In this document: piece by piece, positions 1-64,000 of the stretch
Layout: each line of letters opens with the position of its first letter
Position numbering within the stretch: position 1 is the stretch's first letter
Translations under genes and position numbers: made by a program
Source: an uncultured Campylobacteraceae bacterium
Lineage (GTDB): Bacteria > Campylobacterota > Campylobacteria > Campylobacterales > Arcobacteraceae
Assembly: GCA_937138295.1 (NCBI GenBank)
Contig: CAKZOX010000019.1
Location: 1 to 64,000 of the forward strand
Length of the DNA: 64,000 nucleotides
Reading direction: 5' to 3'
Notes under the pieces: generated by a model
What the model was told of the DNA's origin: nothing
What the model saw: the letters and a program-made list of their open reading frames with translations, nothing else
The model's database searches: none

Positions 1-77
1 AAGGTAAAATTTACATCTTTTAAAATAACTTTTGTATCGTATTGCTTGTTTATGTTTTGTAAGTCTATTAGTGCCAT
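1..77 (-). CDS. ABC-type ATPase, N-terminal fragment (cut by window edge)
   Basis: Reading the minus strand from ATG at 77 gives 25 residues beginning MALIDLQNINKQYDTK and continuing VILKDVNFT before the window ends. That is the usual opening of an ABC ATP-binding domain, where the first strand is followed by the aromatic (A-loop) tyrosine and the phrase 'vLkdVnf'. The start without any membrane region suggests an ABC-F (Uup-like, ribosome-associated) or transporter ATPase; ABC-F is only my impression. A GGAG ribosome site lies about 13 bases upstream. The Walker A motif would lie just outside the window, so function cannot be fixed here. Confidence 0.7.
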   Translation of the reverse strand, partial: MALIDLQNINKQYDTKVILKDVNFT

Positions 78-148
78 ATATTTATGAAAGCTCCATATAA
101 TTTATAATATAGAATATCGAAAATATCGTTAAATTCAGATGAATTTGA

Positions 149-691
149 TTATTCACCAAAATGCTCTTTTAAAGCTCTAATAATAATTCCATTTTTAGAA
201 ATTCTTTCATCTTTTGCTGCTTCATCTACCATTTCATACATATCTAAAGGTATTGTTACTGTAAATGATTTTGTTTCTATTGTTTTGTTCTTTTTTATTT
301 TCTCAACTACATTTGACATTGAGTCAATTAGTTTTTTTGTTTCAATAGGTTTATGTACAAAACTTGTAACATTTAAAGATACAGTTTTTGTAACTTTTTC
401 AATATCATCTGAAGCAGATACCACAACAATGATTTGGTCATCTTTGATTTTTTTAATTTGTTCAGTCATTTCTAAACCATCCATATCAGGCATAATAAGG
501 TCTGTAATAACAACGTCTGGCTTTTTGTCTTTATAAATTTCTAAACCTTCTTTTCCTGAAGATGCTGAATAAAGCGACTTAAATAAGTTCCCAAAAAATG
601 ATTGCATTAGTTTGTTATCTTCGTCTCTATCTTCTACAATTAAAGCCGTTAATTTTTTCGTTTCTTGTGCTAATTTTATTAAATCTTCCAT
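149..691 (-). CDS. Response regulator with receiver domain and ribbon-helix-helix output domain
   Basis: A 180-residue protein. Residues 14-130 form a receiver domain: acidic pair E20-D21, phospho-acceptor D64 in VITDLIMPD, the Thr/Ser position S92 and the conserved lysine K114 in VHKP. After a lysine-rich linker, residues 142-178 (FTVTIPLDMYEMVDEAAKDE... then an alpha helix ending ALKEHF) match the beta-alpha-alpha pattern of CopG/RHH DNA-binding domains rather than the usual winged helix. RHH domains bind DNA as dimers and often tile on tandem repeats. The start ATG overlaps the kinase stop by one base (TAATG), so the two are translationally coupled and almost certainly a cognate pair. Next to a sortase locus it takes the place of the sortase-system regulator known in other proteobacteria, which to my memory is of the OmpR type. 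The receiver call is firm; the RHH call is by pattern only. Confidence 0.88.
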   Translation of the reverse strand: MEDLIKLAQETKKLTALIVEDRDEDNKLMQSFFGNLFKSLYSASSGKEGLEIYKDKKPDVVITDLIMPDMDGLEMTEQIKKIKDDQIIVVVSASDDIEKVTKTVSLNVTSFVHKPIETKKLIDSMSNVVEKIKKNKTIETKSFTVTIPLDMYEMVDEAAKDERISKNGIIIRALKEHFGE

Positions 692-1983
692 TATTTTCCT
701 TTGTGTATATTTAGTTCAATATCAAATCTAGCACCATTTTTAACATTTATGGCACTGAGTTCTCCTTTAAATTTATCTTTGATGATAATCTTTGACATGT
801 ATAAACCAAGTCCTGTTCCTTGGTCTTTGTGTTTTGTTGTAAAGTATGGATCAAATATTTGGTTTATAATATCTTTTTCTATTCCCCCACCGTTGTCTTG
901 AATACTTATTAGAAGTTTATTGTTATGAGGTTTTGATGTTTTTATATTTATTTGTGGATTTGCTGTGTTTCTTTTTTTGAATATTTCTTTTGCATTTCCT
1001 AAAATATTTACTATTACTTGAGTTAATTCATTTTTATATCCGTGAATTTCTTCATTTATAGTTGTATCTACAATTGTTTTTATTCCTGAATCTTCTAAAC
1101 TATTTCCTACAACTGAAACAGCCTCATCTATAACTTCTTCAGATGTAAACACTTGTTCTTCTTGATTTGTTTTGTAATAGTTTCTAAAAGTAGTAATTGT
1201 ATCACTCATGTATTTTAAAGAGCCATCTATTTGTTCCATTGATGAATCAAACTTTTGTTTATTTAAATTATTTAGGGCATAGCCCAATTTTAAATTTTGA
1301 AGTACTAAAGATATTGTATTTAGTGGCTGTCTCCATTGATGTGCTATATTTGAAATCATCTCACCCATAGATGCAAGTCTTGATTGATGAAAAAGCATAT
1401 TAGTTTTTTTCTCGTGATTTTTAATCTCTTCTTCCATTTGAAGTTTTAATTCATCATAGGCTTTTTCTTTTTCTTTATTTTGTAAAACAATGATTGAACT
1501 ATATAAAAAAACAGCAATTATAATTAAAAAAGGAATGCTAATAATTAAATTAAAAAGTAAATCTTGATAGATTTGAACTGATTTACTCTTTTCAAAATTT
1601 GAAGGATATGCTTCAATACTTCCTATTTTATTTATTCCTAAAACTAATTGTTTTGATACAACAGGTTTATTTGATATGTCAGCTTGAATTGTAGATTGAA
1701 CAATGATAGCTCCTGTTGAGTCTTTTACTAATATTTTTAAAATATGCTCATTGTTCATTACAACTTCATTTAAATTTTTTTCTAAAAAACTATTAAGACT
1801 AAAGTCCAATGATGTTTTTACTAAAGGAGATATTGACTCAATTGTGTTTGAAACTCTTTGTTTGTCGCTATGATCTAAAGTTTCACTAATCATTTGAGAT
1901 GATAAGTAAATAATTGTAGAACTAAACAAAATAAGAATTAATACAAATATAGAAATAGATTTATATATAGATTTTATTTGCAA
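691..1983 (-). CDS. Membrane sensor histidine kinase
   Basis: A 430-residue kinase. Membrane segments lie at about 9-28 and 142-168, enclosing a roughly 110-residue periplasmic sensor region of no recognisable family. A short coiled coil follows (about 170-198), then the H-box NIAHQWRQPLN with phospho-acceptor H215, the N-box around NILGNAKE, G1 box IQDNGGGIEKD, F-box DPYFTTKH and G2 box GTGLGLYMSK. The HQWRQPLN form is typical of Campylobacterota kinases. It is first in a two-gene minus-strand operon with the RHH response regulator and is divergent from the sortase cluster. A -10 box and phased TAACG boxes lie directly upstream, so it may be autoregulated. The signal sensed is unknown; cell-envelope state is a guess from the neighbours. 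Confidence 0.93.
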   Translation of the reverse strand: MQIKSIYKSISIFVLILILFSSTIIYLSSQMISETLDHSDKQRVSNTIESISPLVKTSLDFSLNSFLEKNLNEVVMNNEHILKILVKDSTGAIIVQSTIQADISNKPVVSKQLVLGINKIGSIEAYPSNFEKSKSVQIYQDLLFNLIISIPFLIIIAVFLYSSIIVLQNKEKEKAYDELKLQMEEEIKNHEKKTNMLFHQSRLASMGEMISNIAHQWRQPLNTISLVLQNLKLGYALNNLNKQKFDSSMEQIDGSLKYMSDTITTFRNYYKTNQEEQVFTSEEVIDEAVSVVGNSLEDSGIKTIVDTTINEEIHGYKNELTQVIVNILGNAKEIFKKRNTANPQINIKTSKPHNNKLLISIQDNGGGIEKDIINQIFDPYFTTKHKDQGTGLGLYMSKIIIKDKFKGELSAINVKNGARFDIELNIHKGK

Positions 1984-2006
1984 AGAGTACTCCTTTGATT
2001 TGAAAT

Positions 2007-2035
2007 ATTATAACATAATTTAACGAAATTTAACG
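2007..2035 (-). promoter_or_regulatory. Promoter of the kinase operon with 10-bp phased boxes
   Basis: On the minus strand a TATAAT (2012 to 2007) is immediately preceded by three units beginning TAACA, TAACG and TAACG on the plus strand at 2011, 2021 and 2031, exactly 10 bp apart. The boxes therefore occupy one face of the helix where a -35 element would be. Tandem boxes next to a -10 are the usual site of an activating or autoregulating response regulator. That the adjacent RHH regulator binds here is inference. Confidence 0.5.
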
Positions 2036-2087
2036 GATTTATATAAATATCTATTAAATTTAAGCTTTATTAAAGCAAATTAGATGC

Positions 2088-2135
2088 TATAATTCGAATG
2101 TAACGAAATTTAACGAAAAAAAACGGAAGAAAACA
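2088..2135 (+). promoter_or_regulatory. Promoter of the sortase operon and downstream phased TAACG boxes
   Basis: TATAAT lies at 2088-2093. Starting at 2101 there is a second tandem array: units beginning TAACG (2101), TAACG (2111), AAACG (2121) and AAACA (2131), again at 10-bp spacing. The first 15 bases (2101-2115) are identical to 2021-2035. Because these boxes lie at or just after the expected transcription start, binding here would be expected to repress or modulate rather than recruit polymerase, if the -10 call is right. Confidence 0.5.
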
Positions 2136-2181
2136 ATTTGTTTGAATTGTTTTTAAACTTGAAAAGGAGAAAGGTGATAAA

Positions 2182-2235
2182 ATGAAGTTAAAAATTAAAT
2201 ATCACATAGGTATAAAAAATGTTAAGAAATATTAG
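2182..2235 (+). CDS. Possible 17-residue leader ORF before the lipoprotein gene
   Basis: ATG at 2182 follows a strong ribosome site (AAGGAGAAAGGTG, 2164-2176) and opens a 17-codon frame, MKLKIKYHIGIKNVKKY, ending at TAG 2235. It overlaps the first 17 bases of the lipoprotein gene in another frame. The lipoprotein ATG at 2219 has no comparable ribosome site of its own, so translation could depend on the leader. The peptide is lysine-rich with no known family. It could be a coincidence of a purine-rich leader. Confidence 0.4.
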   Translation: MKLKIKYHIGIKNVKKY

Positions 2236-3226
2236 TTTAGTTTTAAGTGCATTAGTTTTTGTAGGATGTTCAACTACAAGTGAAAATCTTCAAAAAAAAG
2301 AATTGAAAGATAAAAAACAAGATATCGTTCAAAAAAAAGTTATCGAAAATGAAGAAGTTGATACAGCTAAAGCAAAAAAAATTATCAAAGAAGTAATCAA
2401 TGATATAAATAGTGTTCCTATGACTAGAATTGATTTAAATGTTAATTCAATAGAAAAAATAAAAGACACAAAAGAGAAAATTACAAAATTTTCTTTTAGT
2501 GGAAAATGGATTGGAACTAGAACTTCAAAGTTTTTACAAAGAAGAATTGAATTAAATCAAGTTAATGAAAGCTATGCAAGGGGTCATTTAGAAATGTCAT
2601 TTTTAAATACAACTGGTGAAGAAACAATTGCTAATAAATTTAATATGGAAGTATTTTTAAAAGATTATATTATTGAAGGTTTTATAAAAGATGTTAAAAC
2701 TTCAAAAATTGAGAAAGTAAAAATTTTTAGGGATAGTGAAAATGAATTTAGAGTAATTCCTAGTGAAAATAGTATTTTCTTTGAAAATGAATCTATGATG
2801 TTCACAAAAGCAGAAATAATAAAACAAAAAGTTGAAGATAAACAAATAGAAATTATTAAAAACTATTTTAAAAAAGTACAAGAAAATGTAATAGATTCTA
2901 AAAATAATCTAATATGGCAAGATGGTAGTGCTTCTAAGTTTTTAAAAGCAAATTATGAAAATGCAAATTTTTATTGTGAAAACTTAGGTGATTTTTGGAG
3001 ATTACCTTCTAGAAATGAAATAAAAGATACTTATTCAATAGTTAATGATTCAATTAATAGTGAGTTTAAAAACTTTAATGAAGTCCCTTACTGGACAAAT
3101 GAAGAGAGTATAGATGATGTCTTAAAAGCTTGGAGTTTTGATTATAAATCAGGTAAAGAGATAATTTTAGATAAAGATGAAAAATTAAATATTAGATGTG
3201 TAAAAGAAAATAAGGATATAAAATGA
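2219..3226 (+). CDS. Outer-membrane-type lipoprotein with C-terminal DUF1566 (Lcl-like) domain
   Basis: A 335-residue protein. The first 17 residues are a lipoprotein signal ending FVGC with lipidated C17. Residues about 20-70 are lysine-rich and likely an extended linker. A middle region (about 85-205) is of unknown fold. The last ~100 residues (NLIWQD, YCENLGDFWRLPSRNE, PYWTNEE, AWSFDYKSGK, IRCVKE) carry the signature of DUF1566 / Lcl C-terminal domains, which occur in surface or periplasmic proteins with a possible carbohydrate- or matrix-binding role. Start chosen because it gives the signal peptide. Its stop overlaps the next gene by four bases (ATGA). It leads the sortase operon, but lipoproteins of this kind are not a standard component of described sortase loci. 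Confidence 0.85.
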   Translation: MLRNISLVLSALVFVGCSTTSENLQKKELKDKKQDIVQKKVIENEEVDTAKAKKIIKEVINDINSVPMTRIDLNVNSIEKIKDTKEKITKFSFSGKWIGTRTSKFLQRRIELNQVNESYARGHLEMSFLNTTGEETIANKFNMEVFLKDYIIEGFIKDVKTSKIEKVKIFRDSENEFRVIPSENSIFFENESMMFTKAEIIKQKVEDKQIEIIKNYFKKVQENVIDSKNNLIWQDGSASKFLKANYENANFYCENLGDFWRLPSRNEIKDTYSIVNDSINSEFKNFNEVPYWTNEESIDDVLKAWSFDYKSGKEIILDKDEKLNIRCVKENKDIK

Positions 3227-3879
3227 AAAAAATAATGTTAAGTATAGTAGCTACAGGATTAATTACTACAAGTGCAATAGCAAAAGAAGAGTGTGCAACT
3301 ACAGCACAAAAGATAGGTTTTGGAACAATTGGAGTAATTCAAGGTGCTGTTATTGGTGGACCTATTGGTGCTTTATGGGGACTTGGAACTGTAATATTCG
3401 CAAGTGAAGCTGATGGATGTAGTAAAGCAATTACAAAAATAAAGAGTGAAGAAACTATCACTTTACTAGTTCAAGAAGAAACTTTTTCTAATGAATCTAC
3501 TAAAGCAAATGAAAGTTCAAAATTAGATGAAATAAAAACTGTTGAAAATAAGGAAGTAAAACAAACTATAAGTGAAGTGCAAAGTTTTATAAACTTTGCT
3601 TATGATAGATATGACTTTAAAACTACGAATGTAAACTTGACTACACTAAATTTAGATTCTGCAAAAAGTATTGTAGTAGAAGGTCATACAGATGCAAAAG
3701 GAACTGATGAATATAACTTTGCTTTAGGCTTAAAAAGAGCTAATTCTGTAAAAGAATATTTAATAAAAAATAATATTTCTAAAGACTTAATATCGGTTAA
3801 ATCATATGGTGAAAGTTCTCCTATTTCAAATATTGATGCTAAAAATAGAAGAGTTGATTTAAAAATTACTAATAAGTAA
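3223..3879 (+). CDS. OmpA-family protein of the sortase locus (PdsO-like)
   Basis: A 218-residue exported protein: signal peptide 1-20 (ends SAIA), a glycine-rich hydrophobic stretch at about 32-59 (GAVIGGPIGALWGLG) resembling a glycine-zipper membrane segment, a linker, and an OmpA-type peptidoglycan-binding domain (about 125-218) with VVEGHTDAKG, LKRANSVKEYL and NRRVDL. The order short glycine-zipper plus OmpA, next to a VIT-VWA protein and a class GN sortase, matches the sortase-associated OmpA-like protein PdsO as I recall that family. It probably anchors the system to the cell wall and outer membrane. ATGA overlap couples it to the lipoprotein upstream; 113 bases separate it from the target gene. 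Confidence 0.88.
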   Translation: MKKIMLSIVATGLITTSAIAKEECATTAQKIGFGTIGVIQGAVIGGPIGALWGLGTVIFASEADGCSKAITKIKSEETITLLVQEETFSNESTKANESSKLDEIKTVENKEVKQTISEVQSFINFAYDRYDFKTTNVNLTTLNLDSAKSIVVEGHTDAKGTDEYNFALGLKRANSVKEYLIKNNISKDLISVKSYGESSPISNIDAKNRRVDLKITNK

Positions 3880-3917
3880 GATGTGAATTAATCTAACAAA
3901 TATCATTTAAATTTCAG

Positions 3918-3964
3918 GCAATAAAATTTTAAAATCAGTTTAAGTACTGAGGACCTTTTATTGC
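3918..3964. other. Nine-base inverted repeat in the gap before the sortase target gene
   Basis: GCAATAAAA at 3918-3926 is matched by TTTTATTGC at 3956-3964 with a 29-base spacer. It sits in the 113-base gap between the OmpA-like and VIT-VWA genes. It could be a long-loop RNA stem or an operator; no run of T follows as in a simple terminator. Function unknown. Confidence 0.3.
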
Positions 3965-3992
3965 TTATAAAAACAATAACAAGGTTAAAAAA

Positions 3993-6071
3993 ATGCAAGT
4001 AGATTTAGAAAATATAAATTTAAAAAAAGAGTTCAAAGAAAATGTTGCTAAAAAGATGTCAAGGAAAGCTTCTAATAAAATATTGATTGTCTTAAATATT
4101 TTAGTAATCTTTACTTTGTTTGGAACAATAAAAGCTTTTGCTAATCTTACAAATGAACAATACAATCAAATTACAAATGGTGAAATCTTTTATAAAAATA
4201 CTAAGGGTACTTACTCAAAAGCATTAGGATTAAATACAAAAGTTTCTATGAATATCACAGGAGTTATAAATAGAGTTCAAGTAACACAAACTTTTAAAAA
4301 CCCTGATAATATTTGGACTGAAGGTATATATCTTTTCCCTTTACCTGAAAATGCAGCAGTTGATGGTATGAAAATGATAATAGGTCAAACTATTATTGAA
4401 GGTGAAATCAAAGAAAAAGTAGAAGCTAAAAAGATATATGAACAAGCAAAAAAAGATGGTAAAAAGGCCTCTTTAGTTGAACAACAAAGACCAAATCTTT
4501 TTACAGCAAAAGTTGCAAATATTCCACCTAATGGTGAAATAACTATACAAATTGAGTATCAACAAAAAGTAGCCTATGATAATGAAGAGTTTGCAGTTAG
4601 TTTTCCAATGGTTGCAGCTCAAAGATATCTTCAAGCAAATGCTAATGGTTCTTTACAAAATCAAGCTAATCAAAACATTATTCAAACAGTTGAAGATAAA
4701 TCTAACCCAGTAGATAGACCAGTTGATATGAATATCTCTTTAAAAGCTGGATTTGAAATAGCTGATATTAAAAGTATGTATCATAAAATAAAAACTACTA
4801 ATGTAGATGCTCAAAGTGTAGATATTTCTTTAGAAAAAGCTATTCAAGCAAATAGAGATTTTAAATTAACTTGGAAGGCTAAAAAAACAAAAGAGACTCA
4901 AACAAAACTTTACACTCAAAAAGTAAATGATAGAGAGTTTGGTTTATTAATGATTACTCCACCAAATGACCTTTATAAAACTGAAATACAACAGCAAAGA
5001 GAAGTAATATTTATTATAGATAGTTCTGGTTCTATGTCAGGAACTTCAATTAATCAAGCAACATTAGCTTTAGAAATGGCTGTAAATAGATTAAAAAAAG
5101 GTGATAGATTTAATATCATAGATTATGACAGTAACTATAATCCACTTTTTCGCACAGCTCAACCAATAAATAATCTAACATCATCTTTAGGAAAAAAGTT
5201 TATAGATAGAATCACAGCTGATGGTGGAACTGAAGCTTTAGCACCTATTGAATATGCTTTACAAAGTACAAATGATGATTCAAATGAATATTTAAGACAG
5301 GTTATATTTATTACTGATGGTCAATTAGGAAGTGAACAAGAGATATTTAAAACAATTCAAGCAAATTTAAAAACATCTAAGTTTTTTACAATTGCAATTG
5401 GTTCTGCTCCTAATAAATTCTTTTTAAAGAAAGCTGCTAAATTTGGAAGAGGTACATTTGCTCATATTGGTAATGAATCAGAAGTCACAAAACAAATGAG
5501 TATCTTTTTCAAGAAAATTGAAAATCCATCTTTAACCGATATCACTATTGATGGTGTTGCTTTAGATATTAGTGATTTATATTATGGGGAAAGCGTATAT
5601 TATAGTTTTGAAGCAAAAGAGATACCTTCAAATTTGACTTTAAAAGCTAATAATAAAGATAGAGTTTTTTATCAAAAAATTGATGTGTCAAATGTACAAA
5701 AAGCAAGTGGTATTGATAAACTTTGGGCAAAAGAATCTATTGATAAACTAATGAGCGCATATTATTTGACATATGATGAAGATAAAAAAGAAAAGATAAA
5801 ATCATTTGTAACTTCAATAGGGTTAACTCATAGTTTAGTTACAAACTTTACGTCACTAGTTGCTGTTGATAAAACACCTTCAAATATAAAAAAACAAATA
5901 AATCAAAGTAAAAATGTACAAACAAAAATACCACAAGGTTCTAAGCTATATGATGCAAACATTCCTCAAACAGCTACTAACTCAGAACTCTTATTTATGA
6001 TAGGGGTATTACTGTTAGTTTTAGGAGCAATTTTTTATAAACTTGAAGAGTCAAAAAATGAAGAAGTCTAA
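3993..6071 (+). CDS. VIT and von Willebrand factor A domain protein, sortase target
   Basis: A 692-residue surface protein. An unusual 29-residue charged N-region precedes the signal hydrophobic segment (about 30-46, cleavage likely after A50). The VIT domain spans about 65-205. The vWA domain starts near 337 with the MIDAS motif DSSGSMS at 343-349. The C-terminus has sorting-signal layout: IPQTAT at 657-662, a hydrophobic segment 666-684, then a charged tail. This fits the proteobacterial single sortase target family (VIT plus vWA next to its own sortase). The tail (EESKNEEV) is net acidic, whereas sorting signals usually end in basic residues. AAGG lies before the ATG. It likely becomes linked to envelope material by the next gene's product and acts in adhesion; that role is inferred. 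Confidence 0.92.
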   Translation: MQVDLENINLKKEFKENVAKKMSRKASNKILIVLNILVIFTLFGTIKAFANLTNEQYNQITNGEIFYKNTKGTYSKALGLNTKVSMNITGVINRVQVTQTFKNPDNIWTEGIYLFPLPENAAVDGMKMIIGQTIIEGEIKEKVEAKKIYEQAKKDGKKASLVEQQRPNLFTAKVANIPPNGEITIQIEYQQKVAYDNEEFAVSFPMVAAQRYLQANANGSLQNQANQNIIQTVEDKSNPVDRPVDMNISLKAGFEIADIKSMYHKIKTTNVDAQSVDISLEKAIQANRDFKLTWKAKKTKETQTKLYTQKVNDREFGLLMITPPNDLYKTEIQQQREVIFIIDSSGSMSGTSINQATLALEMAVNRLKKGDRFNIIDYDSNYNPLFRTAQPINNLTSSLGKKFIDRITADGGTEALAPIEYALQSTNDDSNEYLRQVIFITDGQLGSEQEIFKTIQANLKTSKFFTIAIGSAPNKFFLKKAAKFGRGTFAHIGNESEVTKQMSIFFKKIENPSLTDITIDGVALDISDLYYGESVYYSFEAKEIPSNLTLKANNKDRVFYQKIDVSNVQKASGIDKLWAKESIDKLMSAYYLTYDEDKKEKIKSFVTSIGLTHSLVTNFTSLVAVDKTPSNIKKQINQSKNVQTKIPQGSKLYDANIPQTATNSELLFMIGVLLLVLGAIFYKLEESKNEEV

Positions 6072-6633
6072 TAAAATTAAAAAGCTAATATTGTTCTCTT
6101 TGATAATAACAGCATTTGGGTTTTTATTTAATAGTTTTTACATACAAGGAAAAGCATTCTTAGCTCAAGTACTAATTCAAAATGCTTGGGAAAAAACCAT
6201 TGAGACTAAGGTTTTATACAAACCTTGGCCTTGGGCAGATACTAAAACAGTTTTAAAAATGTATGTTCCAAAGTTTCAAGAAAGTATTTATATCTTGGAA
6301 AATGATAGTGGGGAAAGTTTAGCATTTGGACCTGGACATTCAAAGGGAAGTTTTATGCCTGGACAAAATGGAACAATAATGCTAAGTGCCCACAGAGATA
6401 CTCACTTTGAATTTTTAAAGGATATGAATATTAATGATGAGATAATTTTATATGATATTGCCAATCAAGAATACAGATATAAAATCACTCATACAAAAAT
6501 AATAGATACCAAAACAGACAAGTTGGGAATATATATGGGAAATGAAGAGCTAGTATTAGTTACCTGCTGGCCCTTTGATACTTTAATAGCTGGTGGAAGT
6601 GAAAGATATGTTGTTTATACTCAGAAATTGTGA
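6058..6633 (+). CDS. Class GN (proteobacterial) sortase
   Basis: A 191-residue membrane-anchored transpeptidase with an N-terminal membrane segment (about 8-26). Family hallmarks are KPWPWADT (55-62), LAFGPGHS, the catalytic histidine H112 in SAHRDTHF, catalytic cysteine C170 in LVTCWPFD and arginine R183 in GGSERYVV. It cleaves the IPQTAT-type signal of the preceding protein and transfers it to an amine acceptor, in Gram-negatives an unknown one. I start at ATG 6058, which overlaps the target gene by 14 bases; an in-frame TTG at 6043 would add five residues. No second sortase or other target is seen in the window, consistent with a one-enzyme, one-substrate system. Confidence 0.94.
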   Translation: MKKSNKIKKLILFSLIITAFGFLFNSFYIQGKAFLAQVLIQNAWEKTIETKVLYKPWPWADTKTVLKMYVPKFQESIYILENDSGESLAFGPGHSKGSFMPGQNGTIMLSAHRDTHFEFLKDMNINDEIILYDIANQEYRYKITHTKIIDTKTDKLGIYMGNEELVLVTCWPFDTLIAGGSERYVVYTQKL

Positions 6634-6666
6634 AAGAGTTTATTGATTTTTACATAAATTTATGTT

Positions 6667-9015
6667 TTAAAACATCAACTTAAATTCATCCACCTGATAA
6701 TTAAACAATTCTTCACTAGCGAATTTTTTTAGTTCTTCACTATTTGAGAAGAACTCTAGTAAATCTTTATCTATTTCTCCATTTATAGCCATGATAGATA
6801 GGATTTTAAATACATCTGAAAGTTTTTTTGCATCTTTATAAGGTCTATCATTTGAAGTAAGTGCTTCAAATACATCAGCAAGTACCATAATTCTATCTTC
6901 AAGGGTAATTTCATCTGCTGTTAAACCCCTTGGGTATCCTTTTCCATTTAGTTTTTCGTGGTGATTTACAGCTATATGCATTACATCTTTGTATTTTTTA
7001 GGAAAAGGTAACTCTGAAAGCATTTCATATGATAATTGTGCATGGGAGTTCATGATATCTTTTTCTTCTTTTGTAAGAGTTCCTTTTTGAATACTAAGAT
7101 TATAAATCTCTTCATCGGTAAGAATATTTTTTAGTTTACCTTTATGGGTGTATTTATATTTTGAAATATCTTGAATTCTTTGAATTTCTATTTCAGTCAT
7201 AAACTCCCCACCTATATTTGATTTTTCTACAAATGCTAAATCATCATCTATTTGAGCTATTATTTCATTATACTCTGCGTGTGTTATTTCATTTTTTAGA
7301 AGTTTGATTTCATAATCTTTTTTTAGAATGTCAAATCTACCTTGAACAATTTCAATTCTATCAATCAATTTTTCGAGTTTTCTACTTTTGTCTATGATGG
7401 CTTCAGGCATAGATATTTTACCAATATCATGAAGTAGGGCAGCTAATCTAATCTGTTCAAAATCATTTTTAGTATAGACAGTATTTTTATATATTGTTTT
7501 ATCTTTATTAATAGCAAGAGCAATATATTCAGCTATTTTAGCTACTTTTTCTATATGATGAGATGTATGTTTAGATTTTGCATCAATTGCTTTTGCTATC
7601 GTTTTTACAATAGCTTCTAAAAACTTTTCAATGCTATCTATTAAAAAGCTATTTGTTAAAGCCATAGCAGCTTGTGAAGCTAAAGCAATTACTACTTCTT
7701 CATCATTTGAATCAAAAGATATTATCTCTTTTGAAGGCGTAGTTTTATTCAACAATTGAAGAACACCTATTACATCTTCTTCATGGTTTACTAAAGGTAT
7801 TACTACCATTGATTGAGATTTATATCCTGTTTTTGCATCAAAATTCTTAGTGCCTATAAAATTATATTTATTAGATTCATAAACATCATCGATATTTATA
7901 AGTCTATTCTCCAAAGCACAAACAGCTGCTACCATAGATTTATTTTCAACACCATCTTCTTGGAATAAAGGAATACTATCCCAAGAGATTTTATTGTTTG
8001 TACCACCCATAAATAAATCAAGTTTTTTATTTTGAACAACTTGGAAGTTTAAAGACTTTTTATCATTGCTTAATGTATATAAAGTTCCACCTTCACAGTT
8101 TGTTAAATCCATAGCAAGCTCTATAATCATCTCAAAAAGTTTATCTTTATTGAGTTCACTTGATAGTTCTAAATTAATTCCAAGAAGTCTTTTGTATTTG
8201 ATATGAGTTAAAAGTTCTTGTTCAATTTTCCCAGTATCAAATTGAATTATATCTCCATCTTCAAGTATTTTATTTGAATTCTCTAGGATTTTGTTACTTA
8301 TAAGTTCATCTTTTATTTCATCAAAATAAATGTGTTTTAAATGATAAATATATACATTTAGATTTTTGTTTTTTATTGAATTTAGTTGTTCTTTTAGCAA
8401 GTTTGGAGTCAAATGATATGAACTTTTAGCAATTGCATCTAGTCTATTTGGAAAAGAACAATCTATAATTAGACCAGCTATATTTTCGTCATTATTTAAA
8501 ATAGATGTTAATTCATCATTGATGTATGTATCCCCTGATATTACATATGACTTATTATCTTTTCTAGATACCTTATATCCATATGCACCTTCACAATGAT
8601 TTGCATTAAAAGGCATTAATGAATGATTGTTTATAGTGATTATTTCATTAGGTTTTATTTCTATATATTCTATAGATGGAGTAGTTTGTTTAAAGAGATT
8701 TATTTTTTGAAAATCAGGCCATATTTTATCATTAAAAAGATGAGTCTTTATATCATCAAGAGTTTCTTTTGAAGCATAAATCTTGAGGCTTTTATGTCTA
8801 CTTTCATAGAAATTATCAAGAAGAAAAGGAAGATCTGTTATGTGGTCACTATGGGCATGGGTTAGAAAAATATGTTCTATTTCTATGGAATTATTACCAA
8901 GTGTACTAAGTATATTTCCAGCATCTATTAAAGTATTGTTAGATATTTGGAAACAAGTAGTACCTTTATTCCTAGACTTTGAACCATTAGCCCCAAGTAC
9001 TTTTACATAATTCAT
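6667..9015 (-). CDS. Metallo-beta-lactamase / GAF / HD-GYP three-domain phosphodiesterase
   Basis: A 782-residue cytosolic protein. Residues 1-250 form a metallo-beta-lactamase fold with HAHSDH (53-58), close to class II cyclic-nucleotide phosphodiesterases. A GAF domain follows (about 275-455). The C-terminal part is HD-GYP: LLHDIGKI near 525-532, HHEKLNGKGYPRG near 685-697, then the ALTSNDRPY block. HD-GYP domains hydrolyse cyclic di-GMP. HD and GYP are about 75 residues further apart than usual because of a charged, probably coiled-coil insertion. The fusion suggests cross-talk between two nucleotide signals or a GAF-gated enzyme. It is third in a minus-strand run after the aminotransferase and CDF genes, 29 bases behind the latter. 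Confidence 0.88.
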   Translation of the reverse strand: MNYVKVLGANGSKSRNKGTTCFQISNNTLIDAGNILSTLGNNSIEIEHIFLTHAHSDHITDLPFLLDNFYESRHKSLKIYASKETLDDIKTHLFNDKIWPDFQKINLFKQTTPSIEYIEIKPNEIITINNHSLMPFNANHCEGAYGYKVSRKDNKSYVISGDTYINDELTSILNNDENIAGLIIDCSFPNRLDAIAKSSYHLTPNLLKEQLNSIKNKNLNVYIYHLKHIYFDEIKDELISNKILENSNKILEDGDIIQFDTGKIEQELLTHIKYKRLLGINLELSSELNKDKLFEMIIELAMDLTNCEGGTLYTLSNDKKSLNFQVVQNKKLDLFMGGTNNKISWDSIPLFQEDGVENKSMVAAVCALENRLINIDDVYESNKYNFIGTKNFDAKTGYKSQSMVVIPLVNHEEDVIGVLQLLNKTTPSKEIISFDSNDEEVVIALASQAAMALTNSFLIDSIEKFLEAIVKTIAKAIDAKSKHTSHHIEKVAKIAEYIALAINKDKTIYKNTVYTKNDFEQIRLAALLHDIGKISMPEAIIDKSRKLEKLIDRIEIVQGRFDILKKDYEIKLLKNEITHAEYNEIIAQIDDDLAFVEKSNIGGEFMTEIEIQRIQDISKYKYTHKGKLKNILTDEEIYNLSIQKGTLTKEEKDIMNSHAQLSYEMLSELPFPKKYKDVMHIAVNHHEKLNGKGYPRGLTADEITLEDRIMVLADVFEALTSNDRPYKDAKKLSDVFKILSIMAINGEIDKDLLEFFSNSEELKKFASEELFNYQVDEFKLMF

Positions 9016-9044
9016 ATCTTCTCCTTGGAATTAATATTCAAAGA

Positions 9045-9956
9045 TTAAAGATTAGTAGAGTAACTTAAGTTTTTATTCTCTTCATTCATTAAAAAGTCAT
9101 CATATGGATCCATATGAATGTTGATTATCCAATCTCTTTTAGGATCGATTTTTTTAATTTTATCTTCAATATTGTCGGTTGCTCTATGCGCATCCATTAA
9201 AGTTATTAGGCAGTCAAAAACTAAATGAACTTCAACAAATGTTTGGTGACCTGCTTCTCTTGTTCTTAGTAAATGGTAAGCATTAACTTTTTCATTTGCT
9301 TTAATGATAGTTTCTATCTTTTCAGTTATATCTTCATCAACAGCTCTATCAAGTAATACTAAAACTCCTTCTTTGATAAGTTCATAAGCAGAGTACATAA
9401 TATATAAAGCAATTCCACCACCAACAAAAACATCGATGATTTCATATCCCGTAAAACCAACTAAAACTAGTGAAATTAAAACAGCTGCATTACTATAAAC
9501 ATCAGTTTTATAGTGTAGGGCATCAGCTTTAATAACCATAGAATTAGTTTTTTTAGCGATTGAATTTAGGAATATTACTAAAGAAATAGTAATAATTAGT
9601 GAAGCAATCATAACATAAATAGAGATATCTAAATATTGTGATATCTCTCCATTTATAGCTTTATCAATTGCTTGATAAAGTAAAAAAAGACCAGAAATAG
9701 TAATAATCGTACCTTCAATTACAGAAGCTAAGGCTTCAATTTTACCTCTTCCATAATTGAAATTTTTGTCTGCAGGTTTTTCAGAATTTGATATTGCAAA
9801 ATAATTGAAAATAGATACAAACATATCTAAAACTGAATCAATTGCTGAAGCTAATACGGCAACTGATCCACTTGCAATACCAATCACTAATTTCATGATT
9901 GTTAGTACTGCTGCGACGCTTGATGATATTACTGTGGCTTTTTTTTGTATAGTCAT
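9045..9956 (-). CDS. Cation diffusion facilitator (CDF) metal exporter, FieF-like
   Basis: A 303-residue inner-membrane protein with about six membrane segments and a C-terminal cytoplasmic domain. The tetrahedral transport site is visible: D40 and D44 (SAIDSVLD) in segment 2 and H148 and D152 (LHYKTD) in segment 5. The DD-HD set is that of FieF/YiiP-type zinc (and iron) / proton antiporters. The C-terminal domain contains the usual metal-site histidines (RTREAGHQTFVEVHL, DAHRATDNIE). It starts two bases after the aminotransferase stop, so it is in the same operon. Zinc as main substrate is inferred from the site residues. Confidence 0.92.
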   Translation of the reverse strand: MTIQKKATVISSSVAAVLTIMKLVIGIASGSVAVLASAIDSVLDMFVSIFNYFAISNSEKPADKNFNYGRGKIEALASVIEGTIITISGLFLLYQAIDKAINGEISQYLDISIYVMIASLIITISLVIFLNSIAKKTNSMVIKADALHYKTDVYSNAAVLISLVLVGFTGYEIIDVFVGGGIALYIMYSAYELIKEGVLVLLDRAVDEDITEKIETIIKANEKVNAYHLLRTREAGHQTFVEVHLVFDCLITLMDAHRATDNIEDKIKKIDPKRDWIINIHMDPYDDFLMNEENKNLSYSTNL

Positions 9957-9958
9957 GA

Positions 9959-11128
9959 TTATTTATTTTCTACAAACTCTTTAACTCTTTTGATACCTTC
10001 AACGATACTTGCTGTATCAGTTGCAAAAGAGAATCTTACATAACCTTCTGTTCCAAATGCTAAACCAGGAACTAAAGCTACACCTTTTTGCTCTAATAAT
10101 TCTTCACAGAATTTTACAGAGTCATTTGTTACCCCTTGGATATTTACAAATAAGTAAAATGCTCCATCAGGTTCTACGCATGATAAACCTTCAATGTCAT
10201 TGAAAGATTGTACAGCGATATTTTTTCTTTTTTCAAATTCAACTCTCATCATTTCGATTGTTTCATCAGCTTCACCCATAAGTGCAGGAATTGCAGCCCA
10301 TTGTGTGATTGAATTAACATTTGAAGTTACTTGACCTTGAAGTTTAATCATAGCTTTTACTAAATCAACATTTGGAGTTGCAATATATCCAAATCTCCAT
10401 CCTGTCATAGCAACTGATTTACTTAGTCCATTGATTGTTACTGTTCTTTGGTACATATCTTCTGAAATTTCTGCACATGTAGTGAATTTTTTTCCATCAT
10501 ACATGATTTTTTCATACATTTCATCAGCAAATAATAAAATATCAGTACCTTTTAAAACTTCAGCAATAGCTTCAAGTTCTTCTCTTGAATAAACAGCACC
10601 AGTTGGATTAGATGGTGAGTTTAAAAGTAAGATTTTTGTATTAGGTGTGATAGCATTTTTTAATTGTTCTGCTGTAATTTTAAAGTTTGATGTATCATCA
10701 GTTTCAATAACAACTGGTGTTCCACCTGAAAACTTAACTTGCTCTGGATAAGTAACCCAATAAGGAGCCGGAATAATTACTTCATCACCTTCTTCAATAA
10801 GTACTTGAAATAGATTAAATAAAGAGTGTTTAGCACCATTACTGATAATAATGTTATCCATGTTGTATTCAATACCATGGTCTCTTTTTAGTTTTTCGAT
10901 AATTGCTTTTTTGGTTTCTGGAATACCCTCAACTGCTGTATATTTAGTATGTCCATCTATAATAGCTTGAATAGCAGCTTGTTTAATTACTTCTGGAGTA
11001 TTAAAATCTGGTTCCCCAGCACTAAAACTAAGGATATCCTTTCCTTGAGCTTTTAGTTCTCTACCTAAGGCTGTAATTGCCATAGTAACTGAAGGAGACA
11101 AATTCTCCATTCTTTTTGCAATTTTCAT
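9959..11128 (-). CDS. Aspartate aminotransferase (class I, pyridoxal phosphate)
   Basis: A 389-residue fold-type I aminotransferase that interconverts aspartate/2-oxoglutarate and oxaloacetate/glutamate. Seen: SAGEPDFNTP near the N-terminus, NSPSNPTGAVYS (substrate loop), and the Schiff-base lysine in NGLSKSVAMTGWRFGY. A TTG at 11146 would add six residues, but ATG at 11128 sits eight bases after AAGGA, so I use it. The sequence type is that of the thermophile/Gram-positive-like (Ib) aspartate aminotransferases; some of these also act on prephenate, so substrate range is not certain. First gene of the minus-strand operon with the CDF exporter and phosphodiesterase. Confidence 0.92.
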   Translation of the reverse strand: MKIAKRMENLSPSVTMAITALGRELKAQGKDILSFSAGEPDFNTPEVIKQAAIQAIIDGHTKYTAVEGIPETKKAIIEKLKRDHGIEYNMDNIIISNGAKHSLFNLFQVLIEEGDEVIIPAPYWVTYPEQVKFSGGTPVVIETDDTSNFKITAEQLKNAITPNTKILLLNSPSNPTGAVYSREELEAIAEVLKGTDILLFADEMYEKIMYDGKKFTTCAEISEDMYQRTVTINGLSKSVAMTGWRFGYIATPNVDLVKAMIKLQGQVTSNVNSITQWAAIPALMGEADETIEMMRVEFEKRKNIAVQSFNDIEGLSCVEPDGAFYLFVNIQGVTNDSVKFCEELLEQKGVALVPGLAFGTEGYVRFSFATDTASIVEGIKRVKEFVENK

Positions 11129-11170
11129 TAACTTTTTCCTTGTCAATTAAAGTAATCTATATACTTTCGA

Positions 11171-11176
11171 TATAAT
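11171..11176 (+). promoter_or_regulatory. -10 box for the YgjP-like gene
   Basis: TATAAT at 11171-11176 in the divergent gap, about 39 bases before the TTG start. No clear -35 box, as is usual in this group of bacteria. Confidence 0.45.
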
Positions 11177-11214
11177 AGTACGGGATTATATCCAACATAT
11201 GCTTAAGGATTAGT

Positions 11215-11820
11215 TTGCTGAATTTTGAAACAAAGATAAAAGATTTAAATGTAACCGTAAAGTTCGAGACTCGAAAAAGAATGAAAAACCTCTATATAAG
11301 AGTAATTGATAATGAGAATATTCATATTAAAGCAGGTTCATATTTTAATTCTATTGATGCAAAAATCTTCTTAGATAAGAAAGAAGACTGGATTTACAAT
11401 AAATTAATAGAATTGAAAAAAGTATCTCTACTAAAAGATGAATTTTTGTATTTTGGAAAAGTAGAAAAAAAAGAGCTTTATGATTTAGAAGATGAAAAAT
11501 CAGTTGATGAGTTTTACAGAAAACAAGCAAATGAGTATATAACTTTTTTAGTAGATAAACATTCTAAAATTATGAATTTATTTCCTACAAAAGTATCTTT
11601 TAGAAAAAATAAAAGAACATGGGGTTCTTGTAACTTTAAAAATGAAATTAGATTTAATTTTTTATTAATGAAATATCCAATACAAATTATTGAATATGTT
11701 GTAATTCATGAATTAGCTCACATTGTCCATAAAAATCATTCAAAAGATTTTTGGAATTTAGTTGAGACTTATTGTAGTGATTACAAAGATAGAGAAAAAT
11801 TATTTAAGACTTTTTTATAA
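11215..11820 (+). CDS. YgjP-like zinc metallopeptidase (DUF45)
   Basis: A 201-residue protein of the YgjP/WLM (DUF45) family. The zinc-site helix is VVIHELAHIVHKNHSKDFW, i.e. HExxH with a downstream third-ligand histidine; the family phrase RTWGSCN precedes it. Members are predicted cytosolic metalloproteases, often associated with DNA repair or restriction loci, but function is not established. TTG start at 11215 follows AAGGA at 11205-11209. The 3' end overlaps the convergent DUF721-like gene by 17 bases. Confidence 0.87.
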   Translation: MLNFETKIKDLNVTVKFETRKRMKNLYIRVIDNENIHIKAGSYFNSIDAKIFLDKKEDWIYNKLIELKKVSLLKDEFLYFGKVEKKELYDLEDEKSVDEFYRKQANEYITFLVDKHSKIMNLFPTKVSFRKNKRTWGSCNFKNEIRFNFLLMKYPIQIIEYVVIHELAHIVHKNHSKDFWNLVETYCSDYKDREKLFKTFL

Positions 11821-12220
11821 TATTTCTTATCTTCTCAAACTCTTCATTTAAAACAGGATTTGTAACCTTATTTTCAAATATTCCGTATGATCTTTCTTCA
11901 TATAGAATCGGTTCTTTTTTAGGTGCTTCTTTTTTTTCGATAACATTAGTTACGAAGAATTTTACATCTGCAACATCAATTTTATTATAAGTTTTTAATA
12001 ATGATTTTATAAGTGCTTTGTTATACTCAAACTCCATTTTATAAACGGGATGAGTAAGTACAAAAAATAGAATATTATTTCTTACATAACCGAATTTTAC
12101 ACCTTTGCTAAGTTTCAAAGGAAGAAGCTCTACAAACTTCTTAATTGCTTGCGAAGAGTTGATTTTACCAAATTGAGGATTATTTTTTAAATGTTTAATT
12201 ATTTCAAGCATATTTTTCAT
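11804..12220 (-). CDS. Small DUF721 (DciA-like) protein
   Basis: A 138-residue soluble protein. The middle (about 45-110: ILFFVLTHPVYKMEFEYNK, then LLKTYNKI, then VADVKFFVTN) has the layout of DUF721, the family that includes DciA, the ancestral loader of the DnaB helicase. The C-terminal 28 residues are charged and probably flexible. The start lies within the region that overlaps the divergent small lipoprotein frame; M4 (12211) is an alternative start, and neither has a clear ribosome site. Assignment is by pattern only. Confidence 0.65.
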   Translation of the reverse strand: MKNMLEIIKHLKNNPQFGKINSSQAIKKFVELLPLKLSKGVKFGYVRNNILFFVLTHPVYKMEFEYNKALIKSLLKTYNKIDVADVKFFVTNVIEKKEAPKKEPILYEERSYGIFENKVTNPVLNEEFEKIRNIIKKS

Positions 12221-12310
12221 GCGACTATTATATCAATTTTTGTTTTATCTTTCAGTGGTTGTGGATATAAAGATACTCCTAAACACACTCAAAAAGAAAT
12301 TAAACAATGA
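12191..12310 (+). CDS. Small lipoprotein (39 aa) coupled to nadB
   Basis: An ATG at 12191, 11 bases after GAGGA (12175-12179), opens a 39-codon frame: a short positively charged N-region, a hydrophobic stretch (TIISIFVLSF), lipobox-like FSGC with C24, and a polar tail GYKDTPKHTQKEIKQ. The TGA stop at 12308-12310 overlaps the nadB ATG by four bases (ATGA), typical of a real operon partner. The shape resembles the small GCGxK lipoproteins (LptM/YifL type). Its 5' end overlaps the divergent DUF721-like gene by 30 bases, which weakens the start call. Confidence 0.6.
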   Translation: MFNYFKHIFHATIISIFVLSFSGCGYKDTPKHTQKEIKQ

Positions 12311-13764
12311 AAAAAATCTATGATTACATAATCATAGGAACAGGTATTGCTGGTTTAAATGCAGCAAGATTAATTCCTAAAGATAAAAAAGTTTTAATAC
12401 TTTGTAAAAAAAATCCTTGGAACTGTAATACATATTGGGCACAAGGTGGAATTGCAAAAGCAGTTGATGAAAGTGATATTGAAGATCATATCAATGATAC
12501 ATTAATTGCAGGAGCTGAATTTAACAACAAAGATGCAGTTAGACTTTTAAGTGAAAAGTCTATTGATGCAGTTCCAAACTTAATAAATGCAGGAATGCAA
12601 TTTGACAAAAACGAAAAAGGTGAAGTAGTTTACACAAAAGAAGCAGCACACTGTAGAAGTAGAATTTTACATGCAGATGGTGATGCAACAGGTAAGATGA
12701 TTCATGAATTTTTAATGTCAAAAAATGAACACGAACTAAAAGATAATGTAGTGGTTTGTGATTTATTAATTCAAGATGATATTTGCTATGGAGTTGAGTA
12801 CTTTGTAAGTGAAACACAAACTGAAATAGCATATGCACATAATACTATTATTGCAAGTGGTGGAATAGGTGCTTTATATAAGTATCATACTAATTCAACT
12901 GTAATAGCAGGAGAAGTTCAAGGTATTATTTTAGAAAAAGGCTTACCTTTAAAAGATATGGAGATGACTCAATTTCATCCTACAGTAGTAAGAGGTACTA
13001 CATTTGCTAGAAAACCTTTGATTTCTGAAGCTTTAAGGGGTGAGGGTGCTTATGTTGTTGATGATGAAAATAGAAGATTTTTATTTGATTATCATGAAGA
13101 TGGCGAATTAGCTCCTAGAGATGTGGTTAGTAGGTCTATTTATGATTATAATATGAGAACAAAAAAACCAGTATTTTTATCATTTGAGCAATTTGAACCA
13201 GAACAATTTAGAAAAAGATTTCCAAATATTTATGCAAATCTAAAGTCTTTAGGTCATGAGTTACCTAAGGATAATGTATCTATTTCTCCAGCATTTCATT
13301 ATAGTATGGGTGGAATTGAAAGTACTTTAGATGCAAAAGTAATTGGAATGAAAAATTTATATGCTGTAGGTGAATGTGCTTGTACAGGTGTTCATGGAGC
13401 AAATAGACTTGCTTCTAATTCTTTGCTTGAAGGATTAGTGTTTTCTCAAGTAGCTGTAGAAAATATTCAAAAGGATAATTTACATCTTGATTTTGATGAA
13501 TATAAAAAGCCTATAAGAACTTTTGTTAGAAATGAAAAAAATGATGAAAAAATCAAAACTCACTTAAGAAAAATTATGTGGGAAAGTGCAGGAATTCAAA
13601 GGGATAAAAAAACTCTTGAAAAATCAATCGCACAACTTGATTCTTATCTAAAAGAAAAAATTGGAAGACTTTTATTCTTAAGACTTCTAACTGCAAGAGC
13701 AGTTTTAATTTCAGCTTTTAACAGAGATGTTTCTGTGGGCGCTCACTTTATTAAAGAGAATTAA
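12307..13764 (+). CDS. nadB: L-aspartate oxidase
   Basis: A 485-residue flavoprotein of the succinate dehydrogenase/fumarate reductase flavoprotein family that oxidises aspartate to iminoaspartate, the first step of de novo NAD synthesis. Seen: FAD dinucleotide motif GTGIAGLNAAR at the N-terminus, TYWAQGGIAKAV, MTQFHPT with the active-site histidine, the arginine-containing PRDVVSRSI, and ANRLASNSLLEGLVFS near the C-terminus. Slightly shorter than E. coli NadB, but all core blocks are present. nadA and nadC are not adjacent. ATGA overlap with the small lipoprotein. Confidence 0.95.
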   Translation: MKKIYDYIIIGTGIAGLNAARLIPKDKKVLILCKKNPWNCNTYWAQGGIAKAVDESDIEDHINDTLIAGAEFNNKDAVRLLSEKSIDAVPNLINAGMQFDKNEKGEVVYTKEAAHCRSRILHADGDATGKMIHEFLMSKNEHELKDNVVVCDLLIQDDICYGVEYFVSETQTEIAYAHNTIIASGGIGALYKYHTNSTVIAGEVQGIILEKGLPLKDMEMTQFHPTVVRGTTFARKPLISEALRGEGAYVVDDENRRFLFDYHEDGELAPRDVVSRSIYDYNMRTKKPVFLSFEQFEPEQFRKRFPNIYANLKSLGHELPKDNVSISPAFHYSMGGIESTLDAKVIGMKNLYAVGECACTGVHGANRLASNSLLEGLVFSQVAVENIQKDNLHLDFDEYKKPIRTFVRNEKNDEKIKTHLRKIMWESAGIQRDKKTLEKSIAQLDSYLKEKIGRLLFLRLLTARAVLISAFNRDVSVGAHFIKEN

Positions 13765-13779
13765 TCAAAAATTCTCTTT
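13753..13779 (+). terminator. nadB terminator hairpin
   Basis: AAAGAGAATT (13753-13762) pairs perfectly with AATTCTCTTT (13770-13779) around a 7-base loop. The stem begins inside the last nadB codons. The T-run is short, so efficiency is uncertain. Confidence 0.6.
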
Positions 13780-13803
13780 AATATAATTTAACATAAACTA
13801 AGA

Positions 13804-13809
13804 TATAAT
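13804..13809 (+). promoter_or_regulatory. -10 box of guaA
   Basis: TATAAT at 13804-13809, about 47 bases before the guaA ATG and just after the nadB hairpin, with AAGGA before the ATG. Confidence 0.5.
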
Positions 13810-13856
13810 CCAAGACTATTTTTTGTAAAACACAAGCACAAAAAGGAAATTAATAT

Positions 13857-15392
13857 ATGAAACACGTACCAATAGTTGTACTTGATTTTGGTAGTCAATA
13901 TACACAAATCATCGCTAGAAAACTAAGAGAATCAGGAGTTTATTCTGAAATCGTTCCATACAGTGAAAGTATTGAAGATATCATGGCAAGAACACCAAAA
14001 GGAATCATTCTTTCAGGTGGACCTGCTTCAGTTTATGCTCATGATGCTTATCATCCAGACGCTACAATTTTTGATTTAGGTTTACCTATTTTAGGAATTT
14101 GTTATGGTATGCAACTTATTTCTCAACACTTTGGTGGAAGCGTAATTCCAGCTGATCACCACGAATACGGAAAAGCTAAATTAAAATTTGAAACACCAAG
14201 TGATATCTTTAAAGATACTACTGATGGTCAAACAGTATGGATGTCCCATGGAGATAGAGTTGAAAAAATTCCAGAAGGATTTGAAAAAATCGCTACTAGT
14301 GAAAACTCTCCATTTGCAGCAATCGCTGATTTAGATAGATTAGTATATGCATTCCAATTTCACCCTGAAGTTTATCACTCAGATGAAGGTGCAAAATTAC
14401 TTAAAAACTTCGCTAAACACATTTGTGGATGTGAATCAACTTGGAATATGGGTTCATTTGCTAAAGAGCAAATGCAAAAAATTAAAGACCAAGTTGGAAC
14501 TAAAAAAGTTCTATGTGGAGTTTCAGGTGGAGTTGATTCATCAGTTGTAGCAACACTTTTAGCAGAAGCTATTGGGGATCAATTAATTCCTGTGTTTGTA
14601 GATAATGGTTTATTAAGAGCAAATGAAAGAGAACAAGTTGAAGCTATGTTCAAAGCAAGAGGCGTTAATTTAATTACAGTTGATGCTAGTGAAGCTTTCC
14701 TTTCTAGATTAGCTGGTGTAACAGACCCAGAAACAAAAAGAAAAATCATCGGTGAAACATTTATTCAAGTGTTTGATGAAGAAGCAAAAAAACATGATGG
14801 AATTGAGTTTTTAGCTCAAGGTACACTTTATACAGATGTTATTGAATCAGTTTCAGTTAAAGGACCATCAAAAACTATTAAATCACACCACAATGTTGGT
14901 GGATTACCTGATTGGATGACTTTTGAATTAATTGAACCTTTAAGAGAAATCTTTAAAGATGAGGTTAGATTATTAGGACTTGAATTAGGATTACCAAAAG
15001 ATATGATTGGTAGACATCCTTTCCCTGGACCAGGACTTGCTATTAGAGTAATGGGAGATGTTAATAAACCTGATTTAGAGTTATTAAGAAAAGCAGATAC
15101 TATTATGTTAGATGTTTTACATGCTACAGGATTATATGATAAAACTTGGCAAGCATTTACAGTATTATTAAATGTAAAATCTGTAGGTGTAATGGGTGAT
15201 AACAGAACTTATGACAATACAGTATGTGTTAGAATTGTTGAAGCAACAGATGGTATGACAGCAACATTTGCTCATATTCCACATGATGTGTTAGAAACAA
15301 TTTCAAGAAGAATTATCAACGAAGTTGATGGAATCAACAGAGTTGTTTATGATATCTCTTCTAAACCACCTGCAACAATTGAGTGGGAATAA
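13857..15392 (+). CDS. guaA: GMP synthase (glutamine-hydrolysing)
   Basis: A 511-residue enzyme that aminates XMP to GMP. N-terminal class I glutamine amidotransferase: oxyanion region [10 protein letters not shown], nucleophile cysteine in GICYGMQ, and the His-Glu pair in QFHPEVYH. The ATP pyrophosphatase domain has the P-loop GVSGGVDSS, and the C-terminal dimerisation domain carries [16 protein letters not shown] and ends KPPATIEWE. Full length. Codon use is a little richer in C-ending codons than neighbours, as expected for a well-expressed housekeeping gene. Followed directly by two hairpins. Confidence 0.98.
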
Positions 15393-15435
15393 AAGCGAAA
15401 GCTTTTATTCTTAAAATTGAATTTTTCAATTTTAA
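15387..15435 (+). terminator. Tandem hairpins at the 3' end of guaA
   Basis: First hairpin 15387-15410: ten-base stem GAATAAAAGC / GCTTTTATTC closed by a GAAA tetraloop; it contains the guaA stop codon. Immediately after it, 15411-15435: eleven-base stem TTAAAATTGAA / TTCAATTTTAA with a 3-base loop. The first is a compact, stable terminator-like or RNA-stabilising stem, and the second is AU-only. Confidence 0.65.
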
Positions 15436-15524
15436 TCTTCAAAAAAATAAATCTTACAAACTTACATTAAATTATTCAAACTTCAATTCTATAAATAAAT
15501 CATAACTAAAAGGAATAAATTATC

Positions 15525-16118
15525 ATTAATCAAGATTCTCACCATCATTTTAAAATGTTCAAACCATATGGTTGTTTAAGTCAATTTGTACAAGAACGAC
15601 TAAAAAAGAAATTATTGTTAGGTGATTTTTATGATTTTCCTAATAATACTATGGCTATAGGTAGATTAGATGAAGATTCAGAAGGCTTACTTTTACTAAC
15701 AACTGATGGTATGATGAGTTATAAAGTTAGAAATAAAAGTATTGAAAAAGAGTATTATGCTCAAGTTGATGGTGAAGTTACAGAAGAATCAATACTTAAA
15801 CTGCAAAAAGGTGTTGAGATTACTGTTAGTGGAAAGAAGTATTTAACACTTCCTTGTAAGGCATTTAAATTACAAAATGAACCAAATTTGCCAAATAGGT
15901 CCAAAAATATTCGAGATCCAAGACATGGACCTACAAGCTGGATATCAATTACAGTTTGTGAGGGTAAAAAACGTCAGGTGAGAAAGATGACAGCTGCTGT
16001 TGGATTTCCAACTTTAAGGTTAGTTAGAGTTAGAATTGGAGATATACATATTGATAATTTATTACCAGGAGATGTTATTTCAATGAATAATGTTGATGAT
16101 GCAATAAACTACAATTAA
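15525..16118 (+). CDS. 23S rRNA pseudouridine synthase, RluE-type, probable AUU start
   Basis: A pseudouridine synthase of the RsuA/RluE group. The catalytic block is AIGRLDEDSEGLLLLTTDG with the nucleophilic aspartate in GRLDEDS; EGKKRQVRKM and LRLVRVRIG follow. There is no N-terminal S4 domain, as in RluE, which modifies 23S rRNA U2457 in E. coli. The only ATG (15555) would start at MFKPYGCLSQF, clipping the first strand of the fold, and has no ribosome site. AAGGA at 15510-15514 instead points to in-frame ATT 15525 (ten bases) or ATC 15522 (seven). I choose the AUU at 15525, giving 197 residues; ATG 15555 remains possible. Confidence 0.85.
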   Translation: MNQDSHHHFKMFKPYGCLSQFVQERLKKKLLLGDFYDFPNNTMAIGRLDEDSEGLLLLTTDGMMSYKVRNKSIEKEYYAQVDGEVTEESILKLQKGVEITVSGKKYLTLPCKAFKLQNEPNLPNRSKNIRDPRHGPTSWISITVCEGKKRQVRKMTAAVGFPTLRLVRVRIGDIHIDNLLPGDVISMNNVDDAINYN

Positions 16119-16140
16119 CTTCATCTTTGTTATACTCAAT

Positions 16141-16165
16141 ACTAATACAAAAACATTAGTTTTTT
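16141..16165 (+). terminator. Terminator after the pseudouridine synthase gene
   Basis: ACTAAT (16141-16146) pairs with ATTAGT (16155-16160), loop of eight, followed by five T. A weak but correctly placed intrinsic terminator. Confidence 0.5.
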
Positions 16166-16237
16166 AGGGCATTTTTTACTCCTTTTATTAGAGATTATTG
16201 ATTGTTCTATTTATTAAATAGAAAAAAGGAACATAAA

Positions 16238-16369
16238 ATGGCTAAACCAAATTACAACTACGAAAAAAGAGCTCGTGAGCTTGAAAAACAAAAGAAAAAA
16301 GAAGAAAAAAGATTAAAGAAACAAGTTCAAAAAGAGAACAAAAATCCAGAAGACTCTACAGAATCTTAG
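16238..16369 (+). CDS. Conserved small basic protein (43 aa)
   Basis: ATG 16238, eight bases after AAGGA, encodes 43 residues beginning MAKPNYNYEKRARELEKQKK and then highly charged, ending NPEDSTES. The opening MAKPNYNYEKR followed by a Lys/Glu-rich helix is a widely shared small-protein pattern in proteobacteria that is usually left as hypothetical. Probably one soluble helix, perhaps nucleic-acid or ribosome associated; no function is established. It is monocistronic, with a terminator-like stem upstream and another downstream. Confidence 0.8.
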   Translation: MAKPNYNYEKRARELEKQKKKEEKRLKKQVQKENKNPEDSTES

Positions 16370-16392
16370 TTTAGGGAAAAGTACAGTTTTTT

Positions 16393-16418
16393 AAAAGGAA
16401 AATATCTATTTCCCTTTT
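16393..16418. terminator. Hairpin between convergent small-protein and djlA genes
   Basis: AAAAGGAAAATA (16393-16404) pairs with TATTTCCCTTTT (16407-16418) with one G-U pair and a minimal loop. It covers the djlA stop codon. T residues at the plus-strand 3' side make it a likely terminator for the small plus-strand gene. Confidence 0.45.
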
Positions 16419-17212
16419 AATTCTTTGATTATTTGATAGGCTTGATTTATTTCTTGTGTTTTAGCAGTAGCTTCTTCTATATAAGCTTCATCTTTATCTT
16501 GTGAACTTATGATATCAGGGTGATATTCTCTAATTAGTTTTCTATAAGCTTTTTTAATTGTATTTATGTCATCTGTTTCATTCACCCCTAAGATTTTATA
16601 AGCTTCTTGTGGAGTCATAGACTGCTGTTTATTTTTCATCTTAGCTTCAAAGTTTTTGATTATAGCTTCATAAATTTCAGGTGAAATTTCAAGTTCATTT
16701 GTGATGATTCTTAGAATTTTATCCTCTTCTTTACTAATTCCATTATCTATAAATGCTAATTGAATTAAAAAACCTACAAACTGTTTTTTCTTGTGTAATC
16801 CACGACCTAAAAGCTGATTTAGTGATTTAGCAATTTGTTGTGTATCATCATCTTTTTGTTTCTCTTCATTGAAAATTTCTTTCATGATAGCTCTTGTTTT
16901 TTCTTTTTCATCAAAGACCTTTGAGATATCATCAAACATCATACTAATAAGTTGAGCTTCAAGTTCATCAACTCTTCCATCTGCTTTTGCAACTTTTGCA
17001 ACAAGTGCAATAAAATGTCCTATTTCACTCTCTCTAAAAACTTCTTTTGATATAGAAAGTTTATTTAATTTTTTTCTGGCATAAATTTTATATATTTTAA
17101 AGGCTACATATAAAAAAGCAATGATAGAAATAGTAATAAAGAAATTAGCTATGAAAGCGTAATAAAATATCACCAAAAGTAGTACTGTGAAAATCAATTT
17201 TTTTAAGTTCAT
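16406..17212 (-). CDS. djlA: DjlA-like membrane co-chaperone (TerB-like plus J domain)
   Basis: A 268-residue protein. N-terminal hydrophobic region (about 5-42) anchors it in the inner membrane. A TerB/DjlA-type helical domain follows (about 62-195; AKVAKADGRVDELEAQLI, then LAFIDNGISKEEDKIL). A C-terminal J domain (about 202-268) has EAYKILGV and the HPD motif in IREYHPDI, which stimulates DnaK. Domain order membrane anchor, TerB-like, J domain is that of DjlA. In E. coli DjlA affects envelope stress signalling; the role here is inferred. Monocistronic and divergent from the helicase gene. Confidence 0.9.
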   Translation of the reverse strand: MNLKKLIFTVLLLVIFYYAFIANFFITISIIAFLYVAFKIYKIYARKKLNKLSISKEVFRESEIGHFIALVAKVAKADGRVDELEAQLISMMFDDISKVFDEKEKTRAIMKEIFNEEKQKDDDTQQIAKSLNQLLGRGLHKKKQFVGFLIQLAFIDNGISKEEDKILRIITNELEISPEIYEAIIKNFEAKMKNKQQSMTPQEAYKILGVNETDDINTIKKAYRKLIREYHPDIISSQDKDEAYIEEATAKTQEINQAYQIIKELKGK

Positions 17213-17291
17213 TTATAAATCCATATTTTTATATTATTAGATTATATCTTCTTTAACTTATTTTTTTAATTTGCCTATTTAGATTTGCTGA

Positions 17292-17297
17292 TATAAT
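17292..17297 (+). promoter_or_regulatory. -10 box of the DEAD-box helicase gene
   Basis: TATAAT at 17292-17297, about 41 bases before the TTG start. Confidence 0.45.
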
Positions 17298-17337
17298 ACA
17301 AAATAAAATTTATAATAAACAAAAAATAAGGAATGAT

Positions 17338-18582
17338 TTGACATTTGATATATTTGATTTATCTTTAGAAATTAGAAAATCACTAGAAAAAAACAATTAC
17401 AAAACGCCAACTAAAATTCAAGAAGAGGTAATACCTTTAGTAAAAACTAAAAAAGACATAATTGCACAAGCAAAAACAGGTAGTGGAAAAACTGCAAGTT
17501 TTGTTATTCCTATTTTAGAGTCTTTAAAAGCAAAAAAAGTTAGTAAAAAAGCAAAAATAAAAGTTCTAGTTTTAGCTCCAACTAGAGAACTAACTTTACA
17601 AATCGCCGATACTTTTTCAAACTTTAGTGAATTTTTTTCACAAAAACCTTCTATAGTATCTATCATAGGGGGAGAAAAAATTGGTGAACAACTTTTAAAA
17701 ATACAAAAAGGTTGTGATATTGTAGTTGCTACATCTGGAAGATTACTTGATATTATTGGAAGAAATCAAATTGATTTATCAAATCTTGAGTTTTTTGTTT
17801 TAGATGAAGCAGATAAAATGTTAGATTTAGGTTTTGTAAAAGAACTTGATGAAGTTTTAAATTCAATTCCAGAAAAAAGACAAAATCTTATGTTTTCTGC
17901 AACTTATCCACAAAAAGTATTAGATATTGTTTCAAAAATTAGTCAAAATCCAATTGAAGTAAAAATTGAAACAGCAAGTACTAAAGTTGATGAGATTACT
18001 CAAAGAGCCATACTTGTAAAAAAAGAGGACAGAAATCCACTTTTACTTCAATTAATTAAGAAAAATAAATTCAAATCTGTTTTAGTTTTTGTTTCAACAA
18101 AAAGAGCTGCTGAAAACATATCAAATAAGTTTAGAAAAAAAGGTTACAATGCTGAATCTTTTCATGGGGACTTATCACAAGAAGAAAGAGTATTTACACT
18201 TGAAGATTTCAAAAATAAAGATATTCAGATTCTATTTTCAACAGATATTGCTTCAAGGGGATTACATATAGATGATATAGATTGTGTAATTAATTTTGAT
18301 TTACCAAGAAGTACTGAAGATTATATTCACAGAATAGGAAGAACAGCAAGAGCAGGTAAAAAAGGTGTTGCAATATCATTTTTAGATAATGAAAATATTG
18401 AGCATTTTAAATTAATTGAAAAAAGATATAAACTAAATATTGAAAAAGAACGAATTGAAGGCTTTGATTTTACTCTTTTAGAAAATATAAAACAAAAAGG
18501 TAAAGCACCTATAAAAGGTAAAAGAAAAAGTAAAAAAGATAAGTTAAGGGAACAAAATTTAAATAATAAACCTAATGAATAA
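17338..18582 (+). CDS. DEAD-box RNA helicase (RhlE-like)
   Basis: A 414-residue RNA-dependent ATPase. Motifs in order: Q motif (PTKIQEEVIP), Walker A AKTGSGKT, Ia PTRELTLQ, II LDEADKM, III SATYP, IV VLVFVSTK, V STDIASRGLHI and VI HRIGRTARAGKKG. The short basic tail (after about 385) is typical of RhlE/cold-shock helicases that act on rRNA assembly or mRNA decay. TTG start with AAGGA five bases upstream; a nearby ATG (17333) is out of frame and closes at once. Its stop overlaps the hrpB start by eight bases. Confidence 0.94.
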   Translation: MTFDIFDLSLEIRKSLEKNNYKTPTKIQEEVIPLVKTKKDIIAQAKTGSGKTASFVIPILESLKAKKVSKKAKIKVLVLAPTRELTLQIADTFSNFSEFFSQKPSIVSIIGGEKIGEQLLKIQKGCDIVVATSGRLLDIIGRNQIDLSNLEFFVLDEADKMLDLGFVKELDEVLNSIPEKRQNLMFSATYPQKVLDIVSKISQNPIEVKIETASTKVDEITQRAILVKKEDRNPLLLQLIKKNKFKSVLVFVSTKRAAENISNKFRKKGYNAESFHGDLSQEERVFTLEDFKNKDIQILFSTDIASRGLHIDDIDCVINFDLPRSTEDYIHRIGRTARAGKKGVAISFLDNENIEHFKLIEKRYKLNIEKERIEGFDFTLLENIKQKGKAPIKGKRKSKKDKLREQNLNNKPNE

Positions 18583-21079
18583 GTTACCAATATATGAAGT
18601 TTTAGATGATATAAAATTAAAACTATTAACAAACAATAATCTTATTTTACAAGCACCACCAGGAGCTGGTAAAAGTACTATTGTACCCATTTCATTGTTA
18701 GATGAGCCATGGCTAGAAAATAAAATGATTATTATGCTCGAACCAAGAAGAGTTGCTGCTAGAATGGTAGCCTCTGTAATGGCAAAATTACTAAACGAAA
18801 AAGTAGGGCAAAGTGTAGGTTATCAAATTAAAATGGATAGCTGTTTTTCTAAAGAAACAAAATTACTTATTGTTACTGAAGCTATTTTGGTAAGGAAACT
18901 TCAAAGTGACCAGTCTTTAGAAGATGTGGCAATGATTATATTTGATGAATTTCACGAAAGAAGTATTCATACAGATTTATCACTTGCCTTATCTTTACAA
19001 GTGCAAGAGCTTTTAAGGGATGATTTAAAGCTTTTAATTATGTCTGCAACTCTTAATTCAGACCATTTACTAAAACTTTTAGGAAATGTACCTGTTATTA
19101 CTTCACATGGAAAAGTTTTTGATGTTGAAAATATTTATTTAAAAGATAGTGTTCAACAACCTGATTTTAGAAATATAAATAATCACTTACTTGAAATTAC
19201 AATAAATTCATTAAAAAATGATGAAGGTGATATTTTGATTTTTTTAGCGGGAACAAAAGATATAAAAAACTTACAAAATTCATTAATTGAAAAGCTAAAA
19301 AACAATGAAATAAAAGATGTGGAAATACTTTCTTTATACTCATCTTTAAGTAAAAAAGAACAAGATAAAGCTTTAGAAAAATCCACTAAAAGAAAAGTAA
19401 TTCTTTCAACCAATATCGCTCAAACTTCACTTACTATTGAAGGTGTAAAAGTTGTAATAGATCCAGGTTTAGAAAAACTTTCACAATATGATTACTCAAA
19501 TGGAATGAACCACTTAAGTCTTTCTTTTATATCAAATGATTCAGCTGTTCAAAGAGCAGGGAGAGCGGGAAGACTTAGCAATGGAAAATGCTACAAACTT
19601 TGGCATGAAAAAAAGATACTTCAAGAATCAACAAAACCTGAAATCTTAAGAAGTGATTTAAGCTCTTTTCTTCTTGAAATATCTTTGTGGGGAATTGAAG
19701 ATATAAAGGAATTAAGATTATTAGATTATCCAGATGAACATGTTCAAAATAGTACACAAAAAGTTTTATATGAATTAAAAATGTTAGATGATAAAAATCA
19801 TATTACAAGTTTTGGTAGAAAAGCTTTGTCTTTAGGATTACATCCTAGATTTGCTTTTATGATATTAAAAGCAAATGAATTAGGATTTGCTTATGAAGCT
19901 TGCTTAATAGCTTCATTTTTAAGTGAAAAAGATATTTTCAAAGGTAAATATAGTGATGTTAATATTTACTCAAGATTTATACATTTAGCTGAAAATAAAT
20001 CTTTAGATTTTAATAGTAAAAATATTTTAAAACAGGCAGAATTTTATTTTAAAAAACTAAAAGCAATAGAAAATATAAATACATCAAATGAAAATTTTGA
20101 TGAAGAAAAACTAGCTATAATTTTACTATATGGTTATCCAGATAGATTAGCTAAACAAAGAAATATAAAAGATAATAAATATAAGCTAAGTAATGCTAAA
20201 GGAGCTATTTTAAACATTGAAGATGGATTTTTTAACGAAGAGTTTTTAATTGTTCCTAGCTTAAATGCTCAAAATAAAGATTCATATATAAATTTAGCAG
20301 CTAGAATATCTTTAGTTACTATTGAGGAATATTTTGGTGATAATATTAAAATTAAAGAAACTATAACTTACAATCGTGAAAATAAAAAATTTGATATTAG
20401 GGAAGTTAAAAATTACTTTGAACTAGAATTGTCATCTAAAGCATTAGCAGGTGATACAAAGCACGATTATGCAAGTTTAATATGTGAACTAATTAAAAAA
20501 GAAGGCTTAAATCTTTTATCATGGAATAAAAAAGCTATTAATTTAAAAGATAGAGTTAATTTTATAGATCAAAATTTAAAAGATGGCTTTGTTAGATTTG
20601 ATGATGAAATCTTAATTGATACTTTAGAAGATTGGTTAAAACCTTTTTTAGATGATGTTCAAACTATAAAAGAACTAGAAGCTTTAGATTTATATACTAT
20701 TTTACTGTCTTCCATTCCATGGGAAAAACAGCAACAACTTGATAAACTTGCACCAACACATATAAAAGTACCAAGTGGTTCTAATATAAAAATAGATTAT
20801 TCAAACAAAAACAAACCAATATTAGCTGTTAAAATTCAAGAAATGTTTGGAATGCACGAAACTCCAAAAATACTTAATAATAAAGTTTCTTTACAAATTC
20901 ATCTTTTAAGTCCAGCTTTAAGACCAATACAAATCACATATGATTTAAAAAGTTTTTGGGAAAACTCATATGAAGATGTAAAAAAAGAACTATTTTCAAA
21001 GTACAAAAAGCACTATTGGCCGGATAATCCTTTTGAAGCAATTGCTACTAATAAAACTAAAAAGAATATGAACAAATAA
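18575..21079 (+). CDS. hrpB: ATP-dependent helicase HrpB (DEAH family)
   Basis: An 834-residue DEAH/RHA-type helicase. Walker A APPGAGKSTIVP, motif II DEFHERS, SATLNS, motif V STNIAQTSLTIEGV, motif VI QRAGRAGRLSNGKCY. The C-terminal HrpB domain is present (SLIPWEKQQQLDKLAPTHI-like and GSNIKIDYS blocks, ending LFSKYKKHYWPDNP). The family is ubiquitous, but its cellular substrate is not well known. It overlaps the preceding helicase gene by eight bases, so the two are co-translated. Confidence 0.94.
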   Translation: MNKLPIYEVLDDIKLKLLTNNNLILQAPPGAGKSTIVPISLLDEPWLENKMIIMLEPRRVAARMVASVMAKLLNEKVGQSVGYQIKMDSCFSKETKLLIVTEAILVRKLQSDQSLEDVAMIIFDEFHERSIHTDLSLALSLQVQELLRDDLKLLIMSATLNSDHLLKLLGNVPVITSHGKVFDVENIYLKDSVQQPDFRNINNHLLEITINSLKNDEGDILIFLAGTKDIKNLQNSLIEKLKNNEIKDVEILSLYSSLSKKEQDKALEKSTKRKVILSTNIAQTSLTIEGVKVVIDPGLEKLSQYDYSNGMNHLSLSFISNDSAVQRAGRAGRLSNGKCYKLWHEKKILQESTKPEILRSDLSSFLLEISLWGIEDIKELRLLDYPDEHVQNSTQKVLYELKMLDDKNHITSFGRKALSLGLHPRFAFMILKANELGFAYEACLIASFLSEKDIFKGKYSDVNIYSRFIHLAENKSLDFNSKNILKQAEFYFKKLKAIENINTSNENFDEEKLAIILLYGYPDRLAKQRNIKDNKYKLSNAKGAILNIEDGFFNEEFLIVPSLNAQNKDSYINLAARISLVTIEEYFGDNIKIKETITYNRENKKFDIREVKNYFELELSSKALAGDTKHDYASLICELIKKEGLNLLSWNKKAINLKDRVNFIDQNLKDGFVRFDDEILIDTLEDWLKPFLDDVQTIKELEALDLYTILLSSIPWEKQQQLDKLAPTHIKVPSGSNIKIDYSNKNKPILAVKIQEMFGMHETPKILNNKVSLQIHLLSPALRPIQITYDLKSFWENSYEDVKKELFSKYKKHYWPDNPFEAIATNKTKKNMNK

Positions 21080-21101
21080 TATATAAATAAAAAGGATAGT
21101 A

Positions 21102-21959
21102 TTGTTAGACTTGAAATTAATAGATAAAGGCGTTTTATTTATGCTTTTAAGTGCATTTATAGGAGCGCTTAACGGAGCAGTTGCTAAGTTTTTATCTGAT
21201 AGTATGGATCCTATTGAAATAGTATTTTATAGAAATCTATTAGGTATGTTTATTCTTTTATATACTTTTAAAAAAATCAAAACTACAATTGATTTTTCCA
21301 AATTACACCTACTTATTTTAAGGGGAGTTTTTGGAGCAACTGCGATGGTTTTATTCTTTTTTACAATAGCAACAATTCCTTTAGGTGAAGCAGTTATATT
21401 AAATAAAACATCTCCATTTTTTGTAACTATATTAGCATATTATCTAATGAAAGAAAAAATCACTTTTAAAACTTTTATAGCCTTAGTTATAGGATTTGTT
21501 GGAATAATCTTTATAACTAAACCTTTTGGTGTTGATATATCATTTGAACATTTTTTAGGTGTTTTAGGTGGTTTTTTTGCAGCAGCTGCTTATGCTACAA
21601 TTAAAAAAATAAAAGACATCTATGATGCAAGATTAATTATGTTTTCATTTATGTTTATAGGAATGCTTATTCCTTTAGGATTGTTTTTATTTACTTCTTT
21701 AGTTGAATTTAAATTTCATACAGATTTATTTATTTGGTCTTTGATAATCTTTATGGCAATAATATCTACAGCATCGCAATGGTTTTTAACAAGGGCATAT
21801 AGTATAAGTAATGCAAGTATCATAGGAGTTGTAAGTTATACAAATATTCCATTTGCAGTTGGCTTTGGTATCGCTTTAGGTGATGCTTTCCCTGATATGT
21901 ATGCTTTAATAGGTATATCTTTAATAGCAATTGGTGGAATTTTAGTTAGTAGAAAATAA
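21102..21959 (+). CDS. EamA/DMT-family transporter
   Basis: A 285-residue inner-membrane protein with ten predicted membrane helices arranged as two EamA repeats (about 12-140 and 150-283). Typical phrases: GALNGAVAKFLSD and FYRNLLGMFILL in the first half, SWFLTRAYS-like block (QWFLTRAYSISNASII) in the second. DMT carriers export small metabolites or amino acids; the substrate cannot be read from sequence. TTG start 21102 after AAGGA at 21092-21096. It lies 22 bases after hrpB and is likely co-transcribed. Confidence 0.88.
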   Translation: MLDLKLIDKGVLFMLLSAFIGALNGAVAKFLSDSMDPIEIVFYRNLLGMFILLYTFKKIKTTIDFSKLHLLILRGVFGATAMVLFFFTIATIPLGEAVILNKTSPFFVTILAYYLMKEKITFKTFIALVIGFVGIIFITKPFGVDISFEHFLGVLGGFFAAAAYATIKKIKDIYDARLIMFSFMFIGMLIPLGLFLFTSLVEFKFHTDLFIWSLIIFMAIISTASQWFLTRAYSISNASIIGVVSYTNIPFAVGFGIALGDAFPDMYALIGISLIAIGGILVSRK

Positions 21960-22056
21960 TAGTAATTTTAAATTTTCATATTTTAAAATAATTACTATTT
22001 TATTGCTACTATCCTTGATTATAATGAAATAAAATTATAATACGAGGAATAACACT

Positions 22057-22473
22057 ATGAAAAAATTAATTATCGCTTCGATTTCATCGATGATTTTATC
22101 GGCTTCACTTTTTGCACAAGATATGCATAAAGTAGTAATTCAAGTAAGTACAGATGATCAAAGAACACAGAAAATTGCTCTAAATAACGCTGTAAATTTA
22201 CAGAAATTGTACGGTTTAGACAATGTTGAAATTGAGATTGTAGCATATGGACCAGGACTAGGAATTATGACAGCTGGTTCTAATCATTCAACAAGAGTTA
22301 AAAGTTTAGCTATGCAAAATATTACATTTAGTGCATGTGGAAACACAATTGCTAAAATGACTAAAAAATTTGGTAAGGCTCCAGTTTTAACTGAAGGTGT
22401 AGAAACAGTAAAAGCAGGGGTTGCTAGAATTATTGAACTACAAGAAGAAAATTATTCATATATAAGACCATAA
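22057..22473 (+). CDS. Exported DsrE-family protein
   Basis: A 138-residue protein with a signal peptide (1-20, cleavage SLFA|QD) and a DsrE/DsrF-like fold: HKVVIQVSTDD, ALNNAVNLQKLYG, VEIEIVAYGPGLGI, and the single conserved cysteine in TFSACGNT. Cytosolic DsrE proteins carry persulfides on a cysteine; periplasmic homologues like this one are common but uncharacterised. A TATAAT lies at 22036-22041 and GAGGA precedes the ATG. Ten bases before the hydrolase gene, so probably one transcript. Confidence 0.85.
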   Translation: MKKLIIASISSMILSASLFAQDMHKVVIQVSTDDQRTQKIALNNAVNLQKLYGLDNVEIEIVAYGPGLGIMTAGSNHSTRVKSLAMQNITFSACGNTIAKMTKKFGKAPVLTEGVETVKAGVARIIELQEENYSYIRP

Positions 22474-22483
22474 AGATTATAAA

Positions 22484-23368
22484 ATGCTATTTGACAAAAA
22501 TTTTATTTTAGGAGAGTTTCAAGCTGAAGATGAAATAAAAATCAACTTCAGACATAATGATAACTATGGTAAGAAACCATTGTTATTGTTACATGGTTAT
22601 CCACAGACACATGTTATGTGGCATCATATTGCAAATGAACTAAATCACAATTATCATATTATATGTCCAGACTTAAGAGGTTATGGAGATAGTTCAAAAC
22701 CAAGTGGTGGACAAAATCATGAAATGTATTCTAAAAAAAATATGTCAGAAGATATGATAAGTTTAATGAAAAGTTTAGGTTATGATAGCTTTTTTGCAGC
22801 AGGTCACGATAGAGGTGCAAGAGTACTTCATAGAATGACTAAAGATTATCCAGAGATGATTGAAAAAGCATGTATTATGGATATAGCACCAACTTATCAT
22901 ATGTTTAAAAATACAAATCAATCATTTGCTACTGGATATTATCATTGGTTCTTTTTAATTCAACCAAATAATCTTCCTGAAACTATGATTGGAAATAATC
23001 CAAAATACTATCTTATGGAAAAACTATACAGATGGAGTGCTGATAATACTGTTTTTGAAAAAGAGGCTGTGGATGAGTATATAAGGTGCTTTAATGACTA
23101 TGAATCTATCCATGCTACTTGTGAAGATTATAGAGCTGCATCTACAATTGATTTAGAAGATGATGAAAAAGATATATTTCAAAAAGTTGATACACCTTTG
23201 TTGATATTATGGGGTGAAAAAGGCTTTATAAATAAGACTTATGATTTATTAAATGTTTGGAAAGAGTATGCTAATAATGTTCAAGGTAAAACTTTGGATT
23301 GTGGACACTTTTTAGCAGAAGAAACACCAACAGAAGTTGTAGAAGAGTTTAAAAATTTCTTTAATTAG
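22484..23368 (+). CDS. Alpha/beta hydrolase, haloacetate dehalogenase-like
   Basis: A 294-residue alpha/beta hydrolase. LLLHGYPQTHVMWH gives the oxyanion region. The nucleophile elbow is GHDRGAR with aspartate D109, not serine, placing it with dehalogenases and epoxide hydrolases. H275 (CGHF) is the general base. Residues that, from memory of the characterised fluoroacetate dehalogenase, bind the substrate carboxylate and halide are also present: R110 and R113, H154-W155 in YYHWFF, and Y216 in CEDYRAA. It may therefore defluorinate or dechlorinate small halo-acids. No signal peptide. It follows the DsrE-like gene by ten bases. Confidence 0.85.
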   Translation: MLFDKNFILGEFQAEDEIKINFRHNDNYGKKPLLLLHGYPQTHVMWHHIANELNHNYHIICPDLRGYGDSSKPSGGQNHEMYSKKNMSEDMISLMKSLGYDSFFAAGHDRGARVLHRMTKDYPEMIEKACIMDIAPTYHMFKNTNQSFATGYYHWFFLIQPNNLPETMIGNNPKYYLMEKLYRWSADNTVFEKEAVDEYIRCFNDYESIHATCEDYRAASTIDLEDDEKDIFQKVDTPLLILWGEKGFINKTYDLLNVWKEYANNVQGKTLDCGHFLAEETPTEVVEEFKNFFN

Positions 23369-23414
23369 TTATATAAAAAGATTTTTGTAATATTTCACTA
23401 CTAAAAGGAGTAAG

Positions 23415-23702
23415 ATGAACAGTGAAGAGATAAAAAAAGAGTTTGCCAGAACTATTAAGTGGGCTCAAATTACAGCAGGTATATTTTTTTTACTGCTAAC
23501 ACCAAATATAGTTATGACTGTAAAAGAAAAAGAAGAAGTTTTTGGTTTTGGTCAAGACTTTTGGTTTAATGCTTCAATTGCAGGTTTTGTACTTTATATG
23601 GCATTTGTTTTTTTATATTGGAAATGTCCTAAATGTGGAAAATATCCAGGTAGAGGATGGTTTAGAAAATCTTGTGATAAATGTGGAGTTGAGTTAAGCT
23701 AA
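23415..23702 (+). CDS. Small membrane protein with C-terminal zinc ribbon
   Basis: A 95-residue protein with two membrane helices (about 15-34 and 51-69) and a cytosolic C-terminus bearing two CxxC pairs (CPKCGKYPGRGW, SCDKCG), a typical treble/zinc-ribbon knuckle. No named family recognised. AAGGAG lies before the ATG. A strong bidirectional terminator follows. Confidence 0.78.
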   Translation: MNSEEIKKEFARTIKWAQITAGIFFLLLTPNIVMTVKEKEEVFGFGQDFWFNASIAGFVLYMAFVFLYWKCPKCGKYPGRGWFRKSCDKCGVELS

Positions 23703-23722
23703 GCAAAATATTTATCAAAACT

Positions 23723-23762
23723 AAAAAGGGGAAGAAGTATTTATGACTTCTTCCCCTTTTTT
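23723..23762. terminator. Strong bidirectional terminator
   Basis: AAAAAGGGGAAGAAGT (23723-23738) pairs perfectly over 16 bases with its complement at 23746-23761 around a seven-base loop; T-runs on both outer sides. It separates the zinc-ribbon gene from the convergent DUF2892 gene. Confidence 0.9.
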
Positions 23763-23779
23763 ATATTAGATATTAAAAA

Positions 23780-23977
23780 TTATTGTTGTAAGTTTTTAGG
23801 TGTACATTTCTTTGAAATAATACAAATTGGACAGAAGTCAACTAATCCAGCAATTAAAGGAATAACCCCTAAATAGAACCAAATGATTCCTGTATAGATA
23901 CCAATACCTATTAAAACTAAACCTACTATTATTCTAAATGATCTACAAAACTTTCTAATTTTATCAAAAATGTTCAT
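23780..23977 (-). CDS. Small DUF2892-type inner-membrane protein
   Basis: A 65-residue protein: an N-terminal amphipathic segment, a hydrophobic hairpin (about 17-47, VGLVLIGIGIYTGI and GVIPLIAGLVDF) and a CPIC motif (CPICIISKK). This is the pattern of the YgaP-type membrane domain (DUF2892), often linked with rhodanese or thiosulfate/cyanide handling. Alone here; function unknown. GGTAACAAAT with a weak ribosome site precedes the ATG. Confidence 0.8.
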   Translation of the reverse strand: MNIFDKIRKFCRSFRIIVGLVLIGIGIYTGIIWFYLGVIPLIAGLVDFCPICIISKKCTPKNLQQ

Positions 23978-24091
23978 ATTTGTTACCTCACTTGTTTATA
24001 TTTCGAATTATGATATAACTAAACTTAATTTATGTTTAATAAGAATTACTTATACTTAAGTTATTAATCCATAAATTTAAATATTAAAAGT

Positions 24092-24097
24092 TATAAT
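24092..24097 (+). promoter_or_regulatory. -10 box of the sugar dehydrogenase gene
   Basis: TATAAT at 24092-24097, 35 bases before the ATG at 24132; TAGGAG ribosome site in between. The rest of the 154-base divergent gap (23978-24131) is AT-rich with no other clear element. Confidence 0.5.
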
Positions 24098-24131
24098 TAA
24101 CTTTCTAAGTATAAATCTTTAGGAGTTTAAA

Positions 24132-25199
24132 ATGTATAGATTTTTTGTATTAATATTTGTTTTTTCAGTTAGTTTATTTGCTAGTGATTATAAAGCTAAT
24201 AAAATAGTTTCAGGATTAGGTATTGTTTGGGGTTTTGATTTTGTTGATAAAGATAAAATCATAGTTAATGAAAAAAATGGGAATATTTACTTAGTTGATT
24301 TAAAAAAAGATACTATTAAAAAAATACATAGTTTAAATGTTCACAATAGAGGTCAAGGTGGGCTTTTAGATGTAAAGGTTTCTCCAAATTTTAAAAATGA
24401 TAATACTGTTTTTTTTACTTATTCTAAAACTATAAAAAATAATGGACACACAACACTAGCTAAAGCTAAATTTTTAAATGAAAAAATTTCTGATTTTGAG
24501 GATATCTTGATTACAAAAACAGGAACAAGCACAAACTATCATTACGGTAGTAGGATAACATTTGATGATAAACATGTTTATTTCAGTTTAGGTGATAGGG
24601 GAACTAGACCAAATGCTCAAGATTTAACAAATCACATAGGAACAGTTATTAGATTAAATTTCGATGGCACAATACCAAAAGATAATCCATTTATAAATGA
24701 TACAAATGCACTAGACGAAATATATAGTTACGGTCATAGAAATGCTCAAGGTTTGTTTTATGATAAAAAGAAAAGTAACCTTTGGTTAGTAGAACATGGA
24801 CCAAGGGGTGGAGATGAGATTAATTTAGTTTTACCAAAACAAAACTATGGTTGGCCTGTTGTTTCAAGGGGTAAAGAGTATGTTTCTTTTAGTTCTGTAG
24901 GTGTTGATTCTAAAGAAGGAATGGTAGATGCTAAGAAGTATTATATTCCATCTATTGCACCATCTTCTTTGGTTTTATACAGAGGACAAAACTACCCAAA
25001 TCTAGATGGAAAACTTTTAGTTGGTGCATTAAAAGATAGACATATAAATGTTTTAACATTAAGAAATGATATTGAAGTTATAAAAGAAAATAGAATATTA
25101 GAGTTTTTAGATGAAAGGGTTAGAAATATTGCTATTAGCCCTGATGATAAAATCTATTTTAGTACAGATGATGGAAATATCTATTTACTTGAGAAATAG
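24132..25199 (+). CDS. Periplasmic PQQ-type (soluble) aldose sugar dehydrogenase
   Basis: A 355-residue exported beta-propeller of the soluble glucose dehydrogenase / YliI family. Signal peptide 1-18 (ends SLFA|S). Family blocks: GLGIVWGFDF, RGQGGLLDV, the calcium/PQQ-region SRITFDD then SLGDRGTRPNAQDL, GTVIRLNFDGTIPKDNPF, SYGHRNAQGL and EHGPRGGDEIN. It would oxidise aldoses with PQQ as cofactor; PQQ synthesis genes are not in the window. Monocistronic. Its last 19 bases overlap a convergent 41-codon ORF. Confidence 0.9.
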   Translation: MYRFFVLIFVFSVSLFASDYKANKIVSGLGIVWGFDFVDKDKIIVNEKNGNIYLVDLKKDTIKKIHSLNVHNRGQGGLLDVKVSPNFKNDNTVFFTYSKTIKNNGHTTLAKAKFLNEKISDFEDILITKTGTSTNYHYGSRITFDDKHVYFSLGDRGTRPNAQDLTNHIGTVIRLNFDGTIPKDNPFINDTNALDEIYSYGHRNAQGLFYDKKKSNLWLVEHGPRGGDEINLVLPKQNYGWPVVSRGKEYVSFSSVGVDSKEGMVDAKKYYIPSIAPSSLVLYRGQNYPNLDGKLLVGALKDRHINVLTLRNDIEVIKENRILEFLDERVRNIAISPDDKIYFSTDDGNIYLLEK

Positions 25200-25306
25200 T
25201 TTTTAACTTTTTGAAAAAAACTAGAGTTCTTTTTTTCCTCTAGTTTTTTTTCAATTTTTTTTGAAAGTTCTTTTAGTTTTTTTGGTTCATAGATTTCATT
25301 TTTCAT
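25181..25306 (-). CDS. Possible 41-residue protein coupled to the motor pair
   Basis: The minus strand has an ATG at 25306 that overlaps the stop of the OmpA/MotB-like gene by four bases (ATGA) and runs 41 codons: MKNEIYEPKKLKELSKKIEK, then a charged stretch and FFQKVKNYFSSK. It is predicted as a lysine/glutamate-rich helix. The tight ATGA junction argues for a real third gene of this operon. The hairpin for the convergent gene lies inside it, and low complexity is a caution. Confidence 0.45.
   Translation of the reverse strand: MKNEIYEPKKLKELSKKIEKKLEEKKNSSFFQKVKNYFSSK
25214..25250 (+). terminator. Terminator of the sugar dehydrogenase gene
   Basis: A run of seven A plus CTAGAG (25214-25226) pairs with CTCTAG plus seven T (25238-25250) around an 11-base T/C-rich loop; followed by more T. 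It reads as an intrinsic terminator on the plus strand and, with weaker context, on the minus strand too. Confidence 0.75.
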
Positions 25307-26478
25307 TTTTTATCCAAGTAGTTTTGAAGTTCTTTAATTGCTGCTTCATTTTTAATTCTAAACTTAATCTCAATTCTTCTTGAAGCATTTTTATCTTCAA
25401 CTCCATCTATTAAAATTAAATCAGAGTATGACCTTCCACTAGCACTTACATATTTTGTTAAAAGATCTTTTTCTACGATATTTGAAGTATATAAAAACTT
25501 CATAACTTCTAAAGCTCTTTGTTGAGACAGTTCTAAGTTTGAAAGATAAGTTCCATCACTATTTGTATGCCCTTCAATTATAATACTATCAATATGTTTT
25601 TTAATCTCTTCATTTCCAAAAAGTGCTGTCATATATTTTTCAAGTATAACTTTTAGTTCTTTTTTTGATGCTTGTTTTATAATATATTGACCTTGATCAA
25701 ATAAAATATTTGATGAAAATTTTATTGAACCACTTTTATCATCAAGGTTTATTAAGCTTCCTAACTCTTCTTTTAATTTTGCAATTACAGTTAGTTTTAT
25801 ACCTGTAAGACTTTTGATTTTTGTTTTAGTAATATCAAACTCTTCAACTAGTTTTTGATGGATTTTACTTTGTTCTAAAAGTTTTTCTTGAAGTAACATT
25901 AATTCATCATCTTTTAATTTTATAAAGTTTTCCTTTTCATCTATTTTTACAAGCAATTCATCTTTTTGGGATTTTTCATCTTTTAACTTTAGTTCATAAT
26001 CCAATAGTAACTGTTTTAATTTTTCTAGTTCTATATTTGTGAAATTAACTTGATTTAAAGCATCTTGTAAAGAAACTCTCAAAAGATCTTCGTTGTTTTT
26101 TAAGTTTATTATTTCATTGTTTTTTGACTCAATAGATTGATTCAAATTTTGATTATCTTCTTTTAAATTTTCATAGAGTTTTTTTGCTTTTGCAATATCA
26201 AAAGTTAGTCTTGCATTTTTTTCAAGGGAATCTTTTAATTTATTGTTTATTTCATCTAATTGATTTTTTCTATTTTTTAATTCTTCTTCACTCATATTTA
26301 AAGCAATCTTTTCTTTTTCTAAATCAGCTTTTATAGCTTGTAAGTCTGTTTGAGTGTAGAGATATTTTATAATAATAGCTCCAATAATTAATATGAAAAC
26401 AAAAAGAAGTCCTGCCATTAAGTCAGCATAAGATATCCAGAAATTATCGTTATTGTTTTCTTGTTTATTTTTATACAT
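25303..26478 (-). CDS. MotB/ZorB-like protein with long coiled coil and OmpA domain
   Basis: A 391-residue protein. N-terminal FWISYADLMAGLLFVFILII has the signature of MotB/ZorB stators, with proton-site aspartate D19 at the start of the membrane helix (about 17-40). A very long heptad-rich coiled coil follows (about 45-225). The OmpA-type peptidoglycan-binding domain (about 240-385) has FDQGQYIIK, IIEGHTNSDG, LSQQRALEVM and NASRRIEIKF. Flagellar MotB lacks such a long periplasmic coiled coil. Together with the next gene it should form a proton-driven inner-membrane motor anchored to peptidoglycan. The pair is four bases apart. Confidence 0.88.
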   Translation of the reverse strand: MYKNKQENNNDNFWISYADLMAGLLFVFILIIGAIIIKYLYTQTDLQAIKADLEKEKIALNMSEEELKNRKNQLDEINNKLKDSLEKNARLTFDIAKAKKLYENLKEDNQNLNQSIESKNNEIINLKNNEDLLRVSLQDALNQVNFTNIELEKLKQLLLDYELKLKDEKSQKDELLVKIDEKENFIKLKDDELMLLQEKLLEQSKIHQKLVEEFDITKTKIKSLTGIKLTVIAKLKEELGSLINLDDKSGSIKFSSNILFDQGQYIIKQASKKELKVILEKYMTALFGNEEIKKHIDSIIIEGHTNSDGTYLSNLELSQQRALEVMKFLYTSNIVEKDLLTKYVSASGRSYSDLILIDGVEDKNASRRIEIKFRIKNEAAIKELQNYLDKK

Positions 26479-26482
26479 GACT

Positions 26483-27703
26483 TTACTTTGAAATATCTTG
26501 GAATTCTTTTAGATTTTCAATGATTTTTACAGTTTGAGAATCAATTGCTTCTAAAGAATTTTCCAGTTTTTGAGTAAACTTAACATCGTATTCATTTAAT
26601 TCTTTGCTTAGTTTCCAACCAATTCTATCTGTTTCATCTTTCATTGTATTAATGTTTTGGATTACATTTTCATATATATCTTTTACATTTGTAGAATCTA
26701 AATTAGATAGACTATTTGAAAGTGATTGTACTGAAGTATTAAGTGATTCTGTGATTTTTTCATTTATACTATTTTGAGTATTTAAATTCTCAACATTAGT
26801 TTGAATACTTAGTGTCATTTGTTTTACAAGTTCAAATAAATTATCAAAGTTTTGAATATTTGATTTTATATTGTCTACTAATAGTGTTTCTTCTTTTATG
26901 ATTGATTCAACCATACTAGCTCTTTTTTCTAACGAATTATTAATATTGTTAATTAAATCTTGAGAACTGATTTGTTCAAAAAGTTGAGTCATTTTTTCAA
27001 AATTTTTCATACTTGTTTGTAAATGAATTGATTCAATATCTAATTTTGTCCAAAAGAACGATTTTGTATTTTCTTTAATAATTAATGCATCATGCTCAAA
27101 TCTACTCATACCTATTTTTTCAAAGAATATCCACCAAATTGATAGAAAAATACCATAAATAGATACATAAAACGCAGTTCCTACTCCACCTAGTAGTATT
27201 GTTATTTCTTGCTCTAATGCACTTGAAGTTCCAGAAGAAAAGTCAGGCATACTAAAAGCTATAGAAATAAAAGTTCCTAAAATACCTAGTGTTGGAAATA
27301 TTCCAGAAGCTATTGAAGAGAAGTTTGTATTTCTTATGTTACTTGTAAACTCTTTTAGAAAATCATCAATATTACCATTTGCTTTTGAAGTGTCTGCAAT
27401 TTTCAATTGATTGTTGTTTATGTAGTTTTTTAAACTCTCAGTTAATTCAAGATATTGAGACTTGAATTTACAAGAAGCATAATAAGCATTATGTCTAATA
27501 AAAAATAGATAAATAAAATAGATAAATCCTATTAAAATTACACTGTGAAATTCAACTTTTAAGGGAAAGTACCCAAAGTATCCAGCTAGTATAATTCCAA
27601 ATAGAAAAGTTGGAATAGTTAATAAATTAAAAATCCTTGCATTTTTTTTACATTTCGTGTAAAAATTATTGTTCAGTTCGATAAAATTTTCATTTGTAAT
27701 CAT
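26483..27703 (-). CDS. MotA/TolQ/ExbB-family (ZorA-like) motor protein
   Basis: A 406-residue protein with four membrane helices (about 24-45, 53-70, 129-151, 168-195). The proton-channel core reads GIFPTLGILGTFISIA then GGVGTAFYVSIYGIF, the MotA/TolQ/ExbB signature. The C-terminal ~200 residues are cytoplasmic and rich in Asn/Ser/Leu heptads, predicted as a long helical tail, as in ZorA. It is shorter than the ZorA of type I Zorya as I remember it. AAGGA precedes the ATG. No zorC, zorD or zorE helicase or nuclease genes are nearby, so a complete Zorya system is not present. Confidence 0.87.
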   Translation of the reverse strand: MITNENFIELNNNFYTKCKKNARIFNLLTIPTFLFGIILAGYFGYFPLKVEFHSVILIGFIYFIYLFFIRHNAYYASCKFKSQYLELTESLKNYINNNQLKIADTSKANGNIDDFLKEFTSNIRNTNFSSIASGIFPTLGILGTFISIAFSMPDFSSGTSSALEQEITILLGGVGTAFYVSIYGIFLSIWWIFFEKIGMSRFEHDALIIKENTKSFFWTKLDIESIHLQTSMKNFEKMTQLFEQISSQDLINNINNSLEKRASMVESIIKEETLLVDNIKSNIQNFDNLFELVKQMTLSIQTNVENLNTQNSINEKITESLNTSVQSLSNSLSNLDSTNVKDIYENVIQNINTMKDETDRIGWKLSKELNEYDVKFTQKLENSLEAIDSQTVKIIENLKEFQDISK

Positions 27704-27760
27704 TCTTTTTCCTTTATGGTAAAAATTCTAGCTTATAAATATTAACTTATAGCTTTAAAC

Positions 27761-28462
27761 TTATATGATGTAATCAACTTTTTTTGTAATTTGTATTTCA
27801 TCAAAATTAATATCTGATTGATAAACTAAAACTTCAACACCTTGCTTTGTTACTTCTTGAAAAATCTCATTGTATTTTTTATCTATTTCACTAGCAATTC
27901 TAAAAGGTAGGTTATCTGTTCTTTGGATTACATAAAGCATTACAGCTCTATGTCCTTCTTGAACCATATCCCTTAATTCTTCAAGGTGCTTTTGACCTCT
28001 GGTTGTTTTTGCATCGGGAAAAGCTAAAGTATCACCTAAGTTTAAACTTACACTTTTTATTTCAACAAAGCATTTTTTATCACTATCATCATTCCATAGC
28101 AAAACATCAATTCTACTATTTTGATTACCGTATTTTTGTTCAGGTTTTAAGTTATCATAACCTTGTAATTCTTTAATTGTTCCATTCTCAATAGCTTCAA
28201 CTGCAATTTTATTTGCAACACCTGTATTTGTACAAATAAGATTTTCACCCATTTTTGTAAGTTCTAATGTATATTTTAATTTTCTTTTAGGATTGTCATG
28301 ATGGGTAACCCAAACATCACAATTATCTTCAATACAACTTGTCATTGCACCACTATTTGGTACATGAGCTGTTATTTCTAGACCACTATCTAAAATAATA
28401 TCTGCTAAAAATCTTTTATATCTTTTTATTAGTTTTCCATGTATTAATTTTTCAAATTTCAA
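27761..28462 (-). CDS. sfsA: SfsA family protein
   Basis: A 233-residue protein of the SfsA family (sugar fermentation stimulation protein), predicted nuclease fold and possible DNA binding. Seen: FEKLIHGKLIKRYKRFLADI, HVPNSGAMTSCI, WVTHHDNPKRKLKYTLEL, IDVLLWND, CFVEIKSVSL and DAKTTRGQKHLEEL. The D...ExK set (E-I-K-S) fits a PD-(D/E)XK-like site. An upstream ATG would add 29 hydrophobic residues foreign to the family; TTG 28462 with AAGG seven bases upstream gives the family start MKFEKL, so I chose it. 57 bases upstream of the motor pair, same strand. Confidence 0.92.
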   Translation of the reverse strand: MKFEKLIHGKLIKRYKRFLADIILDSGLEITAHVPNSGAMTSCIEDNCDVWVTHHDNPKRKLKYTLELTKMGENLICTNTGVANKIAVEAIENGTIKELQGYDNLKPEQKYGNQNSRIDVLLWNDDSDKKCFVEIKSVSLNLGDTLAFPDAKTTRGQKHLEELRDMVQEGHRAVMLYVIQRTDNLPFRIASEIDKKYNEIFQEVTKQGVEVLVYQSDINFDEIQITKKVDYII

Positions 28463-28492
28463 TATATAACCTTCTTTATTAAATAATATTTT

Positions 28493-28500
28493 ATTATAAT
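28493..28500. promoter_or_regulatory. Overlapping face-to-face -10 boxes for sfsA and the permease gene
   Basis: The eight bases ATTATAAT read as TATAAT on the plus strand (28495-28500) and as TATAAT on the minus strand (28498 to 28493). Polymerase could bind in either direction but not both at once, coupling expression of sfsA and the divergent permease gene. Confidence 0.4.
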
Positions 28501-28528
28501 AATATATTACTAAAACAATTGGATATTT

Positions 28529-29836
28529 TTGAGCAAACATATAATTCATAGAAAAAGAGAAAAATCATTAGGTTTATTAGAAGTTGTTGCTATTGCATTA
28601 GGTGGAATGGTTGGAGGAGGTATCTTCACAATACTAGGAATATCTGTTTCTATGATTGGTATTTATACTCCAATTGCTATGATGCTAGGTGGTGCAATTG
28701 CAGCTTTTGCAGCTTATTCATATATTAAACTTGGAGTTTATTATAAACTTGAGGGCGAATCTTATATTTTTATAAAGAAAACTTTCCCAAATGCCCCTTT
28801 TGCAGCTGCTTTAATAGGTTGGTGGGTTATATTTGGTTATATCTCAACATTAGCCTTATATGCTTTTACTTTCTCTTCTTATGCTATAGCTGATTATAGT
28901 GATAGCTATTTATTAAAAATATCTGTTGCTGGTGCAGTGCTATTGTTTTTTGCTTTGGTAAATATTTGGAGTGTAAAAGGAATGGGAAAAATTGAAGATA
29001 TAATGGTTTATTCTAAATTAGTTATATTAGCAATCATTAGTTTTGTACTTATAAATAACTCAAATACATCTATCCCGACTTTAATTGAAAATCAAGAAGA
29101 AGTTGAGTTTTTCTCAATATTGATTGTAGCTTCTATTACTTTCGTAGCTTATGAAGGTTTTCAGTTAGTTATAAATGCAATAAATGAAATGGAAAATCCA
29201 TCAAAAAATATAAGAAGGGCCATTTATATTTCTATTGCTATGGCAACACTTATTTATACTGTTATTGCCTTTGGTGCAATTTTAGCTATTTCTTTTGAAG
29301 ATATTATTGCAAATAAAGAGTATGCTTTAGCAAGTGGAGCAAATAAAGTTATTGGTAACTTAGGAAATGATTTGGTTGTATTAGGAGCATTACTTGCAAC
29401 AAGTAGTGCAATTAGTGGAACTATTTTTGGTGCATCTAGACAAATGTCAATTATATCAACGGATGGATTGATGCCAACTTTTTTATCAAAAAGAAATGAT
29501 AAAAATATTCCTACTTATGCTATTTTGATTATGGCTTTATGTGCTTTTGCTTTAATATGTACAGGTTCATTAAAACTGATTTTAGAATTTGGTAGTATTA
29601 CTTTTTTAATCGTTTGTTTAATAATTACCATTGCAAACTTTAAGATTAGAAAATCAACTAATTCCTCAACATTTGTATTAATGTGTGCGATGTTAGTTTT
29701 AGTTTCAAGTTCATTTTTGATTTTGTATTATGAAGTAATGACTGATATATATCAAATTTATTTTATTTTGATTTTATATTTTTTACTAACTATTGGTGCT
29801 GTTTATTATTCTAAGAAAGCTTTAGTAAAGACTTAA
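28529..29836 (+). CDS. APC-family amino acid permease
   Basis: A 435-residue inner-membrane carrier with about twelve helices. The first helix has GGMVGGGIFTILG, the conserved unwound substrate-binding segment of the APC superfamily; ASITFVAYEGFQLVINAINEMENPSKNI matches helix 6 and its loop. Substrate probably an amino acid or amine, not readable from sequence. TTG start at 28529 with a modest GGA site. The 3' end overlaps the convergent RluA-type gene by 26 bases. Confidence 0.9.
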   Translation: MSKHIIHRKREKSLGLLEVVAIALGGMVGGGIFTILGISVSMIGIYTPIAMMLGGAIAAFAAYSYIKLGVYYKLEGESYIFIKKTFPNAPFAAALIGWWVIFGYISTLALYAFTFSSYAIADYSDSYLLKISVAGAVLLFFALVNIWSVKGMGKIEDIMVYSKLVILAIISFVLINNSNTSIPTLIENQEEVEFFSILIVASITFVAYEGFQLVINAINEMENPSKNIRRAIYISIAMATLIYTVIAFGAILAISFEDIIANKEYALASGANKVIGNLGNDLVVLGALLATSSAISGTIFGASRQMSIISTDGLMPTFLSKRNDKNIPTYAILIMALCAFALICTGSLKLILEFGSITFLIVCLIITIANFKIRKSTNSSTFVLMCAMLVLVSSSFLILYYEVMTDIYQIYFILILYFLLTIGAVYYSKKALVKT

Positions 29837-30686
29837 ATTTATAAGTAGTTCCTAGAAAACAAAATTCTAAACTATTTGCTTGAAGCATTAGTCTTTGGTC
29901 TTTTTTGATTGTTTTATTTAAATATTCATTTGCTAATTCTTCTTCAACTCCATAAACTTGATCACCAACTATGTTATGTCCAATATAATCACAGTGAACT
30001 CTAATTTGATGTTGTCTACCTGTAATTGGAGTTGCTTGAATTAAAGTTTGATTTTTTTCTTTGTCATATTGTATTGGGTTTATAATAGTTTTTGAAGTTT
30101 TTCCCTCTTTTGAAACCTGCATTTTAATTTTGATTTTACCTGTACTATTTGAAATAGGTTCATTTATAGTAAGTTTTTCTTTTAAATGCCCATTTACTAA
30201 AGCTATATATGTTTTTTTAATATTTGAATTGTTGTTTAGTGTTTTGTCTTCAAAAAGTGATTTAAGAATTAATTCTGAGTATTTATCAATTGCAACTAAA
30301 ACTAAACCTGAAGTTTCTCTGTCAATTCTATGTATTAAACTAGCATCACTACCTAAGTGAAATTTTATTTCGTCAAGTAAAGTATATGAAAAGTCATTAC
30401 TAGAAGTAGGGTGAACTAAAACTCCACTTGGTTTATCAAATATTGCAAAATATCTATTTTGAAAAATGGGTTTAAGGTTTTTACTTTGAGGTTCAAATAT
30501 AGTTACATAAACTTTTTCACATTTAATTAGTTGGTTTTGTTGAAACCTTTTGTTGTTTTCATCTAAAATTTTTCCCTTTTTTAAAAGGTTTAAAACTAAA
30601 TTTTCATCTAAATTTGTATGATGTAATAAAAATTCTTCTATTGATAGATCTTTAATAGATTTAAACTCTTTTTTTATATATGGCAA
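29811..30686 (-). CDS. RluA-family pseudouridine synthase
   Basis: A 291-residue enzyme. N-terminal S4-like RNA-binding region (about 12-70, KDLSIEEFLLHH, LLKKGKI). Catalytic block LIHRIDRETSGLVLVA with the nucleophilic aspartate in HRIDRETSG; ITGRQHQIRVHCDYIGHNIVGDQVYG closes the core. This is the RluA/RluC/RluD class acting on rRNA or tRNA uridines; which site is not clear. It is divergent from the methyltransferase gene, also a likely RNA modifier. Confidence 0.93.
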   Translation of the reverse strand: MPYIKKEFKSIKDLSIEEFLLHHTNLDENLVLNLLKKGKILDENNKRFQQNQLIKCEKVYVTIFEPQSKNLKPIFQNRYFAIFDKPSGVLVHPTSSNDFSYTLLDEIKFHLGSDASLIHRIDRETSGLVLVAIDKYSELILKSLFEDKTLNNNSNIKKTYIALVNGHLKEKLTINEPISNSTGKIKIKMQVSKEGKTSKTIINPIQYDKEKNQTLIQATPITGRQHQIRVHCDYIGHNIVGDQVYGVEEELANEYLNKTIKKDQRLMLQANSLEFCFLGTTYKFKSLLKLS

Positions 30687-30716
30687 AAATTTAATCCTTG
30701 TTTTTTGAAATAATAA

Positions 30717-30722
30717 TATAAT
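30717..30722 (+). promoter_or_regulatory. -10 box placed for leaderless transcription
   Basis: TATAAT at 30717-30722 is seven bases before the ATG at 30730, so the expected transcription start falls on the ATG itself. No ribosome site is present. The nearer ATG (30721) lies within the -10 box. Confidence 0.45.
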
Positions 30723-30729
30723 GTCACTT

Positions 30730-31644
30730 ATGAATATAAATGAACTAAAAAATGAGATTATAAATAATCTACCTAAAAATAGAAAAAATTTTCAAAGAGT
30801 TTTCCATGGAAGAGGTAATTTTTATGAATCTTTTGATTACTTAACTGTTGATAGTATTAATAAAACATTATTTGCTACATTCTTTTCTTCTATTGAAATA
30901 GAAACAAAAAATGAAATTTTAAATATTTTAAAATCTATTTGTGACGAAAATAATTATGAAAATTTAATTATTCAAAATAGATACTCAAAAGATAAGCTTT
31001 ATGAAGTATTTAAAGGTGAGATTCCAACAGAATTAGAAACATATGAGTTTGGTTTAAAATATAAATTAAATTTCAAAAATCAAAATATTGGTTTTTTCCC
31101 TGATATGAAAAATGGAAGAAAGTTTATAAAAAGAGTTTCAAAAAATAAAAAAGTATTAAACTTATTTGCTTATTCATGCTCTTTTTCTTTAAATGCTTTA
31201 TCAAATGATGCAGATTTAGTTGTAAATGTTGACATGTCAAAAAGTATATTAAATATTGGAAAACAAAATCATGAACTTAATAACTTAGATTTAAAAAAAG
31301 CAAAATTTTTACCATTTAATATTTTGAAATCATGGTCTAAAATAAAAAAGTTTGCACCCTATGATGTAATTATTATAGATCCACCTTCATTTCAAAAGGG
31401 TAGTTTTGAAGCTAGCAAAGATTATGAAAAATTAATTAAAAGGTTAGATACTTTAGCTAGTGAAAAATGTATTGTTTTATCTTGTTTAAATGCACCAGAA
31501 TTAGATGAAAACTTTATAAAAGATATTTTCAAAGTATATTCTTGGAATTTTAAATTTCATAGTCAATTAAATAATCCTAAAAGTTTCAAAAGTGCTAACT
31601 ATAGTAAAGCATTAAAGAATTTAATTTTCAAGAACTATAAGTAG
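30730..31644 (+). CDS. Class I SAM-dependent methyltransferase (RlmI/RlmK-like)
   Basis: A 304-residue methyltransferase. An N-terminal RNA-binding-like half carries HGRGNFYESFDYLTVD; GFFPDMKNGRKFIKRV starts the Rossmann part, NLFAYSCSFSLNAL is motif I, VNVDMSKSIL the acidic ribose-binding site, and IIIDPPSFQKG the DPPSF motif of 23S rRNA methyltransferases of the RlmI/RlmK group. Probably an rRNA base methylase; the exact target is unknown. I start at ATG 30730; ATG 30721 would add three residues but sits in the -10 box and has no ribosome site. Probably translated from a leaderless mRNA. Confidence 0.87.
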   Translation: MNINELKNEIINNLPKNRKNFQRVFHGRGNFYESFDYLTVDSINKTLFATFFSSIEIETKNEILNILKSICDENNYENLIIQNRYSKDKLYEVFKGEIPTELETYEFGLKYKLNFKNQNIGFFPDMKNGRKFIKRVSKNKKVLNLFAYSCSFSLNALSNDADLVVNVDMSKSILNIGKQNHELNNLDLKKAKFLPFNILKSWSKIKKFAPYDVIIIDPPSFQKGSFEASKDYEKLIKRLDTLASEKCIVLSCLNAPELDENFIKDIFKVYSWNFKFHSQLNNPKSFKSANYSKALKNLIFKNYK

Positions 31645-31670
31645 AATTAATAATTTTAGTTAAAGTAAGG

Positions 31671-31676
31671 TATAAT
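31671..31676 (+). promoter_or_regulatory. -10 box of the OFA-type transporter gene
   Basis: TATAAT at 31671-31676, 30 bases before ATG 31706, with GGAGA at 31693-31697 as ribosome site. Confidence 0.5.
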
Positions 31677-31705
31677 TCCGCCAAAAATACTTGGAGACAT
31701 ATCTT

Positions 31706-32950
31706 ATGAATAAAAATAGATGGCTAATGGCCTTATCTGCTGTTGGTGTTCATATTTGTATTGGTTCAGTGTACGCATGGAGTGTATATGTAAAACCAAT
31801 TCAAACTCAAATGAACTGGACTTTAACTGATGTTACTATTGCTTTTTCAGTTGCAATTTTCTTCCTAGGTTTAAGTGCCGCACTTATGGGTAAATTTGTT
31901 GAAAAAAATGGACCTAGAGTTTCTGCAATTATTGCAGCTTCTTTATTTGGTTTAGGAACAATGGGTTCTGGTTTAGCAATTTTAATGGAATCAAAAATGC
32001 TTTTATACTTCTTCTATGGAGTTCTAGGTGGATGTGGTTTAGGTATAGGATATATTTCTCCTGTTTCTACACTTGTAAAATGGTTCCCTGATAAAAGAGG
32101 TATGGCAACTGGACTTGCAATTATGGGATTTGGTTTTGCATCAGCTGTATGGGGACCAACAATTAAAATCTTAATTGAAGCAGTTGGAATTGCTGGTACG
32201 TTCTTTATCTTAGGTGCTTTATATTTTGTAGTTATGTTTGCTTCAGCTTTATATTTAGAAAAGCCAGAAGAGGGATATTTACCTGAGGGATTCAAAAAGA
32301 AAGTTGAAACTGGTAAAAAGAAAATCAAAAAAGACCTTGCTAACTTAGGACTAAATGAGGCTGTTAAAACTCCAAGATTCTATGGATTATGGATTATGTT
32401 ATTCATAAATGTAACATGTGGTATTGCTATTATTGGTGTTGCTTCTCCATTATTACAAGAAGTTTTAGGAGTAAGTGCAATTGTAGCAGCGGCAGCTGTT
32501 GGTTTAATGGGTATCTTTAATGGAGCTGGTAGAATTGTATGGGCTTCATTAAGTGATTATTTAACAAGACCAGTTGTTTATGTAATTTTCTTTGCTACTC
32601 AAGCTATTGCATTTTATATGTTACCAAGTATCACTGAAATTATTGTATTCCAAGTAGTTTTATACTTTATTATGACTTGTTATGGTGGTGGTTTTGCTTC
32701 AATTCCAGCATACATTGGAGATATTTTTGGAACAAAAGAGTTAGGTGCTATTCATGGTTATATTTTAACAGCATGGGCAGCAGCTGGTTTAGTTGGACCA
32801 CTTATTATTTCAATGGTAAAAGATTCAACAGGATCATATTCTGAGACATTATATGTATTCTCAGCATTCTTTGTAGTTGCATTAGTTGTTTCTATTTTAA
32901 TGATTATTAACATCAAGCAAGTAAAAAAAGAAAATAAAAAACACGCTTAA
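31706..32950 (+). CDS. MFS transporter, OFA (oxalate/formate antiporter) type
   Basis: A 414-residue, twelve-helix major facilitator. The opening NRWLMALSAVGVHICIGSVYAWSV, then GLGIGYISPVSTLVKWFPDKRG and LGGCGLGIGYI are characteristic of the OFA subfamily. Members move oxalate/formate or other small carboxylates, and many are annotated generically. A TTG at 31691 would add five residues, but it belongs to the TTGGAGA ribosome site, so ATG 31706 is the start. Codon use is relatively rich in GGT/GCT codons, hinting at good expression. Strong hairpin follows. Confidence 0.92.
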   Translation: MNKNRWLMALSAVGVHICIGSVYAWSVYVKPIQTQMNWTLTDVTIAFSVAIFFLGLSAALMGKFVEKNGPRVSAIIAASLFGLGTMGSGLAILMESKMLLYFFYGVLGGCGLGIGYISPVSTLVKWFPDKRGMATGLAIMGFGFASAVWGPTIKILIEAVGIAGTFFILGALYFVVMFASALYLEKPEEGYLPEGFKKKVETGKKKIKKDLANLGLNEAVKTPRFYGLWIMLFINVTCGIAIIGVASPLLQEVLGVSAIVAAAAVGLMGIFNGAGRIVWASLSDYLTRPVVYVIFFATQAIAFYMLPSITEIIVFQVVLYFIMTCYGGGFASIPAYIGDIFGTKELGAIHGYILTAWAAAGLVGPLIISMVKDSTGSYSETLYVFSAFFVVALVVSILMIINIKQVKKENKKHA

Positions 32951-32956
32951 TATAGT

Positions 32957-32987
32957 TTTCTAAAAAGAGTTTAACTCTTTTTAGAAA
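32957..32987. terminator. Bidirectional terminator after the OFA gene
   Basis: TTTCTAAAAAGAGTT (32957-32971) pairs perfectly with AACTCTTTTTAGAAA (32973-32987). It lies between convergent genes (OFA carrier and SDR) and ends in T-rich sequence. Confidence 0.75.
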
Positions 32988-32994
32988 CTTTTAC

Positions 32995-33684
32995 TTAGAT
33001 GTTTCTAACATCAATAAAACTTCCACTTTCAAAATCATTAATTTTTTCTACTACCTCATTTAATCTTGAAGCTGCTTCAAGTGGTTTTTGAATATATCCT
33101 TCTTTAAGTTTTTTTGCTGAAGTAAAAATATTATCATCTATATCAAATCTTATATAATCAGTCATAGGAGTTTCTATAACACCTGGTGCTACGGCTAATA
33201 GCTTTGTATTTAACATCTCTTTTGAATATAAATTTATAAGCATATTAATCCCTGCTTTTGATAAACTATAAGATGCCCATCCCATAGAACCATTTACGGC
33301 AGCTCCTGATGATATACCAATTACAATTTTTGTTTCAATTGTCGCTAAAATATCTAGTAATTCTTTATTTGCGTAAACATTTAAGCTATAAACTTCATTT
33401 ATTTCTTCAATTGACAATTCTTTTAAAGTTTTTATCTTACCGAGCATTCCTGCATTTAAATATACAACATCAATATTTGTGATATTTTCTATGAAGTCTT
33501 TACAGTTTATTTTGATGTTTTTTGTATCACTTAAATCAAAGGCTAAGTGAGTAAAGTTTTTATTATTTATGTTTGGTTTATTTCTACTTATTCCATAAAC
33601 ATTAAATCCTAAATCTAAATAAAAATTTGTTAATGCTAAACCTAAACCAGATGAACATCCAGTTATTAAGATATTTTTGTTCAT
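32995..33684 (-). CDS. Short-chain dehydrogenase/reductase
   Basis: A 229-residue SDR with the NAD(P) motif ITGCSSGLGLA at the N-terminus, NAG in VVYLNAGML, catalytic serine in GISSGAAVNG and the YxxxK pair in YSLSKAG. SRNKPN after the second strand suggests NADPH. Substrate unknown. Start ATG at 33684. Confidence 0.9.
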   Translation of the reverse strand: MNKNILITGCSSGLGLALTNFYLDLGFNVYGISRNKPNINNKNFTHLAFDLSDTKNIKINCKDFIENITNIDVVYLNAGMLGKIKTLKELSIEEINEVYSLNVYANKELLDILATIETKIVIGISSGAAVNGSMGWASYSLSKAGINMLINLYSKEMLNTKLLAVAPGVIETPMTDYIRFDIDDNIFTSAKKLKEGYIQKPLEAASRLNEVVEKINDFESGSFIDVRNI

Positions 33685-33788
33685 ATTTTTCCCTATTGAA
33701 TTTATTGTATAGAGTAGATTAAAGTTGCTTAATATTTTTTTAGATATAATCGATGTAACTTACAAAGGAAGATAGATACTATAAGATT

Positions 33789-34925
33789 TTGCAACATTTT
33801 AAAATTACCGATAAGATAAAAAAATTAAATATTACTGATACAATTAAAAAGAATTTACTATACTATAATTATGACAATAGATTAATGAGAACTTTACACA
33901 AAAAAGACATAGACAAAGATGATGTAAAGTACATCTCAACTTTTAGTAGTTTTAAGGGTGAAATCTATGAGAACTTAATCTATGAACTTCTTATGGAATT
34001 TGCATATGAAAATGAAGAAATAGTAAAATTCATTTTAAAAGGTCCATATCAAGATAAAGAGAACGTATATATTAAAAGCGGTCTTATGATTGATAGAAGT
34101 GCACAAATTGTTTATAAATCTGCTTACAAAGACATAAGTGAATTTGATGCTCTATTTTTTACTAAAGATAGTGTGTATTTTGTAGAGATGAGTACATCGA
34201 AAAAAACTGCCTCACTAAATAAAAGATTAGCAAAAAAACATGCACTTTTAAAGATGATTTTCCCTAACTTGATAATTAGAGCTTTAATAGTTTTAACCAA
34301 AGGTTCAGTTGGATTAAGGAATTTCCCTGATTATGCAACTGTTTGGGTAACTGAAGAGTTTAGTGATGATGCTATTATTGATGAAATTATTCATCTTAAA
34401 AAAAGAAAAAAGAATCAAGTTTATTTAAAACCAAAAAAACATCAAAAGTTCAAAGAAGCTTGTACTGTAAAATACAGAAAATTCCAATATTTCCCAACAT
34501 TAGAATGGATTTTAAATAAATCTAGATCAAATCCAAAGTTTATTGTTGATTTAAAATTTTTCTCAACTAAAAAACTAGAGTTGTATTTTGATATTTATAC
34601 TAAACTTTACATAGGATATATTTTAAAAGATGACTTCTTAAAATTATGGAATGATTTTCCATATGATGTAAAAACAGATAGAATTATAGTTACAATTGAA
34701 AAAGTTAATCAAACTGAATTAGATTTAGTTTATTATGTAAAAGAAAACAATGGTAAATTAAAAAGAGTTAGATTTGGTGAAGATGAAATTTCTGTAAAAG
34801 ATAAAGAGCTAGATGGTTTCACAAATGCAGAAGTAAGATTTTTCATGAATGTTTTGGAAGAAAAACACAAACTTTATGCAAATAATTTAAATTTCATAAA
34901 AGAAAAAATATATTTAATTAGATAA
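33789..34925 (+). CDS. Protein of unknown function with nuclease-like core
   Basis: A 378-residue protein I do not recognise. In the N-terminal half the pattern E58/E61 (GEIYENLIYELL), D120 (SEFDALFF) and E133 (VYFVEMSTSKK), each at a strand or helix edge, resembles a PD-(D/E)XK nuclease core such as in DUF1887-type proteins, but the expected ExK reads ExSTSKK. The C-terminal half is beta-rich with many lysines. TTG 33789 is the track-consistent start, yet AAGGA lies 19 bases upstream, so the start is uncertain. A TATAAT is at 33745-33750. Four bases before the AI-2E-type gene, so one operon. Confidence 0.65.
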   Translation: MQHFKITDKIKKLNITDTIKKNLLYYNYDNRLMRTLHKKDIDKDDVKYISTFSSFKGEIYENLIYELLMEFAYENEEIVKFILKGPYQDKENVYIKSGLMIDRSAQIVYKSAYKDISEFDALFFTKDSVYFVEMSTSKKTASLNKRLAKKHALLKMIFPNLIIRALIVLTKGSVGLRNFPDYATVWVTEEFSDDAIIDEIIHLKKRKKNQVYLKPKKHQKFKEACTVKYRKFQYFPTLEWILNKSRSNPKFIVDLKFFSTKKLELYFDIYTKLYIGYILKDDFLKLWNDFPYDVKTDRIIVTIEKVNQTELDLVYYVKENNGKLKRVRFGEDEISVKDKELDGFTNAEVRFFMNVLEEKHKLYANNLNFIKEKIYLIR

Positions 34926-34929
34926 TAAA

Positions 34930-36021
34930 ATGGAACATTTAGAAAAAAACATAGTTATTAAAGAAAAAAATCCAATAGAAAAAGTTTATAGAACAAACTT
35001 TCAAATGGCATTTTATTTTTTAGCATTTATGTTTTTAGTTGTATATTCTTTATCAAATCTTAGTAATATTTTAGCCCCTGTTGCTATTTCAATTTTAATT
35101 TGGTTTTTAATAAACTCACTTGCAAACACTATTAAAAAAATACCTTTTTTTGATTCGAATTTTGGACATAAAATTTCAATTCCTATTTCCGTATTAATTA
35201 TATTTGCTTCAATTTTTATTATAGGAAATTTTATAGCTTCATCTTTAGTTGAATTAAGTAATGTAATTGTTCAATTTGACTCAAAATTTAATATTATTGT
35301 AGATAAATTATCTACAATAACAGGCTTAGATATACCTAGAAACATTGAAAACTTTTTAGAACAATTTAGTGTAGCAAACTTATTAAACAATGTTTTAGGT
35401 GCCTTTTCATCAATTCTTTCTAATAGTATTCAAATTATATTATATGTACTGTTTTTATTAATTGACCAAACATTTTTTAATTCAAAATTAAATGCTTTGT
35501 TTAAAAACTACGAAACAAGAATGAAAGCAAAAGAGGTTTTACATAAAATTTCAAAGACAATTAGCACTTATATCTCTATTACTACAATAATTTCTTTATT
35601 TACAGGGTTTTTAACATATCTAGTGTGTGAATACTTTTCCCTTGAAGGTGCTATTCTCTGGGGATTTATTGCTTTTTTATTTAATTTTATTCCTACAATT
35701 GGAAGTATTATTGCTGTATTATTTCCTGTTTTATTTTCTATAATTCAATTTGATAGTATCACAGATGTATTAATTTTATTGTCTGTTCTAGCTACTGTTC
35801 AATTTATAGTAGGGAATATTTTATACCCAAAACTGATGGGAACAAAATTAAATATTTCTCAATTTGTAGTTATATTTTCATTGGTAATATGGGGTGCTAT
35901 GTGGGGAACTGTTGGAATGTTCTTATCTGTACCTTTGATGATGATAATACTAATTATACTTTCTCAATTTGAAAATACAAAAGCCATAGCTATTTTAATT
36001 AGCTCTGATGGTAAAATCTAA
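34930..36021 (+). CDS. AI-2E family transporter
   Basis: A 363-residue inner-membrane protein of the AI-2E (formerly PerM/TqsA) family: about eight helices, with NILAPVAISILIWFLINSLA near the start, a middle amphipathic stretch, and the family core AILWGFIAFLFNFIPTIGSIIA and LVIWGAMWGTVGMFLSVPLM. Members include sodium/proton antiporters and the proposed AI-2 exporter; substrate not readable. The following 217 bases to the next gene are very AT-rich, with no ORF and no strong hairpin seen. Confidence 0.9.
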   Translation: MEHLEKNIVIKEKNPIEKVYRTNFQMAFYFLAFMFLVVYSLSNLSNILAPVAISILIWFLINSLANTIKKIPFFDSNFGHKISIPISVLIIFASIFIIGNFIASSLVELSNVIVQFDSKFNIIVDKLSTITGLDIPRNIENFLEQFSVANLLNNVLGAFSSILSNSIQIILYVLFLLIDQTFFNSKLNALFKNYETRMKAKEVLHKISKTISTYISITTIISLFTGFLTYLVCEYFSLEGAILWGFIAFLFNFIPTIGSIIAVLFPVLFSIIQFDSITDVLILLSVLATVQFIVGNILYPKLMGTKLNISQFVVIFSLVIWGAMWGTVGMFLSVPLMMIILIILSQFENTKAIAILISSDGKI

Positions 36022-36238
36022 ACTCAAAATTTTAAAATATAATTTAATTATATTACTAGTTATAAATAATGTGTGGTATAAAAATGTATTAATAATAATA
36101 TTTTTACCTTAAAAAGCTTATTTAGAGGCACTTTCATAATTTTTTTCAAAAAAAAACATTTTTTAAGAATTATAAAAATTTTATTGAAGTTATTTTATGT
36201 TAAAATGTATCAATAAAAATAATTTAATAGGACAAGAA

Positions 36239-36652
36239 ATGAAAAAGTTAGATTTAGAATTTGCTGATGATGAAATTTCAAAAATCACACAAGCTGCTAA
36301 CAATAGTGACTTAGACGTAGTAAACTATTTAAAAGAGTTGATTTTAAATGAGGTTGATAGTGTTTATTTTCTAGAAAACAATTATACTTATGATAAAAAG
36401 AAAAGAGTATTAGTTGATGATGAAAAGAAACCTATTAAATTAACAGAACTAGAAAGAATGTTAGTAGAATACTTATTAAGTAAACCAAATCAATATGTAA
36501 ATGTTGAAGAGATATTTAAACATGTAAAAAAATCTAAAGAGATGTCAGTATTTTCTTTAAGAAATAAGATTAAATCTATTAGAGATAAAACTTTTAAAGA
36601 TATCATTACAAGTAAAATTAATATTGGATACAAAATTAACGTTATTGAATAG
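36239..36652 (+). CDS. Small regulator: RHH-like N-terminus plus OmpR-type winged helix
   Basis: A 137-residue protein. The first ~45 residues (LDLEFADDEISKITQAANN, then LDVVNYLKELIL) have the strand-helix-helix pattern of ribbon-helix-helix domains. Residues about 60-137 (YDKKKRVLVDDEKKPIKLTE, RMLVEYLLSKPNQYVNVEEI, VFSLRNKIKSIR, NIGYKINVIE) match the OmpR/PhoB winged helix, but there is no receiver domain. I start at ATG 36239, six bases after AGGA; ATG 36197 lacks a site. It could be an orphan transcription regulator. Ends with a strong terminator. Confidence 0.75.
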   Translation: MKKLDLEFADDEISKITQAANNSDLDVVNYLKELILNEVDSVYFLENNYTYDKKKRVLVDDEKKPIKLTELERMLVEYLLSKPNQYVNVEEIFKHVKKSKEMSVFSLRNKIKSIRDKTFKDIITSKINIGYKINVIE

Positions 36653-36675
36653 TTTATATTTAGAATATAAACTTC

Positions 36676-36711
36676 AAAAAAAGGAAAGCTATTTAAAGCT
36701 TTCCTTTTTTT
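36676..36711. terminator. Bidirectional terminator, twin A of an inverted pair
   Basis: A-run, GGAAAGCT (36683-36690), 6-base loop, AGCTTTCC (36697-36704), T-run: a strong bidirectional terminator between convergent genes. The 22-base core 36683-36704 is the exact reverse complement of 39749-39770. Confidence 0.85.
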
Positions 36712-36757
36712 ATGAAATTACACAGTTATTTTTACACTACCACTTGAAAAGCTATGA

Positions 36758-39628
36758 TTAATAGCAGACTTTATTACGACCTGAATTTTTTGCTTCATAA
36801 AGTAAATCATCTGTATGTTTATATATGTCATGAATATCATGTATTTCATTAGAGTTTTTACATACAACACCTATAGAAACTGTAATATATGAACTAGCAC
36901 TATTTTTAGAATGTTCTATGTGAAGATTTTCTATATTTGTTCTAATATTATTTGCAAAGTCTATGGCATTTTCTTTTGAATTTGCTTTAAATATCACTCC
37001 AAACTCTTCTCCACCAAGCCTAAAACAATAATCATCAGCTCTTTTTAATGAGTCTTTAATTGCTTTAGAAACTTTTATAAGAGCTTTATCCCCCATTTGA
37101 TGTCCATAAGTATCATTGTATAATTTAAAATAATCAATATCTATTAGTACAAATGATATTAAATCATTATTTCGTTTTGCCATATTAATTATTTTTGGTG
37201 TGTATTCATTAAAAAATCTTCTATTGTAAACATTTGTAAGTCCATCTGTTATAGACATTTTTTCAAGTTTTACATTTATTTTATTTGTGTTAAATTGTCT
37301 ATACAAAAGAAAAGAAATTAGTGAAATTGACAAAAGAGCTAAGTATAATAAAAATGTATAGTTAACTGATGAATCATATTTAATTGAAACCCATTTATTT
37401 AATATTTCACTATGTATTTCTTGAGGCAAAGAGTTAATTGCTTTTTGTAAAATATTTAATAATAATTCATCGTCATTTCTTACTCCGATACTTAAATCAT
37501 AATTATCTTTAAGTTTTCCAGAAATTTTTAGTTCACCAATATATTCTTTTTGAATTAGTTGTCCAACACTTGTCAATGTTCCAATATATGCGTGAGAATC
37601 ACCACTGCTAACTTTTTCTAAACCTTCTTGTAAATTTTCTACATTAATAATTTCTATTTTGGGATATTTATTAATTATATGTTCTGCAAATGAATAGCCC
37701 TTCGGTATAGCAACTTTATAACCATTAAGTTCAGTAAGATCATTTATAAATGTAATATCATTTTTTGTAGCTATTACTAATGGAATACTTAAATAAGTAG
37801 AGGTGAAATTTAAGTATTTACTTCTTTGCGGTGTTTTCATAATCAATGAAATAATGTCACATTTTCTTGTTTTTGCTAATTGTAAAGATTCGTTCCAAGA
37901 GTTAGATTTTATTACTTTAAAATCTACTCCTATAAGTTCACTGAATGTCTTAAAATAATCAGCTGACATACCTATGTGTTTTCCATTTTCATTTAAAGCT
38001 TCTAAAGGCATCCAATTTGGATCGATACACATAGTTATAGTATTATCTTTATTATTTAAATGAGATTTTTCTTTTTCAGTAAGAAAAAGTCTTGTATCTT
38101 GATATTGGTTTTTTGAAGATGATTTAATATTTATCCATTTATCTAAAATATCATTTTTTTCATTTTCATTTATATCAGAAAGTGATTTATTAAAAATTGA
38201 ATAAAGTATAGGTTTATTTGGATTTATACCAAATCTTAAGTCATTTTTAGAAACATTAGGTAGTAAAAGTTCATCTACTAATTTTAGATTTGAGTATAAA
38301 TTACCCTTTATAATGTTATTCATAGTTGTAAGTGAACCAATTGATGCTTCTATATTGTTATATACAAGTGCTTTTGCTAGGTCAACTTCAGAAGAGTATT
38401 CCACAATATTTAAGTATCCTAGTGCTCTTAATTCATTTTCATAAAATACATCTTTTACTATTCCAACTTTTTTCCCAGTTAAACTTTTGATATTTTTGTA
38501 ATTTCCAAAATCATCTCTAACAAAAATTACATTGGGAATTTCATAGTATGGTTGTGTAAATGAAGTAAACTCTTCCCTTTCTTTTTTATATGAAATAGAA
38601 CTAATTATATCAATTTTTTGTGCTTTGAATTTATTTATATTTTCACTCCAGTTTCCGTCTACTATATTAAAATCTAATCCAGTTTTTTGTGAAATAAGTT
38701 CTAATAAATCAATTTCATATCCTACAAGCTTACCGTTGTGTTTATATGAAAAGGGTGGAAACAATGAAACTTGTGCTACTGAAACTTGTGGGTTTTGTTT
38801 TATCCAATCTCTTTCTTTTTTTGTAAGTTCTATTGGTTTTATGTACTTTTTTTCCTTTGAAAGATTAAAGTATTTTTTAGTAAGTTCAAATTTTTCATCT
38901 GGAGTAATCCTAGAAGTTGCTTTTTGAATAATATTAAATAAAATTTCATTTTCTTTAGTAATTCCTAGGTTTAAATCCTCTTTTTTTACAATATTTCTAT
39001 CTATTTCATCTACAATCTCAATATTTGTATAAGCACCATCTAGAATGAATCTTTGTCCACTAGTAAGACTATTAAATGCAATATCAATTTTTCCATAAGC
39101 GAGAGCTTTCATTTTTTCTCTAGAATTTTCAAATTCTACTAATTCAAATAGATTAAGATCTTTAATAGTGTTGTAGTAATAGATTCCTCTTGTAATTCCT
39201 ACTTTCATACCTTTTAGTGATTCTAAGCCTTGGTAATTTTTAATACTATTTTTTTGAGCAAAGATTACATTTGGAATACTAAAGTAAGGATTGGTAAAAT
39301 TTGTGAAAGGTTCTCTTTGTTTTGTATATGATATTCCATCTATTATGTCTATTTTTTTATCTCTAAAGTTTTTAAGATTTGTAGACCAGTAATTCAATTG
39401 TATTTCATATTTTAGATTTACTTTTGATGCTAGTAATTTAAAATATTCATAAGAAAAACCATTGATTTTTCCATTTTCTTCATATGTAAATGGATAGTAA
39501 TCTTTAGTCATAGCTATTTTGATTGTATGCTTATTTAAGTATTCTTTTTCAAGAGATGTTAATTCTTCTGCTTGTAATACAAATAAAAATGTATTAATAA
39601 GCATAAATAATTTGATTATATACTTCAT
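36758..39628 (-). CDS. Diguanylate cyclase with three periplasmic solute-binding domains
   Basis: A 956-residue sensor. Signal peptide 1-20, then three tandem family-3 solute-binding domains (about 33-255, 275-498, 512-755), each with the YPFTYEENGKINGFSYEY / FPPFSYKHNGKLVGYEIDLL type ligand-side phrase. A membrane helix follows (about 766-788), then GGDEF (about 800-956) with active-site RLGGEEF near 870 and an RxxD inhibitory I-site (RADD) five residues before it. It probably couples periplasmic amino-acid-like ligands to c-di-GMP synthesis. The first two domains are similar to each other, suggesting internal duplication. Monocistronic, flanked by twin inverted hairpins. Confidence 0.9.
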   Translation of the reverse strand: MKYIIKLFMLINTFLFVLQAEELTSLEKEYLNKHTIKIAMTKDYYPFTYEENGKINGFSYEYFKLLASKVNLKYEIQLNYWSTNLKNFRDKKIDIIDGISYTKQREPFTNFTNPYFSIPNVIFAQKNSIKNYQGLESLKGMKVGITRGIYYYNTIKDLNLFELVEFENSREKMKALAYGKIDIAFNSLTSGQRFILDGAYTNIEIVDEIDRNIVKKEDLNLGITKENEILFNIIQKATSRITPDEKFELTKKYFNLSKEKKYIKPIELTKKERDWIKQNPQVSVAQVSLFPPFSYKHNGKLVGYEIDLLELISQKTGLDFNIVDGNWSENINKFKAQKIDIISSISYKKEREEFTSFTQPYYEIPNVIFVRDDFGNYKNIKSLTGKKVGIVKDVFYENELRALGYLNIVEYSSEVDLAKALVYNNIEASIGSLTTMNNIIKGNLYSNLKLVDELLLPNVSKNDLRFGINPNKPILYSIFNKSLSDINENEKNDILDKWINIKSSSKNQYQDTRLFLTEKEKSHLNNKDNTITMCIDPNWMPLEALNENGKHIGMSADYFKTFSELIGVDFKVIKSNSWNESLQLAKTRKCDIISLIMKTPQRSKYLNFTSTYLSIPLVIATKNDITFINDLTELNGYKVAIPKGYSFAEHIINKYPKIEIINVENLQEGLEKVSSGDSHAYIGTLTSVGQLIQKEYIGELKISGKLKDNYDLSIGVRNDDELLLNILQKAINSLPQEIHSEILNKWVSIKYDSSVNYTFLLYLALLSISLISFLLYRQFNTNKINVKLEKMSITDGLTNVYNRRFFNEYTPKIINMAKRNNDLISFVLIDIDYFKLYNDTYGHQMGDKALIKVSKAIKDSLKRADDYCFRLGGEEFGVIFKANSKENAIDFANNIRTNIENLHIEHSKNSASSYITVSIGVVCKNSNEIHDIHDIYKHTDDLLYEAKNSGRNKVCY

Positions 39629-39748
39629 GTATTTCCTAAAAAAGATATTATATTAATATTTTATTATATTATTATTTGTATAAATAAGTACTAAAATATA
39701 TTAAATAATATAACACAGTATAAAATAATAAATTTTTAGGAAAGAAGA

Positions 39749-39770
39749 GGAAAGCTTTAAATAGCTTTCC
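39749..39770 (-). terminator. Terminator after the CNNM gene, twin B of an inverted pair
   Basis: GGAAAGCT, six-base loop, AGCTTTCC, in AT-rich surroundings just past the CNNM gene stop. The 22-base core is identical to the complement of 36683-36704, about 3.1 kb away. On the minus strand a T/C-rich tract follows, so it should terminate the CNNM gene. Confidence 0.7.
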
Positions 39771-39775
39771 CTTTT

Positions 39776-40816
39776 TTAGTTAGTGATTTTATCTTTTCTT
39801 TTAGCTTTCATTTTATTTAATGCAAGTCTTCTCATGTCTGCAGTTGTATCTGACTCATCCATGATTTCTAATCCTAACAGAGTTTCAATACAGTCTTCAA
39901 GTGTAACTATACCCTCTGTTTGTCCATATGAATCAACTACAATAAACATATGTTCTTTCTTTTTAATGAACATATTAAGAGCTTTAACAACTGGAATATT
40001 TTCATTAATTGATTGAGCTTCTTTTGTGATAGTCTCAATTTTTGTTCCAGGGTCTTTGATGGCATTTTTGAATAGTTTTTTTGTTAAAACAATTCCTATG
40101 ATATTATCAATTGTTTCATTGTAAACAGGAACTCTTGAAAATTTAAAAGCTCTTTTATCTTCAATGATATCATTAATTGTTAAACCTTTTTCAATTGAAT
40201 ACACAACAGATCTAGGTGTTAAAATATCTTTAACTTTAATATTTCTAAGAGTTAATGTATTTTCAATAATATCTGATTCTAAATCTCCGATAACTCCTTC
40301 TTCTTCACTTAGTAGTGTTGAATGAATTAGTTCTTCTCTTGAAATAACATCATTACCATCTTTACCAATTTTTTTTGTTACAAATTGAGTAACGATAATT
40401 ATTGGATATGTAATATATATAAAAAGATTAATAATTCTAGCAGCAATTGGAGCTAATTCTTTCCAATATACAGCACCAATAGTTTTGGGAATTATTTCTG
40501 CAAAAAACAGAATCATAAACGTTAGAACAATTGATACAAGCATTACAAAAGTAGGGTGACCATCAAATACATTTTGAGCTTGTACACCAATTGCAGTTGC
40601 ACCTAATGTATTAGCTATAGTATTTAAAATCAAAATTGAAGCAATAGATATGTCAATATCATTTTTCAGTTTTTTTAGTAATTTACCAGCGACTGGTTTT
40701 TGTTGTTCTAAAACAGAAATGTACGAAACATTTGTAGATAAAAGTATAGACTCTAAAACAGAGCATAAAAACGAGGTTCCAATAACAGCAAAGAATAATA
40801 AGACTAAAATTTCCAT
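39776..40816 (-). CDS. CNNM (DUF21) / CBS-domain membrane protein
   Basis: A 346-residue protein. N-terminal CNNM/DUF21 membrane domain (about 1-170, four helices: SFLCSVLESILLSTNVSYI, NTIANTLGATAIGV, FFAEIIPKTIGAVYW). Then a CBS pair (about 195-320; VKDILTPRSVVYSIEKGL, FSRVPVYNETIDNIIG, EHMFIVVDSYGQTEGIVTLED). The usual C-terminal CorC_HlyC domain is absent; the protein ends soon after CBS with a basic tail. Relatives move or regulate Mg2+ (MpfA, CorC, CNNM). The gene has a roughly 70-base leader with a strong ribosome site belonging to another frame. Confidence 0.9.
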   Translation of the reverse strand: MEILVLLFFAVIGTSFLCSVLESILLSTNVSYISVLEQQKPVAGKLLKKLKNDIDISIASILILNTIANTLGATAIGVQAQNVFDGHPTFVMLVSIVLTFMILFFAEIIPKTIGAVYWKELAPIAARIINLFIYITYPIIIVTQFVTKKIGKDGNDVISREELIHSTLLSEEEGVIGDLESDIIENTLTLRNIKVKDILTPRSVVYSIEKGLTINDIIEDKRAFKFSRVPVYNETIDNIIGIVLTKKLFKNAIKDPGTKIETITKEAQSINENIPVVKALNMFIKKKEHMFIVVDSYGQTEGIVTLEDCIETLLGLEIMDESDTTADMRRLALNKMKAKRKDKITN

Positions 40817-40899
40817 TTTGTCTCACTTAATAATAAACTACACCTCGGGGAAGAATCTTCCAAGTACTACTCCTAAAATAAATTTGTTATCAAATTATA
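40804..40899 (-). promoter_or_regulatory. Promoter, leader and possible 19-codon leader ORF of the CNNM gene
   Basis: Minus-strand TATAAT at 40899 to 40894; transcript start expected near 40886. The leader includes an island much richer in G+C than its surroundings (about 40836-40875) with GGAAGATTCTTCC as a perfect hairpin. AGGAG (40874 to 40870) lies six bases before TTG 40863, which opens a 19-codon frame (MEDSSPRCSLLLSETKWKF) ending at 40804, inside the CNNM gene. The CNNM ATG has only a weak site of its own. It looks like a regulatory leader, perhaps metal-responsive; that is inference. Confidence 0.4.
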
Positions 40900-40978
40900 C
40901 ATTAAAAATTTTGAAATTTTGACAAAAATGTTAAAAATTTTGTATAATTTAAGTATAAATTTAAAAAAGGGGTAAGCT

Positions 40979-41344
40979 ATGGAATATGGACTAACATCAA
41001 AGTTAAATCAATTTACTGATAACAGTGCTTTAGAAGTTCAGAAAATTCAGGCTTCTAAAGAAACCTCTAAAGTTACAAATGAAAAAGAATTATCTGCTTT
41101 ACAAGAAGAATTAATTAAAACAGATAAAATAGAAAAGTCACAAGCAATAGATTCAAACTTTAATTTATCTAAGTATGAAGTTACATTGGCAAATTATAAT
41201 TTTGGATTTAATGATAAGTCTAATGATTTTTTTGTAAAAGTATCTAGAGGTAGTGCTGAAAATCAATATCCCACAGAAGATATGATGAGATTAAAAGCTT
41301 ATTTAATGTCTATGGCTGAAAAATCTCAAATTGAAGCTAGTTAG
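40979..41344 (+). CDS. FlaG-like small protein
   Basis: A 121-residue soluble protein. The N-terminal ~55 residues are polar and probably disordered. The rest (LANYNFGFNDKSNDFFVKVS, ENQYPTEDMMRLKAYL) follows the FlaG pattern: strand with FxFN, strand FVKV, then 'xPtEeMlrLk'. FlaG proteins influence flagellar filament length. There are no flagellar genes nearby, so this is tentative. TATAAT at 40943-40948 and AAGGGG precede the ATG. The stop overlaps the convergent DUF309 gene by four bases. Confidence 0.65.
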   Translation: MEYGLTSKLNQFTDNSALEVQKIQASKETSKVTNEKELSALQEELIKTDKIEKSQAIDSNFNLSKYEVTLANYNFGFNDKSNDFFVKVSRGSAENQYPTEDMMRLKAYLMSMAEKSQIEAS

Positions 41345-41685
41345 AGTTTGACTTTTTCATTTATCTTGAAAAGTAAATCTCTAGCTTCGTAAAATTTTTC
41401 TTTATCTTCTAACTTAACTTCATCAAGTAATGGCAAGTATTTTAAAAATACAGGCCATACTTTTTCGTACCCATGGGGTCTTTTTTTCTCAAAATATAGA
41501 GCTAAAGCAGTTGCCCCATTTATTAATCCCTTTAAAGCTAGTGCTTTTTTCTTTTGTCCTTGTTTTTTATATAAGTTCCAATCATCTTCAAGAAGTTCAT
41601 GACCTTCTGCAAACCAACCATTTTCTAAAGAATAAATAAATCTTTCAATTGCTTTATCTTGAAAAAACTTTTCTTTATCATACAT
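41341..41685 (-). CDS. DUF309 protein
   Basis: A 114-residue helical protein with the DUF309 signature: ENGWFAEGHELLEDDWNLYK then ALKGLINGATALALYFEKKR. The family is widespread in bacteria and plant plastids; function unknown. It begins within the last bases of uvrA (8-base overlap), so it is co-translated with uvrA. Confidence 0.88.
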   Translation of the reverse strand: MYDKEKFFQDKAIERFIYSLENGWFAEGHELLEDDWNLYKKQGQKKKALALKGLINGATALALYFEKKRPHGYEKVWPVFLKYLPLLDEVKLEDKEKFYEARDLLFKINEKVKL

Positions 41686-44494
41686 ATTTTAGCTCTTTAG
41701 CAAGATAATATCCTGTATGTGAACCACTTTTTTCATGGTTTTTTGCTAAGGCTTCAGGTGTACCTTCATCAACTATATTACCACCTTTACTTCCACCTTC
41801 AGGACCAATATCTATAACCCAATCAGAGTTTTTGATAATATCAAGATTATGTTCAATTACAATTACAGAGTTTCCTAATTCAACTAAGTGATGAAGAACT
41901 TTTGTAAGTCTATCAACATCTGCAAAATGTAAACCAGTAGTTGGTTCATCAAGAACATATAAAGTATTTCCAGTATCTTTTTTACTTAATTCTTTTGATA
42001 ACTTAATTCTTTGTGCTTCTCCACCTGAAAGTGTTACAGCATTTTGTCCTAAAGTAATATAACCTAAACCAACATCAACTAAAGTTTGTAGTTTATCTCT
42101 AATTTTAGGTACTTTTACAAAAAACTCTAAAGCCTCTTCAACACTCATACTTAAAACATCAGAAATATTTTTACCTCTATATAGTATTTCTAAAGTTTGG
42201 GCGTTGTATCTAGTTCCTTGACAATCATCACATTTAACCATAATATCTGGTAAGAAGTGCATTTCAATTTTTATTTCACCTTCCCCTTGACATTTTTCAC
42301 ATCTTCCACCTTTAACATTAAAAGAGAATCTTCCTATTTTATATCCTCTTAGTTGTGACTCTTTTGTTTGTGAAAATAAGTTTCTAATTTCATCCATAAG
42401 TCCTGTGTAAGTTGCAGGGTTTGATCTAGGAGTTCTACCAATTGGCGATTGGTCAAGATAGATTACTTTATCAAGTTTTTCTAATCCTGAAATCTCAACA
42501 CCATCAACTTTATTTACTTTTCTTGCATGGTTTAAAAGTTCTTTTGCAACAGGAAGCAGTGTTTGTAAAATAAGTGAAGATTTTCCACTTCCTGATACCC
42601 CTGTAATTGAACAAAGATTTTTTAGAGGAATTTCTACATTTAAATCTTTAATATTGTTGATGTTTACGTTTCTAATTTCAATAAATTCTTCTTGTGGTCT
42701 ATTATGAACATAATCAATTTTCTTTTTGCCACTTACATATTGTGCTGTCAAAGTTTTTGCTTTTTGCATTTGTTTTAAAGTTCCTGCAAAAACAATTTCT
42801 CCACCAAACTTTCCAGCATTTGGTCCAATATCAACTATATAATCAGCTGATTCAATAGTTTCTTTATCATGCTCAACAACAATTACAGTGTTACCTTTTT
42901 CTTGTAATGCTCTTAAAGTTTTGATAAGTTTATTAGTATCTCTTTCATGAAGTCCAATTGATGGTTCATCTAAAACATACATAACTCCCGTAAGTCCAGA
43001 ACCAATTTGTGAAGCGACTCTAATTCTTTGAGCTTCTCCCCCTGAAATTGTTCTAGCATCTCTACCTAAAGTAATATATCCTAAACCAACATCATGTAAA
43101 AAGAATATTCTTTCTTTTATTTCTTTTAAAATAGGTTTTGAAATCATTTGATCTTTTTGAGAAAAATGTTCAAAGTTTTTCTCATCTTGGAAAAATGCAT
43201 GGGTATCTTCAATTGGAACATTAATTACATCTGATATTTTTTTACCAGCTACAAAAACAGATTGAGATGACGGCTTTAATCTATTACCATTACAAGAATC
43301 ACATACTTTTTCAGTCATGTATTCAGCCATTTCTTTTTCATCTTTAATCATGTCATAGGCAAGTTTTACAATACCTTCCCATTTTCTAGTAAGTTTGTGC
43401 CTTTTCCATGTAAACTTAGCTTCCTCAACTCCACCATGTAAAATAGCTTTTTGTTGATGCATTGGTAAGTCATTAAAAGGAGTTTTAATATCAATTTCAG
43501 CTGCTTCACAATAAGCCATAAGCATTTTAAAATAGAAACCTTTATTAAATCCATAAATAACTTTTATGGCACCATCTTCAAGTGCTAAATCTCCATTTAC
43601 AACTTTTTTCATATCTAATGCATATCTTATACCTAACCCATCACAAGAACTACAAGCACCTTTTGGTGAGTTAAATGAAAATGATAGTGGTTCAAGTGGT
43701 TCAAATGAAATTTTACAAGAAAAACATGCCATATGTTCAGAGTAATGAATATGTTTTTCAACTCCAACATCTTCATGATTTAAAACTTCAATTTCAAGTT
43801 CTCCAAAAGATTCTTTTAATCCTTTTTCAACATCTTGAGCTATTCTGTCTTTATTTTCTTCTTTTACAACAACTCTATCAATTACTACTTTGATAGTGTG
43901 CATTTTGTTTTTTTCTAATTCAATATCTTCATCAAGTCTTGCCATAACTCCATCAATCATAGCTCTAACATAACCTTTTGTTCTAAGACTTTCTAAAAGG
44001 TCTGCAAATGTTCCTTTTTTTCTGTTGATTAGTGGTGCTAGTATTACAAGTTTTGAATTTTCTGGAAGTTTTAAAACTTGATCAATTACATCACTTGCAC
44101 TCATTTGTGAAATAGCTTCTCCACATTGATGACAATGCTGTTTACCAACTCTTGCGTACAATAATCTTAAGTAATCATAAACTTCCGTAATTGTTCCAAC
44201 AGTAGAACGTGGATTTTTAGAAGTTGTTTTTTGGTCAATTGCAATTGCAGGAGTTAAACCTTCAATTCTTTCTACATCTGGTTTCCCAACTTTATCTAAA
44301 AATTGTCTTGCATATGCAGATAATGACTCAATATATCTTCTTTGACCTTCTGCATACAAAGTATCAAATGCTAATGTTGACTTTCCAGAACCTGATAATC
44401 CAGTAAAAATAATAAGTTTATTTTTGGGTATTTCTAAATTAATATTTTTTAAATTATTCTCTTTGGCATTAAAAATTTTAATAGTATCTCTCAT
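41678..44494 (-). CDS. uvrA: Excinuclease ABC subunit A
   Basis: A 938-residue ATPase that scans DNA for bulky lesions with UvrB in nucleotide excision repair. Two ABC ATPase halves: Walker A GLSGSGKSTLAFDTLYAEGQ near residue 35 and GVSGSGKSSLILQTL in the second half; signatures TISGGEAQRIRVASQIG and TLSGGEAQRIKLSKEL. Zinc sites: CHQCG, CFSCK...CSSCDGLG and CEKCQGEGE...CDDCQGTRY. Full length and all motifs intact. DUF309 follows with overlap. Confidence 0.98.
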   Translation of the reverse strand: MRDTIKIFNAKENNLKNINLEIPKNKLIIFTGLSGSGKSTLAFDTLYAEGQRRYIESLSAYARQFLDKVGKPDVERIEGLTPAIAIDQKTTSKNPRSTVGTITEVYDYLRLLYARVGKQHCHQCGEAISQMSASDVIDQVLKLPENSKLVILAPLINRKKGTFADLLESLRTKGYVRAMIDGVMARLDEDIELEKNKMHTIKVVIDRVVVKEENKDRIAQDVEKGLKESFGELEIEVLNHEDVGVEKHIHYSEHMACFSCKISFEPLEPLSFSFNSPKGACSSCDGLGIRYALDMKKVVNGDLALEDGAIKVIYGFNKGFYFKMLMAYCEAAEIDIKTPFNDLPMHQQKAILHGGVEEAKFTWKRHKLTRKWEGIVKLAYDMIKDEKEMAEYMTEKVCDSCNGNRLKPSSQSVFVAGKKISDVINVPIEDTHAFFQDEKNFEHFSQKDQMISKPILKEIKERIFFLHDVGLGYITLGRDARTISGGEAQRIRVASQIGSGLTGVMYVLDEPSIGLHERDTNKLIKTLRALQEKGNTVIVVEHDKETIESADYIVDIGPNAGKFGGEIVFAGTLKQMQKAKTLTAQYVSGKKKIDYVHNRPQEEFIEIRNVNINNIKDLNVEIPLKNLCSITGVSGSGKSSLILQTLLPVAKELLNHARKVNKVDGVEISGLEKLDKVIYLDQSPIGRTPRSNPATYTGLMDEIRNLFSQTKESQLRGYKIGRFSFNVKGGRCEKCQGEGEIKIEMHFLPDIMVKCDDCQGTRYNAQTLEILYRGKNISDVLSMSVEEALEFFVKVPKIRDKLQTLVDVGLGYITLGQNAVTLSGGEAQRIKLSKELSKKDTGNTLYVLDEPTTGLHFADVDRLTKVLHHLVELGNSVIVIEHNLDIIKNSDWVIDIGPEGGSKGGNIVDEGTPEALAKNHEKSGSHTGYYLAKELKYV

Positions 44495-44586
44495 ATCTCA
44501 CCTTTGAAAAAATAAGTGAATATTATATGATAGATTGATGTATTTTAGGCTTAATAAATGGCTTACTAATTTTAATTTGGCTATAT

Positions 44587-44592
44587 TATAAT
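44587..44592 (+). promoter_or_regulatory. -10 box of the aconitase-like gene
   Basis: TATAAT at 44587-44592, within the uvrA/aconitase-like divergent gap, about 26 bases before the TTG start. Confidence 0.45.
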
Positions 44593-44618
44593 AACGAAAA
44601 ATAATATTGGGTGATGAA

Positions 44619-47159
44619 TTGACAAAATTTGAAAACGAATTGACATATGGTGATACAAGTTTTTACTATTGTGATTTAAGAAAAGTATTTGAACAGTATC
44701 CTAAACTTAAAAAATTACCTAATATTTTAAAATTACTATTAGAAATGAATCTTAGAAATCATCAAGAATCTAGTATTGAGGATATTATTGAAGCATTTTT
44801 AAAAAGAAATAATGAGTTTGAATTAAATATTACTCCAACTAGATTACTTATGGATGATATTAATGGAATTCCACCTTTAATGGAATTTACACTTATAAAA
44901 GAACATCTTTACTCAAAAAACAATGATGTATCTAATTTTAATCCACAAATAATGATTGACTTAATTGTTGACCACTCTTTAATTGCCCAAAGTGTAGCTA
45001 CAAATCATAGTTTAAATACAAATTTAAAAATAGAAATAGACACAAATAAACAAAAGTATCATTTCCTAAAATGGGTAAGCCAAAATTTTGAAAACATAAA
45101 TATAGTTACTCCAGGTTTTGGAATAGGTCATCAAATAAACCTTGAACATCTAGCAACTATGATTAGTATTGAGGAATTTAACGGAAAACAATATATGATT
45201 CCTGAGTCACTTTTAGGAACTGATATTCACACTAATATGATAAGTAGTTTGGGAGTTTTATCTTATAGTATTGAAGAAACTGATTGCTTAACTTCAATGT
45301 TAGGTGCTCCTGTACATATTACTTTACCAAAAGTTTTAGGTATAGAAATTATTGGAAATAAAGAAAACTATCTAAATGTAACTGACATTGTTTTAAATCT
45401 TACAAACTTTTTAATAGAGTCAAAATTGAATTATGATTTTGTTGAATTTTTTGGGGATGGGGTAAAACTATTGTCATTGGAAGATAGAGCTACTATCACA
45501 AATATGTCTAATGAATATAATGTTAAATGTGCCTATTTTAGTGTAGATGAGGAAACAATTAATTATGCTGAAAAGACAAGAAATGTTGATGCCTCATTAA
45601 TAAAAGATTACTACAAAAGACAAGCATTGTATTTTAAAGAAGATATACAATTAGAATATGATGAAATAATTCAATTTGATTTATCTCAAGTAAAAGCAGC
45701 AATTGCAGGTCCTAAATATCCATTTGCAAAAGTGAACTTAGAAAAAGTGCCAAGTAAATTGGAAAGTTTTAAAAGAGGAAATATTTTAAGGGATAATGAT
45801 ATTGTTTTAGCTTCAATAACTTCTTGTTTATCTACATCAAATCCATTTCTAATAATTCAAGCTGGATTATTAGCAAAAAATGCAATATCAAAAGGTTTAA
45901 GTGTAAACCCAAATATTAAAACTTCATTTATTCCTGGTTCTAGAACTGTTAAAAAATATTTAGAACAGATAGGGCTTCTAGTATATTTTGAGAAATTAGG
46001 TTTTTCAATAAATGGATATGGTTGTGCTGTTTGCTATGGTAATAGTGGAGATTTATTTACAAATGTTGAAAATGAAATAAAACAATATAATTTAAATTTA
46101 TCAAGTGTAAGTTCTGGAAATAGAAATCAAGAAGGTTTTATTCATCCTTTGATTAAATCAAATTGGATTATGTCACCTGCTTTAGTAATTGCATATTGTC
46201 TAAAGGGAAGTGTTAATTTTAATATAAAAAGTGACTTAATCTCAAAAGGAACATATTTAAATGATATTTGGCCAAGTGATATTGAAGTCAATAAACTTGT
46301 TAATCAAATAAATTATAAAGAATTTTCTAAAAAATATATGAACATATTTTTAGGGGAAACTCATTGGCAAGAGATAGATACAGATGAATCTATTTTATAT
46401 CAGTGGAATAAAAACTCTTTAATTATTAATCCAATAAATCATATAAAAGATGTTTATCTAACAAAAGTGAATTTAAATTACTCTTCAATTATTTCAATTT
46501 TAGGAGATGATGTTATAGGTGAAGATATTATGCCAATGGGTAAAATAACAAAAGACTCAAATGCAGGAAAATATCTTTTAAGTTTAAATGTTCATGAAGA
46601 TAATCTAGGTACATATGAATCTAGAAAAACAAATTATGATGTTTTAGTTAAATCTGTTTTTTCTAGTGTAAATATTAAAAATCTTATTATTCAAAAAGAA
46701 GGTGCATTTACAAAAGATTTTATAAATGATGAAACGATTGAATTAGAAGAATTTGCAAATAAATCAAAAGCTTCAAATACACCAATATTAATTTTTACGG
46801 GTAAAAACTTTGGAATTGGAAAAAACTTAGATGCAGCAGCTAAGGCAATGAAACTATTAGGAATAGATGTTGTCATTTGTGAAAGTATTAATGAAAGTTT
46901 TAGAAAAAGTTTAATTGATTTTGGTATTTTCCCTTTAAAACTTGAAAATCAAAGTTTAGAATCATTAAATTTATTAGGTGATGAAAAAATATATGTATAT
47001 TCTTTAAATCTAATTCCTAATGAGAAGCTTCAAATAGAAATAACACAAAATAATAAAATGAAAAAAGTGTTGGTCTCATCACTCTTAAAAACAAATAATG
47101 AGATTATATACTTTAAAAATGGTGGAAAAACATCATATTTAATGAAAAATCTGATATAA
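44619..47159 (+). CDS. Aconitase-family protein with degraded active site
   Basis: 846 residues, all four aconitase A (AcnA/IRP1-type) domains recognisable. Kept: D118-H119 (VDHS), D202 and H204 (GTDIHT), E276 (VEFFGDG), N501-R502 (SGNRN) and the three cluster cysteines C403 (ITSCLSTSNP), C469 and C472 (GYGCAVCYGNSG). Lost relative to aconitase, from memory of the conserved residues: the serine of GTDSHT (I203), the second arginine of GNRNFEGR (F507), the arginine after 'MM' in domain 4 (K678), and the catalytic GSSRD serine and arginine, here GKNLD (K735, N736, L737). So it probably binds a 4Fe-4S cluster but cannot act as a normal aconitase. TTG 44619 follows GGTGAT; TTG 44607 is the alternative. 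Confidence 0.88.
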   Translation: MTKFENELTYGDTSFYYCDLRKVFEQYPKLKKLPNILKLLLEMNLRNHQESSIEDIIEAFLKRNNEFELNITPTRLLMDDINGIPPLMEFTLIKEHLYSKNNDVSNFNPQIMIDLIVDHSLIAQSVATNHSLNTNLKIEIDTNKQKYHFLKWVSQNFENINIVTPGFGIGHQINLEHLATMISIEEFNGKQYMIPESLLGTDIHTNMISSLGVLSYSIEETDCLTSMLGAPVHITLPKVLGIEIIGNKENYLNVTDIVLNLTNFLIESKLNYDFVEFFGDGVKLLSLEDRATITNMSNEYNVKCAYFSVDEETINYAEKTRNVDASLIKDYYKRQALYFKEDIQLEYDEIIQFDLSQVKAAIAGPKYPFAKVNLEKVPSKLESFKRGNILRDNDIVLASITSCLSTSNPFLIIQAGLLAKNAISKGLSVNPNIKTSFIPGSRTVKKYLEQIGLLVYFEKLGFSINGYGCAVCYGNSGDLFTNVENEIKQYNLNLSSVSSGNRNQEGFIHPLIKSNWIMSPALVIAYCLKGSVNFNIKSDLISKGTYLNDIWPSDIEVNKLVNQINYKEFSKKYMNIFLGETHWQEIDTDESILYQWNKNSLIINPINHIKDVYLTKVNLNYSSIISILGDDVIGEDIMPMGKITKDSNAGKYLLSLNVHEDNLGTYESRKTNYDVLVKSVFSSVNIKNLIIQKEGAFTKDFINDETIELEEFANKSKASNTPILIFTGKNFGIGKNLDAAAKAMKLLGIDVVICESINESFRKSLIDFGIFPLKLENQSLESLNLLGDEKIYVYSLNLIPNEKLQIEITQNNKMKKVLVSSLLKTNNEIIYFKNGGKTSYLMKNLI

Positions 47160-47160
47160 T
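47155..47160 (+). promoter_or_regulatory. -10 box of the SCO/kinase operon
   Basis: TATAAT at 47155-47160, overlapping the stop codon of the aconitase-like gene; transcript start near 47167, 74 bases before the SCO-like ATG. Confidence 0.45.
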
Positions 47161-47240
47161 AATTAATTAAATTTTGGGATTAATACTTTTATAACATTAA
47201 TTTATAATTTTTTAAACAGAAAAAATTTAATAGGAAAAAA

Positions 47241-47795
47241 ATGAAGAATCATATTTTAAATTATCTAATAACTCCTATTATTTTAATTGTTGTTATAGTG
47301 GTGATTTCTTTTTCTCCTACATTTTTCCCAAAAAATACTATTTCAAATGTTAACAAAAGTATAAAAAGTGATTTCTTCAAAGATAAAAAAAGCGAAAATA
47401 TAATTTTGTTCTTTGGATATGTTGGATGTGTTGATATTTGCACACCTAGATTAAAAGAGATATCAGATGTTTATGAAGAAATAAAAGATGACATTGATGT
47501 GAAATTTTATTTTATAAATTTAACTGATAGTATTAGTAATGAAATTGCAGATTTATTTGTAAAAAACTTTAACAAAGATTTTACCGGTATTCAATTGCAA
47601 AAAAAAGATTTAGTAACATTAAAGAATGATTTTGATGTTTTTAGTGTAAAAAGCTTAGTTAGTGATTATGATTTAGATCATACTTCATTTCTTTTTTTAG
47701 TGAAAAGAGAGAATGATGAATATAAAATAAGAAAAATATTCACAGCTAGTAAGTTTGAAAAAGAGATTTTAGTAAAAAGTATTTTAGGAAAATAA
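47241..47795 (+). CDS. SCO1/SenC-like membrane-anchored thioredoxin-fold protein
   Basis: A 184-residue protein with one N-terminal membrane helix (about 8-28) and a periplasmic thioredoxin-like domain. C63 and C67 in GCVDIC correspond to the CxxxC copper site of SCO proteins, and H147 (LDHTSFLF) to the third ligand. The usual proline after the first cysteine is replaced by valine. Classical role: copper delivery to cytochrome oxidase CuA or thiol reduction. Here it is followed by three signalling genes, starting three bases away, so it may serve as a copper or redox sensor. Confidence 0.82.
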   Translation: MKNHILNYLITPIILIVVIVVISFSPTFFPKNTISNVNKSIKSDFFKDKKSENIILFFGYVGCVDICTPRLKEISDVYEEIKDDIDVKFYFINLTDSISNEIADLFVKNFNKDFTGIQLQKKDLVTLKNDFDVFSVKSLVSDYDLDHTSFLFLVKRENDEYKIRKIFTASKFEKEILVKSILGK

Positions 47796-47798
47796 ACA

Positions 47799-49502
47799 AT
47801 GTCAATTATAGGTAGTTTATACGAAGAGGAAAGCAACAGCAATTTAAAAACTGATCATCAAAAAGCTGATAAGTTTATGATGCAAATTATGTTTCTAAAT
47901 TGGGTGTTAGTTTCAACTTTTGGTGGTTATTTTTATCAAACTTATATGTTTGGATTTATAACAGGTGGAATTCTTTTTATTACATCATTTATCTTTTATA
48001 AACTTTATTCTGGTAAAGCAATTTTTAGAATTATAATTGGAATTTTACTTCCAATTTTTGCAATGATTTTAGTTCAACAAAGTTTTGGACGAATTGAGAT
48101 GCACTTCCATTATTTTGTATTATTGGCTTTCTTAACAATTTATAAAGATTATAAGCCTGTAACTATATCTGCTATTGTAATAGTAATTCAGCATTTAGTG
48201 TTTACATATTTACAATTAAACGAAGTCTCTTTATTTGGAATTAATGTAATTATTTATAATTACGGATGTTCTTATGATATAGCTTTATTACATGGTTTTT
48301 TTGTTTTACTTGAATGGACAATTTTAAGAATAATTATTAAAAATAACATACTAAATTTTGAAAAAATACATGAATATAAAAGTAAACTTTTAAAGAAATC
48401 TTTAGATGTAATAAATCAAAATCTTATTGCTTCTAAAACTGATTTAAAAGGAATTATTACAGAAGTTAGTGATAAATTTTGTGAAATTTCTAAATATTCT
48501 AGGGAAGAATTAATTGGAAAAAGTCATAACATTGTTAGACACCCTGATATGCCTGTAGAGTTGTACAAAGATATTTGGAATACTATAAAATCTAAAAAAA
48601 CATGGCATGGTGAAATAAAAAACTTAGATAAAAATGGCGATGCTTATTGGGTAGATACAACAATAATTCCTGATTTCGATAGTGATGATAATCATGTAGG
48701 ATATACATCAATTAGACATGATATTACAAACAACAAGAAAATAGAAGTTTTAAATACTCAATTAATTGATGAAATGACTGAAAATAAGAAAAAAGAGTTA
48801 TTATTAATTGAACAAAATAAAATGGCTGCTTTAGGTGAAATGATTGGAAATATTGCCCATCAATGGAAACAGCCATTAAATACTATTTCTATAATAGTTT
48901 CAGGATTAAAACTTGAGAAAATTATGGGAACATTAAAAGTAGAAGAGCTTGAAAAACCTTTTGATGATATTTTAGATTCAATAAATTATTCATCAAATAC
49001 AATCAATACTTTTAAAAACTTTGTAAAAGAGAAAAAAGAGAAAAAAGAGATGATTGTTCAAGATAGAATTGAACAGTCTCTTAAAATTGTAGGACCTGTT
49101 TTAGAATATAATGATATACAATTAAAGCTTGAATTAAATAAAGATAAACCAATTTCATTTGTGTCTGTTTCAGGTGAATTAGATGAGGTTATTATCAATA
49201 TTTTAAATAATGCAAAAGATGCAATTATCGAAAATAAAATAATAGATTCTTGGATAAAAATAGAAGTTACTAAGAATGATTCAAAATGTATTGTTTCAAT
49301 AGAAGATAATGCAGGGGGTATTCCGGATCATATAATTGATAGTATTTTTGATCAATACTATACTACAAAAGAGAATTCAAATGGTACTGGTATTGGATTA
49401 TATATGAGTAGAAGAATTATAACAGAAACATTAAATGGTGATTTATATGTTAAAAATAGTGAAAATGGAGCTAAGTTTTTTATAGAATTTAATACAAATT
49501 AG
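47799..49502 (+). CDS. PAS-domain membrane histidine kinase
   Basis: A 567-residue kinase. About six N-terminal membrane helices (30-190) of MASE-like type, PAS domain of the Aer type (about 205-310: GIITEVSDKFCEISKYSREE, HNIVRHPDMP, YWVDTTIIPDFD), then coiled coil, H-box NIAHQWKQPLN with H354, N-box NILNNAKD, G1 IEDNAGGIPDH, F-box FDQYYTTKE, G2 NGTGIGLYMSR. The NIVRHPDMP PAS often binds FAD or heme for redox/oxygen sensing. Three bases after the SCO-like gene, so the two are likely one functional unit. Confidence 0.9.
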   Translation: MSIIGSLYEEESNSNLKTDHQKADKFMMQIMFLNWVLVSTFGGYFYQTYMFGFITGGILFITSFIFYKLYSGKAIFRIIIGILLPIFAMILVQQSFGRIEMHFHYFVLLAFLTIYKDYKPVTISAIVIVIQHLVFTYLQLNEVSLFGINVIIYNYGCSYDIALLHGFFVLLEWTILRIIIKNNILNFEKIHEYKSKLLKKSLDVINQNLIASKTDLKGIITEVSDKFCEISKYSREELIGKSHNIVRHPDMPVELYKDIWNTIKSKKTWHGEIKNLDKNGDAYWVDTTIIPDFDSDDNHVGYTSIRHDITNNKKIEVLNTQLIDEMTENKKKELLLIEQNKMAALGEMIGNIAHQWKQPLNTISIIVSGLKLEKIMGTLKVEELEKPFDDILDSINYSSNTINTFKNFVKEKKEKKEMIVQDRIEQSLKIVGPVLEYNDIQLKLELNKDKPISFVSVSGELDEVIINILNNAKDAIIENKIIDSWIKIEVTKNDSKCIVSIEDNAGGIPDHIIDSIFDQYYTTKENSNGTGIGLYMSRRIITETLNGDLYVKNSENGAKFFIEFNTN

Positions 49503-49522
49503 ATTAATTAAGTTTTTAATGT

Positions 49523-49528
49523 TATAAT
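49523..49528 (+). promoter_or_regulatory. Internal -10 box before the REC-kinase gene
   Basis: TATAAT at 49523-49528 in the 72-base gap, 46 bases before ATG 49575; allows separate transcription of the REC-kinase and cyclase genes. Confidence 0.4.
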
Positions 49529-49574
49529 CTACATTATATTACTAAGAATGTGATAGATTGACTGGAACTAAATT

Positions 49575-50711
49575 ATGAAAAAAAACAAAATATTAATTGT
49601 AGATGATGATAAATCAAGTCAAGATCTAATGGCAACTATTTTACAAAAAAATTATGAAATTAAAGTTGCAAACAATGGAAAAATTGCATTAGAAATTTTG
49701 GATATCTATACAATTGATTTAATTTTACTTGACATAAACATGCCTGTAATGGATGGTTATGAGTTTGCAAAAGTTCTAAAGAAAACAAAAAAACTAAAAC
49801 ACATTCCTTTTATATTTTTGACTACAAAAAATAGTGAAGATTCTATAGTTGAAGGCTTTAATTTAGGTGCTAAGGATTTTATATCCAAACCAGTAAAAAA
49901 AGAAGAATTAAAACTTAGAATAAAAACACAACTAAAAATTTCTAAACTTCAAAACAAACTTCTATATAAAATTAATTTAATTAAAACAAAAAATGAAATT
50001 ATATTAAAGCAAGAAAGATTAAGTGCCATGGCTGAGATGTTAGATGCAGTTGCTCATCAATGGAAACAACCTTTATCTATCATACTTTTAAATATTGAAC
50101 AAATAGTTATGGAATTTAACTATGATGCTTTAACTAAAGATTCTGCAAATAATCTTTTAGAGCATATAAAAAAACAATCACATCATTTAATTGATACCTT
50201 AGATGATTTTAGAAGTTTCTTTAGAAATGATAAAGAGATTATTCCTTTTAGCTACTATGATATGATTGAGAGTGTTAAAGATCTTATAAAAACTGAATTT
50301 ATTAAAGAGAATATAAATTTTGAAAATAAAGTTGATAAAACCATTATGATAGGGGCTAGTAAAAGTGAATTTAGACATGTTTATATAAACCTGATAGCAA
50401 ATTCAAAATTTGCTTTTAATGATAATAATATAAAAAATAAAAAAATCACAATTTCTAATTACACTGATGAAGATTACAATTACTTTACCTTTGAAGATAA
50501 TGCTGGTGGAATTAAAGAAGAGATTATCAAGGATATTTTTAATTTAAATGTAAGTGGTAGAAAAGAGAAGGGTGGAACAGGTACAGGTCTATATCTTTCA
50601 AAAATAATAGTAGAAAAGTACAATGGAACTATATCTGTCGAAAACAAAAATAAAGGTGCATGTTTTACAATTAAACTACCTAAGTTAAAAGAATTAAGTT
50701 CTAATAGTTAA
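49575..50711 (+). CDS. Receiver-histidine kinase hybrid
   Basis: A 378-residue soluble hybrid: receiver domain 1-120 (acidic D10-D12, phospho-acceptor D53 in LLDINMPVMDG, lysine in FISKPVKKEE), coiled coil, then kinase core with H161 in VAHQWKQP, N-box NLIANSKFAF, G1 FEDNAGGIKEE and G2 GTGTGLYLSK. No membrane helix. Receiver-first kinases usually take phosphate from another kinase and tune their own output. Likely the next step after the upstream PAS kinase; nine bases before the cyclase gene. Confidence 0.9.
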   Translation: MKKNKILIVDDDKSSQDLMATILQKNYEIKVANNGKIALEILDIYTIDLILLDINMPVMDGYEFAKVLKKTKKLKHIPFIFLTTKNSEDSIVEGFNLGAKDFISKPVKKEELKLRIKTQLKISKLQNKLLYKINLIKTKNEIILKQERLSAMAEMLDAVAHQWKQPLSIILLNIEQIVMEFNYDALTKDSANNLLEHIKKQSHHLIDTLDDFRSFFRNDKEIIPFSYYDMIESVKDLIKTEFIKENINFENKVDKTIMIGASKSEFRHVYINLIANSKFAFNDNNIKNKKITISNYTDEDYNYFTFEDNAGGIKEEIIKDIFNLNVSGRKEKGGTGTGLYLSKIIVEKYNGTISVENKNKGACFTIKLPKLKELSSNS

Positions 50712-50719
50712 GGTTAAAA

Positions 50720-52135
50720 ATGAATTCAAAATTTGAGAAATTAATTCAAAAACTAGAAAATAGAGGTATCAGTCTAAATAATTATATCTCCTCTAATGAT
50801 ATTGAAAATTTAGCAAATGATTTAGACATATATGAAGCAGAACTATTAGCTCAAAATGAAGAATTGATTTCAAAGGAGTTTGAAAATAAAAAGCTCATAG
50901 AAAAGCTTAATGTTATTTTTCAAAATGCTCCAAGTCCATATTTTTTATTAGATGAAAATTTAAATGTAGTAAACTATAACTTAGAAGCAAGATTGAATTT
51001 TAATTTAAATAAAACAAATAATAAAAACTATTTTCCATTTTTTTGTTTACAAGAAGAAAGAAATGATTTTTTAGATTGGATTTTAAAAAAGAATTTTAAA
51101 AATGAAACATATGAAACTTATCTTAATGTATCTAAAAATGAAAAACAAAAGTTTAAAATTAATATAAAAGAAATTAGTGGATTTGAAGAGTTTAATTATT
51201 TAGTTTCATTAACTTCAATAGAAAAAGAAATGAAACTTTTAAATGAAATAAAAGAGTTAGAAGAAAATAAACTAAAGAACTTAAAGAAATTTATTGATAG
51301 TCTAACAGATATTATTGTTTTAACTGATGGAAAACTAATAAAAGACGCTAATAAAAGACTATTTGACTTTTTTGATTATGATAACTTAGAAGATTTTTTA
51401 GCAAATCATAAGTGTATATGTGAATTTTTTATTGAAGATTATGAATTTTTTCATTTAAAAAAAATTGATAATAATAGTAGTTGGATTGATTATATTAAAA
51501 AACTCGAACCATCAAAAAGAATAGTTTCAATGAAATCAAAAAATGATAATATTCATATTTTTGGCGTACATATAAATGAGTTTTCAGATAATTTATATTC
51601 AATAGTTTTTTCAAATGAAACTAGTAGTTATTTAGAAAAATCAGTATTAAAGAATAAAGTATTAAAAGATAAGTTAACTGATGCTTATAACAGAGAATTC
51701 TTTGAAATTAAAATAGATAAAATGATAAATAATCTAAGTAATGAAAATACACAATTTACATTAACTATGATTGACATAGATTTTTTCAAAAATGTTAATG
51801 ATACTTATGGTCATAATGTAGGTGATAAAGTTTTAATTGAATTAGTAAAATTGATTAAAAAACATTCAAGATCAAATGATATTTTAGTTAGATGGGGTGG
51901 GGAAGAATTTATTTTAGTTATGAAAATAGAAAATAAAGACTCATTATATAAAGCCATTGAAAACTTAAGAATTACTATAGAGATGCATGATTTTCAAGAA
52001 ATAGGGCATTTAAATTGCTCATTTGGAGGAACATTTTATTCTTTAGGTGAAGATATTTTAGAAACTGTTTCAAGAGCTGATAAGGCCTTATATATTTCTA
52101 AAAACAATGGTAGAAATCAAACTAATATTCTTTAG
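50720..52135 (+). CDS. PAS-GGDEF diguanylate cyclase
   Basis: A 471-residue soluble protein. N-terminal helical region (1-70), a PAS-like domain (about 70-170: FQNAPSPYFLLDENLNVVNY), a second less clear PAS-like region (about 185-300), then GGDEF (about 310-470) with LTDAYNREFFEIKI, the active site RWGGEEF near 392-398 and an RxxD I-site (RSND) before it. It makes cyclic di-GMP. Third signalling gene after the SCO-like gene. Stop overlaps the convergent TauE gene by four bases. Confidence 0.9.
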   Translation: MNSKFEKLIQKLENRGISLNNYISSNDIENLANDLDIYEAELLAQNEELISKEFENKKLIEKLNVIFQNAPSPYFLLDENLNVVNYNLEARLNFNLNKTNNKNYFPFFCLQEERNDFLDWILKKNFKNETYETYLNVSKNEKQKFKINIKEISGFEEFNYLVSLTSIEKEMKLLNEIKELEENKLKNLKKFIDSLTDIIVLTDGKLIKDANKRLFDFFDYDNLEDFLANHKCICEFFIEDYEFFHLKKIDNNSSWIDYIKKLEPSKRIVSMKSKNDNIHIFGVHINEFSDNLYSIVFSNETSSYLEKSVLKNKVLKDKLTDAYNREFFEIKIDKMINNLSNENTQFTLTMIDIDFFKNVNDTYGHNVGDKVLIELVKLIKKHSRSNDILVRWGGEEFILVMKIENKDSLYKAIENLRITIEMHDFQEIGHLNCSFGGTFYSLGEDILETVSRADKALYISKNNGRNQTNIL

Positions 52136-52866
52136 AAAAATAGTTTATTTACCATTGCAATTAATATTAAAATATTTAAAAGTAATATGAACTTTTTATA
52201 TGAATTAGATTGAATTTTACCCTTAGCTAATATTCCAAAATAAACACCCACTAAAGAACAAATTCCAACTATCGCACCTTCTTTATAAAGCATTTGATCT
52301 ATTAAAGATAAAGATATAAAACCAGCTACTGAAGAAAAAATTACAAAAAATAAACCTAAAGCAGTTGCAGTTTTTAAATCATATCTTAAAAAACCAACTA
52401 ACACAGGTGTTAATAAAATAGACCCACCTATACCAATACTCATTGCAACAATACCGATACAAAATCCAATTACAAATAAAGCTAATTTATTTACTTGTTT
52501 TGGACCTTCTTTATTTTCTGCAGGTGATTTGAATATTTTAACAATAGAATAAACTAAGATAGCTAAAAATAAATACTGTAAAGTTTCATTTGAAACATGA
52601 GAGATTATAAATCCATTTTGTAGACCACCTACAAAACCACCAATACCTATTACTAAACCATCTTTTAAAACATTTTTAGCTTTTTTAGAGTTAAGAAATG
52701 AACCATAAATAGATGAAAAAACCATTTGCATAATAGAAATTGAAACGGCTTCTTTCATCACATATCCAGCATATAAAAGCATAGGTACTAAAATCATACC
52801 TCCACCAACTCCAAAGAAACCAGATATAAATCCAGTTATAGTTCCAAAAATTGCTAATTCAATCAA
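52132..52866 (-). CDS. TauE/SafE-family membrane protein
   Basis: A 244-residue protein with eight membrane helices in two repeats. Repeat openings GFISGFFGVGGGMILVPMLL and GIVAMSIGIGGSILLTPVLV are the TauE/SafE (DUF81) signature. Relatives export sulfite, sulfoacetate or other organic anions. Placement one base after cysE fits a sulfur-related role, which remains inference. Confidence 0.9.
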   Translation of the reverse strand: MIELAIFGTITGFISGFFGVGGGMILVPMLLYAGYVMKEAVSISIMQMVFSSIYGSFLNSKKAKNVLKDGLVIGIGGFVGGLQNGFIISHVSNETLQYLFLAILVYSIVKIFKSPAENKEGPKQVNKLALFVIGFCIGIVAMSIGIGGSILLTPVLVGFLRYDLKTATALGLFFVIFSSVAGFISLSLIDQMLYKEGAIVGICSLVGVYFGILAKGKIQSNSYKKFILLLNILILIAMVNKLFF

Positions 52867-52867
52867 C

Positions 52868-53623
52868 TTAGTTCTTCTTAATAGAATTCATAGCGTCAAT
52901 AAATTTAGTATACTCTTCTTCTAAAGTTTTATCTTTAGAACTTACATCAATACCATCTTCTTCTTTTAATGCAACTTCTAAGATATGAATTCTTTCAATA
53001 AGATATTTAAACATCTCTTTATTGATATCAGGAAGATTATTATGACCTAATTTAGTATGTCTATCATCTCTTTTAATGATTTTAGCAGGAACACCAACAG
53101 CAGTAGAATTTTTTGGAACATCACATACAACTACTGAGTTTGCACCAATTTTAGAATTTTTACCAATTGTAATATTTCCTAAAACCTTTGCTCCACTTCC
53201 CACAACAACATTTGATTTAATAGTAGGGTGTCTTTTCCCTTTATCTAAACTAACTCCACCTAAAGTTACACCTTGATAGATTAATACATCATCTTCAATA
53301 ATTGTAGTTGCTCCAATCACAACTCCAATAGCGTGGTCAATAAATACTCTTCTACCAATTGTTGCAGCAGGGTGAATATCTGTTTTTGTAAATAAAGAAG
53401 AGAATCCAACTAAAACCCTAGATAATCTTTTCCAACCTCTATTGTATAATCTATTGGCAATTCTGTGATTTACTATTGCCCAAACACCTGGGTAGTTAAA
53501 AAATAATTCAACATTTGAATCTAAAGCAGGGTCATTTAATTTTGGTACAGAAAAATCTTCTTTTATTTGAGCCCATAACGATAATTTATCTTCATTTATT
53601 TCAGTTTGTTTTTCACTCATCAT
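52868..53623 (-). CDS. cysE: Serine O-acetyltransferase
   Basis: A 251-residue acetyltransferase that makes O-acetylserine from serine and acetyl-CoA, the first step of cysteine synthesis. Left-handed beta-helix hexapeptides are visible (DIHPAATIGRRVFIDHAIGV, GATTIIEDDVLIYQGVTLGG, KRHPTIKSNVVVGSGAKVLG). Catalytic residues lie in FIDHAIGVVIG and RHPTI. Start MMSE; overlaps the end of speA by 11 bases, with GGAG five bases before the ATG. Confidence 0.95.
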   Translation of the reverse strand: MMSEKQTEINEDKLSLWAQIKEDFSVPKLNDPALDSNVELFFNYPGVWAIVNHRIANRLYNRGWKRLSRVLVGFSSLFTKTDIHPAATIGRRVFIDHAIGVVIGATTIIEDDVLIYQGVTLGGVSLDKGKRHPTIKSNVVVGSGAKVLGNITIGKNSKIGANSVVVCDVPKNSTAVGVPAKIIKRDDRHTKLGHNNLPDINKEMFKYLIERIHILEVALKEEDGIDVSSKDKTLEEEYTKFIDAMNSIKKN

Positions 53624-55424
53624 AATAACTCCATATAGTTTTTAAATAGCTGTTTTGTTGTAAGTATGTCTCAATATCTTTATATAATTCAAAAGGAAGA
53701 TTTGCTTGAAGTACACTTCTGATTTCAGTAGGGTCATAATCAATATCTTCTAAAATATCTTCTATTTTTTGAGACTCTAATATTTTTTCTAAAACAACAT
53801 TATCATCTTTATCAAATACAACATTTACTTCTGTTGGATGTGAAAAAAGATTGTGTTTCATTCCTAATGTATCTTGATATGCACCAACATTAAAGAAACC
53901 TAAGAAGTAATCTTGTTTGTTTAAGTTGATATCATGTAAATACAATGGTTTTTTTGCATCAAATGGTAATTCTCCATCACTATCACAAGTGATATCCCAT
54001 AAAGATGCACTTCTAGTTGGTTTCTTATCTAAATGACTTATAGGCATAATAGGAAACTCTTGGTCAATACCCCAATAATCAGGTAAAGATTGAAATAATG
54101 AGAAGTTTAATAAGTACTTTTCTTGAATATTCTGATCAATATTTTTAAGTTCTTCATAATCATCAACCTCTAAAAATGAAATAGCTTTTTTAATAATTTG
54201 ATGTGTTAAGATTTCAGCATTTGATCTATCTTGTAAATCAATGTAACCTAAATCAAATAGAGTTAAAAGTGATTCCATATGATCGATACTATCGTGCATA
54301 TATTCGTATGCAGTTTTTTTACTCATGTCTTTGTGTAGTTCAGAAAGTTCTTGTATTAAAGGTGGATTAACTTCTTTTAGATTTAAGTGTTCCAGTTCAT
54401 ATTCTGTAGAAAATAGTTCTAAAACAGGAGTAATTAAAACAGTAGAAGCGGCACTAATAAATCTTCCCGATTCTGTGAAAATGTTTGGTTCTTCAACACC
54501 TTTTTGCCTTGCAATCTCTTTTAATGTAAAAACAACATCATTTGCAAACTCTGTTAAAGAATAAAATCTTGTTCTTTCATAGGCACTATACTCAACAGCT
54601 AAACCTCCACCAATATTAATAGAATTTAGTTTATTAGCACCTAAGTTTTTTAAAGCTGCATAAATATGACCAGATTCCCTTAATGCTTTTTTTAGAGGTT
54701 TAATAGAGTTCATCGCTGAACCAATATGAAAGTGAATCATAGTTAAATTGTCTTGGATATTTGTCTCTTCCATAAGTTCAAAGGCTTCAAGTATTTCAGT
54801 TGATGTTAAACCAAATTTAGAATTTATTCCACCACTTTTTGCCCATAAACCGCTTCCACCACTATGAAGTCTAACTCTTATCCCTACATTTGGACACTCT
54901 AATTTTGTTTCTTTTAATACCTCTACAATCATTTCAAGTTCATTTAAACCTTCTATAATCACTGAAATATTGTGACCCATAGCTTTAGCAATAAAACAAA
55001 TGTGAATCATTTCTTTATCTTTAAAACCATTTACAGTAATTGGTGAACCAATATTATTGTAAGTCATTGCTAAAATTAATTCAGCTTTACTTCCAGCTTC
55101 CAAACCATAATTATGTTTACCACCAGCTTCAACTAGAGGTAATACAAAGTTTGGTAACTGATTAACTTTTAGAGGAAATACGGCATTGAATTTACCTTTA
55201 TAGTTGTACTCTTTTATACTTTTACTAAAAGCACCATACAAGGTAGTTATTTGCTTTTTAGTAATATGTGGGAACCTTAGTAATAATGGTCCTTTAAAGT
55301 CTTGATCTCTGATCTCTTTAACAATCGATAATAATGATGGTTTTGAACCATAATTTACTTTTACAAGGTCTTTATCAACATAAAAATTGCTATCACCCCA
55401 TATATCAATACCATAGTTTTTCAA
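53613..55424 (-). CDS. speA: Biosynthetic arginine decarboxylase
   Basis: A 603-residue PLP enzyme (fold III) converting arginine to agmatine for polyamine synthesis. PLP lysine in VFPLKVNQ; GLEAGSKAELILAM, the glycine-rich phosphate-binding INIGGGLAVEY, and PTRSASLWDITCDSDGELPF (active-site cysteine and second-subunit aspartate) are present. Somewhat shorter than E. coli SpeA, but no block is missing. It starts one base after the hisS stop, so co-transcribed with it. Confidence 0.96.
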   Translation of the reverse strand: MKNYGIDIWGDSNFYVDKDLVKVNYGSKPSLLSIVKEIRDQDFKGPLLLRFPHITKKQITTLYGAFSKSIKEYNYKGKFNAVFPLKVNQLPNFVLPLVEAGGKHNYGLEAGSKAELILAMTYNNIGSPITVNGFKDKEMIHICFIAKAMGHNISVIIEGLNELEMIVEVLKETKLECPNVGIRVRLHSGGSGLWAKSGGINSKFGLTSTEILEAFELMEETNIQDNLTMIHFHIGSAMNSIKPLKKALRESGHIYAALKNLGANKLNSINIGGGLAVEYSAYERTRFYSLTEFANDVVFTLKEIARQKGVEEPNIFTESGRFISAASTVLITPVLELFSTEYELEHLNLKEVNPPLIQELSELHKDMSKKTAYEYMHDSIDHMESLLTLFDLGYIDLQDRSNAEILTHQIIKKAISFLEVDDYEELKNIDQNIQEKYLLNFSLFQSLPDYWGIDQEFPIMPISHLDKKPTRSASLWDITCDSDGELPFDAKKPLYLHDINLNKQDYFLGFFNVGAYQDTLGMKHNLFSHPTEVNVVFDKDDNVVLEKILESQKIEDILEDIDYDPTEIRSVLQANLPFELYKDIETYLQQNSYLKTIWSYYDE

Positions 55425-56648
55425 TTAAAATTCCTCTAAATTAATGTTACTTTCTTCATTTGTTTTAATGTTTTTTACAAATATTGTATTATTTTTTAGT
55501 TCATCTTCCCCAACTAATGCAACAATTGTAGCACCTTTTTTATCTGCTATTTTAAAGTGCTTTGAAAAACCTCTTGATGAATATTCTAATACAGTTTTGA
55601 TTTCTTTTCTTTTTTTATTAGCAATTTTAGTTATTACATTTAATGCATCTTCACTCATAGCACCTATATAAAGTACATCTTGAGTATCTTCTTTAACTTT
55701 TATTAATTCTAATAATCTTTCAATACCAATAGCAAAACCAATAGCAGGTGTTGCTTTACCACCTAGAAATTCAACTAATCTATCGTATCTTCCACCACCT
55801 GCAATTGCACTTTGAGCACCAATTTCATCACTTACAAATTCAAATGCAGTTTTTGAGTAGTAATCTAACCCTCTAACTAAATTTGAATCAACTGTGTACT
55901 CAACATTATTAAAATCAAGTATTTCTTTTAACTTATCAAAGTCTGTATCACAAGACTCACATAACGAGTTTGTAATTCTAGGTGCATCTGTTAATAATAA
56001 TTGACAGTTATCATTTTTACAATCAAGTACTCTAATAGGATTTGTTTCTATCCTTCTATTACAGTCTTCGCATAGTTTCTCTTTAAATGAAGTAAGATGA
56101 GAAATTAGGTTTTCTTTATATGGAGGCATACACTCTTTACACCCTAAAGAGTTTAACAATAATTTAAATTTAATACCGAAGAAATCTAAAATATCCTTAA
56201 TCATAAGAATAATATTAGCATCTTCATAAACAGAACTTACACCAAAAACTTCACATCCAAATTGGTGAAATTCTCTAAGTCTTCCTTTTTGAGGTCTCTC
56301 ATATCTAAACATCGGACCATAGTAATACCATCTGTTTTCTCCACCAGCTCTATCTAGTTTCTTTTCAACAAAATGTCTTACAACTCCAGCAGTACCTTCA
56401 GGTCTTAAACATACGTCATTTTCACCTTTGTCAATAAATTGATACATCTCTTTATTAACGATATCAGAACTCTCACCAACTGATCTTTTAAACAGATTTG
56501 TTTCTTCTAAAAGGGGAGTTTCTATATAACAGAAACCATAATTTTGTGCAATTTTAGCTGCATTATCCACAAAATATGTAAATAGCTCACTATCGTGATT
56601 TACTATATCCTTCATACCTCTTAAACTTTGAATTGTCTGTTTACTCAT
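55425..56648 (-). CDS. hisS: Histidyl-tRNA synthetase
   Basis: A 407-residue class II synthetase. Motif 2 is FRYERPQKGRLREFHQFG; histidine-specific blocks are VRGLDYYSKTAFEF and AIAGGGRYDRLVEFLGG; motif 3 is AIGFAIGIERLL. A zinc-like CEDCNRR/CxxC cluster appears in the insertion (CEDCNRRIET, CESCDTDF), as in many bacterial HisRS. C-terminal anticodon-binding domain present. Start overlaps the tmk 3' end by eight bases. Confidence 0.97.
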   Translation of the reverse strand: MSKQTIQSLRGMKDIVNHDSELFTYFVDNAAKIAQNYGFCYIETPLLEETNLFKRSVGESSDIVNKEMYQFIDKGENDVCLRPEGTAGVVRHFVEKKLDRAGGENRWYYYGPMFRYERPQKGRLREFHQFGCEVFGVSSVYEDANIILMIKDILDFFGIKFKLLLNSLGCKECMPPYKENLISHLTSFKEKLCEDCNRRIETNPIRVLDCKNDNCQLLLTDAPRITNSLCESCDTDFDKLKEILDFNNVEYTVDSNLVRGLDYYSKTAFEFVSDEIGAQSAIAGGGRYDRLVEFLGGKATPAIGFAIGIERLLELIKVKEDTQDVLYIGAMSEDALNVITKIANKKRKEIKTVLEYSSRGFSKHFKIADKKGATIVALVGEDELKNNTIFVKNIKTNEESNINLEEF

Positions 56649-57207
56649 TTAAAAAATCCTCAATTTTGTTTTCTATTTCTTCTATACTTAAACTTGCATC
56701 AATCACAACATGATTTAAGTTTAATTTTTTTACAGTTTCTTTCATTCTATTTTGAATATTCAGAAGATAATCAATTCCTCTTAATTCTATAGAATCATTT
56801 TCTTTAGCTGATAATCTACTTACTAATTCATTTTTACTTAATTCTAAAATTATTACATGGCTTGGTAGTATATTACTTGTAGCTGTTTTGTTTAAATCAA
56901 TCATCTCATCTAATGGAAACTTCGTAGCATAAGCAATTCCCGATATTACCGACCTATCAGAGATAATTGTATTATTAATATTAGGCTTTATTACTTCTAC
57001 AATATGTTCAGCTCTATCGGCCAAAAAAAGAAACATCTCAGCTATATTTGATTTAGCTTCTCCACCTAAAGCCATAGTTCTAAGTTTCACACCAAGGTCT
57101 GTTCCACCTGGTTCTTTTGTAAATATAGCTTCTGGAAATTTTGATTTTAATGCACTTATTTGTGTTGATTTTCCAGCTGTATCAACCCCTTCAATTACTA
57201 CATACAT
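56641..57207 (-). CDS. tmk: Thymidylate kinase
   Basis: A 188-residue kinase phosphorylating dTMP to dTDP. P-loop VIEGVDTAGKSTQ, DR-x motif FLFLADRAEHI, SDRSVISGIAY and the lid region. Slightly short but complete. The start overlaps the coaD 3' end by ten bases. Confidence 0.95.
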   Translation of the reverse strand: MYVVIEGVDTAGKSTQISALKSKFPEAIFTKEPGGTDLGVKLRTMALGGEAKSNIAEMFLFLADRAEHIVEVIKPNINNTIISDRSVISGIAYATKFPLDEMIDLNKTATSNILPSHVIILELSKNELVSRLSAKENDSIELRGIDYLLNIQNRMKETVKKLNLNHVVIDASLSIEEIENKIEDFLNE

Positions 57208-57683
57208 TCATATACTTCTTTTGGAATTAAATGATCATATTTACCATCAAATCTAATGATTTCCCTTACTATTGTTGAAGAAACAAATGCGTTTTCAAGT
57301 GATGGCATTAAATACAATGTTTCAATTTTTTTATTTATTGAAGCATTTGCATATCCCATTTGAAGTTCATATTCAAAATCAGAAACTGCTCTAAGACCCC
57401 TAATAATAGTGTTTACCTTTAATTGTGTAGCTAAATCTACTAATAAAGTATCAAAACCAATCACTCTTACATTTTTTATATTTTTTGTTGCTTCTTCAAC
57501 AAATTTAACCCTTTGTTCATGGCTAAACATAGGGCCTTTTCTTTCACTTTGTGCCACAGCAACAATTACTTCATCAAAAATATTTGAAGCCCTTCTTACG
57601 ATATCTACATGACCATTTGTAATTGGATCAAAAGTACCGCTGTAAATGGCTTTTTTGTAAGTACCATCTTCATTGTTGTTCAT
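57198..57683 (-). CDS. coaD: Pantetheine-phosphate adenylyltransferase
   Basis: A 161-residue enzyme of coenzyme A synthesis. AIYSGTFDPITNGHVDIVRR carries the TxxH nucleotidyl-transfer motif, IIRGLRAVSDFEYELQM is the substrate block and SSTIVREI the C-terminal motif. An upstream ATG would add 11 residues; ATG 57683 gives normal family length, lies one base after the ubiX stop and follows GGA at eight bases, so I use it. Confidence 0.96.
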   Translation of the reverse strand: MNNNEDGTYKKAIYSGTFDPITNGHVDIVRRASNIFDEVIVAVAQSERKGPMFSHEQRVKFVEEATKNIKNVRVIGFDTLLVDLATQLKVNTIIRGLRAVSDFEYELQMGYANASINKKIETLYLMPSLENAFVSSTIVREIIRFDGKYDHLIPKEVYECM

Positions 57684-57684
57684 A

Positions 57685-58239
57685 TTATTTCCATCTTTCA
57701 TAAAGTTTATTATCAATTTTTAACATATCGAACCACTTACCAATTAAGAAGTTTTCCATATCTTCTAGTGATTTTACATTAGAATAATATCCTAAAATTG
57801 GGGGAGCAATAGTTACATTTAATCTTGAAAGTTTTAACATGTTTTCAAGATTTATACTATTTAAAGGCATTTCTCTAGGTGCAATTACAATTTCTCTTTT
57901 CTCTTTTAGCATAACTGTAAAAGCTCTAGTTATCAAAGAATCAGATATTCCAACACTAAATTTTGCAAGTGTATTCATAGAACAAGGAATAACAATCATC
58001 TTATCAACTTTAAATGATCCAGAAGCTATACAAGCCCCAATATCACTATCTTTTAAGTAAGTAATATTAGGTTTGTTAACTAATAATTCTTTTATGTTTT
58101 TCCCTGTTTCAAGTTTTAGAGCTTTTTTAGCACTTTGAGAAACCACTAAAAACACTTCAATGTCTTCAGGGATTTTATTTACAAAATTAAGCCCTAAATT
58201 TGAACCGCTAGCTCCAGATATAGCTACTGTTAATTTCAA
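57685..58239 (-). CDS. ubiX: Flavin prenyltransferase UbiX
   Basis: A 184-residue flavoprotein that prenylates FMN to make the cofactor of UbiD decarboxylases. FMN-binding SGASGSNLGLNFV, the serine-rich VVSQSAKK, VIPCSMNTLAKFSVGISDSL and the PREMPLNSINLENML block are present. First gene of the minus-strand housekeeping run ubiX-coaD-tmk-hisS-speA-cysE-TauE. The 212 bases upstream (58240-58451) are AT-rich, with a CTTAAATTTAAG palindrome near 58340 and no ORF. Confidence 0.94.
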   Translation of the reverse strand: MKLTVAISGASGSNLGLNFVNKIPEDIEVFLVVSQSAKKALKLETGKNIKELLVNKPNITYLKDSDIGACIASGSFKVDKMIVIPCSMNTLAKFSVGISDSLITRAFTVMLKEKREIVIAPREMPLNSINLENMLKLSRLNVTIAPPILGYYSNVKSLEDMENFLIGKWFDMLKIDNKLYERWK

Positions 58240-58451
58240 ATTGAATCCTTTTTTTGCCTGTAAATTTATAGATATATTATCAAAAAAATCCTTTAAAAAA
58301 AATTCGAGTTTTGAAGATAAAAATAAGCTGAAATATTACTTAAATTTAAGCTAAGTTTAAAATAACAATATGTATAATATTTAATAATTTAAATTTAACA
58401 AAATGAAAAAATAATTTAGTTTTATTTATATAAAATGTACAAGGAAAATAG

Positions 58452-59093
58452 ATGTCTAGGATTTTAAGTTTTGTAAGATTAAATAAAAATAATCAAGTTT
58501 ATAGTCAAATTCAAATTGATGCAATTAGCAAATATGTTGAAGAAAAAAATATCAATGTGAACAAGAGTTTTGAGATAGAAATTAATCTTCCTCGAGAAGA
58601 ATCAAATCTTATGCAGTTATTAGAAAATTGTGAAAAAAATGACACCCTTTTGATTTATGATTTAAATGTTTTAGGAAGAACAACTGAAACAATTATTGAA
58701 ATTGTAAAATTTCTTTTAGCAAGTAATATTAGAATTTTAGTAATAAATCAAAATTTAGATTTAGTAGACAATAATGACATGCTTACTAAAATGATTTTAG
58801 GTGTGATGTCTATGACATTAAATTTGGAAAAAGATTTAATGAGCTTAAGAACTAAAGAAGCTTTAACCCAAAAGAAACTAAATGGAATTAGTTTAGGAAA
58901 ACCAAAGGGTACAATTCAAAAATCAAAATTTGATAAACAAAGGGATAAAATTGAAGAGCTTTTAGCTTTAGGCTTATCTGTTAGAAAAATAGCAAAACTT
59001 TTAGGCTATAACAATCACATTGGTTTAAACAATTATGTTAAGAAAAGAAAAATTAGAGAAGCATTACCAAATATTCTTGACGTAGCTAGTTAG
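58452..59093 (+). CDS. Serine-recombinase-like protein lacking the catalytic serine
   Basis: A 213-residue protein with the resolvase/invertase layout: N-terminal catalytic-type domain (1-130; DTLLIYDLNVLGRTTETIIE, VMSMTLNLEKDLMSLRTKEAL, KKLNGISLGKPKG) and a C-terminal helix-turn-helix (about 155-200; LLALGLSVRKIAKLLGY). The family opening Y-x-R-V-S is here FVRLN, so the nucleophilic serine is asparagine N11, and of the LDRLGR arginines the first is replaced (NVLGR, V73). It probably cannot cut DNA. It may act as a DNA-binding regulator; no att-like repeats or mobile genes are nearby. AAGGA lies eight bases before the ATG. Confidence 0.82.
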   Translation: MSRILSFVRLNKNNQVYSQIQIDAISKYVEEKNINVNKSFEIEINLPREESNLMQLLENCEKNDTLLIYDLNVLGRTTETIIEIVKFLLASNIRILVINQNLDLVDNNDMLTKMILGVMSMTLNLEKDLMSLRTKEALTQKKLNGISLGKPKGTIQKSKFDKQRDKIEELLALGLSVRKIAKLLGYNNHIGLNNYVKKRKIREALPNILDVAS

Positions 59094-59142
59094 GGATAAT
59101 AAAAACTAATCTTACAAAAGTTTAAATTATAAATATTTTTTA

Positions 59143-59148
59143 TATAAT
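59143..59148 (+). promoter_or_regulatory. -10 box placed for leaderless transcription of the YeiH-like gene
   Basis: TATAAT at 59143-59148 ends six bases before ATG 59155, so transcription would begin on the start codon. No ribosome site is present between them. Confidence 0.5.
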
Positions 59149-59154
59149 TCCGCC

Positions 59155-60123
59155 ATGAATAAGGCTTATGGAATTATATTATGTATTTTAATCGCTATTT
59201 CAGCGATGTTTTTATCTCAGTATATTGTAATTGGTTCAATTGCAATTGCAATTATACTAGGTGCAATAGTTGGGAATACTATTCCTTTATCTGACAAATT
59301 TAATCCTGGAATTACCTTTAGTGAAAAAACATTATTGGCTATTGCTATTTCACTTTTAGGTATAAATCTTGATTTTAATGTTTTATTAGAATTAGGATTT
59401 CAAACATTATTAATCATTATTGTTTCAATGATTGCTACAATTTCTTTTGGAATTTTCCTATCAAAAAAATTAAAGTTTGAACAAAACTTTGCTTCAATTT
59501 TAGCTATTGGTAATGGTGTATGTGGAAGTGCGGCAATTGCAGCTACTAAAGATATAGTAAAATTAGATAAAGAGAAATCTGCTTTAGCGATAGCTATTGT
59601 TAATTTACTTGGTACTATGGGTTTATTTGTTTTACCTATAGTTGGTGTTTTACTTGGATTAAATGATACAGAGTTAGGAATTTTACTAGGTAATACTTTA
59701 CAATCAGTTGGTCATGCTGTAGCAGCTGGATTTAGTGTAAATGAAGCAGTAGGTCAAAGTGCAACTATTACTAAAATGGGAAGAATCCTACTTTTAACAC
59801 CTGTAATTTTTTGGCTTATTTGGTACACTTCAAAAAAACATAGTTTAGAAAAAGCAGAAAAAAAGACAAAACTTCAAGTGCCACCTTTTGTAATTGGATT
59901 TGTTTTATTTTCTATAATTGCCACTAGTGGAGTTTTGCCTTCAAATATTATTGAACTAATTTCAGAAGCTTCAAAAATAGCTTTAATTTTAGCTATGAGT
60001 GCTATTGGTTTAAAAATTAGTTTTAATGCAATTAAAAAGACTGGTTGGGATGCATTTGTTCTAGCTGGTTATATCTTTAAATTTCAAATTGTATTATCAA
60101 TTATTTTAATAGCATTTATTTAA
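59155..60123 (+). CDS. YeiH/UPF0324-family membrane transporter
   Basis: A 322-residue protein with about ten membrane helices. GIAISLLGINLDFNVLLELG-like block (LLAIAISLLGINLDF), AIGNGVCGSAAIAATKDIV and GNTLQSVGHAVAAGFSVNE are the signature of the YeiH (putative sulfate exporter) family. Substrate unproven. ATG follows a -10 box at six bases, suggesting a leaderless message. Confidence 0.9.
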   Translation: MNKAYGIILCILIAISAMFLSQYIVIGSIAIAIILGAIVGNTIPLSDKFNPGITFSEKTLLAIAISLLGINLDFNVLLELGFQTLLIIIVSMIATISFGIFLSKKLKFEQNFASILAIGNGVCGSAAIAATKDIVKLDKEKSALAIAIVNLLGTMGLFVLPIVGVLLGLNDTELGILLGNTLQSVGHAVAAGFSVNEAVGQSATITKMGRILLLTPVIFWLIWYTSKKHSLEKAEKKTKLQVPPFVIGFVLFSIIATSGVLPSNIIELISEASKIALILAMSAIGLKISFNAIKKTGWDAFVLAGYIFKFQIVLSIILIAFI

Positions 60124-60227
60124 ATATATATTGCTATTAGAAATCTCTTAGGAATTAAACTTTATTAAACCACCCTTCATTTTTCTTTGTGTATACTATT
60201 AGCCATTTATATTATTGGAGAAGATTT

Positions 60228-60674
60228 ATGAAAGTTTTATTAATTAAAGATGTTAAATCTCTAGGAAAAACTGGAGAGATAAAAGAAGTTAAAGATGGAT
60301 ACGGAAAGAATTTTTTAATTGGTAAAGGTTTTGCTAAACATGCAACTCCTGAGGTTATTGAAGAGTGGAAAAAAGAACAAGCAGACATTCAAGCTAAGTT
60401 AGATGAAGAAATTGCTCAAGCAAATGCATTAGCTGAAAAAATTAATTCAACAAAATTAACTATTAAACATAAAATTGGTGCAAACGGTCATTTAATTGGT
60501 TCTGTTACTAACAAAGAAATTTCTGAAAACTTAAGTACACAATTTGATATTGAGTTAGATAAAAAACATATCAATTTAAAATCAAAAATAAAAGCTGCAG
60601 GAATTTTTGAAGCAGATTGTAAATTAGGTCATGGAATTCATGCTACTTTAAAAATTGATATTATTGGAGAGTAA
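60228..60674 (+). CDS. rplI: Ribosomal protein bL9
   Basis: A 148-residue ribosomal protein: [20 protein letters not shown] start, the N-terminal domain with GYGKNFLI, connecting helix ([20 protein letters not shown]) and C-terminal domain ending [11 protein letters not shown]. The longer upstream frame is rejected because GGAG lies just before ATG 60228, the family start. A -10 box TATACT is at 60192-60197. First gene of the rplI-hslV-hslU run. Confidence 0.97.
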
Positions 60675-60678
60675 TTAG

Positions 60679-61215
60679 ATGTTTGACGCAACTACGATAC
60701 TCGCTTATAAGGGTAAAAATAAAGCTGTTATAGGTGGAGATGGACAAGTTACATTTGGAAATGCTGTTTTAAAAGGTAATGCAACTAAGATTAGAACTTT
60801 GTATAAAGGAAAAATATTAGCTGGTTTTGCTGGAAGTACAGCAGATGCATTTAATCTTTTTGATATGTTTGAAGTACATTTAGAAAATACTAAAGGTGAT
60901 TTATTAAAAGCTGTAATTGAATTTTCTAAAGAGTGGAGAAAAGATAAAGTTCTTAGAAGACTAGAAGCTATGATGATTGTATTAAATAAAGATAATATTT
61001 TCATTTTATCTGGTAATGGTGATGTTGTTGAGCCGGAAGATGGAAGTATTGCTTCTATTGGTAGTGGTGGAAATTTTGCTATTAGTGCAGCTAGAGCTTT
61101 AGCTAAACATTCTGATTTAGATGAGGAAGCTGTTGTAAAAGAGTCACTTATGATAGCAGGAGAACTTTGTATTTATACAAATCAAAATATTAAAATCTTA
61201 AAAATTGAGGACTAA
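60679..61215 (+). CDS. hslV: HslV peptidase subunit
   Basis: A 178-residue threonine protease (ClpQ). After a four-residue propeptide (MFDA) the mature N-terminus would be [20 protein letters not shown] with the catalytic threonine. [14 protein letters not shown] near the C-terminus. It forms the proteolytic core with HslU. Four bases after rplI. Confidence 0.97.
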
Positions 61216-61220
61216 GAAAA

Positions 61221-62549
61221 GTGGAATTAACACCAAAACAAATAGTTGAATATTTAGATGATTATGTAATTGGACAAAAAGAAGCGAAAAAGACAATTGC
61301 ATTAGCTTTAAGAAATAGATATAGAAGAATGAAAGTGCCACAACCACTTCAAGAAGAGATTATGCCAAAAAACATTCTTATGATTGGAAGTACTGGAGTT
61401 GGTAAAACAGAAATAGCTAGAAGATTAGCAAAAATGATGGGTTTACCATTTGTAAAAGTTGAAGCTAGTAAATATACTGAAGTTGGTTTTGTAGGTAGAG
61501 ATGTTGAATCTATGGTTAGAGATTTAGTATTTGAATCTATAGCATTAGTAACTAAAGAGTATGAAGAAGCTATCAAAGACAAAATTGATGATGAAGTTAG
61601 TAAAAAGATTATTGAAAAATTAGTTCCACCACTTCCTGAAAGTGCAAGTGAAAGTGCTAAAGAATCTTTTATTAAAACTTATAACACTATGGAAGCAAAA
61701 CTTTTAAATGGTGATTTAGATAACAAAAAAATTGAAATTGAAATCTCTAAAAAGACTCATGTAGAAATTCTTGATTCTAATATGCCACTTGATATGACAT
61801 CAATGCAAGAAAGTTTAAATAAAATGCTTGGTGGATTAGATAAGAATAAAGAGAAAAAAGAAGTTGAAATTAAAGATGCAAAAGTTTTATTAAGAGAAGA
61901 AGCTAGTGAGTCTTTACTTGATAAAGAAGCTATTAAAATTGAAGCTATTAAAAGAGCTGAAAATGGTGGAATTATTTTCTTAGATGAAATAGATAAAATT
62001 GCTTCTGGTAAATCTAATCAAAATCAAGATCCTTCAAAAGAGGGTGTTCAAAGAGATTTACTTCCAATTGTTGAAGGAAGTAGTGTACATACTAAATTTG
62101 GTCAAGTAAAAACAGATCATGTTTTATTTATAGCAGCTGGTGCTTTCCATGTTTCTAAACCAAGTGATTTATTACCTGAACTTCAAGGAAGATTTCCTTT
62201 AAGAGTTGAATTAGAATCATTAGATGAAGAAGCATTATATAAAATTTTAACAAATACTAAAAACTCTTTATTAAGACAATATCAAGCATTACTTGAAGTT
62301 GAAAATGTAGAATTAGAATTTGAAGATGAGGCTATTAGAGCTTTTGCTAAGTATTCAGTTACAGCAAATACTAAAACTCAAGATATTGGTGCTAGAAGAC
62401 TTCATACAGTTATTGAAAAAGTAATTGAAGATATTTCATTTAGTGCTGATGAGAGTAATGGGGAAAAAATTATTGTTGATAAAAAATTAGTAGAAGATAA
62501 GCTAGATGTTATTGTTGAAGATGATGATTTAGCAAAATATATTTTATAA
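61221..62549 (+). CDS. hslU: HslU ATPase subunit
   Basis: A 442-residue AAA+ unfoldase. LDDYVIGQKEAKKTIALALR start, Walker A GSTGVGKTEIARRL, the pore loop region KYTEVGFVGRDVES, Walker B IIFLDEIDKIA, sensor ELQGRFPLRVEL and arginine block TQDIGARRLHTVIE. GTG start 61221, nine bases after GAGGA. Unfolds substrates for HslV. Confidence 0.97.
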   Translation: MELTPKQIVEYLDDYVIGQKEAKKTIALALRNRYRRMKVPQPLQEEIMPKNILMIGSTGVGKTEIARRLAKMMGLPFVKVEASKYTEVGFVGRDVESMVRDLVFESIALVTKEYEEAIKDKIDDEVSKKIIEKLVPPLPESASESAKESFIKTYNTMEAKLLNGDLDNKKIEIEISKKTHVEILDSNMPLDMTSMQESLNKMLGGLDKNKEKKEVEIKDAKVLLREEASESLLDKEAIKIEAIKRAENGGIIFLDEIDKIASGKSNQNQDPSKEGVQRDLLPIVEGSSVHTKFGQVKTDHVLFIAAGAFHVSKPSDLLPELQGRFPLRVELESLDEEALYKILTNTKNSLLRQYQALLEVENVELEFEDEAIRAFAKYSVTANTKTQDIGARRLHTVIEKVIEDISFSADESNGEKIIVDKKLVEDKLDVIVEDDDLAKYIL

Positions 62550-62607
62550 TTTTAAAATATCAAGAAGTTTTAGATAAAATAAATTAACTTAACACTAAGG
62601 GTATGAA

Positions 62608-62910
62608 ATGAATATTGTAACTTTTAGAGAGATTGATGCTTCAAGTTTAGCAGACCATTCAGTAGAAAACTTTGATGCTTCAAGTCAAACTAAAGCAGAT
62701 ATCGTAATTTTAGATATTAATACTATTTTTGATTTTGAAGAGAATAAAGGAAATATTACTAGTGAATCTTATGTATCAATAGCTATTGTTGATGATGATA
62801 GTGATTATGATGCATTCAAAAACTTTGGTATTGATGCATGGATTAAAGCTAGTAATTTAGATCAACTTAACAACATAGTAGAGCTTGTTATAAAAAGGTT
62901 TTTATCATAA
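62608..62910 (+). CDS. Small protein resembling a degenerate receiver domain
   Basis: A 100-residue acidic protein. ADIVILDINTIFDF, VSIAIVDDDSD and FGIDAWIKASNLDQLNNIVE follow the strand-helix order of the last two-thirds of a receiver domain, with aspartate after the third strand, but the N-terminal acidic pair and the first strand are not convincing. Might be a pseudo-receiver or an unrelated small alpha/beta protein. AAGGG is six bases before the ATG. Stop overlaps the probable tatD start (TAATT). Confidence 0.6.
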   Translation: MNIVTFREIDASSLADHSVENFDASSQTKADIVILDINTIFDFEENKGNITSESYVSIAIVDDDSDYDAFKNFGIDAWIKASNLDQLNNIVELVIKRFLS

Positions 62911-63704
62911 TTATAGATACGCATTGTCACATAGACAACAAACAATATTACGAAGATTACGATGAGGTAATTCAAAGAGCATTAGAAAATGGGGTTAAAG
63001 GTTTTTTAATTCCTGGTGCTGATTTTGAAGATTTACCACAGGCTGTTAAATTAGCTGAAAAGTATGATAGTGTTTATTTCTCTGTTGGAACACATCCATA
63101 TGATATTGAAAAATATGATGAGAAAATTATGGATGAATATTCTAAACACCCTAAGTGTATTGCAATTGGAGAGTGTGGTTTAGACTATTTTAGACTACCT
63201 GAAGATGAAGAAGAAAAAAAACAAAATGTTGAACTTCAAAAAAAAGTATTTATTTCTCAAATACAATATGCTAAAAAAGTTAATAAACCTCTGATTATTC
63301 ATGTAAGAGAAGCATCAAATGATTCAAGAATGATTTTAGAAGAGTATGGAGCTAGAGAAGTTGGTGGAGTTCTTCATTGTTTTAATGCAAGTGAACATTT
63401 ACTACCTTTATCAGACCATGGTTTTTATTTTGGAATAGGAGGAGTGTTAACTTTCAAAAATGCTAAAAAGTTAGTTGAAATTCTTCCAAAGATTCCAAAA
63501 GATAAACTTATTTTAGAAACAGATGCCCCATACCTTACTCCCCATCCTCATAGAGGAAAGAGAAATGAACCATATTATACTACTTTTGTAGCCGACAAAG
63601 TCGCTGAACTTTTAGAAATGCAAAAACAAGATGTTGAAGATTTAACAACTACAAATGCTGTAAGACTTTTTAAAGAGTTTTCTTCTATTAAAAAAGGAGC
63701 TTAA
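62910..63704 (+). CDS. tatD: TatD-family metal-dependent deoxyribonuclease, probable AUU start
   Basis: A 264-residue TatD nuclease. The N-terminal metal motif IDTHCHID starts right after 62912; further blocks are VGTHPYDI, AIGECGLDYF, IIHVREA, LHCFNASEH and ETDAPYLTPHPHRGKRNEP. The first in-frame ATG (63129) would remove the metal-binding N-terminus. AAGG lies at 62895-62898, and in-frame ATC 62904, ATA 62907 or ATT 62910 follow. ATT 62910 overlaps the previous stop in the form TAATT, mimicking the common TAATG junction, so I choose it. Cytosolic DNase; also RNA end trimming in some bacteria. Confidence 0.88.
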   Translation: MIDTHCHIDNKQYYEDYDEVIQRALENGVKGFLIPGADFEDLPQAVKLAEKYDSVYFSVGTHPYDIEKYDEKIMDEYSKHPKCIAIGECGLDYFRLPEDEEEKKQNVELQKKVFISQIQYAKKVNKPLIIHVREASNDSRMILEEYGAREVGGVLHCFNASEHLLPLSDHGFYFGIGGVLTFKNAKKLVEILPKIPKDKLILETDAPYLTPHPHRGKRNEPYYTTFVADKVAELLEMQKQDVEDLTTTNAVRLFKEFSSIKKGA

Positions 63705-63706
63705 AA

Positions 63707-64000
63707 ATGATAAGTTTTAAAACAGCTTCTGTTTTAGTTTTAACATCATCATTATTGATGTTTTCAGGTTGTACAACTAAGAAAACATATTCTACTTACA
63801 CAGGCGCTAACAGTTCTATAGATGGTTTTCACAGAGATACAGGTAATTCTAAAATTAGAAACTCTAAAGCCGTACATAGGGCAACTTTAAGACCATATGA
63901 AGTATTTGGTGAAACATATTATCCTTTTGTTCCAAGAATTGGTCAACAATTTAGAGGTATAGCTTCATGGTATGGACCAAACTTCCATGCTAAAAAAACT
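63707..64000 (+). CDS. rlpA: RlpA-like lipoprotein, N-terminal part (cut by window edge)
   Basis: ATG 63707, nine bases after AAAGGAGC and two after the tatD stop, opens 98 codons without a stop. Residues 1-21 are a lipoprotein signal ending FSGC with lipidated cysteine C21. The DPBB domain begins near the edge: FRGIASWYGPNFHAKKT, the RlpA hallmark (ASWYGxxFHGxxTANGE). RlpA is a septal lytic transglycosylase acting on denuded glycan. Last gene seen of the rplI operon. Confidence 0.9.
   Translation, partial: MISFKTASVLVLTSSLLMFSGCTTKKTYSTYTGANSSIDGFHRDTGNSKIRNSKAVHRATLRPYEVFGETYYPFVPRIGQQFRGIASWYGPNFHAKKT

Follow-up and report, generated by a model that had tools for sequence, protein, structure and literature searches.

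A family of AcnA-derived pseudo-aconitases at the uvrA locus of Arcobacteraceae, probably kept for a non-catalytic role

We analysed a 64,000-nucleotide stretch of DNA (the window; positions 1 to 64,000 of contig CAKZOX010000019.1, assembly GCA_937138295.1) from an uncultured member of the Arcobacteraceae, which carries an AcnA-derived gene at positions 44619..47159 of the + strand. This gene, referred to here as the pseudo-aconitase gene, was delimited with domain and NCBIfam models and by aligning its start with those of relatives. It is a single intact open reading frame encoding 846 amino acids, the first base of which is part of a TTG codon; because this codon aligns with the ATG starts of relatives, it is likely to be the start of the gene. 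The leader in front of it (44535..44618, + strand) contains a promoter-like element (aatttggctatattataat, about 43 nt before the start) that is common to relatives: TTTNGNTANNTT occurs upstream of 13 of the 32 full-length orthologues on which our counts are based, against 0.9 expected, mostly about 43 nt before the start. This TTAA-type element can be discerned although the AT-rich leaders of the window and its orthologues are otherwise unalignable. The divergently oriented uvrA gene (41678..44494, - strand) is a conserved neighbour that marks the orthologous locus in locus comparisons. Directly downstream and on the same strand, positions 47241-50711 encode a SCO1/SenC-like protein, a PAS histidine kinase and a response-regulator/kinase. 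An operon partner was sought and rejected, since these SCO1 and sensor genes are not conserved in relatives and the neighbours that do recur are unrelated housekeeping genes, which therefore provide no clue to function. No PADLOC match linked the gene to a defence system.

The encoded protein belongs to the aconitase superfamily, as judged by its two Pfam domains, Aconitase (PF00330, E 2.4e-100, 337 bits) and Aconitase_C (PF00694, 50 bits), both above their gathering cut-offs, and by the aconitase fold of its AlphaFold2 (AF2) model. These were the only domains in the Pfam scan, which found neither an AcnB domain nor the AcnX domains. Identity to AcnA is about 34% (31-35%), in keeping with the first-pass annotation, which had described high divergence in an intact frame. 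Residue comparison shows that the three cysteines that ligate the 4Fe-4S cluster are present, C403 (TSCLSTSNP; 45825..45827, +) and C469-x-x-C472 (YGCAVCYGNSG; 46023..46034, +), as are nine substrate-side residues of E. coli AcnA (D118, H119, H171, D202, H204, N295, E299, N501 and R502 in the window protein), and on both counts the first-pass annotation was right. It was also right that the catalytic GSSRD motif reads GKNLD, with K735-N736-L737 (46821..46829, +) in place of the catalytic Ser-Ser-Arg (S776-S777-R778); no serine or arginine lies near this motif in the sequence that could supply the lost pair. The lost serine corresponds to Ser642 of mitochondrial aconitase, the catalytic base. 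Two of three further catalytic replacements that had been proposed also hold, I203 in GTDIHT (45225..45227, +), where active aconitases have serine (S213 of E. coli AcnA), and F507 (46137..46139, +), which replaces Arg539, the second arginine of GNRNFEGR. The third, K678, does not; it sits in 'VLVK' facing the conserved arginine of the 'RGTFAN' stretch, which is absent from the listed active-site residues of IRP1 and mitochondrial aconitase. Two changes had been overlooked, namely Q89 of E. coli AcnA to D79, and the TTDHIS motif to GEDIM (G634, E635, D636, M638). Of the arginines common to the substrate and RNA sites, R502 is kept and the others are replaced by F507 and L737.

The window protein fails the AcnA equivalog model TIGR01341 (727.1 bits, cut-off 945) and passes the looser AcnA subfamily model NF006757 (775.8 bits, cut-off 686); it falls below the cut-offs for AcnD (TIGR02333, 493 against 1419.85 bits) and AcnB (NF006690, 17.6 against 782 bits). 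It thus resembles AcnA and IRP1 (PDB 2b3x) in its full-length four-domain fold and, in the window member, the cluster cysteines, but differs from them in lacking the catalytic Ser-Ser-Arg, Arg539 and TTDHIS and in scoring below the TIGR01341 cut-off. AcnD, a 2-methylisocitrate dehydratase, is of similar length but has a whole active site, and AcnB shares the superfamily but differs in domain order. NCBIfam AcnA models recognise all 24 clade members tested (E<=1e-50), and catalytically dead copies are likely to be annotated as aconitate hydratase. We note that the member from genome G061 passes the AcnA equivalog cut-off despite having GNTRD in place of GSSRD.

An aconitase-like match to the window protein was present in 100 of 104 genomes of the same bacterial family, and motif, tree and locus sorted these matches into three groups: AcnD, an ordinary AcnA in one genome (G033), and the divergent form found beside uvrA. 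This last form occupies the same locus, between uvrA and a TSUP permease gene and always in the same orientation, in 37 Arcobacteraceae genomes (36 plus that of the window) from eight genera; Poseidonibacter lekithochrous, P. ostreae and Arcobacter MAGs are among the hosts that have a name. In a phylogeny with AcnA and AcnD, a comparison the first-pass annotation had proposed, the pseudo-aconitases form a separate clade with 100/100 support. Pairwise distances within the clade track those of the housekeeping neighbour (Mantel r 0.715, 0/2000 permutations), and the window groups beside G083 whether the tree is built from this gene or from uvrA; both results indicate vertical inheritance. A contaminant contig in the MAG was ruled out, as the window's uvrA is 92% identical to that of G083 and the locus order is conserved. 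A plasmid search with the region gave no match. The window protein as a single query for related loci gave no match, and the clade alignment as query retrieved 13 named loci; when 397 genomes of the phylum were searched with a profile of the clade, no clade member turned up outside the family, where matches were almost only AcnD. AcnA-like matches from another family proved on inspection to be normal, with GSSRD. In four of the genomes checked (G058, G097, G084 and G079), which do not have the gene, uvrA lies directly beside the permease gene; such clean empty sites show that the gene, although useful, can be done without, and it is mainly characteristic of certain genera. Truncated copies are present in G098 and G089. 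Genome G079 also encodes a second UvrA-like protein (G079:C1:1236908-1238767), which shares 37% identity with the UvrA of the window.

The catalytic serine is gone in 31 of the 32 full-length orthologues, the sole keeper being G057 (GSARN), and parsimony accounts for this pattern with one basal loss and one return. The close relatives of the window protein carry GVVRD or GNTRD, so the possibility that they have retained the normal GSSRD, which the first-pass annotation had raised against its own reading, can be set aside. Loss of the cluster ligands looks different: all three cysteines persist in just three proteins (those of the window, G083 and G061), 29 of 32 lack at least one and 12 lack all; the tree requires a minimum of 4 to 8 changes at each cysteine position. 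In G065 (L114, 671 aa) and G067 (L115, 622 aa) residues ~366-570, that is the cluster-cysteine domain (domain 3), are missing in frame with nearly identical boundaries, which points to deletion of the cluster-bearing domain in one or two lineages. We infer from this pattern that the active site was lost first and the cluster later, in many lineages; the protein of G061, nearly intact apart from its serine (GNTRD, all three cysteines, R534), agrees with serine loss as the first step. The G061 and G057 proteins also suggest that not every family member need be fully dead. The recurrence of the same kind of loss in all orthologues nonetheless points to more than chance. Within the clade, conservation is lower in the pocket columns than in the other columns that do not vary in AcnA and AcnD (0.52 vs 0.67, p 0.007), and the Ser776 position itself varies among K, E, N, Q, D, V, S and T.

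By several measures the family is under purifying selection. In nine close pairs within the clade dN/dS was 0.055-0.19 at dS 0.2-0.7 (0.02-0.05 for uvrA of the same genomes), the pairs standing in for the window protein itself, which has no sufficiently close relative (best identity to any relative 47%). Each main domain gave 0.11-0.17, and a 60-residue linker was loosest at 0.27. None of the 32 full-length frames contains a stop codon. Seven residues (N48, F64, E200, L265, E292, D704 and I812 in an 850-aa numbering) are invariant across the full-length members and distinct from the AcnA and AcnD references, and about 40 further clade-specific residues are conserved in at least 75% of members. 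The proposal that the protein is a pseudo-enzyme under selection is thus supported at the level of the family.

AcnB is encoded in 103 of the 104 genomes of the family. The window's genome has a normal AcnB, split over two contigs (C215 and C14 of G000), so the elsewhere-encoded acnB that the first-pass annotation had named as a check is in place. Since AcnB is nearly family-wide and present in the window's genome, no aconitase activity is required of the pseudo-aconitase gene. AcnD is present in most genomes that carry the pseudo-aconitase gene; unlike in most such relatives, it was not found in the window's genome, which is 87% complete. A paralogue of ~870 aa that we considered as an ordinary AcnA is AcnD (TIGR02333, 1515 bits). 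This agrees with the genome paper of Arcobacter butzleri (PMC2147049), in which AcnB is given as the TCA-cycle enzyme and AcnD as that of the methylcitrate cycle. Genome G033 encodes four aconitase-type proteins (AcnA, AcnB, AcnD and pseudo-AcnA), and its ordinary AcnA, with GSSRD and all cysteines, lies at another locus (L024, G033:C5:122440-125064) and was probably acquired horizontally.

The AF2 model of the window protein (pLDDT 85.7, pTM 0.83) indicates that the fold is retained. Segments below pLDDT 50 (120-134, 168-173, 404-407, 468-475 and 502-507) fall in loops in or next to the former active and cluster sites. The best-matching solved structures are bacterial AcnA (9a4j), IRP1 and IRP2, and the S642A mutant of mitochondrial aconitase is among the PDB matches. 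The form from G067 that lacks domain 3 is likewise modelled as compact (pLDDT 85.9, pTM 0.83).

Taken together, we consider it reasonably probable that these proteins constitute an Arcobacteraceae-specific pseudo-aconitase family kept for a non-catalytic job on the aconitase scaffold. Sequence comparison shows that the catalytic residues are lost, that the gene is inherited vertically at a single locus under purifying selection, and that cluster ligands have been lost repeatedly; from the same comparison we predict that the family has no aconitase activity. Catalysis is gone, the pocket drifts, the cluster is dispensable, and the fold and some surface or core residues are fixed. This is most simply explained by a binding protein, and action through binding, as a scaffold or regulator, seems most likely. 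The history could have begun with a normal AcnA-type gene beside uvrA that suffered a single loss of the catalytic serine at the base of the clade; with AcnB serving the TCA cycle and AcnD the methylcitrate cycle, the dead protein would have been kept because its folded scaffold offers a binding surface. A candidate partner would be another protein, for example a TCA or methylcitrate enzyme, for which it might act as a scaffold or an allosteric pseudo-subunit.

IRP2 is an aconitase relative without aconitase activity, and it is the next-best structural match to the window protein (PDB 6vcd). It differs in being an animal protein of separate origin that binds RNA and FBXL5 and keeps NSRD. A more specific and more tentative suggestion, one we would hold at somewhat worse than even chances, is that the family is a dedicated bacterial counterpart of IRP2, which dropped catalysis, repeatedly the cluster and even the cluster domain, and serves solely as regulator or scaffold with clade-specific residues fixed.

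A related but unlikely alternative is that the dead AcnA acts as an IRP-like regulator, binding mRNA hairpins between its domains as apo-AcnA or IRP2 do, with the cluster possibly serving as a switch where it is kept. Apo-aconitases of several bacteria are reported to bind mRNA (PMC7527780, PMC4150767, PMC3912134). The Mycobacterium and Streptomyces regulators (PMC7527780, PMC3912134) resemble our family in using the AcnA scaffold non-catalytically but differ in that their active site is intact and they are bifunctional enzymes. Of two IRP1 structures, the window model also fits the RNA-bound one (3sn2, TM 0.79) slightly better than the closed one (2b3x, 0.73), although with rmsd >5 this is weak. 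However, the family has largely lost the arginines that in IRP1 act on both substrate and RNA (R534 kept in 6/32, R539 in 4/32, R778 in 8/32), domain 3 is absent in G065 and G067, family members are acidic (pI 5.0-5.9) and not basic, and no IRE or other Rfam match lies within the 10 kb around the gene (40-50 kb), which is weak evidence. IRP-like RNA binding is possible but not specifically supported, and for the same reasons our first guess places a protein partner ahead of RNA.

Less probable again is the idea, put forward in the first-pass annotation, that the retained 4Fe-4S cluster makes the protein an iron or redox sensor and that selection has kept the cluster. Retention of the cluster ligands holds for the window, G083 and G061 proteins, which keep all three cysteines, but not for the family, in which ligand loss is the rule and two members lack the domain altogether; the cluster loops are also modelled with low confidence in the window protein. 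The three keepers are not related exclusively to one another, so the all-cysteine state is ancestral, and the cluster site of the window protein seems to be left over from the ancestor. The window protein may still bind a 4Fe-4S cluster, and iron or redox sensing may occur in its lineage, but the function conserved across the family must be a different one. We give slightly lower odds still to an enzyme with new chemistry, in which the pocket has been rebuilt for a different substrate: some pocket residues remain common (D128 in 28/32, D212 in 26/32) and clade-specific residues are fixed, but the would-be catalytic positions vary from member to member and the pocket is conserved less than the rest. 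Slow decay of a gene made redundant by AcnB is very improbable, for although it evolves at 4.6 times the rate of uvrA and truncated copies and empty sites occur, the low dN/dS is seen at well-diverged synonymous sites, the frames are free of stops, and at 0.08 stop mutations per nonsynonymous change the ~700 replacements on the window's branch should have been accompanied by dozens of stops.

The non-catalytic binding role that we favour thus belongs to something larger than the single protein first described, namely a lineage-specific pseudo-aconitase family that annotation models label AcnA. We found no description of this family in the open-access papers that we searched. Moonlighting is known for bacterial aconitases, yet in the cases known to us the protein is still an enzyme. 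In this family catalysis appears to have been lost first and the cluster afterwards, so that a non-catalytic role would be separated from the enzyme in a clean genetic system, one that could be studied in cultured hosts (Poseidonibacter lekithochrous, P. ostreae) and in close relatives without the gene. Moreover, because members match the models used to name AcnA, an enzyme that is absent may be counted when the metabolism of these bacteria is reconstructed.
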